From an uncultured Verrucomicrobiota bacterium (lineage in GTDB: Bacteria > Verrucomicrobiota > Verrucomicrobiia > Limisphaerales > UBA9464), in NCBI GenBank assembly GCA_903907925.1, contig CAIVQB010000019.1, positions 1 through 37,754 on the forward strand: a DNA stretch of 37,754 nucleotides, read 5' to 3'. The translations under genes and the position numbers were made by a program. The notes under the pieces were generated by a model that worked only from the letters and a program-made list of their open reading frames with translations, did no database searches and was not told where the DNA came from. Position 1 is the stretch's first letter, and each line of letters begins with the position of its first letter. Shown piece by piece: positions 1-37,754 of the stretch.

Positions 1-1793
1 CCGTCAAACGAGAATGAGTTGCCCACCAACCCAGGGGCGTAGGCAGCGTGACCCGCCAGAATGCCGGCATTGTTTCCCGCGGAATCCAATGCACTCCCCT
101 CACCTCTCCACCACGCCACGATTCCCGCCGGAGGTGGGAGTGGTGGACCGACGACACGGGTCGCGACAGGCGCGAGCGACGCAGAGTATCGTATCCCATC
201 AACAAAGAAAACGGCGGACGCTAGATTCGTGAGAAACGACCCGGTCGAAGCACTCGGATTCAGTTGTATGTCGATCTGGACTGAGTTGCCGGGATTCAGC
301 ACCGGTATGGAACTGCTTACAAATCCACCCAGTGATGAAACTGACCCGAGCGTCGCCGATACGGCGGTGATCGGGGTGTTCGGTGTTATGAAATCGTTGA
401 TTTGCAGGTCGGTTATTGCAGTGGAACCGTTGTTGGTAAGGCTGAGTTGATATCGAAATGGCATTCCGGCCTGGGTCGCGTCCGGCACGTTTGCGAAACC
501 CAATGCCGCGGAGGCACCACATTTCCCAGAAGTGCCCTCGCTATAGATCGAGTTGATTTCCGTCGGCGAAAGCTCGCGGTTGTAGACGGCCAGCTCGTCG
601 ATGGCCCCCAGAAATCCGTACCCTACCCCTCCAAACGGTGTCCCGAGCCCACCGATCGCAAACGGCCCGCTCATGTCGTAGTTGACGGCGCACGGAAGAG
701 TGTCAGTTAACGTACCATCCAGATAAAAACGGAGAGTCGTCCCGCCGCGAGTCATTGCGACGTGATGCCACGCTTTGTCGGTTAATGCCGTTGTGCTGTA
801 GATTGAATCGATCCCAACGTGGCTCAGATAAAGGCGGCCCGGATGGGTGAGTCCAAAACTGAAGCCGTTTGCGCTTCCAGCAAAGAATTGCCCGGCTTCG
901 AAGTCGGTTCCCGCTCGGGTCGAATCGCTTCGTTTGATCCACAGTTCCACGCTGAAATCCTGCGAGGACAAGGCGAAACCTTGGTTGAGCGTCAGCGCCG
1001 ACAGACCGCCTGGGAATGAAAGACCCGATCCGATGTATCCGGCCCCGGTTGTTGCCCCGCCACGAAAGGTTCCGCCGATGGCTCCGATCGAATCATTTGG
1101 ACCGTCGCCGCGCCACCATCCCACGCTTCCCGAAGGCATCGGCGCACAACTCCCGGGCGCCTCCATCGTCAGGCGAACGTTGTCAAAATACACCTGTCCG
1201 GGCTGCTGCCCGAGGCTTCCGAGCTTGATCTGAATCGGTGTGCCGACCAAGGGCGAGTTTGGAAGAATCAGAACCGAAACGGTTGCAGTGATGAACGAGC
1301 CTGACGAAACGGGAATGGAACCCGGATCCAACGTGACCGTCTGGGTTCCGCTGTAGAGTCCAATCGAATACCCTGGAAATGGGACGCCCTTCGGTGAACC
1401 GACATCAACGTGAAGTCGGTACAACGTGTTCGCCTGAAATTGATTGGTAAGCGATTGACTGATGGTTCGAGAACCATTGACCCAGGCGCAATTCGAGCCG
1501 TCTGAGGCTCCTCCGGGAATCAGGAATGGTGGGGGATTTACGGTTCCGCTCTGGGTTGATCCGACCCATCCCGGAATCGCATCAACGGTCGTGAAGGTGC
1601 TGGAATCGGGCGGAGTATCTGGAAATGCCGACGCGTGACCCGACTTGAGTTTTCCCGACGCATCAAAATGAAGAGGGTCGGTTCCTGAAAGGTCCTCGAA
1701 ACTAGGGTTGACCAACGCGATGGGTACCCCGGTCGCGAACAGAACCTGGAATGGAAGTAGAAAAACGGCCAGAACACGGGCGAAGCGTTTCAT
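1..1793 (-). CDS. Secreted LamG-domain protein, partial (runs off left edge)
   Basis: The minus frame from ATG 1793 is open for 597 codons to the window edge, with no stop, so the C-terminus is missing. A purine-rich AAGGA (1800-1804) precedes the ATG. Residues 1-20 (MKRFARVLAVFLLPF...) form a signal peptide. Residues about 25-210 open with 'NPSFE' and look like a secreted beta-sandwich, galactose-binding-like module. Residues about 225-420 are a LamG/concanavalin-like domain (opens VGWWRGDG, contains AWHHVAMTRG and ends near the typical IDELAVYNREL). About 430-545 is a DUF11-like 'LTNNGS' repeat domain, and a second LamG domain opens near 560 (IVAWWRGEG). Such multi-domain exoproteins are typical of Verrucomicrobiota; binding of carbohydrate or another surface ligand is inferred. 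It is divergent from rfbF. The frame is easily missed because it has no stop in the window. Confidence 0.85.
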   Translation of the reverse strand, partial: MKRFARVLAVFLLPFQVLFATGVPIALVNPSFEDLSGTDPLHFDASGKLKSGHASAFPDTPPDSSTFTTVDAIPGWVGSTQSGTVNPPPFLIPGGASDGSNCAWVNGSRTISQSLTNQFQANTLYRLHVDVGSPKGVPFPGYSIGLYSGTQTVTLDPGSIPVSSGSFITATVSVLILPNSPLVGTPIQIKLGSLGQQPGQVYFDNVRLTMEAPGSCAPMPSGSVGWWRGDGPNDSIGAIGGTFRGGATTGAGYIGSGLSFPGGLSALTLNQGFALSSQDFSVELWIKRSDSTRAGTDFEAGQFFAGSANGFSFGLTHPGRLYLSHVGIDSIYSTTALTDKAWHHVAMTRGGTTLRFYLDGTLTDTLPCAVNYDMSGPFAIGGLGTPFGGVGYGFLGAIDELAVYNRELSPTEINSIYSEGTSGKCGASAALGFANVPDATQAGMPFRYQLSLTNNGSTAITDLQINDFITPNTPITAVSATLGSVSSLGGFVSSSIPVLNPGNSVQIDIQLNPSASTGSFLTNLASAVFFVDGIRYSASLAPVATRVVGPPLPPPAGIVAWWRGEGSALDSAGNNAGILAGHAAYAPGLVGNSFSFD

Positions 1794-1820
1794 GAGAATT
1801 CCTTGAAATGGAGATAGTTA

Positions 1821-1837
1821 CCCTCCAGCCCGGAGGG
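1821..1837. other. Small hairpin in the divergent intergenic region
   Basis: CCCTCC (1821-1826) and GGAGGG (1832-1837) pair around a 5-nt loop, between the divergently read LamG gene and rfbF. The role is unknown; it could lie in a 5' leader on either strand. No convincing sigma-70 or sigma-54 promoter could be fixed in 1794-1965. Confidence 0.3.
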
Positions 1838-1965
1838 TTTGCCGTGAACCCTGCGATGTCGAGTGAATTTAGCGGACACCCACTCTCGCGGAGTTTGACC
1901 TGTTTTGTCTGGAATCGACCCGCTCGGCGTTTAGCGTTGGCGCTGCTGCCTTTTTCAAGAAATCA

Positions 1966-2742
1966 ATGAAAGTGGTCATTCTATGCGGGGGACTGGGAAC
2001 CCGCCTTCGTGAGGAAACCGAGTACCGGCCCAAGCCCATGGTCCCGGTCGGAGGACGTCCCATCCTCTGGCACATCATGAAGCTCTATGCCTCGCAGGGG
2101 CATCGGGATTTCGTCCTATGTCTGGGTTACAAGGGCGAAGTCATCCGCGACTACTTCCGTAACTACCTTTGGAACACCAGCGACGTGACCCTGAAATTGG
2201 GGCGAAATCCCCAGATCAAGTATCACTCGAACCACGACGAGGAGGATTGGACGGTCACGCTCCTCGAAACCGGCCTCGAAACGCAGACCGGCGGACGACT
2301 TCGCCGAGCACTGGCCTTTATCGACGAACCCACCTTCCTGTTCACCTACGGCGATGGGTTGACCGACAGCGATCTCAATGGGTCGATCCGGTACCATCAG
2401 TCGCACGGCGCAGTGGCCACCATCACCGCAGTGAAGCCCTCTGGACGCTTTGGGGAATTGGCGATGGACGGGCAAACCATCACCGCCTTTCGTGAAAAGC
2501 CGGAACGCGAAAGCGGCTATATCAGCGGCGGGTTCATGGTCCTTGACCGCCGGATCGAAAGCTACCTCGACCCATCGGACGAGTGCGTGTTTGAGAAGGG
2601 TCCAATGGAACGCCTTGCGACCGCTGGCCAGTTGAAGGCGTGGTGTCATGACGGATTCTGGCAGTGCATGGACACCTACCGGGAACAGCAGTTGCTTGAC
2701 CGGGAATGGCAATCCGGCCGTGCGCCGTGGAGGAAATGGTGA
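1966..2742 (+). CDS. rfbF: Glucose-1-phosphate cytidylyltransferase
   Basis: This 258-residue enzyme makes CDP-glucose from CTP and glucose-1-phosphate, the first step to CDP-6-deoxyhexoses. The nucleotidyltransferase signature CGGLGTRLR lies at residues 7-15, followed by the RPKPM motif (K23). Later come the metal-binding stretch FTYGDGLTDSDL, the sugar-site stretch SGGFMVLDR and the family-typical C-terminal region with GFWQCMDTYREQ. The length equals the usual RfbF length. It is the first gene of the plus-strand polysaccharide locus and overlaps the next gene by a few bases. The Shine-Dalgarno signal is weak (AAGAA). The pairing with a CDP-glucose dehydratase makes the nucleotide specificity (CTP rather than dTTP) nearly certain. 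Confidence 0.95.
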   Translation: MKVVILCGGLGTRLREETEYRPKPMVPVGGRPILWHIMKLYASQGHRDFVLCLGYKGEVIRDYFRNYLWNTSDVTLKLGRNPQIKYHSNHDEEDWTVTLLETGLETQTGGRLRRALAFIDEPTFLFTYGDGLTDSDLNGSIRYHQSHGAVATITAVKPSGRFGELAMDGQTITAFREKPERESGYISGGFMVLDRRIESYLDPSDECVFEKGPMERLATAGQLKAWCHDGFWQCMDTYREQQLLDREWQSGRAPWRKW

Positions 2743-3866
2743 GCAACGGCGCGGCCTTCGGTGGGGAGTTTTCCGGTGCGCGAGTCCTGGTGACCGGGCA
2801 TACCGGGTTCAAGGGAGCGTGGCTCACGGAATGGTTGCTTCAGCTCGGAGCCGAGGTCGGAGGGTTTTCCCTCGGCGTTCCCACGGTCCCGGCCTTGTCC
2901 GATGCGTTGCAACTTTCGACCCGGGTTCGGGATTGGCATGCGGACATCTGCGACGGCCCGGTGATTCGCGCGGCCGTGGCGGAGTTCCGCCCGCAGTTCG
3001 TCTTTCACCTCGCCGCCCAGCCCTTGGTCCGGGCGTCGTACGCCGAACCGGTTTCGACGTTTCAAACGAATGTCATCGGAACCGTCCAGGTGCTGGATGC
3101 CGTCCGTTCTCTCCCTGACCGCTGCACCGTCATCTGCGTCACCACGGACAAATGCTACGAAAACCGGGAATGGCTCTACGGCTATCGCGAGGAGGATCCA
3201 CTCGGTGGACATGATCCGTACAGCGCGAGCAAGGCGGCGGCGGAAATTGCCATCGCTTCCTACCGGCGTTCCTTTTTTTCGGAAGGCCTCCATCGGCTGG
3301 CCAGCGCCCGGGCGGGCAATGTGATTGGCGGCGGCGATTGGGCGGTCGATCGGATTGTTCCCGACGCGGTCCGGGCTCTCGCCGCAGGTCGGGTCGTGGA
3401 GGTTCGGAATCGTGCCGCTGTTCGTCCCTGGCAACATGTTCTCGAACCCCTCGGCGGTTACCTGTGGCTCGCCGCGCTTCTTCAACGGGGCGACCCTGAT
3501 GTCGCGCGGGCGCTTTCAGGTGCCTTCAATTTTGGGCCGGCCGTTGATTCGCAACGAACCGTTGCTGCGCTCGTCGACGAAATCCTGCTGCACTGGCCCG
3601 GAACGTGGCGGGACCTCTCCGAGAACAAGGCGCCCCACGAGGCCGGACGCCTCCAACTGGCCATCGACAAGGCCCACGCTCTCCTCGGATGGCGCCCCGT
3701 CTGGGGATTTGCGGAAACAGTGGCCATGACCGTGAATTGGTATCGCGCGGCGGCGGCTCGGGACGGTGCCGCCGGAATTCCGGCGCTCACCCGGTCGCAG
3801 ATCCAACAGTACACCTCCGATGCCTCTCAATCCGGACTGCCCTGGGCAACCGGAACCTCACGATGA
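2736..3866 (+). CDS. rfbG: CDP-glucose 4,6-dehydratase
   Basis: This extended short-chain dehydrogenase/reductase converts CDP-glucose to CDP-4-keto-6-deoxyglucose. The Rossmann motif GHTGFKG is at residues 21-27 from the chosen start. The diagnostic 'TTDKCYENREW' and the catalytic YSASK (Tyr-x3-Lys) follow, and further on GGGDWAVDRIVPD and RPWQHVLEPLGGYL, all typical of RfbG/DdhB. The frame is open to an ATG at 2706. ATG 2736 is preferred because it overlaps the rfbF stop, follows a GGAGG at 2729-2733 (close to the ATG; GTG 2739 would be better spaced), and gives a normal N-terminus. Its stop overlaps the next start (ATGA). No DdhC-type 3-deoxygenating dehydratase is seen, so a 3,6-dideoxyhexose is not the likely product. 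Confidence 0.93.
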   Translation: MVSNGAAFGGEFSGARVLVTGHTGFKGAWLTEWLLQLGAEVGGFSLGVPTVPALSDALQLSTRVRDWHADICDGPVIRAAVAEFRPQFVFHLAAQPLVRASYAEPVSTFQTNVIGTVQVLDAVRSLPDRCTVICVTTDKCYENREWLYGYREEDPLGGHDPYSASKAAAEIAIASYRRSFFSEGLHRLASARAGNVIGGGDWAVDRIVPDAVRALAAGRVVEVRNRAAVRPWQHVLEPLGGYLWLAALLQRGDPDVARALSGAFNFGPAVDSQRTVAALVDEILLHWPGTWRDLSENKAPHEAGRLQLAIDKAHALLGWRPVWGFAETVAMTVNWYRAAAARDGAAGIPALTRSQIQQYTSDASQSGLPWATGTSR

Positions 3867-5089
3867 CCTCTTTTTGCTGCCGATCCTGCGGGGCGTCCGG
3901 CGGTCGACTCATTCTCGACCTCGGCGATCAACCGCTTGCCAACCGTCTCCTCACCGCGACCGAGCTGGCCGATCCCGAACCGCGTTTCCCACTGCGCCTC
4001 GCCGTTTGCGAATCGTGCTGGATGTTGCAGATCACCGATCTTGTTCCGCCGGCCGATCTGTTCAGCGATTATCTCTACTTTTCCTCGGTCAGCGATGCGT
4101 TGTTGCGGCATTCCGCCGAGGCGGTCGAATGTCATCGCACGGCCTTCCAGCTCGGACCCAAAAGCCGGGTCATTGAAATCGCCAGCAACGATGGCTATCT
4201 GTTGCGAAACTTCGTCGCCGCGGGGATTCCCTGTTTGGGCATCGAGCCCGCCGCCAACATCGCCAAGGTCGCCGTCGAACGCGGGGTGCCGACGCTGTGC
4301 CGGTTCTTCGGACAGGAACTCGCCGTTGAACTGGCCACGGCCGGGCAGCAGGCTGACCTCATCCTAGCCAACAACGTCTTCGCCCACGTGCCCGACATCA
4401 ACGGCTTTGTCGGCGGTTTGGCGACCCTGCTCAAACCGGGTGGCCGTGCGGTGTTGGAGTTCCCATACGCCTGCGAGCTGATCGAACATGTCGAGTTCGA
4501 CACCATTTATCATGAGCATGTGTTCTACTTCACTCTCACCGCCGTCCTGCCGTTGATGGCCCGTCATGGGCTGGAGGTGTTTGAGGTGCAACGACTGGCC
4601 ATTCACGGCGGATCGCTGCGTTTGTCGGTCGCCCGTCCCGGGTCGCATCCGATCCATCCATCCGTGGCGGCGCTGACCGCGGAAGAAGCGGGGAAGGGTG
4701 TCGACTCACTGCGATACTACGATGACTTCAGTCGCCGGGTCCGCGGTATCCGGGATGATCTCGTATCGCTGTTGCGCCGTCTCAAGGCGGCCGGGCATTC
4801 GGTGGCGGCGTACGGTGCCTCGGCCAAGGGCAGTACCCTGCTCAATTATTATGGATTGGACGAGACGCTGATCGATTTCGTCGCCGACCGCAGCACCGCC
4901 AAGCAGGGGCGGTTTACGCCGGGCACCCATCTTCCGATCGTTGTACCCGAGGCTTTGCTGGAACGCCGCCCGGATTATGCCGTCCTGTTGACCTGGAATT
5001 TCGCCGAGGAGATTCTCCGTCAGCAACAGGCCTATGTCGCGGCGGGTGGCCGGTTCATTGTTCCGGTTCCCGAAGTGCGAATCGTTTGA
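3863..5089 (+). CDS. Sugar C-methyltransferase, zinc-binding (TylC3/NovU type)
   Basis: The frame is open further upstream, but ATG 3863 overlaps the rfbG stop and begins exactly at the family N-terminus, giving 408 residues. The N-terminal zinc module uses C6-x2-C9 and C49-x2-C52 (Methyltransf_13 type). A SAM-binding Rossmann fold follows (VIEIASNDGYLLRNF, later LILANNVFAHV). The C-terminal domain (Methyltransf_14 type) carries AYGASAKGSTLLNYYGL. This three-part architecture is that of enzymes that methylate C3 of NDP-4-keto-6-deoxysugars. Directly behind rfbF and rfbG, its likely substrate is CDP-4-keto-6-deoxyglucose, giving a branched-chain sugar. The family is certain; the exact carbon and substrate are inferred. 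Confidence 0.9.
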   Translation: MTSFCCRSCGASGGRLILDLGDQPLANRLLTATELADPEPRFPLRLAVCESCWMLQITDLVPPADLFSDYLYFSSVSDALLRHSAEAVECHRTAFQLGPKSRVIEIASNDGYLLRNFVAAGIPCLGIEPAANIAKVAVERGVPTLCRFFGQELAVELATAGQQADLILANNVFAHVPDINGFVGGLATLLKPGGRAVLEFPYACELIEHVEFDTIYHEHVFYFTLTAVLPLMARHGLEVFEVQRLAIHGGSLRLSVARPGSHPIHPSVAALTAEEAGKGVDSLRYYDDFSRRVRGIRDDLVSLLRRLKAAGHSVAAYGASAKGSTLLNYYGLDETLIDFVADRSTAKQGRFTPGTHLPIVVPEALLERRPDYAVLLTWNFAEEILRQQQAYVAAGGRFIVPVPEVRIV

Positions 5090-5095
5090 GGGGCG

Positions 5096-5632
5096 ATGAG
5101 ATTCATCCCCACAACGCTCGATGGGGTGTGGCGGTTGGAACCGGAACGCCGCGAGGATGAGCGTGGTTATTTTGCGCGAACCTGGTGCGAAACCGAATTC
5201 GCCGCGCACGGATTGAACCTGCGGTGGCCGCAGGGAAACGTCACAGGAACCCTGAAACGCGGCACGATCCGGGGACTCCACTGGCAGGCCGATCCGAAGC
5301 CCGAGGTGAAACTGGTTCGCTGCTCGCTCGGGAAGGTGTGGGACGTGGTCGTCGATGTCCGGCCCGCTTCTCCCGGCTTCGGCCGTTGGGAAGCCTTTGA
5401 ACTCTCCGCCGAAAACGGGACGCAGCTCTATGTTCCGGCCGGGTTTGCCCACGGATTTCAATGTCTCGTCGACGGTTCCGAAATGACCTACCTGATGGGC
5501 GAGACCTACGATCCCGCGCTGGCCCGTGGCCTTCGGTGGAATGATCCACAGGTGGGAATAGAATGGCCGCTGCCGGAACCGTTCCTCTCCGAACGGGATC
5601 GCAGCCTTCCGTTGTTGGCGGCGTTCCGCTGA
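5096..5632 (+). CDS. rfbC: dTDP-4-dehydrorhamnose 3,5-epimerase family protein (RfbC-like)
   Basis: This 178-residue cupin-fold epimerase has RGYFARTW near residues 24-31, the GTIRGLHWQ segment with the catalytic histidine, VWDVVVDVRPASPGFGRW and YVPAGFAHGFQCL, then the C-terminal RGLRWNDP. The length matches RfbC. Because it sits in a CDP-sugar operon directly behind a C-methyltransferase, it probably epimerises C5 (and perhaps C3) of the methylated CDP-4-keto sugar rather than the dTDP substrate; this is inference. AGGGG stands a few bases before the ATG, and it is separated from its neighbours by 6 and 7 bases. Confidence 0.9.
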   Translation: MRFIPTTLDGVWRLEPERREDERGYFARTWCETEFAAHGLNLRWPQGNVTGTLKRGTIRGLHWQADPKPEVKLVRCSLGKVWDVVVDVRPASPGFGRWEAFELSAENGTQLYVPAGFAHGFQCLVDGSEMTYLMGETYDPALARGLRWNDPQVGIEWPLPEPFLSERDRSLPLLAAFR

Positions 5633-5639
5633 ATTCACC

Positions 5640-6524
5640 ATGCGGATCCTCGTCACCGGCGGCACTGGATTCGTGGGTTCGGCGTTTGTCCGGACGGCGC
5701 TGGCGGCCGGTCATTCGGTCGCGGTGATTTCGCGTACCGCGCGGGTGGTACCGGCGACCGGCGAAGATTGGGTCCATCTCAACGGCAGCCTTGCCGAACC
5801 ACCCTGGAGCGGGATCTCCAGGTTCAATCCGGACGCCTGTGTGCATGCCGCCTGGATCGCAACGCCGGGTGTGTACCTGGAATCCGCTGAGAACCGTTCG
5901 TGGGTCGATTGGAGTCAGTCCTTCTTGAATCGGCTGGTCGCGGAAGGGGTTCGACAGGTGGTCGCCTTGGGCACCTGCATCGAGTACCGGATCAACGGCG
6001 TGCCGCTGGTGGAGGATCATTCCGAAATCGTCCCGGCATCCCTGTACGGTCAATCCAAGGATGTGCTGCACCGCGCGCTCCGGCAGAACCTGGAGCGGCA
6101 CGGTGTCGCCCTGGCTTGGGCTCGACTGTTCTATCCGTACGGTCCCGGGGAACATCCGGATCGTCTGGTGAGTTCCCTCATCCGCCGGTTCCGCGCGGGT
6201 GAACGCGTGACCCTCAAGACACCGCGCAGCATCAAGGACTACATCCACGTCGATGACGTCGCCGCTGCGCTGTTGCGGACACTCGAAACTCGTTTCAACG
6301 GTGCCATCAATGTGGGAACCGGGATTGGTGTCGCGATTGGAGATCTTGCGCGACAGGTGGCGGAATCCGTGGGGAGAACGGAGCTGCTCGACGTTCCGGA
6401 AATCGGAGTGGCCGACCCGCTGGATTTTGTGGTGGCGGACGTTGCGCGGCTGAAGTCGTTGGGATGGACACAGCAGGTGAGGCTTGAACGCGGGCTCCAA
6501 CGGATGATACAGGCAGAGCTTTAA
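5640..6524 (+). CDS. NAD-dependent epimerase/dehydratase (SDR), probable 4-ketoreductase
   Basis: This 294-residue SDR has the nucleotide-binding motif TGGTGFVGS at the extreme N-terminus and a catalytic Tyr-x3-Lys in YGQSKDVLHRAL. The stretch LAWARLFYPYGPGEHPDRLV and the following DYIHVDDVA are typical of NDP-sugar reductases and epimerases. In this operon it is the natural candidate to reduce the 4-keto group of the methylated, epimerised CDP-sugar and so complete the pathway. The stop TAA shares its last base with the next start (TAATG), so the two genes are translationally coupled. Reductase rather than epimerase activity is inferred from pathway logic. Confidence 0.88.
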   Translation: MRILVTGGTGFVGSAFVRTALAAGHSVAVISRTARVVPATGEDWVHLNGSLAEPPWSGISRFNPDACVHAAWIATPGVYLESAENRSWVDWSQSFLNRLVAEGVRQVVALGTCIEYRINGVPLVEDHSEIVPASLYGQSKDVLHRALRQNLERHGVALAWARLFYPYGPGEHPDRLVSSLIRRFRAGERVTLKTPRSIKDYIHVDDVAAALLRTLETRFNGAINVGTGIGVAIGDLARQVAESVGRTELLDVPEIGVADPLDFVVADVARLKSLGWTQQVRLERGLQRMIQAEL

Positions 6525-7681
6525 TGAAGGCGCGTTCCGATTGTCCGGGCTGTGGCGGGAGTCTCCTGTCGCCGATCCTGAAGCTGCCCCGTCAACCGGC
6601 GGTGATGAATTACCGTTTTCCTGACGCGGCCTCGGCGCGTCGGGTCCCGCGGCGCGATGTCACTCTCGTTCAATGCCAGGAGTGTGGACTGGTGTTCAAC
6701 GCCAGCTTCGATGGATCCGCAGTCCCGTACGATGGTGCCTACGAGAATCGGCAGTGTTTCTCGCCGGCCTTCAACAGTCACCTCGAAGCGTTGGCGGGCG
6801 GAATCACCCGCCGCAATCGACTCGAAGGCGGACGGATTCTGGAGGTCGGCTGTGGCAAGGGCGATTTCCTGAGGTTGCTGTGCCGGGCGGCGGGGGCCAC
6901 CGGCGATGGCTACGACACCACCTTCGAGTCCACCGGACGTCCGGAAGCCGTCGGGTTGCGGTTTTTCCGCCACTACGTCGGCCCGTCCGACCTCACCCAT
7001 CCCTACGATGCAGTGATCTGCCGCCACGTCGTCGAGCATGTGCCGGAAATTGGTGCCTTTCTCAAGGCACTTCACGCCATCGCCACGGCCGCCGGCGATC
7101 CGGTGGTGGTGCTGGAAACCCCGCGGTTTGAGTGGATCGTCGAACATTCCTGTCTTTGGGATGTGTTCCACGAGCATTGCAATTACTTCACCGAGGCGGC
7201 CCTCGCTCAACTTTGCCGGATGGCCGGTTTTCGCGTCGTGCGTCAACGGCCGGTCTTTGGCGGGCAATACCAGGTGTTGGAACTGAAACGGTCGAAGGTG
7301 GCTGCGAAGGCGCGGGTCGAACACCGATTATCGCCGCCTAAATTTGGTGCCTTCGGACGGCGGGCTCAACAGACCTTGGACCGCCTTGCGGCCCGGATTT
7401 CCAAGGCGGCGGCAGGACGCGGTTGGGCCGTTTGGGGCGCGGGCGCCAAGGGTGTCGCCCTGGTGAATCAACTGCCACGGTGCCGTCCGCGGCGTGTCAT
7501 TGACTCCAATCCGGCCAAGCAGGGGGGTGTCATTCCAGCCACGTCGGTCCGGATTGTCGGTCCGGACGATCCGATGATCCCGCGTCTCGGACTCATCGTC
7601 ATTGCCAACCCGAACTACGCCGCAGAGATTCGCTCCGACCTGTCGCGTCTCGGATTCACCGGACGCATCCTGACGCTTTGA
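6524..7681 (+). CDS. Class I SAM-dependent methyltransferase with zinc ribbon (second of this type)
   Basis: This 385-residue protein opens with C7-x2-C10 and C51-x2-C54, a zinc ribbon. The SAM motif ILEVGCGKGDFLRLL and the post-motif ICRHVVEHVPE follow. The C-terminal domain with VWGAGAKGVALVNQL resembles the C-methyltransferase C-terminal fold. The architecture matches the methyltransferase at 3863-5089, but the two are clearly divergent, so this is not a recent duplication. It may act on a second sugar position or on a different intermediate. It overlaps the upstream reductase by one base and is followed after 7 bases by the CmcI-like gene. The substrate is unknown. Confidence 0.87.
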   Translation: MKARSDCPGCGGSLLSPILKLPRQPAVMNYRFPDAASARRVPRRDVTLVQCQECGLVFNASFDGSAVPYDGAYENRQCFSPAFNSHLEALAGGITRRNRLEGGRILEVGCGKGDFLRLLCRAAGATGDGYDTTFESTGRPEAVGLRFFRHYVGPSDLTHPYDAVICRHVVEHVPEIGAFLKALHAIATAAGDPVVVLETPRFEWIVEHSCLWDVFHEHCNYFTEAALAQLCRMAGFRVVRQRPVFGGQYQVLELKRSKVAAKARVEHRLSPPKFGAFGRRAQQTLDRLAARISKAAAGRGWAVWGAGAKGVALVNQLPRCRPRRVIDSNPAKQGGVIPATSVRIVGPDDPMIPRLGLIVIANPNYAAEIRSDLSRLGFTGRILTL

Positions 7682-7688
7682 TCAATCC

Positions 7689-8456
7689 ATGAAACTGACC
7701 ATCGACACCGATCGGAAGATTGTTGTGCGGGAATCCGGCGGCAGCTCGGAGACCGTGCCGCTGTATTCGGACCGGGCCTTCGATCTGATCGCGGAACAAT
7801 GGGTCAACGTCGGATGGAATCAGAAGTATTCCTACACGTTTTCCTGGATGGGCCGGCCGATCATCCAGCTTCCCGAGGACATGATCCGCACCCAGGAGGT
7901 GATCCACAGGGTCCGACCGGATGTCATCGTGGAGACCGGGGTCGCCCACGGTGGATCTTTGATTTACTACGCCTCGCTCTGCCGGGTGTTGGGGAAGGGG
8001 CGGGTCATCGGCATCGATATTGAAATCCGGCCCCACAATCGGCAGGCGATTGAATCTCACGAACTCGGTGGTGCGATCACCCTGGTCGAAGGCGGATCCA
8101 CCGATCCGGACATTGTGGCGAAGGTTCACGGCATGATCCGACCTGGCGAGACCGTTTTGGTTCTGCTGGATTCCAATCACACCCGCCAGCATGTCCTCGA
8201 CGAGCTCGAGGCGTATCACGACCTGGTCACACCGGGGTCCTACATTGTGGCGACCGACGGTGTGATGAAGGATTTGCAGGATACGCCCCGCGGGCGGCCG
8301 GAATGGGTCTGGGACAATCCGACGGCAGCCGCCGAGGAATTCGCCGCCCGGCATCCGGAATTCGTCGTCGAGCAACCGGCATGGCCGTTCAATGAAAGCG
8401 GCCTCAACCGCAACCTCACCCACTGGCCCGGTGCCTGGCTGCGGCGCCTGATTTGA
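7689..8456 (+). CDS. Cephalosporin hydroxylase (CmcI) family protein, likely O-methyltransferase
   Basis: This 255-residue protein has the CmcI/rhamnosyl-O-methyltransferase features: FSWMGRPIIQLPEDMI near residue 51, the SAM-binding VIVETGVAHGGS (79-90), GKGRVIGIDIEIRPHN, and VLVLLDSNHTRQHVLDEL with the aspartate and histidine that may bind a divalent metal. Despite the family name, most members in polysaccharide loci are SAM-dependent methyltransferases acting on sugars. It lies between a methyltransferase and a glycosyltransferase in one run of plus-strand genes, so sugar O-methylation is a reasonable inference, not shown. Confidence 0.88.
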   Translation: MKLTIDTDRKIVVRESGGSSETVPLYSDRAFDLIAEQWVNVGWNQKYSYTFSWMGRPIIQLPEDMIRTQEVIHRVRPDVIVETGVAHGGSLIYYASLCRVLGKGRVIGIDIEIRPHNRQAIESHELGGAITLVEGGSTDPDIVAKVHGMIRPGETVLVLLDSNHTRQHVLDELEAYHDLVTPGSYIVATDGVMKDLQDTPRGRPEWVWDNPTAAAEEFAARHPEFVVEQPAWPFNESGLNRNLTHWPGAWLRRLI

Positions 8457-8465
8457 GCCTTCGCC

Positions 8466-9452
8466 GTGACGGACCTCCTCACCGTTATCCCGGTTTTTAA
8501 CGGGGAACGGTTTTTGCTGGCCACGCTGGCCTGCCTGGCCGCGCAGACGCGACGGCCGGATCGTGTGGTGGTGCTGGACAATGGTTCCACCGATTCGACC
8601 CCGGAGATCGTCGCCGGATTCGCTAGCCTTCGCTGCGAATTCCGCCGAAATGAGACGAACCTCGGCGTCCTGGGCAACCTCAACCGTTGTCTGTCGTTGT
8701 CCCGTGAGACGCGGCATCTCCACCTGATCATGGCGGACGATCTGGTTCAGCCGGAGTTCAACGCGACTTTACTGGAGGCACTCGCGGTGTTGCCGGGACG
8801 CGGTCTGGCGTATTGCTTCAATGAGACAATTTCCCAATCGGGCGCAGTTCTGGGCCGCAACCAGCAGCGTCCCACCGGTGCCTCCCGCCGGATTCCGCTG
8901 AATCGGTTTCTCGGGCCGCAATCGGAGCTGGCGACGGTATTGCTCCCGGGCGTAATCCTGAAAACCGAGTTCCAGGAACCGGTGTGCCTGTTCCACGACC
9001 TTCCGCAGGTGGCCGATGGCCTGTTCCTGGCGGAATGGGCGGCCCTGACCGGCGGCGTGGTCGAGGTTCCGCAGTTCCTCTGCCAGTACCGGCTGCATCC
9101 CTTCAACGCTTCGAGCCGGCAGATGTACGATCTGAAATGCTTCGTGGACGATGAATGGGATCTGACCTCGCGGATCTTTGACTGGTTTCAGGAACCGCGT
9201 CCGGCCCATGCCTGGCGGCGATTGCGACTGCTGCTGCTCCATGCCGCCCGGATGCAGGTGAAAATCGACATGATGGATCACCTCCGGCCGCCCTTTGCCG
9301 ACGAGATCCGGCGACGCCGGGTAGAACGGGTGGGGCGTGCGGCCGCCGCCTTGGGCTGGACAGTCGTGCGGCTGCGTGATGCCCTCCGACGGCTCGCGGG
9401 TCGTCCCGGACGCGCCGCCGAGTTGATTTCAAACGCCCACGTCGAACCATGA
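8466..9452 (+). CDS. Glycosyltransferase family 2
   Basis: The start is GTG 8466, where the GT-A fold begins (LLTVIPVFNGERFLLATLACL). The nucleotide-sugar site is visible as VVLDNGSTDSTPEI, and the metal-binding DxD-like motif as LIMADDLVQPEF. The central part contains PGVILKTEF and ADGLFLAEWAAL, typical of acceptor-domain loops. It is 328 residues with a basic, arginine-rich C-terminus that may sit on the membrane face. It probably transfers a sugar made by this locus onto a lipid-linked or surface glycan; donor and acceptor cannot be read from the sequence. The stop overlaps the next start (ATGA). Confidence 0.9.
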   Translation: MTDLLTVIPVFNGERFLLATLACLAAQTRRPDRVVVLDNGSTDSTPEIVAGFASLRCEFRRNETNLGVLGNLNRCLSLSRETRHLHLIMADDLVQPEFNATLLEALAVLPGRGLAYCFNETISQSGAVLGRNQQRPTGASRRIPLNRFLGPQSELATVLLPGVILKTEFQEPVCLFHDLPQVADGLFLAEWAALTGGVVEVPQFLCQYRLHPFNASSRQMYDLKCFVDDEWDLTSRIFDWFQEPRPAHAWRRLRLLLLHAARMQVKIDMMDHLRPPFADEIRRRRVERVGRAAAALGWTVVRLRDALRRLAGRPGRAAELISNAHVEP

Positions 9453-12202
9453 AAGTGTCCCCGAACGCCTCCGGAAAACGCCAGGCCGCCTGCCTGGTGG
9501 TGGCTTTTTTCCTGCCGCTGATCTTCCTGTTCCACGGCAGCCTGGATCCCTCCCTGGTGCTGTTCTCCAACGACGGTCCGCTCGGTGCGCTGGTGTCGCA
9601 GGCCGATTCCGTGATTCACACCTTCACCGGTCTCTGGCGCCCGCTCAATTGGGTCGGCAATCAAGATCCCAGCTCGCAGCCCGACCTGACCATGGGTCTG
9701 TTCATTGCACTGCGGGACCCGGTCCTGTTCGCCAAGTTTTACGCGCCGTTGTCCCTCGGTCTTCTCGGTCTGGCCGGCTGGTTCTTTTGCCGTTGCGCCG
9801 GATTTCACCCGCTCGTCGGGGTCCTCACCGCGGTGGCCGCGGGCTTGAACAGCAATCCGCTGTCCTATGCCTGCTGGGGACTTCCCCCCAAGGCGCTGGC
9901 GCTGGCCGCGACTCTGTGCGCGCTTGGACTGCTGCTGCGGTCGACCGAGCCGGGATGGACGACGTGGTTGCGCGTGCTTCTGGCGGGCTTTTGCGTCGGC
10001 ATCAACGTTGTCGAAGGAGCCGATGTCGGCGCCATACTGAGTTTGTACGTCGCAGGCTTCGCGGTCTGGCAGGCGTGGGTGGATTCGTCGGCGCGACCCT
10101 CGGCATTGGCGCGTGGAGGACTGCGCCTGGCGCTGGTGGCCGTCTGCGCCGCGTGGATCGCAGCCCATGCGCTGGCGTCGTTGGTGGGCACCCAGATCAA
10201 GGGCGTCGCCGGTGTCGGGCAATCCGCGGAATCCAAGGCGGAACGCTGGGAGTTTTCCACCGGTTGGAGTTTTCCCAAGGCCGAAACACTCCGCATCGTG
10301 GTGCCCGGTTTGTACGGATACCGGATGGATACCGCCGGCGGCGGTGCGTATTGGGGTGGTGTCGGCCAGGACGGCTCACCGCAGGCCCGGTTCAGTGGAT
10401 CGGGTGAATACGCGGGTGTTCTGGTGGTGCTGATCGCTTCGCTGGCCTGCGTGCGATCGTTCCGGTCGCGGCGTTCCAAGTTCTCGCCGTATTCCCCCGA
10501 GGAACAGCGCATGATCTGGTTCTGGACGGCGGCCGCCCTCGTGTCGCTGCTGCTGGCGTATGGACGGTTCGCGCCGTTCTACCAACTGGTCTTCGAGCTG
10601 CCGTATTTTTCGACCATCCGGATTCCGATGAAGTTTCTCCACGGCATGCATCTGTCGTTGTGGATCCTCTTCGCCTACGGATTGGAGGGATTGGCCCGCT
10701 CCGCACTCGGTGAAGCCGTGCCGCGGCGCGCCTCGTTGATGGACCAGTTCCGCGACTGGTCGAAGAAGGCTCCCGGCGGAGACCGCAACTGGTTTTATGG
10801 CGCGCTAGGTTTTCTCGCCCTTGGAGTGCTTGCGGCCGGGGTTTATATGAGCCGGGCGGGTCAGCTCGACCAGTATTTGTCGACGATTCCGTTTGGAGAA
10901 AGCGAGCCGGCGAAGGCTGTGTTCAGCGTGATTGAGGTGTGGAAGGCGATCGCGTTTTTGGGGATGTCCGTGGGACTGGTGGGGGTGATCTTGACCGGAT
11001 GGTTTTCCGGTGAGCGGGCTCGTGTCGCCTGGTACTGCCTGGGGTTGATTCTGGTGATCGATTTGTTCCGCGCCGACGGGCCCTGGATCAAGCACTACGA
11101 TTATCAACTGCGTTACAAGAGCAACCCGGTCGTCGAATTGCTGCGGCAGAAGCCCTGGGAAGGACGGGTGACGGCGCATCTTTCACCCCGCCGCGCCGGC
11201 CCGCTCGCGCCCAACACCGAGTTCACTTATCTCCAAAAAGAATGGCTGGAGCACCATTTCCAGTACTTCAACATCCAGAGCCTGGACATTGATCAGATGC
11301 CGCGGACGCCGGAAATGGAGACCGCCTATTTCAACAGCCTGGGAGTTTCCCCCGAGGACGATGCCTCGCGAAACCGTTTGTCGATGCTGGTCCTGGCCCT
11401 GACCTACGGTCCGGTGGCGGAGAATCTCCCGCCCCAGACCGCCGCCCAGTTGCCCGCCGCCCGCGAGGTGTCCAAGGAGGCGGGACAATCCTTCCTGCGG
11501 CTCTGGCAGCTCACCAACACCCGGTACTTCATCGGGTGGCAGAAGAGCGCGGAACTCTTCAACGACCTGCTGGATCCGGTGAAACGGCGGTTCACCAACC
11601 GGATCGCCTTCGGACTGACATTGAAGCCGGGTGTTTCGCAGCCGCCGCAGAATCTTCCCATCGCCGATCTCATGCAGTTGGTCACCGCCGCACCGACGGC
11701 GCAGGGCCCGTTTGCTCTCTTCGAATTCACCGGGTCGCTGCCCCGAGCCCGGCTCTTCACCCGTTGGGAAATCCTGCCCGACGGGGCTCAGGCGCTGTCA
11801 CGCCTGCGCGCACCGACCTTCGATCTTGATCAATCCGTGATCCTCGATGCGGCTCCGTCGGTGACGGCATCCGCAGCCTCGACTCCGGGTGAGGCAACAA
11901 TCGTTCACTACGAGCCGAAGCGGATCTCGATCAAAACACGTTCCACGACGGCCGGAGTGCTGTTGCTGAACGATCGGTGGAATCCCGATTGGAAAGTGAC
12001 TGTTGACGGGCAACCCGCCGCGTTGTTGCGGGCGAATTTCCTGATGCGCGGCGTGGCGGTCCGGGAAGGGGAACACACGGTTGAATTCCGCTTTGATCCA
12101 CCGGCCAATACGCTGTGGATCAGTCTGTCGGCGATCATCGCAGCCCTGGTGTGTGTCGGTGTCCTGACCTGGGGCGGACGTCGGAATCAGCCCACGCAAT
12201 GA
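9449..12202 (+). CDS. YfhO-like multi-spanning membrane protein (GT-C-like)
   Basis: This 917-residue protein starts with a hydrophobic segment (residues about 13-30). The first two-thirds contain many further membrane segments, for example LSLGLLGLAGWFFCRCAGF, VLLAGFCVGINVVEGADVGAIL, LRLALVAVCAAWIAAHALASL and FYGALGFLALGVLAAGVY. A large soluble C-terminal region ends in the YfhO signature LLLNDRWNPDWKVTVDGQ followed by EGEHTVEFRFDP, then a last membrane helix. YfhO-type proteins resemble GT-C glycosyltransferases and some add sugars to surface polymers. Its four-base overlap with the GT2 gene suggests that the pair works together, for example in flipping or decorating a lipid-linked sugar. 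The precise function is unknown. Confidence 0.8.
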   Translation: MKVSPNASGKRQAACLVVAFFLPLIFLFHGSLDPSLVLFSNDGPLGALVSQADSVIHTFTGLWRPLNWVGNQDPSSQPDLTMGLFIALRDPVLFAKFYAPLSLGLLGLAGWFFCRCAGFHPLVGVLTAVAAGLNSNPLSYACWGLPPKALALAATLCALGLLLRSTEPGWTTWLRVLLAGFCVGINVVEGADVGAILSLYVAGFAVWQAWVDSSARPSALARGGLRLALVAVCAAWIAAHALASLVGTQIKGVAGVGQSAESKAERWEFSTGWSFPKAETLRIVVPGLYGYRMDTAGGGAYWGGVGQDGSPQARFSGSGEYAGVLVVLIASLACVRSFRSRRSKFSPYSPEEQRMIWFWTAAALVSLLLAYGRFAPFYQLVFELPYFSTIRIPMKFLHGMHLSLWILFAYGLEGLARSALGEAVPRRASLMDQFRDWSKKAPGGDRNWFYGALGFLALGVLAAGVYMSRAGQLDQYLSTIPFGESEPAKAVFSVIEVWKAIAFLGMSVGLVGVILTGWFSGERARVAWYCLGLILVIDLFRADGPWIKHYDYQLRYKSNPVVELLRQKPWEGRVTAHLSPRRAGPLAPNTEFTYLQKEWLEHHFQYFNIQSLDIDQMPRTPEMETAYFNSLGVSPEDDASRNRLSMLVLALTYGPVAENLPPQTAAQLPAAREVSKEAGQSFLRLWQLTNTRYFIGWQKSAELFNDLLDPVKRRFTNRIAFGLTLKPGVSQPPQNLPIADLMQLVTAAPTAQGPFALFEFTGSLPRARLFTRWEILPDGAQALSRLRAPTFDLDQSVILDAAPSVTASAASTPGEATIVHYEPKRISIKTRSTTAGVLLLNDRWNPDWKVTVDGQPAALLRANFLMRGVAVREGEHTVEFRFDPPANTLWISLSAIIAALVCVGVLTWGGRRNQPTQ

Positions 12203-12240
12203 GGTTGTGATCGACGGCGGCCGTCTTTTTCTCATCTGCC

Positions 12241-13011
12241 ATGCCGGGACATTCGAGTCATTTGGACGGGGTTCGTGATGATACCGCCTATGCCGGAATC
12301 CTGGCGGGGTGGGATGCCGCGTTTTATCGAAAATTCACCGAGGCGCTCCGGCCAGGCGCAATAGGTGGCCGGGTGCTGGACGTCGGTTGCGGCGTGGGGC
12401 AGGTGGTGGTGCGGTTGGCATCCGAGGGTGTGGACGCCTGGGGCGTGGATGTGGCTCAGGCGAACATTGACCGTGCCGCCCAGGCGACGGATCGCTGCCG
12501 CTGGTACGACGGCCGGCGGCTGCCGTTTCCTGATGGTGAATTTGCCGTGGTGGGCGCGTTGAACGTGCTCGAACATGTTGAGGAACCCGAAGCATTCGTG
12601 GCCGAAGTGGTCCGCGTCACCGCACCGGCGGGGCGGATCGTTCTCAGTAGTCCCAATTTTCTCCGGGCGCTCGGTTGGCGCGATTATCATCCGCGCATGC
12701 GAGGCATCGCCAACAAGTGGCGCAACGTCGCGGCCCTCGTCCAGCGTCGCCGCCGCATGCGGGAGCAACCGGATGCGGTGCGATTCGAGCGGATGAAGCC
12801 GATCATCAAGACGCCGTTCACGCCCGATGACGACGCCATCGTCTGCACCAACGCCCTGGACATGGCCTTCTTCCTCAAACGAAACGGTTGCGTCGTGGAA
12901 TCCGTCGCCTGCACCGATCGCACGGTGTCGCCGCTGGTGGACTGGGTGTTGAACGCCACCCCGCTGCGCTATGCGATGTTCAATGCGTTCGTGGTGGCGC
13001 GGAAGGAGTGA
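12241..13011 (+). CDS. Class I SAM-dependent methyltransferase
   Basis: This 256-residue protein has motif I RVLDVGCGVGQ (residues 44-54), an acidic motif II around AWGVDVAQANI, and VVGALNVLEHVEEPEAF followed by PAGRIVLSSPNFLRALG. It is a Methyltransf_11/23-type enzyme. It follows the YfhO-like gene after 38 bases and ends the plus-strand locus; the next gene converges on it. A role in modifying a glycan or lipid precursor is suggested only by the neighbourhood. Confidence 0.85.
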   Translation: MPGHSSHLDGVRDDTAYAGILAGWDAAFYRKFTEALRPGAIGGRVLDVGCGVGQVVVRLASEGVDAWGVDVAQANIDRAAQATDRCRWYDGRRLPFPDGEFAVVGALNVLEHVEEPEAFVAEVVRVTAPAGRIVLSSPNFLRALGWRDYHPRMRGIANKWRNVAALVQRRRRMREQPDAVRFERMKPIIKTPFTPDDDAIVCTNALDMAFFLKRNGCVVESVACTDRTVSPLVDWVLNATPLRYAMFNAFVVARKE

Positions 13012-13019
13012 AGCGGAGG

Positions 13020-13053
13020 CGGTTGAACGGTTAAGAGCTGAAGGGTTGAAGGG
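13020..13053. repeat. Degenerate short-word repeat between convergent genes
   Basis: The 48-bp gap between two convergent methyltransferase genes is nearly filled by near-copies of one word: GGTTGAACG, GTTAAGAGC, then TGAAGGG and TTGAAGGGG. There is no inverted symmetry and no T-run, so it is not an obvious terminator. It resembles the other short-word intergenic repeats in this window in style but not in sequence. Confidence 0.5.
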
Positions 13054-13059
13054 GATGAA

Positions 13060-13803
13060 TCAGGCACCGCGGAGGTGTTTGATGATCTTGCCGGGGAAAT
13101 GCGGGAGGGCGCGGGCCACTTCCTTCAGCATGCGCGGTGACATCTCGGAGGGGACGGTTGCGCGGACGTAGGCACGGGGATGCACCAGGTCGGTGGGCCA
13201 GGAATGCGCGGCCTGGAAGGCGTTCGGGAAATCCGCCCGCCGGCTTTCCCGAACGAAGGCGAACACGTTCTGGACGTACCACCAGGCGACTCGTTCGTTC
13301 CGCCACAGTTGATGACGCAGGCAGTCCAAGGGAATGAAACCAAGGGCTTCGAACCGGGGGATCCAATAGCTGGGCCATTGCTCGTTCACGTGATGCGTCC
13401 CGCCCTGACCGGGGACTGCCGCAGAAAAAATGACGACATCCCCGAGTTGCGTCAGGTCGGCGACGAATCCATCCGCACGTCGCGCGTCGAGGTGTTCGGC
13501 GACTTCCAGGCAGTTCACCAGATCGAACTTCCGCTGGAGTCGAAGGGGGCTCGCCAGGTTGGCACGCTGGAACTTTTCTGCGGGAATCTGAAGCTGACCG
13601 GCTTGAACGATATCGCCGTCGATGCCGAGGACGTCGCAGCCGGCATCAAGATACGCACGGGCCCAGGTTCCGGAACCGCAACCCACATCGACGACCGTCC
13701 GCGCCGGAAACAGCTTGAGGACAAGCGGCACGGTTTCACGTGCGGATGCCGCGGAATCCTCCTTCAAGCCTTCGTAGTAACGGGACGAGTAGGGCGAAGC
13801 CAT
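13060..13803 (-). CDS. Class I SAM-dependent methyltransferase
   Basis: The frame is open to 13956, but the region upstream of ATG 13803 is made of short tandem words and a dispersed hairpin repeat, so MASPYSSRYYEGLK at 13803 is taken as the start (247 residues). Motif I is VVDVGCGSG at residues 37-45. Next come LGIDGDIVQAGQL and DLVNCLEVAEHLD, then a region with HHVNEQWPSYWIPRFEALGF, which is common in methyltransferases of glycan loci. It converges on the plus-strand locus. Function beyond methyl transfer is unknown. Confidence 0.85.
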   Translation of the reverse strand: MASPYSSRYYEGLKEDSAASARETVPLVLKLFPARTVVDVGCGSGTWARAYLDAGCDVLGIDGDIVQAGQLQIPAEKFQRANLASPLRLQRKFDLVNCLEVAEHLDARRADGFVADLTQLGDVVIFSAAVPGQGGTHHVNEQWPSYWIPRFEALGFIPLDCLRHQLWRNERVAWWYVQNVFAFVRESRRADFPNAFQAAHSWPTDLVHPRAYVRATVPSEMSPRMLKEVARALPHFPGKIIKHLRGA

Positions 13804-13832
13804 GGCGCGATCCTGCCGGCTGCGTCGAGCAG

Positions 13833-13939
13833 AGGCGAGAGGCAAGAGGCGAGGGACGAGGGGCGAGAGGACGTACCGGAGTTCCGCGTTCACGCGGCTC
13901 CCTGAACCCGTGGAGCGGAGGCGAGGGGCGAGGGACAAG
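13833..13939. repeat. 7-nt tandem array split by a dispersed hairpin
   Basis: Five tandem 7-mers of the form RGRCRAG occupy 13833-13867 (AGGCGAG, AGGCAAG, AGGCGAG, GGACGAG, GGGCGAG). Three more occupy 13919-13939 (AGGCGAG, GGGCGAG, GGACAAG). Between them sits one copy of the hairpin repeat listed at 13876-13897. The array lies between the divergent methyltransferase (13803) and Nudix (14034) genes. Read in the methyltransferase frame it gives a false arginine-rich N-terminal extension. Confidence 0.7.
13876..13897. repeat. Dispersed hairpin repeat, copy 1
   Basis: This 22-nt unit is identical to 28576-28597, and 18 of 20 bases match a third copy at 37534-37553. Its core is CCGCG-TTCA-CGCGG, a 5-bp stem with a 4-base loop, preceded by CCGGAGTT. 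It lies in a non-coding gap inside the 7-mer array. Confidence 0.75.
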
Positions 13940-14033
13940 TGAAGGCGGACGGCCACGTCGGATCCGACTTCCGTCCAGCGATGAGGTGCGGCAGTTTCAC
14001 CGAGCTGGCGCGCCTCATTCCCTTCCCATTTCC

Positions 14034-14498
14034 ATGCCTCATCTCCACGAGAAGATCGATTTCACGGTGGCCCTGCTGATCGTCCAGGCCTCCAAGGTGT
14101 TGTTGGTGCATCATCGCAAGCTCGGGAAATGGCTGCCGGTCGGCGGGCATATCGAATTGGACGAAGATCCGGAACAGGCGGCTTTGAGGGAAGGCCGTGA
14201 GGAAACCGGCTTGGAATTGGAACTCATCGGGGAACGTCCCCCCACCACGGAAGACGGCACGCGCGCCCTGATTTCCCCGCGGTTCCTCGATATTCACCGC
14301 ATCAACGCGACTCATGAACACATCGGGATGATGTACCTCGCGCGGGTTCGTGGCGGGACGCTGACGCGTGCGGTGGAGGAGCATCACGACATCCGCTGGG
14401 TGGACGCGGCTGGGCTGGAGAAACTGGAACCGCCGTTGAGCGCCGCGGTCGCGTGGTATTGCCGTCAAGCGCTGGCTGAAGTTCAGGATCCCGGCTGA
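14034..14498 (+). CDS. Nudix hydrolase
   Basis: This 154-residue protein has a perfect Nudix box at residues 38-60: G38, E44, then R52-E53 and E56-E57-x-G59. The core starts with FTVALLIVQASKVLLVHHRKLG, where a nucleotide diphosphate substrate would bind. The frame is open upstream, but ATG 14034 begins right before the fold and follows the repeat region. It hydrolyses a nucleoside diphosphate linked to another group; the substrate cannot be told from the sequence. Confidence 0.9.
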   Translation: MPHLHEKIDFTVALLIVQASKVLLVHHRKLGKWLPVGGHIELDEDPEQAALREGREETGLELELIGERPPTTEDGTRALISPRFLDIHRINATHEHIGMMYLARVRGGTLTRAVEEHHDIRWVDAAGLEKLEPPLSAAVAWYCRQALAEVQDPG

Positions 14499-14582
14499 CG
14501 GAGAATCAGCGGGCGGCGGCCAGGCTGGCGTGACCGCCCAACAGTAGAGGTGTCCTGCCGGCACTCAACTTCAGCGGCTCAT

Positions 14583-16355
14583 TCATCTTGGCCAGCGCAG
14601 GATGCCTTCCCAGGGCAGGGGCGTCACCACGCCGCACGCCTGGCCGGTCCCCTTGTTGCGAAAGCGGGGCAGCTGGCAGACCACTTCGACCGTGTGACCG
14701 AAACAGCGCTGCGCGATCGGCCAGCGTCGCTCGGGCTCATGGCCGGTCACTTCAAGAGTAACGCCCGTTCCCGCGCATTCCGCCGTGGAAGTGACCGAAT
14801 CCCCATCGACCACGGTGACCACGATGGTGTCGCTGTCCTTCATCCATTCGATCCGTTCAACGGTCCAGGGTTCGGAGTCACCATCCTTTGCGCGCAGCCC
14901 CAGGAATCGGGCGAAGGAATCTGCACTCTTTTCGTGTTCCATCACGATGATGCCAGGTTTGGAAGGTGCGAGGATGGTGTTGTGCAGAACCTGGGAGGCG
15001 ATGGTGAAATAGATCACGAGCCCGGTGACGTCGACCAGCGTGGCGACCAGGGGAGCCGACGCCACGGCTGGATCGAAGCGGACCGCGCGCAGCAAAAACG
15101 GCAGCATGGCGCCGGCGAGGCTGCCGAACAGGATCACGCCGATGAGGCTGAATCCGACGGTGAAGGCGATGAGCCCGTGGTGTTCGCCGTAGTTCTTGAT
15201 GCCGGCGAGCTGCCAGATCCAAATCCGGCTAAATCCGAGGATGGCTAGGGCGAAACCCAGGAGGGTTCCGGCGACGATTTCGCGGCGCAGGACCCGCCAC
15301 CAGTCGCGAACCGAAACGTCACCGACGGCCAATGAACGGATGATCAACGACGTCGCTTGGGAACCGGAATTGCCGCCGCTGGAAATGATGAGCGGAAGAA
15401 AAATGGAGAGCACGACCGCCTTCTCGATCTCACCCTCAAAATAGCCCATGGCGGTCGCGGTGAGCATTTCGCCCATGAACAGCAGGGCCAGCCAGCCGGC
15501 GCGCTTCTTCACCATCGAGAGCAGACCGATCTCGAGATATGGGGCGTCCAACGCCTCCATACCGCCGAGTTTCTGGATGTCCTCGGTGGTTTCCTTTTCG
15601 GCGACATCCAAGACGTCGTCGACCGTGACCACTCCGAGCAGGACGTCATTGCGGTCGACGACCGGCAGGATGGTGACGTCGTATTTTTTGAAGGCCGCGA
15701 CCGCCGTTTCCTGGTCGTCGGTGGCGCGGAGCGCGAGATTGCTGCCTTCGAGCAGTTCCGCGACAGGGCTGGCCGGGTCGTGGGTGACGATGTTCTGGAG
15801 GCGCACCCAATCGACCAATCGCCCCGACCCATCAATCACATAAAGCTGGTTCAACGTGATCCGCTCGTGGTCGGCACCGGTCCGGCGGAGATGGTCCAGC
15901 ACCTCGTTGATGGTCCATTTCTGCTCGATGGCGACGTAGTGCGGCGTCATCCGTCGCGCGACGGAGCCCTTCGGATAGCCGAGCAGGTTGGCGGCGATCT
16001 TGCGTTCCTCGGGACTCAGCAATCCCAGGAGCTTCTGCGTGACGCGCGCGGGAAGTTCCTCCAGCAGGGCGGTGCGGTCATCGGCCGCCAGTTCATTGAG
16101 GATGCTGGCCACGTCCGCATCGCCGAGGGCGTGCAGAAGTTCTTCCTGTCCGGCCAGGGGAATGTGTTCGAAGACCTCCGCGGCCAGTCCCTGCGGCAGG
16201 ATGCGGAGCAGGATTGCGGTGTCGGCCGGCTCGAGATCGTCGAGCAATTCGGCAAGATCGGGCGCGTGGAACTCCGACAGGATTTCCCGCAATTGCGCGA
16301 AGTCACGCTGCCGGATCAGTTCCTTCAACTCTGGCAACAGCAGGGCGCCGATCAT
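14583..16355 (-). CDS. mgtE: Magnesium transporter MgtE with C-terminal extension
   Basis: This is a 590-residue MgtE-type Mg2+ channel. In order: an N-terminal helical regulatory domain (LPELKELIRQRDFAQLREIL, DLAELLDDLEP), two CBS domains (about residues 130-250), a connecting helix, and the five-helix membrane domain. The membrane domain carries the hallmark ISSGGNSGSQATSLIIRSLA and a last helix LVDVTGLVIYFTIAS. Family members normally stop about there (roughly 450 residues). This one continues for about 110 soluble residues without a domain I recognise. ATG 16355 is chosen over TTG 16394, which lies closer to the terminator hairpin of the upstream gene. No riboswitch could be identified. 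Confidence 0.93.
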   Translation of the reverse strand: MIGALLLPELKELIRQRDFAQLREILSEFHAPDLAELLDDLEPADTAILLRILPQGLAAEVFEHIPLAGQEELLHALGDADVASILNELAADDRTALLEELPARVTQKLLGLLSPEERKIAANLLGYPKGSVARRMTPHYVAIEQKWTINEVLDHLRRTGADHERITLNQLYVIDGSGRLVDWVRLQNIVTHDPASPVAELLEGSNLALRATDDQETAVAAFKKYDVTILPVVDRNDVLLGVVTVDDVLDVAEKETTEDIQKLGGMEALDAPYLEIGLLSMVKKRAGWLALLFMGEMLTATAMGYFEGEIEKAVVLSIFLPLIISSGGNSGSQATSLIIRSLAVGDVSVRDWWRVLRREIVAGTLLGFALAILGFSRIWIWQLAGIKNYGEHHGLIAFTVGFSLIGVILFGSLAGAMLPFLLRAVRFDPAVASAPLVATLVDVTGLVIYFTIASQVLHNTILAPSKPGIIVMEHEKSADSFARFLGLRAKDGDSEPWTVERIEWMKDSDTIVVTVVDGDSVTSTAECAGTGVTLEVTGHEPERRWPIAQRCFGHTVEVVCQLPRFRNKGTGQACGVVTPLPWEGILRWPR

Positions 16356-16404
16356 TCGGGCAAAGGCTAGTCCGGCAGGCGCCGCCAAGTCCAACGCCGG
16401 ATTG

Positions 16405-16438
16405 CGACAAAAAGAAACCGCCCGACACGCGGGCGGTT
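16405..16438 (-). terminator. Rho-independent terminator of the Fe-S carrier gene
   Basis: AACCGCCCG (16416-16424) and CGGGCGGTT (16430-16438) form a perfect 9-bp stem with a 5-nt loop. On the minus strand the stem is followed by TCTTTTTG, a T-run. It lies 33 bases after the stop of the gene at 16472-16825 and separates it from mgtE. Confidence 0.85.
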
Positions 16439-16471
16439 AGAAAGCACTCCAGATTCAAAATCCGGAACCCA

Positions 16472-16825
16472 TCAGGCGTTGAAGGACTTGCCGCAGCCGC
16501 AGGAGCTGTGGGCGTTCGGATTGTTGATCTTGAAGCCGCCGCCGGTCAGGGCGTCGCTGAAATCGATGACCGCACCGCGGAGATAGTTGGCGCTGAACGG
16601 ATCCACCACCACGCCGACGCCACCGAATTCGACATGCAGATCGTCGTCGCGCTTCTCGTCGAAGGTCATGCCGTACTGCAATCCGGAGCAACCGCCCGAT
16701 TCCACGTACACGCGGAGCGGTTTGCCGGCGTTTTCAGCGTCCTCGGCCAGCATGCTGGTGATCTGCCGGGCGGCGGACTCGGTGAGGGTGACAACGGAAT
16801 CGGTGGATTGGGCGACAGCACTCAT
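16472..16825 (-). CDS. A-type iron-sulfur carrier protein (IscA/ErpA/SufA family)
   Basis: This 117-residue HesB-like protein has the three conserved cysteines: C46 in ESGGCSGLQYGM and C109/C111 in SSCGCGKSF. The central VDPFSANYLRGAVIDF is typical of the family. It delivers iron-sulfur clusters to apo-proteins. A clear terminator follows on the minus strand. The DsrE-like trio ends 91 bases upstream on the same strand, so both units deal with sulfur chemistry. Which A-type subgroup it belongs to needs a tree. Confidence 0.92.
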   Translation of the reverse strand: MSAVAQSTDSVVTLTESAARQITSMLAEDAENAGKPLRVYVESGGCSGLQYGMTFDEKRDDDLHVEFGGVGVVVDPFSANYLRGAVIDFSDALTGGGFKINNPNAHSSCGCGKSFNA

Positions 16826-16861
16826 GACTCAGCGACGCTACGAGGTGACCGCGTGGCTGTC

Positions 16862-16886
16862 AAACCGGACTCTTTGGATCCGGTTT
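16862..16886. other. Hairpin between the DsrE-like trio and the Fe-S carrier gene
   Basis: AAACCGGA (16862-16869) and TCCGGTTT (16879-16886) form a perfect 8-bp stem with a 9-nt loop. It lies between the stop of the 59-residue gene and the Fe-S carrier start, both on the minus strand. There is no long T-run, so it may be a weak terminator, a processing site or a regulatory leader. Confidence 0.45.
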
Positions 16887-16916
16887 CAACCGGGGGAGCG
16901 AACCGGATTTGGAATC

Positions 16917-17096
16917 CTACCAGGTGGCCACCGAATCGGCCGCGAACACCCGCTCCACCAAGCGGGCGTAGTCGGGAGTGTCGAGCGTCAGGTCGATCAC
17001 CTCGACGTTCTGTTCGGCGTGGCTTTCCTGGGAGAGCATCAGGGATCGGACCCAGTCGTCGGAGGGACGGGTCAACACGTGGAGGAGCGTGGTCAT
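16917..17096 (-). CDS. 59-residue protein, TusB/DsrH-like by position
   Basis: ATG 17096 to TAG 16917 gives a 59-residue product starting MTTLLHVLTRPSDDW and ending in ...DSVATW. It starts 5 bases after the stop of the preceding small DsrE-fold gene. Predicted content is a short beta strand (LLHVL), a helix (DWVRSLMLSQ), a second strand (VEVIDLTL) and a helix (YARLVERVFA). Third codon positions are strongly G/C, as in the neighbours, so it is probably translated. Its place as the third small gene of a DsrE-like set and the terminal tryptophan suggest a TusB/DsrH-like role; sequence similarity alone does not prove that. Confidence 0.6.
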   Translation of the reverse strand: MTTLLHVLTRPSDDWVRSLMLSQESHAEQNVEVIDLTLDTPDYARLVERVFAADSVATW

Positions 17097-17101
17097 GAAT
17101 G

Positions 17102-17452
17102 TCAGAAGCGCATCACGTGGCGTGCGGCCGCGGCTCGACGGGCCAGTTCACCGTCGTCGATCGGCTCAAACCGGATCGGCGACTCCCCCAGATCGGACAA
17201 TTCGGGAGCGTCCTTTTGGACCAGCACGGGCCAGCCCGATTCGGTCACCAGCGGGAGGTACCGGCTGAAATTGTCCTCGTCTTTCAGATCATCGACCCAT
17301 TCGCCGAGCCCGAGAATGGCCGGGCCACGGAGATAGAGCGTGACGTCCACCTTCTTCCAAATGCCGACTCCGGCGGCAATCCGGATCGCTTCGGCGGGCC
17401 GGCCGCTGGTGCGGGGATCGCTGTCCACGATGATGAGAATTCCGGGGTTCAT
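17102..17452 (-). CDS. DsrE/DsrF-like (TusC-like) small protein
   Basis: This 116-residue protein has the DsrE-like alpha/beta fold pattern: a first strand GILIIVDSDP, a helix PAEAIRIAAGVG, a second strand VDVTLYLRGPAIL, and a helix-strand unit ending in GWPVLVQKDAPELSDL. It has no cysteine, as expected for the non-catalytic TusC/DsrF-type partner. It lies 7 bases after the DsrE-like gene and 5 bases before the 59-residue gene, so all three are surely co-transcribed. The assignment is by fold pattern and gene order. Confidence 0.7.
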   Translation of the reverse strand: MNPGILIIVDSDPRTSGRPAEAIRIAAGVGIWKKVDVTLYLRGPAILGLGEWVDDLKDEDNFSRYLPLVTESGWPVLVQKDAPELSDLGESPIRFEPIDDGELARRAAAARHVMRF

Positions 17453-17459
17453 GATGGGT

Positions 17460-17789
17460 TCATTGAAAGCTGATGAACCGGTCGGTTCCCGCCACCAGGT
17501 CGCTGACCACCGTCAATCCGCCGAAGGTCGCCCGATCGTCCAGTGGCACGCCCCGGCGATGCGCTCCGTAAGCGCAACCGTAGAGTTTCAAGCCGAGTGG
17601 ACGGAGTTGCTGCAGCTCGGGATGGCCGACCCCGGGCACGGCGTCGTCGATGCAATAAAGATAGACGTCGCAGCCTGCAGCCAGCGCGGCCGCGGCGAAG
17701 CGGACCCCGTGTAGAAATGGAGGTAAATCCGGGGATCCCGAAAGCAGCACCCCGAGTTTTTTGCCGGCCAACGTCACGCCGTTAGGCAT
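17460..17789 (-). CDS. DsrE family protein (TusD-like) with conserved cysteine
   Basis: This 109-residue protein from ATG 17789 has the pattern KKLGVLLSGSPDLPPF, helix HGVRFAAAALAAGC, strand DVYLYCIDDAV, then LKLYGCAYGAHRRGV. Here C72 stands where TusD/DsrE carries its sulfur-accepting cysteine. The end, GLTVVSDLVAGTDRFISF, is the usual last helix and strand. The frame remains open far upstream, but that is antisense to the DUF4912 gene. In sulfur-relay systems the D subunit carries persulfide sulfur, and its C and B partners form the complex; the two downstream genes fit those slots. Confidence 0.8.
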   Translation of the reverse strand: MPNGVTLAGKKLGVLLSGSPDLPPFLHGVRFAAAALAAGCDVYLYCIDDAVPGVGHPELQQLRPLGLKLYGCAYGAHRRGVPLDDRATFGGLTVVSDLVAGTDRFISFQ

Positions 17790-17877
17790 AGCGGTCCGAT
17801 GGGTTGCGACCAAGCGCCGATTCATCCGTGCAAAACCCATTGCGCGCCGGACCCGCCCGGTTTCACTCTTTGCGCAG

Positions 17878-19779
17878 GTGAAGAAACCGCCCAAACCCAC
17901 CTCGCCCCCTTCCGTCGCGTCCTCACCGGCTTCTCCTTCGCAAGCGCCGAAGAACTCTCCGCCGACCCCGCCGCCAGTGATCGCCACGCCTGCCGCGAAG
18001 CCGCGACGTGGGACGTCCGCTTCCCCTGTTTCGCCAACCCAGACGCCGGCATCCGTCGCCAAGACTACTCCGAAGAAATCCGCCGTGCCTGCGGTCGCAG
18101 CGGCAGATCCGGTGGTGCCTCCTGTGGTGCCGGTTTCGACCCCCAAACCGGCGATCGTTGCGGCCCGCAAGAAGTCCGTCGCGAAGGCGAAGTCTCCACC
18201 GGTGACTCCGACTCCCGAGCCGGTTCCGGTCGTTTCAACACCTCTGCCCGTCGAGGTGGTTCGACTGGCGGTTGGTAGTTCCTCGAAGATTAAAAAATCG
18301 GCGAAGGCCCGGTCGCCTGTCCCGAAAAAATCACCGATGACCATTCCGGTCGCAGCCTCGGTTCTACTCTCCAAAACGCCCGTTTCGGCGCATGAGACAC
18401 CGCCGACGGAAGGTGTGGTCGCCAAAGCCCGTTCGGAGGAAACGCACCCGGCGACGCCGCGTCCTGCGTTCGCCGCCAGCCACTCCCCTTCGATTCGAAT
18501 CCCGCCGATCCCCGCAATTCTGCTGTCGCCGGATCCCGAACCGGTGGTGAAGGCAAGCGTCGGTGCGCTACCGCTGTCGGAGGTCATTCCGACCTTGCCC
18601 GCTAGTGGTTCCGATAAGGTTGTTTTGGCCGAACCGTTCGATGCGGTGATCGAAACACGTGTGAGTTGCGAGTCGGGCGAAGGGGCCTCTGCGGGATCGT
18701 CACCGGCAGCATCCGCACCGCATTCGAGTGGCCCTGGCAATGATTCTCCGGCGGTCGCGCCTGAAAATCGGGAGGCCGGACCGTTGCCCGTCGATCGATC
18801 GCCGGGATCGGTTTGGATTGTGGCGCGGGATCCCTACACGGTGTGTGTCCATTGGGATCTGGACGGCTCTGTTTTGGAACGCCAACGACAGGCGTTTCCC
18901 GGCGGGGAATGGCGTTTGTGCGTCTGGCAGGAATCCGTTGGCGGTCACCGGCTCACCGAACAGCCGCTTCCGCTGGACGTGACGCACCGTTTTGTCCCCG
19001 TGTTGGCGGCCGGTGGCCGATATGTGGCGGAGATCGGATTTCGCAGCGCGGCCGGAGGATGGCGCGGCTGGGCGATCAGTCAGCCCACGGTTTCGCCCCT
19101 GGAAGTGCAGTATCATTCCCACGTTCATCTGCCGGACGAAAATCCAGCGCCGGTTCCACGGGAAGCGGGCCGACCTGTGGATCCAGTATCCCTGCTGGCG
19201 ATGACGCCCGATCGGGAGAAGTCAAAGATCGAAGCCGCAGGGGCCGCCGTGGTGCGGGAGGCATTGAACCGTTTGCTGTGGCGGGAAGCCCGGGAAGCGG
19301 GCGGCGGGAGTTCCGAACGAGTGACCGAGTGGGTCCCGGTGGAATCCCAAGTGACCCGCGATCGGGTGCCGAATCTGTCCGTTGGACTAACGGTCGCACC
19401 GTCTTTGCCGTCTTCATCCGCTTCCGGATCGGTCGGGATCTCGTCTGCGGCGTCGATTCCCGCACCTGCTTTGCCTCCGTCGCGCGGCTTCTGGTTTCGC
19501 GTGAATGCGGAAGTGATCCTCTACGGCAGCACTGAGCGCGACGCCAAGGTCACCATCGCCGGTCGACCCATTGCCCTGCGTGACGACGGATCATTTTCGT
19601 TCCGTTTCCTGCTGCCGGACGGGCGCTTCGAATTGCCGGTGATCGCCGTGAATGCCGCCGGCGACGACGGGCGTGCCGCCGAGGTCGTCTTCTCCCGGAA
19701 GACCTCGTTGCAAGGGCAGGTCGGCGTGCATCCGGCCACTCCCGGTCTGATGCCTCCAGGCGCGGCGGCACTGGGTTAG
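17878..19779 (+). CDS. DUF4912 domain protein with long disordered N-terminus
   Basis: The frame is open from TTG 17761, but GTG 17878 gives a lysine/proline-rich start (MKKPPKPTS) and leaves a divergent intergenic region to the DsrE gene, so it is preferred (633 residues). Residues about 1-330 are a proline-, alanine-, serine- and lysine-rich, low-complexity, probably disordered region. The DUF4912 domain follows: SVWIVARDPYTVCVHWDL, then GRYVAEIGFRSAAGGW. The C-terminal part carries a beta module with FWFRVNAEVILYGSTERDAKVTI. DUF4912 proteins often occur with GH57 enzymes; one is encoded at 26899. The function is unknown, possibly glycan-related. No signal peptide is visible. Confidence 0.85.
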   Translation: MKKPPKPTSPPSVASSPASPSQAPKNSPPTPPPVIATPAAKPRRGTSASPVSPTQTPASVAKTTPKKSAVPAVAAADPVVPPVVPVSTPKPAIVAARKKSVAKAKSPPVTPTPEPVPVVSTPLPVEVVRLAVGSSSKIKKSAKARSPVPKKSPMTIPVAASVLLSKTPVSAHETPPTEGVVAKARSEETHPATPRPAFAASHSPSIRIPPIPAILLSPDPEPVVKASVGALPLSEVIPTLPASGSDKVVLAEPFDAVIETRVSCESGEGASAGSSPAASAPHSSGPGNDSPAVAPENREAGPLPVDRSPGSVWIVARDPYTVCVHWDLDGSVLERQRQAFPGGEWRLCVWQESVGGHRLTEQPLPLDVTHRFVPVLAAGGRYVAEIGFRSAAGGWRGWAISQPTVSPLEVQYHSHVHLPDENPAPVPREAGRPVDPVSLLAMTPDREKSKIEAAGAAVVREALNRLLWREAREAGGGSSERVTEWVPVESQVTRDRVPNLSVGLTVAPSLPSSSASGSVGISSAASIPAPALPPSRGFWFRVNAEVILYGSTERDAKVTIAGRPIALRDDGSFSFRFLLPDGRFELPVIAVNAAGDDGRAAEVVFSRKTSLQGQVGVHPATPGLMPPGAAALG

Positions 19780-19838
19780 ATGAGTTGAGCCGAAACGATT
19801 CAGAAGAAGCCGCAGTAGGACGCGGATTCACTAATGGA

Positions 19839-19976
19839 GACGGAATGGACAGAATGAACTGAATGAGTCGGATGGAATCGGCTCTTCTGGAATCGGTGAC
19901 ACTTCCTGCCCTCCGTGCCGCCGTTCCCAGTTTTCAGATGAACGAATTGGATTCCGTCCATTCCGTTCATTCCGTC
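19839..19976. repeat. Imperfect long inverted repeat of 9-nt words
   Basis: The left arm 19839-19864 reads GACGGAATGGACAGAATGAA and onward. The right arm 19951-19976, on the other strand, reads GACGGAATGAACGGAATGGA and onward. The arms differ at a few positions, mostly transitions, and are separated by 86 bases. Each arm is itself about three 9-nt words of the form GAATGRACN. It lies between the DUF4912 stop and the ABC ATPase stop, in a convergent gap, and could act as a bidirectional terminator or be a dispersed repeat. Confidence 0.6.
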
Positions 19977-20029
19977 CAAATCTCTTCTTCCAGATTCGGC
20001 AGGTCCAGCCGGTACTCGGGCCGCCAGGG

Positions 20030-20704
20030 TCAGTCAACCATCGTACCATTCCGCATCCGCAACGTGCGCCGACAGCGCCGGGCCAGTTCGGCGTCGTGGG
20101 TGATCAGCACCAGGGCGGTTCCCACGGTGGCGTTCAGTTCGAAGATCATGTCCGCAATCCGGCGGGCGGTGTCGCCGTCCAGATTGCCGGTCGGTTCATC
20201 AGCGAACAGAATCTGCGGCCGGTTGATGAAGGCCCGGGCGACGGCGACCCGTTGCTGCTCGCCGCCGCTGAGTTGTGACGGATAGTGGTGCAGCCGATCG
20301 CCGAGTCCGACGCGTTGCAGCCATTCGGTGGCGGCCGCCAGTCCATCCGATTTCCCGCGCAATTCGAGCGGAATCAGCACGTTCTCCAGCGCGGTCAGCG
20401 TCACCATCAACTGGAAATTCTGAAAGATGAAGCCCACGGACTGATTCCGGATCCGCGCCAGCCCGTCCTCGTCCAATTGGGCGAGATCCTGTCCGGCCAG
20501 ATGAACCGAACCGCCGGTGGGTCGATCCAGACCGGCGCACAATCCGAGCAGGGTTGTCTTCCCGCTGCCGCTCGGACCGACGATGGCCAGGGTGTCCCCG
20601 GCATCGAGGGTGAAGCTCACTTCCTGCAGCACGGTGAGCGGCGTTCCCGCGCCCGGGTAGGTGCGAGTGAGGCCGGCTGCGGCGAGAATGGGTGTTGAGG
20701 ACAC
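20030..20704 (-). CDS. ABC transporter ATP-binding protein (LolD/MacB-type)
   Basis: This 224-residue ATPase starts at GTG 20704, just before the fold (ILAAAGLTRTYPGAG). It has Walker A GPSGSGKTT, Q-loop FIFQNFQLM, the LolD-type signature LSGGEQQRVAVARA, Walker B ILFADEPTGNLD and the H-loop LVLITHDAELA. The N-terminal extension in the longer open frame overlaps the end of the carboxykinase gene and is not used. It resembles ATPases of lipoprotein-release or MacB-type exporters. No permease gene lies beside it here; only the sequence left of the stop (the convergent gap) follows. It begins 40 bases after the PPi-PEPCK gene on the same strand. Confidence 0.9.
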   Translation of the reverse strand: MSSTPILAAAGLTRTYPGAGTPLTVLQEVSFTLDAGDTLAIVGPSGSGKTTLLGLCAGLDRPTGGSVHLAGQDLAQLDEDGLARIRNQSVGFIFQNFQLMVTLTALENVLIPLELRGKSDGLAAATEWLQRVGLGDRLHHYPSQLSGGEQQRVAVARAFINRPQILFADEPTGNLDGDTARRIADMIFELNATVGTALVLITHDAELARRCRRTLRMRNGTMVD

Positions 20705-20744
20705 GATGCGGGACGCCGATCTGCCGAGGCGCACCGACTGTGGA

Positions 20745-23700
20745 TCAACCGATGGCGGGTTCGCCACCGATCGTGCCGCGGAGTGTCTCGAGGTAGTCGC
20801 GATGTTTTGCCGACTCGAGCCGGACGCGTGACGAACTGAGCCGTTGCCGGAGTCCGAGCCGTTCCACCTCGTCGATATAACTCTGTTTGGCGATGAACTG
20901 CTCCAGGTAGCGCACCCGCGCCTGCCAGCGGCGGATGTCCTGGGCCTGTCGGGCCTTGAGGCGTGCCTCGTACCAGTCACTGGTCAGCAGATGCTCGCGG
21001 CTGAAGAGTTCGCGGATGTCGGGGTGATCGAGCGTTTTCCCCTCGAACTGACCGTCCCGCATGATGTGGAGCAGGGCCTGCAACGGCGGGCAGGCCCAGG
21101 CGATGGAGCCGTCGTTGAAATAGTGCAACGCGACCCGCGAGTGGGTGGCGACGATGTTGTCGACGGCGTCGGCGAACTCGGCGGTGCCCTGCTGCTCGGG
21201 GCGGAGCATGGGATCGGTGAGGACCGCGTGCGGATGGTTGAAAATGCGTCCGAAGAAGGCATTGACGAATTTCCGCGTGATCCGATAGCCGAGCCGGCTC
21301 GCGGCGACGGTGCGCCCGTTGAATTGGAAATCGGTCAGCCGTTCCAGCATGCCGTTGCGGATGAGCCAGCGCGGATCGCGTTCCTCCGGTCCGAGACGGC
21401 ACCAGATTTCGGGCACCAACAGCGAGATGTCGTGATCCACCCGCACCTGCGGTCCGAGGCATCCGGCGCTGGTGAGGAAGGTGTCGTAGGCGGAGACGAT
21501 ATAGCCGACCAACGCGGCGTTAAGGTCGTAGATCGGAGGCAGCGCATTGAAGGGCCCCTTGGTCAGGGCACCCTCGCTTCCCGCGCCGGTGGTGCTCGGG
21601 GATTTGCCGGTCATGGACGAGATGAACTCCATGAACAGCTCCGGCAATTCCATGTAGTGGATCGGTCCGTAGCAGGCCAGTGAACGGATCTTGCCCTCGG
21701 CGGGATTGTTGCGGCGTCCCGCGAGTACCGCAGTCACCGGTTGATGAAGAGGCCGGTTCGTCGGCAGTCGACGGGCGAGCCGCGTCGCCACCTCGGCGAG
21801 ATGCTTGGCCCGCGGATCCTGCAGATCGGGCCGCAACTGAAGATAGCGCGGATTCTTCGAAGGCTTGCCCTCCACGATCCGCGGGTGGGCGGAGGACACG
21901 AAGAAGGCGATTTCCGGCCGTTTTTGGACCTCGCGAACCAATTCCTGCATCGGCGCGGTGAATTGATGAAAGCCGATCGCGTCGTCAATCAATTCGCCAG
22001 CCTTCGCCCGTGCCAAAGGTTCGTAGTTGGAGAAGAAGTTTCCGGTCTGGGCGAAGTCGTGCTCCGTCGTGTGATCGTACCCGCGCAGGATCGCGTCATC
22101 CGGGCGCTGGAACAGCCGCGTCTCGGTGTTGTGAACGAACTTGAGGGACGGTTGCGAGGCGGACACGTCGAGTCCGGACAGCGCACTGCGCGGGACGATG
22201 ACGCTGGCGGTGATGTCGTCCTCGACCTGGATCTTTCCGGCCGGATGAAAATCCTTCCGCAATCCAAAGGTCCGCCATTGGCCCTCGGTGTCGTAGCCGA
22301 CCCGGAGAAACTGGGTGGCCAGTTTTTTGCGCCCAATGCGGAGTTCGTTGGAGGATTCGCCGTTGATGATGTCGACGCTGAATTGATCGCGCCAGTTGTC
22401 GCCCCAACCGGGTTTCCAAAACCGCTTCAGGACGAACACCAATTCCTTGATGTGCTGGGAAACCCCCGCCAGGAAGCGGTTGTAGTCGTCGTTGTACTCG
22501 TCGCCCGGGGTCAGGAGCTTGATGACGCTGCCCAACGAACGCTGGGGAGAAAGGATGGGACGCGAATCGTTTCCGTTCCGGGTCGGATCCTTGAATCGAC
22601 CGGAATAGTCGCGCTTCAACAAGGCATCCACCTGGTCGAAGTCCTTTTGAAAATCCGCGACAAACACCGGCCCGTGAATGATGGCGTCGGTGATCGGTTT
22701 TGAAATCTCGCTCTTGCCGCCGCCCGAGACGGTGCACGGCTTGTGACAGAGGGTTCCCTCGGGACGGGTTCCGATCAATCGCCAGGCCCGGTTGCCGACC
22801 GGTTTTTCGAGGTGGATCCGGAATCCGCTGGGCAACACGTAACTGTTACCGAGCAGCAGCTTCAAGGTTTGCAGCGTGCCGTTCTGGGTCCACGAAATCC
22901 GTTGGGCATCGATCTCGAACCGGGCGTCTTCCGGCACAAACAGGATGTCCGGATGGGACCGGTCCACTCCATAGCCCTCGGGCTTGGTTTCAATGAGGTC
23001 CGGGAACAACTGGGTGACTTCCTGAAACGTGTGGGTGCTCGCCCGGCGGTAGATGGTTGAATCGTATTCACCCGCGAGATCGTACCGTGGAAACACCAGG
23101 GCTCCGCCGGCGTGCTCTTCCTCGGCGAGACCGAACAGATTGGCCGCAAAGGAAATCTGGGTTTTGACCTCCTTCTTGCAGTAGCCGAAATAGTTGTCGC
23201 CGATGACGGTCACGATCACTCCGGTCGCGTCGCGCGCCGTGATCTTGAAGGCGTTACCGTCGTTGTAGAGTTCCGACTCCACCTTCCAACACATGCCGTC
23301 GCGACGCTGGCGTTCGGTGGCCAGGTCCCACGGGGGCAGTCCGAGTTCCATCTTGGTCAGGGTTCCGACCAGATGCGGTGCGAGGACGACACAGCCGGTG
23401 TGACCGGACCAATGCTCGGGATCCAATGCCGCATCGTTTTCCGGCAGGTTGGGATCGCCCCCGTTGCCGAAGATGCTTTCCACGAAGTCCAGATTGCAGA
23501 CCAGGTTTCCCGGGACAAAAAAGCGCGTCTCCATCCGCTGTTCGGGCACGAACCCGGAGACCTCCGGGCAGATGACCGGACGAAGGTAGAGCGATACCAG
23601 GGTCTCCGCCTGTTCCGGTTGGGAGGATGTGAAGGGCAGGCGCATCAATTCCACGTTCGGCTGGAACGCCCGGCGCAATAGCGCGGCAAAGACCCGTTTG

Positions 23701-24152
23701 GGCACTGCCTTCTTGTCGTCGGGAATCGGAAGGCCGCCTTCCGCGACGTGGAAGATGCCTTCGGTGGTGCGCCGGTCGGACTTCGGATTGTGAAGGATGC
23801 CGTTGGCCACCCGGTAGCTGCGGATGATGTCGCTGACGAACTCATCGCGATCCGGCGGCAGCGAGGCGACGCGGGCCAGGCCGGGACGATCGAGGATCAG
23901 CGTGCGGTTCGGCAGCTTGGGCGGAACGACCACGTCGCCGAGGTAGTCGTAGAGAAACGCCTGGATGCGCGAATCGACAGCGCACAAATGGGAGGAGAGC
24001 AGGCGGTCCTTCTCGCGACTGCGGGCGATGAGTGAGGCGACCAATGCTGCGGCCTCCGAATTGACTCCGGCGGCGTACAGCGGCAATCCGAGTTCGGCCA
24101 GCTTGAGATTGAGGTGACGGATCTCGGCGTTCGTGGAGAGCGCGTTTGGCAT
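20745..24152 (-). CDS. PPi-type phosphoenolpyruvate carboxykinase
   Basis: This 1135-residue protein matches the size and, as far as I can recall them, the conserved blocks of the pyrophosphate-dependent PEP carboxykinases of Entamoeba and Propionibacterium (EC 4.1.1.38). Those enzymes interconvert oxaloacetate + PPi with PEP + CO2 + Pi. Seen here: HNPKSDRRTTEGIFHVAEGG (about 119-138), SIFGNGGDPNLPENDAALDP (about 241-260), GYCKKEVKTQISFAANL (about 322-338), LCHKPCTVSGGGKSEISK (K480) and LSPQRSLGSVIKLLTPGDEY. It is much longer than ATP- or GTP-dependent PEPCK (about 530-620) and lacks their usual P-loop. It sits upstream of the ABC ATPase on the minus strand; rpoN lies beyond a repeat-filled gap. 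The PPi-type call is a recalled family match, not an alignment. Confidence 0.82.
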   Translation of the reverse strand: MPNALSTNAEIRHLNLKLAELGLPLYAAGVNSEAAALVASLIARSREKDRLLSSHLCAVDSRIQAFLYDYLGDVVVPPKLPNRTLILDRPGLARVASLPPDRDEFVSDIIRSYRVANGILHNPKSDRRTTEGIFHVAEGGLPIPDDKKAVPKRVFAALLRRAFQPNVELMRLPFTSSQPEQAETLVSLYLRPVICPEVSGFVPEQRMETRFFVPGNLVCNLDFVESIFGNGGDPNLPENDAALDPEHWSGHTGCVVLAPHLVGTLTKMELGLPPWDLATERQRRDGMCWKVESELYNDGNAFKITARDATGVIVTVIGDNYFGYCKKEVKTQISFAANLFGLAEEEHAGGALVFPRYDLAGEYDSTIYRRASTHTFQEVTQLFPDLIETKPEGYGVDRSHPDILFVPEDARFEIDAQRISWTQNGTLQTLKLLLGNSYVLPSGFRIHLEKPVGNRAWRLIGTRPEGTLCHKPCTVSGGGKSEISKPITDAIIHGPVFVADFQKDFDQVDALLKRDYSGRFKDPTRNGNDSRPILSPQRSLGSVIKLLTPGDEYNDDYNRFLAGVSQHIKELVFVLKRFWKPGWGDNWRDQFSVDIINGESSNELRIGRKKLATQFLRVGYDTEGQWRTFGLRKDFHPAGKIQVEDDITASVIVPRSALSGLDVSASQPSLKFVHNTETRLFQRPDDAILRGYDHTTEHDFAQTGNFFSNYEPLARAKAGELIDDAIGFHQFTAPMQELVREVQKRPEIAFFVSSAHPRIVEGKPSKNPRYLQLRPDLQDPRAKHLAEVATRLARRLPTNRPLHQPVTAVLAGRRNNPAEGKIRSLACYGPIHYMELPELFMEFISSMTGKSPSTTGAGSEGALTKGPFNALPPIYDLNAALVGYIVSAYDTFLTSAGCLGPQVRVDHDISLLVPEIWCRLGPEERDPRWLIRNGMLERLTDFQFNGRTVAASRLGYRITRKFVNAFFGRIFNHPHAVLTDPMLRPEQQGTAEFADAVDNIVATHSRVALHYFNDGSIAWACPPLQALLHIMRDGQFEGKTLDHPDIRELFSREHLLTSDWYEARLKARQAQDIRRWQARVRYLEQFIAKQSYIDEVERLGLRQRLSSSRVRLESAKHRDYLETLRGTIGGEPAIG

Positions 24153-24270
24153 GGTGGTATCGTTTGCGATCCTGGGTTAGAGACCGACAGGCGGAGAATT
24201 CCGCAGCGGAGCTGATCGCGCAAGATCCGGCTGGGGCGAATCTTCGATCCGTCAGCGCCCCATCGGCGGG

Positions 24271-24372
24271 GAAGACACGAATTCACAGATTTACACGGAT
24301 TGAAATCGGATGAACCCAATCCAAACGCCCCTTCCCAAATTCGTGTGAATCCGGGAAATCCGTATCGTCTTC
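24271..24372. repeat. Imperfect inverted repeat with CACGAATT/ACACGGATT words
   Basis: The left arm (about 24271-24305) starts GGGAAGACACGAATTCACAG and goes on to TTACACGGATT. The right arm (about 24333-24372), read on the other strand, starts GGGAAGACGATACGGATTTC and ends CACACGAATTT. Each arm alternates two related words (ACGAATT, ACGGATT). It lies in the gap between the rpoN stop and the PPi-PEPCK start. It is probably a dispersed intergenic repeat, perhaps also the rpoN terminator. Confidence 0.6.
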
Positions 24373-24377
24373 CCACC

Positions 24378-25877
24378 TCAGTACGACTTGCGCAGGTGGC
24401 TGGGGAGGACGTTCAGTTCGGCCCGGTATTTGGCCACGGTGCGACGGGCGATCATGATGCCCTTTTCCTTCAGGCGGGCGACCAGTTCTTCGTCCGACAA
24501 CGGCTTGCCCTTGTCCTCGCCGGAGATCAGTTCGGCGAGGATGGTCTTCACGCTGGTGTTGGACATGTTTTCGCCGCTGGAGGTCGCGACGCCGGAGGTG
24601 AAGAAATACTTCATCTCGAACACACCCTGCGGCGTGGCCATGTATTTCCCGGAAACCGCCCGGCTGACGGTGGTTTCGTGGACGCCGACCACTTCGGCCA
24701 CTTGAACCATGGTCATCGGTTTGAGGTGCGCGACGCCGTTCTCGAAGAAGTCGGTCTGCCGTTTCACGATCTCATTGGCGATGTTGAGGATCGTGCTCTG
24801 GCGTTGCTGGATGCTCTTGATCAGGAATTTGCCGGCCTTGATCTTTTCCCGGATGTATTCCCGGACCTCTGCGGAGGTTTCCGCCTGGGACAACAGATCC
24901 TTGTAGGTGTTGCTGATCCGGAGGTGGGGCAGGTAGTCGCTGTTGGTGGAAACGACCCAGCCACCGTCCTCGCCGCGGATCACGGTGACCTCGGGTAGAA
25001 CGTATTGATTGGAGTCCGGGGCGTAAATCCGGCCGGGCCGGGGGTCGAGGCGGGCGATGTTCTCCGCCAATTTCTGGGCATGAGCGGCGGTGATGCCGAG
25101 GTGCCGGGCGATTTCGGGAAACCGGCGTTTGCCGAGCGCCTCCATGTGGTCGCGCAGGACCGTGTATTCCAGGAGTTCTTCGCCGCCGGCGCGTTCCATC
25201 TGGAGCATCAGGCATTCGCGAAGATCCCGCGCGCCGATGCCGGCCGGGTGGAATCCCTGGACTTCCTTGAGCGCAGCCTCGAGGTCTTCCAGCGGAATCC
25301 CGGTCGAAAAATTGAGTTCCGGCAATCCCGCCTGGAGATAGCCGTGGTCGTCGATGTTCCCGACCAGCAGCTCGGCGACCGGGCGCAGGCGTTCGGGCAT
25401 GTCGGAGAGGCGGACCTGGTCCAGCAACTCCGACTGGAGCGAACGATCCGCGGTCAGCGAATCGAACATGAACTGCCGGCGTTCCTCGTCGTCGGGGGTC
25501 GACCGGTTGACCGTGTTGCCGGCGGAAAAGTGGTCCCGCCATTCCTGGTCGAGCTGGAGCAGTTTTTGCAGGTCGGCGTCGAACTTGTCGACCGGCTCGG
25601 ACTCCGGTTTCTCGGTGGCCGGGTCGAATTGGGTGTCCGTCGGGGGTTCCGCGGGATCGAGCCGGGCGGCAGCCTCCTCGCCGCGGGTCTCCCGTTCCTC
25701 GGGAGTCATCTCGGTGATGGCGACCTCCTCGAGGATGGGGTTCATCTGGAGTTCCTGCTCCACCATCGCCTTCAATTCCAGCACCGGCGCCTGCAACAGC
25801 GCCAGCGATTGCTGGAGCTGCGGCGACAGCACCATCTGCTGCGACATCCGCTGCGAAAGTTGGAAACCCTGCGACAC
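24378..25877 (-). CDS. rpoN: RNA polymerase sigma-54 factor
   Basis: This 499-residue sigma-54 has the glutamine-rich region I (FQLSQRMSQQMVLSPQLQQS) that contacts activators, followed by an acidic linker. The core-binding domain spans about 120-280. The DNA-binding part follows (TMVQVAEVVGVHETTVSRAV, a helix-turn-helix), and then the C-terminal RpoN box ARRTVAKYRAEL. The start is GTG 25877, which gives the normal N-terminus. Sigma-54 directs RNA polymerase to -24/-12 promoters with ATP-dependent activators. No activator gene and no clear -24/-12 promoter was seen in this window. Confidence 0.96.
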   Translation of the reverse strand: MSQGFQLSQRMSQQMVLSPQLQQSLALLQAPVLELKAMVEQELQMNPILEEVAITEMTPEERETRGEEAAARLDPAEPPTDTQFDPATEKPESEPVDKFDADLQKLLQLDQEWRDHFSAGNTVNRSTPDDEERRQFMFDSLTADRSLQSELLDQVRLSDMPERLRPVAELLVGNIDDHGYLQAGLPELNFSTGIPLEDLEAALKEVQGFHPAGIGARDLRECLMLQMERAGGEELLEYTVLRDHMEALGKRRFPEIARHLGITAAHAQKLAENIARLDPRPGRIYAPDSNQYVLPEVTVIRGEDGGWVVSTNSDYLPHLRISNTYKDLLSQAETSAEVREYIREKIKAGKFLIKSIQQRQSTILNIANEIVKRQTDFFENGVAHLKPMTMVQVAEVVGVHETTVSRAVSGKYMATPQGVFEMKYFFTSGVATSSGENMSNTSVKTILAELISGEDKGKPLSDEELVARLKEKGIMIARRTVAKYRAELNVLPSHLRKSY

Positions 25878-26098
25878 CGGGCGCTAGATAAACGAGTTTC
25901 CTTCCGGGTACAAGCCTCCCCAAAAAATTTGGCATGAAAAATGAGTGGCCCTAAAATGCTGGATGTTGAAGGATGGCAGAAGGGAGAACACCCGGTGGGC
26001 GGCTGGTCGATCGGGTTGTCGGGGGCGGGCGATCGTTGGATCGGTTTGGGAAACTTCGCTCTTCGCAGCTTTGCCTGACCGTGGGTAGCTTCGCGGCT

Positions 26099-26902
26099 GT
26101 GTCCGTTCAGTTCACGATCCTCGGCAGCGGTTCCGGGGGGAATTGTGCCTACTTGGAGGCCGGGGAAACCCGTATCCTGATTGATGCCGGCTTCAGCGCG
26201 CGCCAGATCCGGGAGCGTCTCGCCGGGATCGGTCGGGCCCCAGAGAGTTTGACCGGAATCCTGGTCACCCACGAGCACGGCGACCACATTCAAGGGCTGG
26301 GCACGCTCTGCGGAAAGACCGGCACCCCCATCTACGCCAATCGCTTCACCTGCGAGGCGATCCAAGGTGCTTTCCCGGGGGCGCGCTTTTCTTTTTCGGT
26401 GTTCGAAACGGGCGCCAGTTTCTCCGTCGGCGGAGTGGAGGTGGATACCTTCAGCGTGCCCCACGACGCCATGGATCCGGTCGGCTTCCTGCTCCGAACC
26501 GCGGCTGGTAACATCGGATTCCTCACCGATCTAGGTCATGCCACCCGACTCATCCTCGAACGGGTCCGACCGGCCAATCTCCTGGTCCTCGAATCGAATC
26601 ACGACCTCAAGTTGCTTCAGGACGACACCCGTCGGCCGTGGAGCACCAAGCAGCGTATTCTCTCGCGGCACGGCCATCTTTCGAACGAAGCGGCGGCGGC
26701 GGTCGCGGAGCAGTTGGCAGCGGCACATCTCCGGCGGATCTACCTCGGGCATCTGAGCCGGGATTGCAATCGACCGGAGCTGGCCCGCAAGGCGGTCGGC
26801 GGCCGGCTTGCGGAAATCGGTGCCACCCACATCACGGTGGAAGACACTTCGCAGGAAGAACCGTGCGCCACGGTATCCCTTTCCACTCCGGTCGCGGCGT
26901 GA
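26099..26902 (+). CDS. MBL-fold metallohydrolase (YycJ/WalJ-like)
   Basis: This 267-residue protein from GTG 26099 begins at the family N-terminus (VQFTILGSGSGGNCAYLE). The metal-binding HxHxDH is H58-E59-H60-G61-D62-H63. Further histidines lie in SVPHDAMDP, and VLESNHD is the YycJ-type motif. YycJ/WalJ proteins are beta-lactamase-fold exonucleases or hydrolases with a role in DNA or cell-wall maintenance; which one applies here is unknown. The frame is open upstream but that part reads as non-coding. Its TGA overlaps the start of the next gene (GTGA), coupling their translation. Confidence 0.88.
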   Translation: MSVQFTILGSGSGGNCAYLEAGETRILIDAGFSARQIRERLAGIGRAPESLTGILVTHEHGDHIQGLGTLCGKTGTPIYANRFTCEAIQGAFPGARFSFSVFETGASFSVGGVEVDTFSVPHDAMDPVGFLLRTAAGNIGFLTDLGHATRLILERVRPANLLVLESNHDLKLLQDDTRRPWSTKQRILSRHGHLSNEAAAAVAEQLAAAHLRRIYLGHLSRDCNRPELARKAVGGRLAEIGATHITVEDTSQEEPCATVSLSTPVAA

Positions 26903-28512
26903 AGGCTCCCCTTCAGGGCCGGTTCGCCCTCGTCCTCCACGCCCATCTGCCTTACGTCCGCCATCCGGAACACCCCCGGTTTTTCGAGGAAACCTGGCTG
27001 TTCGAAGCCATCACCGAGTGTTATCTGCCGCTGGCCTGGATGGGCGACGACTGGACCCGCGACGGGATTCCGTGGCGATTGTCCCTGACCCTGACGCCGA
27101 CCTTGTGCGAGATGCTCGGGGATCCGTTTTTGGAGCGACGCTATCAGGCGCATCTGGAATCCCAATGTGAACTGGCCCGCAAGGAACGGGATCGGACCGC
27201 CTTCGATCCGGTGCTTCGACCGCTGGCGGAATTGCATCATCAACATCTGGAACGCTGCCGATCGATCCCGAACCCGGGTGCCTTTCTGATCGGGCAATTC
27301 CGGAAGCATCAGGACGCGGGGAATTTGGAGATTCTCAACTGCACCGCCACCCACGCGCTGCTGCCGTTGCTGACTTCGGAACCCTCTTCGGTGCGGGCTC
27401 AATTGTCCGTGGCCCACGATTCCTACGTCGCACGATTCGGTCGGGAACCGCGTGGTTTCTGGCTGCCGGAATGTGGTTGGACTCCGGAGTTGGAACCGGC
27501 GCTGAAAGAGGCGGGAATCCGCTGGTTCATCCTCGAAACCCACGGAATCCTCCAAGGTCAGCCGCCGCCACCCGCCGCGGTTTTCGCACCCGTTCAAACG
27601 CCGGGCGGTTTGTTTGCCTTCGGACGCGATCCGACCAGCGCACGTCAGGTGTGGAGTCGGAATTCGGGTTATCCGGGCGATCCGCGCTATCGCGAATTCC
27701 ACCGGGATTTGGGGCACGACGCGGAATGGGAATACATCGGTCCGCACCTTTCCACCCCGCGTCGGACCTTCACCGGCTTCAAATATCATCGCATCACCGG
27801 GCATCAGGTTGCCGCTGACGAAAAGGAACTCTACCAACCCGCCGCCGCCGCCGCCGCCGTGGCGGATCATGCTGCACATTTCGTGTCCGAACGGCTGCGG
27901 ATGTGTTCCGAAGCGCGAAGTCTGTTGGGCCGCGTCCCGATGATGGTGGCTCCGTACGATGCCGAATTGTTCGGCCATTGGTGGCATGAAGGGCCGGCCT
28001 TTCTGGATCAGGTCGTGCGCCGGATGTGTCGGCCCGATTCAGGACTTTGCATGGTTACGCCCGGTCAGTTTCTCGACGAGAACCCCAGTCATTCGATCTC
28101 CATGCCAGCCGCTTCGACCTGGGGAGAGGGCGGGCATATGGGAGTCTGGCTCGATGAATCCAATGCGTGGATGCAGACCCCATTGCGTCGGGCGGGCTGG
28201 ACAATGCGATCCCTGGCCGACCGATTTTCCGGTCGCCCGCTGGAGGCGAATGTCGACCGGGCCCTCCGCCAAGCCGGCCGGGAATTGCTTTTGGCCCAAT
28301 CCAGCGACTGGCCGTTCCTGGTCAAAATGGGAACTGCCGGCGACTACCCCGCGGTCCGCTTTCAACAACACGTCTCGAATTTCAAGGTTCTCGCCGAAGG
28401 CCTGACGACCTCCAGCAACGCCGCGTTTCAAGTCCGTCTTGCCGAGATGGAGGCCCGGAATCCGTTGTTCGCCGACCTCGACTGGCGGGCATGGTGTTCG
28501 CGCGGATCGTGA
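26899..28512 (+). CDS. GH57 1,4-alpha-glucan branching enzyme (DUF1957)
   Basis: This 537-residue protein from GTG 26899 overlaps the MBL gene by 4 bases. The GH57 motifs are present: HAHLPY (residues 14-19), WLPECGW with nucleophile E191, and PYDAELFGHWWHEGP with acid D354. These match the E183/D354-type pair of characterised GH57 branching enzymes of Thermococcus and Thermus. The C-terminal helical domain (RRAGWTMRSLADRF onward, through SSDWPFLVKMG) is the DUF1957-type cap. It should make alpha-1,6 branches in glycogen. It has no secretion signal, so it is cytoplasmic. It probably works with the DUF4912 gene elsewhere in the window, but that is only a commonly seen association. Confidence 0.92.
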   Translation: MKAPLQGRFALVLHAHLPYVRHPEHPRFFEETWLFEAITECYLPLAWMGDDWTRDGIPWRLSLTLTPTLCEMLGDPFLERRYQAHLESQCELARKERDRTAFDPVLRPLAELHHQHLERCRSIPNPGAFLIGQFRKHQDAGNLEILNCTATHALLPLLTSEPSSVRAQLSVAHDSYVARFGREPRGFWLPECGWTPELEPALKEAGIRWFILETHGILQGQPPPPAAVFAPVQTPGGLFAFGRDPTSARQVWSRNSGYPGDPRYREFHRDLGHDAEWEYIGPHLSTPRRTFTGFKYHRITGHQVAADEKELYQPAAAAAAVADHAAHFVSERLRMCSEARSLLGRVPMMVAPYDAELFGHWWHEGPAFLDQVVRRMCRPDSGLCMVTPGQFLDENPSHSISMPAASTWGEGGHMGVWLDESNAWMQTPLRRAGWTMRSLADRFSGRPLEANVDRALRQAGRELLLAQSSDWPFLVKMGTAGDYPAVRFQQHVSNFKVLAEGLTTSSNAAFQVRLAEMEARNPLFADLDWRAWCSRGS

Positions 28513-28575
28513 GCGCAGTTTCCCGGTAGGGCGAATCTCCCGGTGAGCCGAGTGGACGGCCGGATTTAACCTCGC

Positions 28576-28597
28576 CCGGAGTTCCGCGTTCACGCGG
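28576..28597. repeat. Dispersed hairpin repeat, copy 2
   Basis: This is identical over 22 bases to 13876-13897, with core CCGCG-TTCA-CGCGG (28584-28597). It lies one base from the stop of the ABC ATPase gene (28599), in the convergent gap after the GH57 gene. It may serve as a transcription terminator for one or both, though no T-run follows. Confidence 0.75.
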
Positions 28598-28598
28598 T

Positions 28599-29564
28599 TC
28601 AGGAAGCCAAATGGCAAGCCGTCCAATGCCCGGGTTTCAATTCGCGCAACGCGGGCCGCTCGACCCGACACCGGGCTTCGGCGAGCGGACAGCGTTGATG
28701 AAACGCGCAACCGGCGGGCGGATCGACGGGTGACGGAACATCACCGCGGAGAATGATCCGCCGGCGTCCGGATTCCGCATCCATCGTGGGAACCGCCGAC
28801 AATAGCGCCTGAGTATAGGGATGCGCCGGGTCGCGACAGACCGCCGGAGTGGGGCCGATTTCAACCACTCGCCCGAGATACAGCACCACCACCCGTTTGC
28901 AGAGATGTTCGACCACCGCGAGGTCGTGCGAAATGAACAACAGGGCGAGGCCGCGTTTGCGTTGGAGATCCTGAAGCAGGTTGACCACCTGCGCCTGAAC
29001 GCTGACGTCGAGCGCGCTCACCGGTTCGTCGCAGACCAGCAGCCGGGGTTCCACCGCGAGAGCCCGGGCGATTCCGATCCGCTGGCGTTGTCCACCGCTG
29101 AACTCGTGCGGATAGCGTCCGGCGTGATCTGGATGCAGACCCACCGCCTCCAGCAGGGCGTTGATGCGCGTGTTCCGCGCCGCGGCTGTCGGGGCGAGTC
29201 CGTGAATTTCCAGCGGCTCAGAAAGGCTCTGGCCAACGGTCAACCGCGGGTTCAACGAGCTGAACGGATCCTGAAAAACCATCTGGAACTGGCGCCGTCG
29301 TTTTCGCAGTTCCGACCGGGAAAGTGCGGTGATGTCTTCGCCGTCGAACCGGACCCGCCCGGCGGTGGGTTCCACCAGGCGCAGCACCGCGCGCCCCAGC
29401 GTCGTTTTTCCGCAGCCACTTTCGCCCACCAACCCGACTGCTTCGCCGGCCTCCACGTTGAAGCTGACATCCTCCACCGCGTGGACCTGGCGGGCCGGTC
29501 GTCCCCAGCCGCCGCCAACGAGCGGAAAGCGGACCTGGACCTGGTCGAGTTCGAGCAGGGGCAT
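28599..29564 (-). CDS. Oligopeptide/dipeptide ABC transporter ATPase (OppF/DppF type)
   Basis: This 321-residue ATPase from ATG 29564 has Walker [11 protein letters not shown]-loop [17 protein letters not shown], the signature [15 protein letters not shown], Walker [14 protein letters not shown]-loop [13 protein letters not shown], and the C-terminal [12 protein letters not shown] with [15 protein letters not shown]. The last carries the cysteine cluster typical of the Opp/Dpp ATPases. It powers peptide import in the inner membrane. It starts 10 bases after its partner gene. No substrate-binding protein or permease gene was seen next to it in this window. Confidence 0.93.
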
Positions 29565-29574
29565 GGGATTGAAG

Positions 29575-30534
29575 TCAGGGATTGGGGAAGGGACACCGGA
29601 CCTGGCGCCCGTCGGGGAGTCGATCGAGCAACGGAGCTGCCCGATGACAACTCTCGCGGACTTTGGGACAACGCGGCGCAAAGCGGCAGCCTTCAGGCCA
29701 GTCGCCCGGGGTCGGTACGGTTCCCGGAATTGCCAGGAGCCGTTCGCGGGGGTGCCCCAATTCAGGAACACTTTGGATCAGCGCGCGGGTGTACGGATGG
29801 CGCGGGTGCCGGAGCAGGGCGTGCGCCGGCGCGGTTTCGACGATCTGTCCGGCGTACATCACGGCGACCCGATCGGCCAGTCCGCCCACCAAACCCAGAT
29901 TGTGGGTGATAAGCAGCATCGCCATCCCGAGCCGGTGTTTAAGATCGAGCAGGAGATCGAGGATCTGGGCCTGGATCGTCACGTCGAGCGCTGTGGTGGG
30001 TTCGTCGGCGATCAACAGTTTTGGTTCAGTGGCGATGGCCATCGCGATCATCACCCGCTGCTGCATGCCGCCCGAGAGTTCATGCGGATAACAGCGGATC
30101 CGTTCCGCCGGATCGGGAATGCCGACCTCGGTCAACAAGCGGAGGATTTCGGCATCGGTGGCTTTTTCGGGCCGATGAATCTTCAGCACCTCGCGGATCT
30201 GAGCACCGACGCGGTGGACCGGATTGAGCGCGGCACCGGGTTCTTGAAAGATGTAGCTGACGACCCCACCGCGCACGGACCGCAGGCCCTTGCCGTCCAT
30301 TTTCAGGACGTCGCGCCCTTCCACCTCGATTCGACCGGCCGAATAACGGGCCGGGGGTTCGGGCAGCAATCGCCCAATGCTCAACGCGGTGACGCTCTTG
30401 CCGCAGCCGCTCTCGCCGACCAGACACAACGTCTCGCCGGTGGCGATCTCCAGTGACACGCCATCCACGACCCGCACCCAACGGTCGTTTAGGCGGAAAT
30501 CCACCTCCAGATCATGAATGGCCAGCAGTGGCAT
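29575..30534 (-). CDS. Oligopeptide/dipeptide ABC transporter ATPase (OppD/DppD type)
   Basis: This 319-residue ATPase from ATG 30534 has Walker [12 protein letters not shown]-loop [12 protein letters not shown], the signature [15 protein letters not shown], Walker [17 protein letters not shown] and a C-terminal [15 protein letters not shown] followed by [11 protein letters not shown]. It is the OppD-type partner of the downstream ATPase, and the two form a heterodimer on a peptide permease. ATG 30534 (MPLLAIHD) is preferred over 30558, which adds a proline-rich tail. The permease partners were not found nearby. Confidence 0.93.
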
Positions 30535-30883
30535 GTGGGGATCAGGCGTGCGCGGCATCACCCGAGTCGTTGCCGCACCTTCCCGCACCGACGACCCGCG
30601 ATGCAAGATCCGCGGGGGAAGAGATTTGATCTGGAAAGCATGAAAACAGGAAGGGAAGAGGACGCGGAACGAAAACGGGAAAGCGGGAAGACAGGAAAAC
30701 GAGAGGGCGAGAACAAAGTCCGGTTCGATTCCGGCTACGCGCCTCAGGCTTTCGGCGGTGATTCCAACGTCTGCTGTCGATTCGTTTCAACCGATGCGCT
30801 TCCAGGTTCCCCTTTTCCTGCGTTCATGCTTTCCAGATCAAATCTCCTCCCCGGAAACACTGAGTTTCAACCTGGGTCAGCGA
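30535..30883. other. Non-coding interval occupied by a long inverted repeat
   Basis: This 349-base gap separates the OppD-type gene (minus) from the small hypothetical gene at 30884 (plus). It holds the inverted repeat listed at 30615-30852. I see no convincing gene in it; short open frames only reflect the repeat. A tRNA T-arm look-alike occurs near 30719-30738 but has no matching acceptor stem. Confidence 0.55.
30615..30852. repeat. Long inverted repeat, 38-nt arms (MITE-like)
   Basis: Arms 30615-30652 and 30815-30852 are inverted copies with 35 of 38 positions matching. The central 24 bases (30621-30644 and 30823-30846, GAGATTTGATCTGGAAAGCA and onward) are identical. The 162-base spacer (30653-30814) starts with GGAAAGCGGG-like purine words. 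No direct target duplication was visible. It could be a miniature mobile element or a dispersed intergenic repeat. Confidence 0.65.
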
Positions 30884-31258
30884 ATGTCCGACCCCTTGCG
30901 CCAGGCTCTGCCGCGTATGAACTCATGGACACAGTGGTGCCGGACCCGGTTTCAATCCGGTGAACGGATCGTGGAAATCGGTGACGCCCGCCTCGTGCGG
31001 TTTTCCAATGGCGGTTACCGGCTGATCGGTGGTTCCCGCGCAGACCGGCAGGCGGTCCGGGAATGGGCCAGCCTCTTTTATCACCAAGCGGTGTGGGACG
31101 AATCGGATCCGGAGGTTCCCGGCAAATTCCCCGGTCGGAACCGTCGCCGCTGTGACCCGATCCGGCTGCGCCATCCCGGGTTTCCGGGCTCTCTCGGACG
31201 CTGCCTGGGTCCATATCTCGGCCGCGTTCTGGTGCGCCCCGTCGTGGCGACACGCTGA
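30884..31258 (+). CDS. Small hypothetical protein
   Basis: This 124-residue product has no recognised family. From ATG 30884 the first 75 codons look genuinely coding: G/C-rich third positions, and a mixed hydrophobic/charged sequence FQSGERIVEIGDARLVRFSNGG with EWASLFYHQAVW. The C-terminal 45 residues are arginine-, glycine- and proline-rich and look less like a folded protein, so a frameshift or a shorter real product is possible. It lies between the inverted repeat and the next small gene on the same strand, 76 bases away. Confidence 0.5.
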   Translation: MSDPLRQALPRMNSWTQWCRTRFQSGERIVEIGDARLVRFSNGGYRLIGGSRADRQAVREWASLFYHQAVWDESDPEVPGKFPGRNRRRCDPIRLRHPGFPGSLGRCLGPYLGRVLVRPVVATR

Positions 31259-31334
31259 GGGCTGAGCCAGGCGGCGGTGCCGTTCGTCGTCGGCATTCGC
31301 TTGCTTCGTTGCAGCGTGGGTTCAGCCTGTCGCG

Positions 31335-31676
31335 ATGGCTGGATCTGCACCGAAATATGACACCCTGACGCTCGACGGTCTGGAGTACCGCTGGCTCTAT
31401 CGGCACGGCTGGGGAAATCTCCGTGGCGGTGCGGGCTACTACGGCGTGTCGGTGTCGGTGTGGCTGGATCCGGACCGCACGCGGGAATTGGTGATCGATT
31501 TCCCGTTTTCGAAATTTGGCATGCGGACTCCGCCACGCCGGGCGGTGCTGTTGGAAGCCGTGCTTCCGGCCCTTCAATTGGCGCTCGAACAAGGGTGGGA
31601 TCCGGAAAGCCGCGGGCGCGCCTACCGTCATGAGGTGGCGGAAACCGGTCCCGCCGAACCGGCTGCGGGTTCCTAG
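31335..31676 (+). CDS. Small hypothetical protein
   Basis: This 113-residue product has no recognised family. It is hydrophobic/aromatic with LTLDGLEYRWLYRHGWGNLRGG and SVWLDPDRTRELVIDFPF, suggesting a compact beta-rich fold, and ends in an alanine/glutamate-rich tail. Its stop TAG (31674-31676) lies in CTAG, which on the other strand is the original stop of the Lhr-like helicase gene before the IS landed (31673-31675). The two genes were convergent with overlapping stops, which supports both being real. Confidence 0.65.
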   Translation: MAGSAPKYDTLTLDGLEYRWLYRHGWGNLRGGAGYYGVSVSVWLDPDRTRELVIDFPFSKFGMRTPPRRAVLLEAVLPALQLALEQGWDPESRGRAYRHEVAETGPAEPAAGS

Positions 31677-31734
31677 CCGGGCGAGGATCCCGGAGTTTCT
31701 TCGTCGAGTTGCTGCCACCATTGATGGCACAGTC

Positions 31735-31742
31735 GTTCCAAG
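31735..31742. repeat. Left target-site duplication of the IS
   Basis: GTTCCAAG here is repeated at 33838-33845, directly flanking the two ends of the IS1595-type element. Eight-base duplications are characteristic of this family. Confidence 0.95.
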
Positions 31743-31767
31743 CATGCTTATCCGGTTTACTGACAAA
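31743..31767. repeat. Left terminal inverted repeat of the IS
   Basis: The 25 bases starting CATGCTTATCCGGTTTACTG are the exact reverse complement of 33813-33837. Identity ends after 25 bases, where the arms diverge. Confidence 0.95.
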
Positions 31768-31836
31768 GCCCGGATTCATTGAGGTATTCTCATCCCGTCG
31801 CGTGACAAAATCTGAAACTCGGGGTTTTCTCTCCGG

Positions 31837-32376
31837 ATGGGTGCTAGCGGCGAAACTGGATTCTTCGTGGGCGGAATCTACGAAAACTCGTTGGGTTTCA
31901 AGCGCACGATTCTCGCCTTTGCCCGAGATAGCGTCATCTACAAGGATGGATATGGGACCCACCAGTGCAAACGGGAGACCTTTAAGAAGAACTACTCCAA
32001 TTTTGCGGCAGAATCCTCCAAACTGTTTCCTTATACGGGGACGCAGCGCGAAAGGGTGGTGAACGAATACCGTGAACGCATCGACGTTCATCTATTTCGG
32101 GATGGTGTGGTGCGGGTGAGGCACCCGCGAGTGAACCCGGACGGATTGGAGAGTTTTATCGACCTGCGGCATTTGGGGGAACGGTCCGCGTTCTGCGTGG
32201 TCTTGGGTGAACCCCCTAGTTTCCCGGAAGTCAGAAGGTGGCATTGGTTCCGGCCAAATGAACCCGGAGCCATGGTGATTGAGTTGCAGGATGCCGACGC
32301 CAACCTCATCGGGAAGGCCGTGGCTAAACTACAAGCCCAAGGTAAACGACCTGACGCTTCCGGCCTTTATAAGTGA
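31837..32376 (+). CDS. IS passenger gene, unknown function
   Basis: This 179-residue product starts at ATG 31837, 94 bases inside the left IS end, and no family is recognised. It looks mixed alpha/beta: VGGIYENSLGFKRTILAFARD, a lysine-rich stretch with CKRETFKKNYSNF, then VNEYRERIDVHLFRDGVVRV, and a tail EPGAMVIELQDADANLIGKA. Its codons are less G/C-rich than those of the chromosomal genes around the IS, which fits an acquired element. The last 53 bases overlap the minus-strand 92-residue gene. It could be a regulator or accessory factor of transposition, or a selfish cargo; nothing in the sequence decides this. Confidence 0.6.
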   Translation: MGASGETGFFVGGIYENSLGFKRTILAFARDSVIYKDGYGTHQCKRETFKKNYSNFAAESSKLFPYTGTQRERVVNEYRERIDVHLFRDGVVRVRHPRVNPDGLESFIDLRHLGERSAFCVVLGEPPSFPEVRRWHWFRPNEPGAMVIELQDADANLIGKAVAKLQAQGKRPDASGLYK

Positions 32377-32602
32377 TGCTCCGGCGGGTGATGCGCACTT
32401 GGCCGTACCGCAAGAGGTTGGAGAAGAAGTGGCCCCAGAAATCAACGCGCCCTTCGATGGCGAGGCGGTCTACGACCGGAACCCCAGTGATGCGCCCGTT
32501 TGTTTTGGAGGCCGGCAGATTGTCGAAAAGCTCGTAGAGCAAGCCCGGCCCAATGTGGCTGCGCCCGCCGCGTTTTTCGCTGGTCTTCTTGGCTGTTTTC
32601 AT
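32324..32602 (-). CDS. Small IS-encoded protein, unknown function
   Basis: From ATG 32602, 92 residues: MKTAKKTSEKRGGRSHIG, then LLYELFDNLPASKTNGR and VDFWGHFFSNLLRYGQVR, ending in ITYKGRKRQVVYLGLVV. Third positions are mostly G/C, so it reads as coding. The basic N-terminus and hydrophobic patches suggest nucleic-acid or partner binding. It is downstream of the transposase on the same strand, with 160 bases between, and overlaps the passenger gene's 3' end. The frame is open upstream to 32752, but that part looks like an antisense shadow. Confidence 0.5.
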   Translation of the reverse strand: MKTAKKTSEKRGGRSHIGPGLLYELFDNLPASKTNGRITGVPVVDRLAIEGRVDFWGHFFSNLLRYGQVRITRRSITYKGRKRQVVYLGLVV

Positions 32603-32762
32603 TGCTTTGGGTTGCTGGCTTGGTGGAATGCGTTTAGAAGTTTGGCCGGTATGGAACAAAGCGAGCACACACCCGCACCCGCGGTGCGTTTGGAACGGAT
32701 GCGGGAGATGTTCGCCAAGGAAGGCGGCATCTTGGCCGAGGACTACGCCCACTTTACGGGCA

Positions 32763-33785
32763 TCACGCGGCCGGATGCGCCCACGTCCCGGAGTAAAGCT
32801 CCGCGTAGGTCGCCGACTCCGATCGCGCGGCCAAGCCGAGCACGGAGTTGAAGGCGGTCATCGGGTAGAATCTGCGGTTGAAGCGGAAAACGTACTCGTT
32901 GAGATAGGCTTGAAGGTGGTGCTGGGCGATGCAGCCGTGGTGCGTGCCCAGAATCCAAGTCTTCAGGTTGGAGAACACCAAGTGGATCATTGGCAGGTGC
33001 TGCTCGGCCTTCTCCGGGTCGCCGTTCAAATCCAACGGGGCATGCTCAAATCCGAGTGACGGCAGCCTTTCGTAGCTGTGCCAGCCATCCGTCCGGATCA
33101 ACGAACCGGGTGCAATGTTCTCCGAGATAAAGCGGGTGAGCCCTTCAGCGCCGCGCCCATCTACGACCCGGAGGCGTAACCGCCCGGCATAGTAGAGTTT
33201 TTTGAGCGGCACGCCGCCGTCGTGGGCCGCCTTGTGTTTGGCGGCCCGATCTTCGGCATCCTTCCTCAATCTCACCTCAACGGCTCCAACCACGGTGGCC
33301 TTATGGTGAACACCCCGACCTTCGCCGCGGGTTCTGCCGCCCACCAAGCACTCATCTACTTCGACTGGATGCTCCCCGCCGATGCCGTCGCGCTCAGGGC
33401 GAACCATTCCAGCACGGAGTTTATGGAGAATCTGAAATGCGGTCTCGTATCGGGAAAGCCCAAGCTGGCGTTGAAACTGGAGGGCGGATTGGCCGGGTGT
33501 TTGGGTCGTAACGAGGTAGGCACCCCAAAACCAGATGGAAAGCGGCGTTCGCGTGTGGTCCATCACGGTTCCCGCAGTCAACGAAGTGCCGAGCTTGCAG
33601 GAGCGGCAGCGGAAAACGATGGGTGCGGTTGTGCGGATGCGATAGGGCTCGTCTTTATGGCCGCACTTGTGGCAGATGAATCCATCGGGCCAGCGCACGG
33701 CTTCAAGGTACTTGGCGCAGGCCGCTTCATCGGGAAACACCCGCTGAAACTCCGGCAAACTGGTGGGGAAGCCACGCGGATCCAT
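32763..33785 (-). CDS. IS1595-family transposase
   Basis: This 340-residue transposase has an N-terminal zinc ribbon, C38-x2-C41 and C60-x2-C63, within WPDGFICHKCG and FRCRSCKLG. The DDE/N-type catalytic core follows, with D144 in VEVDECLVGG, D233 in RTDGWHSYERL, and N273/K275 in FSNLKTWILGTHHG. The end is LQAYLNEYVFRFNRR, which is characteristic of IS1595. The start ATG 33785 lies 28 bases inside the right terminal repeat. The gene is intact, so the element may be active. Confidence 0.95.
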   Translation of the reverse strand: MDPRGFPTSLPEFQRVFPDEAACAKYLEAVRWPDGFICHKCGHKDEPYRIRTTAPIVFRCRSCKLGTSLTAGTVMDHTRTPLSIWFWGAYLVTTQTPGQSALQFQRQLGLSRYETAFQILHKLRAGMVRPERDGIGGEHPVEVDECLVGGRTRGEGRGVHHKATVVGAVEVRLRKDAEDRAAKHKAAHDGGVPLKKLYYAGRLRLRVVDGRGAEGLTRFISENIAPGSLIRTDGWHSYERLPSLGFEHAPLDLNGDPEKAEQHLPMIHLVFSNLKTWILGTHHGCIAQHHLQAYLNEYVFRFNRRFYPMTAFNSVLGLAARSESATYAELYSGTWAHPAA

Positions 33786-33799
33786 AACGGATGGAAAGT

Positions 33800-36535
33800 C
33801 TAGGGTTCACGTTTTGTCAGTAAACCGGATAAGCATGGTTCCAAGGTTTCCCGCGGGTCCTCGACCATCAGGGTCTCCTTCAATCGAGTCGCATACATCC
33901 CGAAGGACAGCGGCGGAACCCGGTCCACCAAACGCAGGCGGACCGGCAACGCGCGAGCCTTGCGGTCCGCCAGGAATCCGACCGCCAGATCCCGATCCAG
34001 ATAGGTATGCATCGTGTCACGCCGGGCTTCGCGCAGCAGGACGTGATCCGGCTCGTGCTGGATCAACACGTTAAAGATCACCTCGGCGCTCCATTGCAGT
34101 TTGCGGACCGCCTTCGCCTCGCCGAAGTAGTTGCGGTAAATCATCAGGCCGGTCTGGGCTGCATTGCGGAAGTGATGTTGCAACAGGTCGGAATGCTTCA
34201 GCGCGTGGTCGAGGTCGTCGTCGAATCCGATCGGATCCAGCAGAACCGGCAAGTCGGCCATCGTGAGCCGTTGATCGGAGGTCACCGTCAGCACGAATCC
34301 GTAGTCGTCCGGCGTAACCACCGCGTTCCCGCCCCGAAGCCGCGACAGGCGGGTCGTCGCCACCCGGGCGAGGGTGTCGTTGGCGGCCCGTCCGATCAGC
34401 GTGTGGAAAAAATAGTGAATCCGCCCGGGCCGTGTTGCTGGTTCGCCTGGTTGCGGGGTTGGAGCCGGGGCACTGACCGTCGCTGTGGTCGGCTCAGGCG
34501 CGCTTCGAAACGCGCCCAACGATAGCTCGCGCTGGCGTTCTGCCGGCCGTCGTTTTCGATCCAGAGGGCGTGTCGGCGGGGGTGTTGCCGCTGCCGTCGA
34601 TGTTTCCGCGGGTTCAATGAATTCCTCCACCAGCAGTGTTTCCTCGGTGGGGATCTCACTGATCTGATGCTGCGCCGCGTGAATCCGGAACACGATGGCG
34701 GCGTTCGCCGGTTCGCACTCCAGCCGTTCCGCGACCCAGGGAATCAATCCGGGGGTTTCGCGAAACGGCATTGATTCGATCCGCGCCCGAAGTTCGGACC
34801 GGAAGGCGGCAATCTCGCGGGCCACCCGATTCGACAACGGCATCTTGTTCGCCCCCCAACGCGGCACCGTCGGCACTTCACCGTCGGCCCGCCCGACGTG
34901 CGCCTCCATCCCGTTGGTGCGTTCAAGCCTCAGTGCCCGTCCGCCCAACATGAAGATATCGCCGTGCCTCAGTCCGCGGATGAACCCTTCCTCAACGGTT
35001 CCCAAATGTCGTCCGTTGAGCTGCACCCGCACCAATCCCTCGCTGGCGATGGTGCCGATGTTTTGCAGAAAATCGCGCCGGGCCGCGCCGGGTCGGGCTT
35101 CGAAAATCCGCGGAACCTCCTGCAGAACGATGCGTCCGAAGACGTCCGAATACTGTTTCCGAAGCGAGGTTCCGCCGCCGGCCAGGTAGTCGAGGACCCG
35201 GTCGAAATCCTCCCGCGACAACTCCCGGTACGGATGACTGCGCCGCACCAGCGCGAAGGCATCGTCACATCGAATCTCGCCCAAGCACCCCATCGACATC
35301 AAATGCTGGGCCAGAACATCCAGCGGCGCTTCGGGAATGCGGACGTCGTCGAGATGACCCCGACGTGCCAGTCGCGCCGTGGCGCAACATTCGACGAGGT
35401 CATGAACGTTGGTGGCCATCAGCAATCCGCGGCTCAATTCGCCGATCCGATGCCCGGCCCGACCCGTCCGCTGCAAGGCCCGGCTCACGCCCTTGGGAGT
35501 CGACAACATGACCACCAGATCGATGGAACCAATGTCGATGCCCAGTTCGAGCGAAGTCGAGCAAACCACCGCCCGCAGTTCGCCCCGCTTGAGACGATCC
35601 TCCACCTCCAGCCGGAGATCGCGATCGAGACTGCCGTGATGACATTCGATGCTGCCGGCCAGATCGGGCAGTTTCTCCTTCAGCCAATACGTCGCGGATT
35701 CGGCACCGCTGCGGGTGTTGGTGAAAACGAGGGTCGTGCGAAACTTCCGGATCAGCCGCCCCAACGCGCCCATCATTCGCACTCCGGTGAATCCGGCCAT
35801 GGGATACGGATCCTTCTGCAAGGGCGTGTAGAGGCGCAGATCGATGCGCTTGGTGGTGGCCGCGTTGACGATCTCGCAGGACCGTTCTTCTCCGCACAGA
35901 AACCGGCTGACCCGATCGATCGGCGACACCGTGGCGCTCAGCCCAATCCGTTGCAGGGCGGATGCTCCGGGCGGGCGAATCGCCTCCAGCCGTTCCAAAC
36001 TGAGCGCGAGATGGGTGCCGCGTTTGTTTTCAGCGAGGGAATGGATTTCGTCGACGATGACCCAGCGAACGGTCGAAAGATGCGGCAGCCAGCGGGGTTG
36101 GCTGATCAACAATCCCAGGCTTTCCGGAGTGGTCACCAGGAGATGCGGCGGACGGATGAATTGCAGCCGGCGTTCCTCGACGGCGGTGTCACCCGATCGG
36201 AGTCCCACCCGGATTGGAGCCGGATCCCCATACGCCTCCTGGAGCGGGCCGGTCAGGTTGCGGGCGAGATCGTATCCCAACGCCCGAAGCGGCGAGAGGT
36301 AGAGACACTGCAAGCTGTCGCGCAATTCGCCCGCGGCGTGTTCCCGGGCCAGTGTTCGCAGGACTTCGTAGAATGCGGCGAAGGTCTTGCCGGTTCCGGT
36401 GGGGGAAATGATCAGGACATTCCGCCCTGCCCGGATCAATGGCCAGGCCTGTTCCTGGGGAGGTGTCGGCACCTGAAACCGCCCCTGGAACCAGCGTTCA
36501 AGGGGTGTCAGGACGTCGGCCGTCATTGGCTTCAT
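33800..36535 (-). CDS. Lhr-like DEAD/DEAH-box helicase, 3' end altered by IS
   Basis: This large 911-residue helicase has Walker A SPTGTGKT (residues 44-51), DEIH in VIVDEIHSLAENKRGTHL, SAT in LSATVSPIDR, and the second RecA domain with FTNTRSGAESATYWL and ELGIDIGSIDLVV and QRTGRAGHR. An Lhr-type winged-helix region and C-terminal domain follow. A proline/alanine-rich linker lies around 660-720. Such proteins take part in DNA repair or RNA metabolism. ATG 36535 is used; 36526 is also possible. The frame is open to 36805, but that is antisense to the lipoprotein gene. The last 10 residues (CLSGLLTKREP region) come from the IS end; the native end was longer. Confidence 0.92.
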   Translation of the reverse strand: MKPMTADVLTPLERWFQGRFQVPTPPQEQAWPLIRAGRNVLIISPTGTGKTFAAFYEVLRTLAREHAAGELRDSLQCLYLSPLRALGYDLARNLTGPLQEAYGDPAPIRVGLRSGDTAVEERRLQFIRPPHLLVTTPESLGLLISQPRWLPHLSTVRWVIVDEIHSLAENKRGTHLALSLERLEAIRPPGASALQRIGLSATVSPIDRVSRFLCGEERSCEIVNAATTKRIDLRLYTPLQKDPYPMAGFTGVRMMGALGRLIRKFRTTLVFTNTRSGAESATYWLKEKLPDLAGSIECHHGSLDRDLRLEVEDRLKRGELRAVVCSTSLELGIDIGSIDLVVMLSTPKGVSRALQRTGRAGHRIGELSRGLLMATNVHDLVECCATARLARRGHLDDVRIPEAPLDVLAQHLMSMGCLGEIRCDDAFALVRRSHPYRELSREDFDRVLDYLAGGGTSLRKQYSDVFGRIVLQEVPRIFEARPGAARRDFLQNIGTIASEGLVRVQLNGRHLGTVEEGFIRGLRHGDIFMLGGRALRLERTNGMEAHVGRADGEVPTVPRWGANKMPLSNRVAREIAAFRSELRARIESMPFRETPGLIPWVAERLECEPANAAIVFRIHAAQHQISEIPTEETLLVEEFIEPAETSTAAATPPPTRPLDRKRRPAERQRELSLGAFRSAPEPTTATVSAPAPTPQPGEPATRPGRIHYFFHTLIGRAANDTLARVATTRLSRLRGGNAVVTPDDYGFVLTVTSDQRLTMADLPVLLDPIGFDDDLDHALKHSDLLQHHFRNAAQTGLMIYRNYFGEAKAVRKLQWSAEVIFNVLIQHEPDHVLLREARRDTMHTYLDRDLAVGFLADRKARALPVRLRLVDRVPPLSFGMYATRLKETLMVEDPRETLEPCLSGLLTKREP
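33813..33837. repeat. Right terminal inverted repeat of the IS
   Basis: This is the exact reverse complement of 31743-31767. Read on the minus strand, its first bases now encode the foreign C-terminus of the helicase gene. Confidence 0.95.
33838..33845. repeat. Right target-site duplication of the IS
   Basis: GTTCCAAG, identical to 31735-31742. It lies inside the helicase coding sequence (codons for T-L-E). Confidence 0.95.
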
Positions 36536-36702
36536 CGTAGGCAAGGACCCGCGCAGGGCAATTCCCGGTGCCGCTCTTTCCCGATCGAAACCTCCGTTGC
36601 TTTTTTCAGCAGATCCTCTTATCAACGGGCGTGGCCCGCCGGCGCCCCATTCATCGTTCTGCTTTTGAAATCCCGCTTTCGGGTGGAAACGATCGACGCG
36701 AA

Positions 36703-37077
36703 ATGAAGCCGGCGTCCGGGGCGGGACCGCTTCGAAATTCGCTGCGAATTTCCCTCTCCGTCGGCCTGGTGGTTGCCGGAGTTTTGGCCGGATGCGCCAC
36801 CGCACCGGACTGGAGCCCGCGCGTCGGCCACTACGCCTACGACGATGCCGTGAAAGAATACGGACCGCCCGATCGCAAGGAAACGCTCACCGACGGAACC
36901 GTCGTGGCGGATTGGTTGATCAGCACGCGCCATATCATCTCCACACCGGCACCCGGATATTATCGCCGACGGTTTTGGGGTGGCGCGATGGACGTGTACG
37001 ACACGCCCGAGACGCATCTGCAATTGACCTTCGGCCCCGACCACAAGCTCACGGCCGGCAAACAGTTTTTCAAATGA
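36703..37077 (+). CDS. Small lipoprotein, unknown function
   Basis: This 124-residue product from ATG 36703 has a hydrophobic signal RISLSVGLVVAGVLAGC with a lipobox cysteine at residue 31, so it is probably a lipoprotein exported to the envelope. The mature part (APDWSPRVGHYAYDDAVKEYGPPDRKETL) is short and hydrophilic, with a YYRRRFWGG stretch and a final THLQLTFGPDHKLTAG. The 'AYDDAVKEYGPPDRKETLTDG' pattern resembles SmpA/OmlA-like small beta folds; I am not certain of that. It is divergent from the helicase and 37 bases upstream of the FtsB-like gene. Confidence 0.8.
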   Translation: MKPASGAGPLRNSLRISLSVGLVVAGVLAGCATAPDWSPRVGHYAYDDAVKEYGPPDRKETLTDGTVVADWLISTRHIISTPAPGYYRRRFWGGAMDVYDTPETHLQLTFGPDHKLTAGKQFFK

Positions 37078-37114
37078 CGATCGGTGGCGGGTAACGAAGA
37101 ACCTCCTGTGTGGA

Positions 37115-37435
37115 ATGACAGCTTCCCGAAATGACGCGGTGGAACTCGGTTGGGTCGGTTGGATGAACCGGGTCCTGGTGATCCTGATCGTCCTCGCCGT
37201 TGTGACTGCCATTGGCCTCAATTACCTGCCGCTCATCCGTGTGAACCAGAGCCTCCGCGAACGGGTGCAGCGCAAGCAGGAAGAAGTCCTGAAATTGGAA
37301 GGCGAAGTGCGCCGGATGGAGACCGAGATTCGCGCCCTCAAGGGGGATCCCCGGTTCCTGGAGCGCAAAGTGCGGGAATTGGGCTACGCCCGCCCCGACG
37401 AACTGGTTGTCACCTTCAAGGACGTCACCAGGTAG
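37115..37435 (+). CDS. FtsB/DivIC-family septum formation initiator
   Basis: This 106-residue protein has one membrane helix (residues about 18-36, RVLVILIVLAVVTAIGL). A heptad-like coiled coil follows (about 43-78: NQSLRERVQRKQEEVLKLEG and on), then GDPRFLERKVRELGYARPDELVV, the C-terminal motif of FtsB/DivIC. These bitopic proteins link division components FtsL and FtsQ. The initial MTASRNDAVELGW... may be shorter if a later ATG (37163) is used. It follows the lipoprotein gene by 37 bases. Confidence 0.85.
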   Translation: MTASRNDAVELGWVGWMNRVLVILIVLAVVTAIGLNYLPLIRVNQSLRERVQRKQEEVLKLEGEVRRMETEIRALKGDPRFLERKVRELGYARPDELVVTFKDVTR

Positions 37436-37533
37436 CCCTGCGAGCGCCGTCATCCTGCCGGCTGCCTTCTGGGTTTGGCTGCGGTGCCGGGCACCTCTTG
37501 ACACTGCCCCCGAACGCTGCAGGCCGGAGGTTT

Positions 37534-37553
37534 GGAGTCCCGCGTTGACGCGG
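37534..37553. repeat. Dispersed hairpin repeat, diverged copy 3
   Basis: GGAGTCCCGCGTTGACGCGG differs at 2 of 20 positions from the identical copies at 13876 and 28576. The stem CCGCG/CGCGG (37540-37544 and 37549-37553) is kept while the loop changes (TTGA), so the structure is conserved. Confidence 0.65.
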
Positions 37554-37574
37554 TCAGCGTGCGCTCCAGGGCGG

Positions 37575-37671
37575 GGAAGGCAAGCCTTCCGCGGTTCTCA
37601 GGGCCAAAGGCCCGGCCCCATACCAGCCTTGGGCACCGCCCAAGGTGGAGGGCTCGGTTCCACCCGAGCCC
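37575..37671. repeat. Cluster of four short perfect hairpins
   Basis: Four palindromic units follow one another: GGAAGGC-AA-GCCTTCC (37575-37590), GGGCC-AAA-GGCCC (37601-37613), CCTTGGGC-ACC-GCCCAAGG (37627-37645), and GGGCTCGG-TTCCAC-CCGAGCCC (37650-37671). Stems are 5 to 8 bp and perfect. The set resembles REP-like palindromic elements, but no REP-associated transposase gene is visible in this window. Confidence 0.7.
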
Positions 37672-37754
37672 CATATTCATTTGGGAACGAGGTGGATCGG
37701 CCGTCGTGGGTCGGATGCATGCCCAACGTTGGTCCAACGGGCTTCCATAGGGGC

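Follow-up and report, generated by a model that had tools for sequence, protein, structure and literature searches.

A putative DsrEFH/TusDCB-type gene trio with a half-size third gene in an uncultured Verrucomicrobiota bacterium

The gene trio and its surroundings

The window, which is the whole stretch of 37,754 nucleotides analysed in this study, derives from an uncultured Verrucomicrobiota bacterium and carries three small adjacent genes on one strand (Table 1). The open reading frames confirmed the compact arrangement given in the preliminary description, with gaps of 7 bases between genes 1 and 2 and of 5 bases between genes 2 and 3. The ATG chosen as the start of gene 1 sits within a longer open reading frame that opens with TTG. 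The protein of gene 1 contains Cys72, and the proteins of genes 2 and 3 in the window contain no cysteine. In annotation, genes 2 and 3 had no Pfam match over the cut-off, and gene 1 fell slightly under it.

Table 1. Positions of the trio and of the adjoining features in the window
Feature	Position	Strand	Basis
Gene 1, DsrE/TusD-like, 109 aa	17460..17789	(-)	ORF list; ATG at 17789
Gene 2, DsrF/TusC-like by predicted fold, 116 aa	17102..17452	(-)	ORF list, predicted model
Gene 3, probable miniature DsrH/TusB-like, 59 aa	16917..17096	(-)	ORF list, conservation, predicted model
ErpA-like Fe-S carrier	16472..16825	(-)	NCBIfam PRK13623 match
Terminator-like hairpin and T tract, 3' of erpA	16416..16438	(-)	9 pairs, 7 G-C

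The ErpA-like protein, whose gene begins 91 bases past gene 3, scored 121.4 bits against PRK13623 (cut-off 117). A scan of the window found no terminator-like site on the trio strand between gene 3 and erpA; the scanned stretch held two terminator-like sites, against 1.6 expected by shuffling. An MgtE-type transporter gene lies beyond the hairpin on the same strand as the trio, and a frame of 672 aa with a sub-threshold DUF4912 match runs divergently from gene 1.

Conservation of the three genes

Profiles of gene 2 and gene 1 were positive in 88 and 89 of 145 genomes, respectively, with the genome of the window counted in both cases, and the gene 1 set included all 88 gene-2-positive genomes. 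Loci were gathered in one scan of genome contigs with two gene 2 peptide patterns, and 80 relatives, the best of 88, were kept, so that the set is biased towards close relatives. The labels of these 80 loci named Verrucomicrobiota groups, except for L086 (bacterium), L091 (Omnitrophota) and L104 (Bacteroidetes), and we suspect the taxon labels of these three. Of these 80 loci, 79 had gene 1 ahead of gene 2, and in 78 of the 79 the distance was no more than 100 bases. Moreover, a gene 3 of 57-76 codons was present in 77 of the 78 loci of this set that had room for it (the contigs of L108 and L109 stop ahead of gene 3); in L101 no gene 3 was visible despite the room. This tally rose from 69 cases found by tblastn to 73 tabulated after frames had been placed by hand, and to 77 after L060, L085, L088 and L100 had been read by eye, three of which formed the end of a longer frame. 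The tabulated gene 3 proteins measured 57-74 aa and that of L088 measured 76 aa, and the median intergenic gaps across the loci were 7 and 4 bases.

With the 59-aa protein as the query, gene 3 was matched in 77 of the 145 genomes at E <= 0.01, own genome counted. When the window gene was compared with 58 loci of the same length, 1529, 1124 and 2021 differences fell at codon positions 1, 2 and 3, and the single-base codon changes comprised 736 synonymous vs 414 non-synonymous ones. The matches across genomes and the codon-position bias thus show that gene 3 is a genuine conserved gene and not a chance frame. The preliminary description had pointed to this frame as easily missed and had named its conservation in relatives as decisive, and in this respect the frame holds up.

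Several side observations were made on these loci. In L064 (apparently genome G054), genes 2 and 3 stand together behind a frame whose end resembles, by eye, that of a RimO/MiaB-type gene. The gene 1 copy of G054 is on a separate contig, indicating that the cassette is split. A gene 2-like frame without a visible gene 1 or gene 3 alongside was found in six genomes from a different family within the class (L129-L134), four of these genomes being on a single contig; by eye the frame adjoins a polyprenyl-synthetase-like gene. Shine-Dalgarno-like 4-mers were rare 5' of the chosen starts (8/79, 4/80 and 3/73 for genes 1, 2 and 3). Furthermore, genes 1 and 2 had no tblastn match at E <= 0.01 among 72,556 plasmid records, and a scan of viral contigs with gene 1 yielded zero confirmed matches.

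For the comparisons below, alignments were built from the window protein together with 62 of 79 gene 1, 68 of 80 gene 2 and 63 of 73 gene 3 homologues, with near-duplicates and the end-of-contig gene 2 fragments of L108 and L109 omitted by hand.

Relationship to DsrEFH and TusDCB

All 63 aligned gene 1 members, window included, matched the Pfam DsrE family (PF02635) at E <= 0.01. The window protein itself scored 20.5 bits, below the cut-off of 22.7, and its absence at E <= 0.001 from the Pfam DsrE search of the whole translated genome is consistent with this weak score. Cys72 was kept in 63/63 members, which bears out the conservation claimed for it earlier, and Cys46 in 62/63. In hhalign, gene 1 was aligned with four TusD/DsrE sequences over 101 columns (P=6.5e-6 global, probability 67.5%), and Cys72 was placed onto TusD Cys78. 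A default-weight HMM search against 11 references and 3300 shuffled decoys ranked Allochromatium vinosum DsrE first and Klebsiella TusD second, with E. coli TusD scoring under two decoys. Without entropy weighting, A. vinosum DsrE still exceeded every decoy, and 23, 1696 and 74 decoys reached the TusD sequences of E. coli, Klebsiella and Proteus. By these alignments, gene 1 is a DsrE/TusD-like protein with a cysteine at the predicted catalytic position; sulfur is reported to bind at DsrE-Cys78 (PMC3397948).

The predicted model of gene 2 (pLDDT 95.0, pTM 0.89) matched TusC (2d1p_B; Z 13.5, 2.4 A, 111 residues) and DsrF (2hy5_B; Z 12.7, 2.4 A, 111 residues) in the VIA structure search. Its top match was E. 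coli YchN (1JX7; Z 15.8, 2.2 A, 112 residues), a single-gene protein that is not known to belong to a three-gene operon. Five of the ten best rows (Z 11.3-15.8) were titled TusBCD, DsrEFH or DsrE/DsrF-like. The remaining five comprised YchN itself, a designed cage and three functionally uncharacterised proteins; the eleventh row dropped to Z 6.8. In addition, PF02635 was matched at E <= 0.1 by 43 of 69 aligned gene 2 members, the window copy having no match. In hhalign, gene 2 preferred TusC over TusD and TusB (P 8.2e-4 global) at a low probability of 10-13%, and in the profile HMM search the single TusC sequences did not outscore decoys. From this model, gene 2 is predicted, with high confidence, to have the TusC/DsrF fold. 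Together with the PF02635 matches of gene 1, this model upholds the earlier view that genes 1 and 2 are of the DsrE type. The preliminary description had also called gene 2 a cysteine-free partner, which is true of the window copy but is not a family trait: among the best 80 of 88 relatives, 48 homologues contained no cysteine, 26 contained one and 6 contained two.

Gene 3 was predicted to form a strand-helix-strand-helix-strand structure (pLDDT 96.7, pTM 0.80). No curated model recognised the protein, PF04077 (canonical TusB/DsrH) included, and DsrH was absent among the weak and scattered Pfam matches of the 64 aligned members. In hhalign, gene 3 paired best with TusB/DsrH (P 0.02 local, 0.12 global; probability 0.3-2.4%), and in the profile HMM search 272 of 3300 decoys reached A. 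vinosum DsrH and 181 reached E. coli TusB. A post hoc end-anchored test, designed once the DsrH sequence had been seen, gave A. vinosum DsrH 29.0 bits, a score equalled by none of 491 control frames and none of 5000 shuffles. In the same test, TusB scored 12.2 bits for E. coli, 0.3 for Klebsiella and -5.3 for Proteus, the last of which fails, while A. vinosum DsrE reached 12.8 and the TusD sequences 4.1-8.6, so that TusD/DsrE also passed the control frames. DsrH thus appears to stand out in a test that is only partly specific. By structure, Foldseek returned zero matches at E <= 0.001 for the gene 3 model, TusB/DsrH was not among the matches listed by VIA, and the superposition on YchN (residues 1-117 spanned; Z 5.9, 2.0 A, 59/59 residues) was tied with unrelated chains. 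Most likely, gene 3 encodes a miniature TusB/DsrH in which the middle has been removed and both ends resemble A. vinosum DsrH.

Across the three genes, hhalign placed each one best with its own counterpart, ahead of the other two families, strongly only for gene 1; each reference was an alignment of three or four family members. Comparisons by hhalign with single E. coli sequences were too weak to use, and PDB sequence searches with the trio gene profiles returned no DsrE-family chain. With a DsrE-like gene 1, a TusC/DsrF-like gene 2 and a DsrH/TusB-like gene 3, the TusD-TusC-TusB order read from the genes in the preliminary description is supported in miniature, strongly for gene 1 and weakly for gene 3.

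Compared with DsrEFH type I of A. vinosum (PDB 2HY5), the trio likewise consists of three adjacent genes of matching character; gene 1 of the window shares the equivalent of Cys78, at the head of the same C-x(3)-A-x-R-R-G pattern, gene 2 has a DsrF-like predicted fold, and the ends of DsrH are recognisable in gene 3. The differences are that DsrH has 102 aa in the solved chain vs 59 aa for gene 3, from which the middle is gone, that gene 3 of the window lacks cysteine, and that dsrC and dsrA were undetected in the window genome. With E. coli TusDCB (PDB 2D1P), the trio shares the gene order, the position of TusD Cys78 and a TusC-like predicted fold, at a similarity near the detection limit, whereas TusA and TusE were undetected here. 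Furthermore, TusB/DsrH proteins of about 95-100 aa are recognised by PF04077, unlike the protein of gene 3. The known TusDCB and DsrEFH type I complexes are alpha2-beta2-gamma2 heterohexamers.

Sulfur partners, genomic neighbours and possible functions

The genome of the window is 96% complete. It contains MnmA (340.5 bits), and no match to TusA, TusE/DsrC, YeeE/YedE or dsrA was found in it. In control searches TusA was found in 11 of 14 genomes, and DsrC in 1 of 14 (E. coli). PF04077 was over the cut-off in none of 387 genomes of the phylum, own included, and below it in one; only 7 of these 387 genomes have gene 2, so that its absence says little on the close relatives of the trio. The five DsrC-bearing genomes among the 145 hold neither gene 1 nor gene 2. 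By eye, SQR-like and DsrE-like genes stand beside DsrC in L113 and L115, with frames from four of these five genomes. An SQR-TusA-DsrE2 operon is reported for Methylacidiphilum fumariolicum SolV (PMC10205796); it is different from the window trio.

The genes flanking the trio in the best 80 of 88 relatives include no general operon partner, although the neighbour lists are rough because the frame caller often favours long antisense frames. The likeliest of the alternatives, if still an unlikely one, is that the trio delivers sulfur to iron-sulfur cluster assembly with ErpA as its operon partner. A terminator scan covered the window and five of the eight ErpA loci (L031, L032, L062, L050 and L065). 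L031 and L032 resemble the window in having no terminator-like site between gene 3 and erpA and a hairpin after erpA, and erpA is possibly co-transcribed with the trio in the window. Against this, a terminator-like site intervenes in L062, none lies past erpA in L050 and L065, and ErpA follows gene 3 in only 8 of the best 80 of 88 loci. Moreover, ErpA is established as a carrier of clusters, not as an acceptor of sulfur. The preliminary description was right that an iron-sulfur carrier is the next gene on the strand, but the neighbour is weak evidence for a sulfur-trafficking unit. In L050, where ErpA lies past gene 3, a frame upstream of gene 1 (L050:663-947, the same place as in L018) encodes a ThiS/Urm1-like protein with GG at its C-terminus; this is a single place.

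Another explanation, which we regard as improbable, is that the trio belongs to DsrEFH type II (the YTD cluster) and serves dissimilatory sulfur oxidation or disproportionation. Type II was described in 2026 and is the nearest published precedent for the trio (PMC13293266); PMC13293266, PMC13047784 and PMC9751629 were the sources for the cluster. According to them, type II likewise consists of three divergent genes overlooked by sequence annotation, with one conserved catalytic cysteine in DsrE, Cys67, through which sulfur is transferred in vitro (PMC13293266), and with a DsrH-like protein that lacks Cys20 (PMC13047784); gene 3 of the window encodes no cysteine. YeeE was commoner with gene 2, at 17 of 88 gene-2-positive genomes vs 3 of 57 others (20 of 145 in all; raw counts, uncorrected for shared ancestry), and three of the 88 (G054, G115 and G130) matched both TusA and YeeE. 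However, in all 17 genomes the YeeE match lay on other contigs than gene 2, whereas bacterial type II is described as syntenic with yeeE and tusA, with reductive dsrAB in 73.9% of its genomes (PMC13293266). In the window genome yeeE and tusA were undetected, as were dsrC and dsrA (co-occurrence with dsrAB/dsrC being a majority trait of type II and not a universal one), and dsrA, matched in 16 of the 145 genomes, was over the cut-off in none. The stem Verruco is absent from the main text of PMC13293266. The trio may overlap with DsrEFH type II, with which it was compared by published description.

We give the same low credence to a redox- or sulfur-sensing module, in which a stand-alone response regulator would act with the two cysteines of gene 1 as a switch. 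A stand-alone receiver protein was encoded 5' of gene 1 on the same strand, at 9-297 bases, in 12 of the best 80 of 88 loci (L040, L043, L082, L083, L090, L091, L095, L098, L099, L103, L106 and L110), and two of these upstream proteins were checked and matched PF00072. Outside the family of the window, the receiver adjoined gene 1 in 10 of 41 gene-1-positive genomes (G064, G069, G075, G086, G098, G103, G117, G120, G125 and G135), spread over 8 families. This adjacency and the retention of Cys46 favour a sensing role, but none of the 50 genomes in the family of the window matched the receiver at E <= 1e-20, it occurs also in genomes without the trio, and the adjacency may reflect shared regulation only.

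The least credible explanation is a genuine Tus relay in the manner of E. coli, supplying MnmA with sulfur for tRNA 2-thiouridine. The identical gene order and the presence of MnmA speak for it, but TusA and TusE/DsrC were undetected in the genome of the window, TusA was found in none of the 50 genomes of its family (30 of 145 overall, with 10 of the 88 gene-2-positive genomes, 7 of them over the cut-off), and DsrC was found in none of the 88. Of the Tus partners named in the preliminary description, MnmA alone was recovered, and the sulfur relay of the Tus type suggested there is not borne out, the usual donor and acceptor being undetected in the genome.

The reading that we prefer, and hold to be rather probable, is that the trio encodes a putative persulfide-carrying complex of a divergent DsrEFH/TusDCB type with a half-size third subunit. 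The binding of sulfur to DsrE-Cys78 and its transfer through Cys67 of type II, both reported in the papers cited above, speak for this reading. In such a complex, Cys72 of gene 1 would be the site of the persulfide (sulfane sulfur), gene 2 would act as a DsrF/TusC-like scaffold subunit, and gene 3 would be a DsrH/TusB-like subunit cut down to its strand-helix-strand-helix-strand core, the three proteins presumably forming one complex. The donor and the acceptor would be other than TusA and TusE/DsrC. We would guess that the acceptor pathway in the genus of the window is biosynthetic (iron-sulfur clusters or thio-modification) rather than dissimilatory. The trio is DsrEFH-like in the features compared, yet we file it neither under TusDCB nor under type II. 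A literature search that covered few subscription papers found no paper describing it.

A broader proposal, which we put forward tentatively and consider possible rather than probable, is that the trio represents a third DsrEFH-like sulfurtransferase lineage with a half-size DsrH, found so far in Verrucomicrobiota-type genomes. Such a lineage would be able to work in the absence of the Dsr pathway and of TusA, TusE/DsrC and YeeE, and in several families it would be placed under a dedicated response regulator. DsrEFH-type complexes are usually taken as marks of sulfur oxidation or of tRNA thiolation. A conserved trio with the catalytic cysteine, in a genome with no detectable TusA, TusE/DsrC or dsrA, would mean another sulfur route, and a third subunit of about 60% of the length of TusB would allow the role of that subunit to be tested. 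If the third lineage is real, it would have a sulfur donor and acceptor yet to be discovered and would reveal a minimal DsrEFH core.
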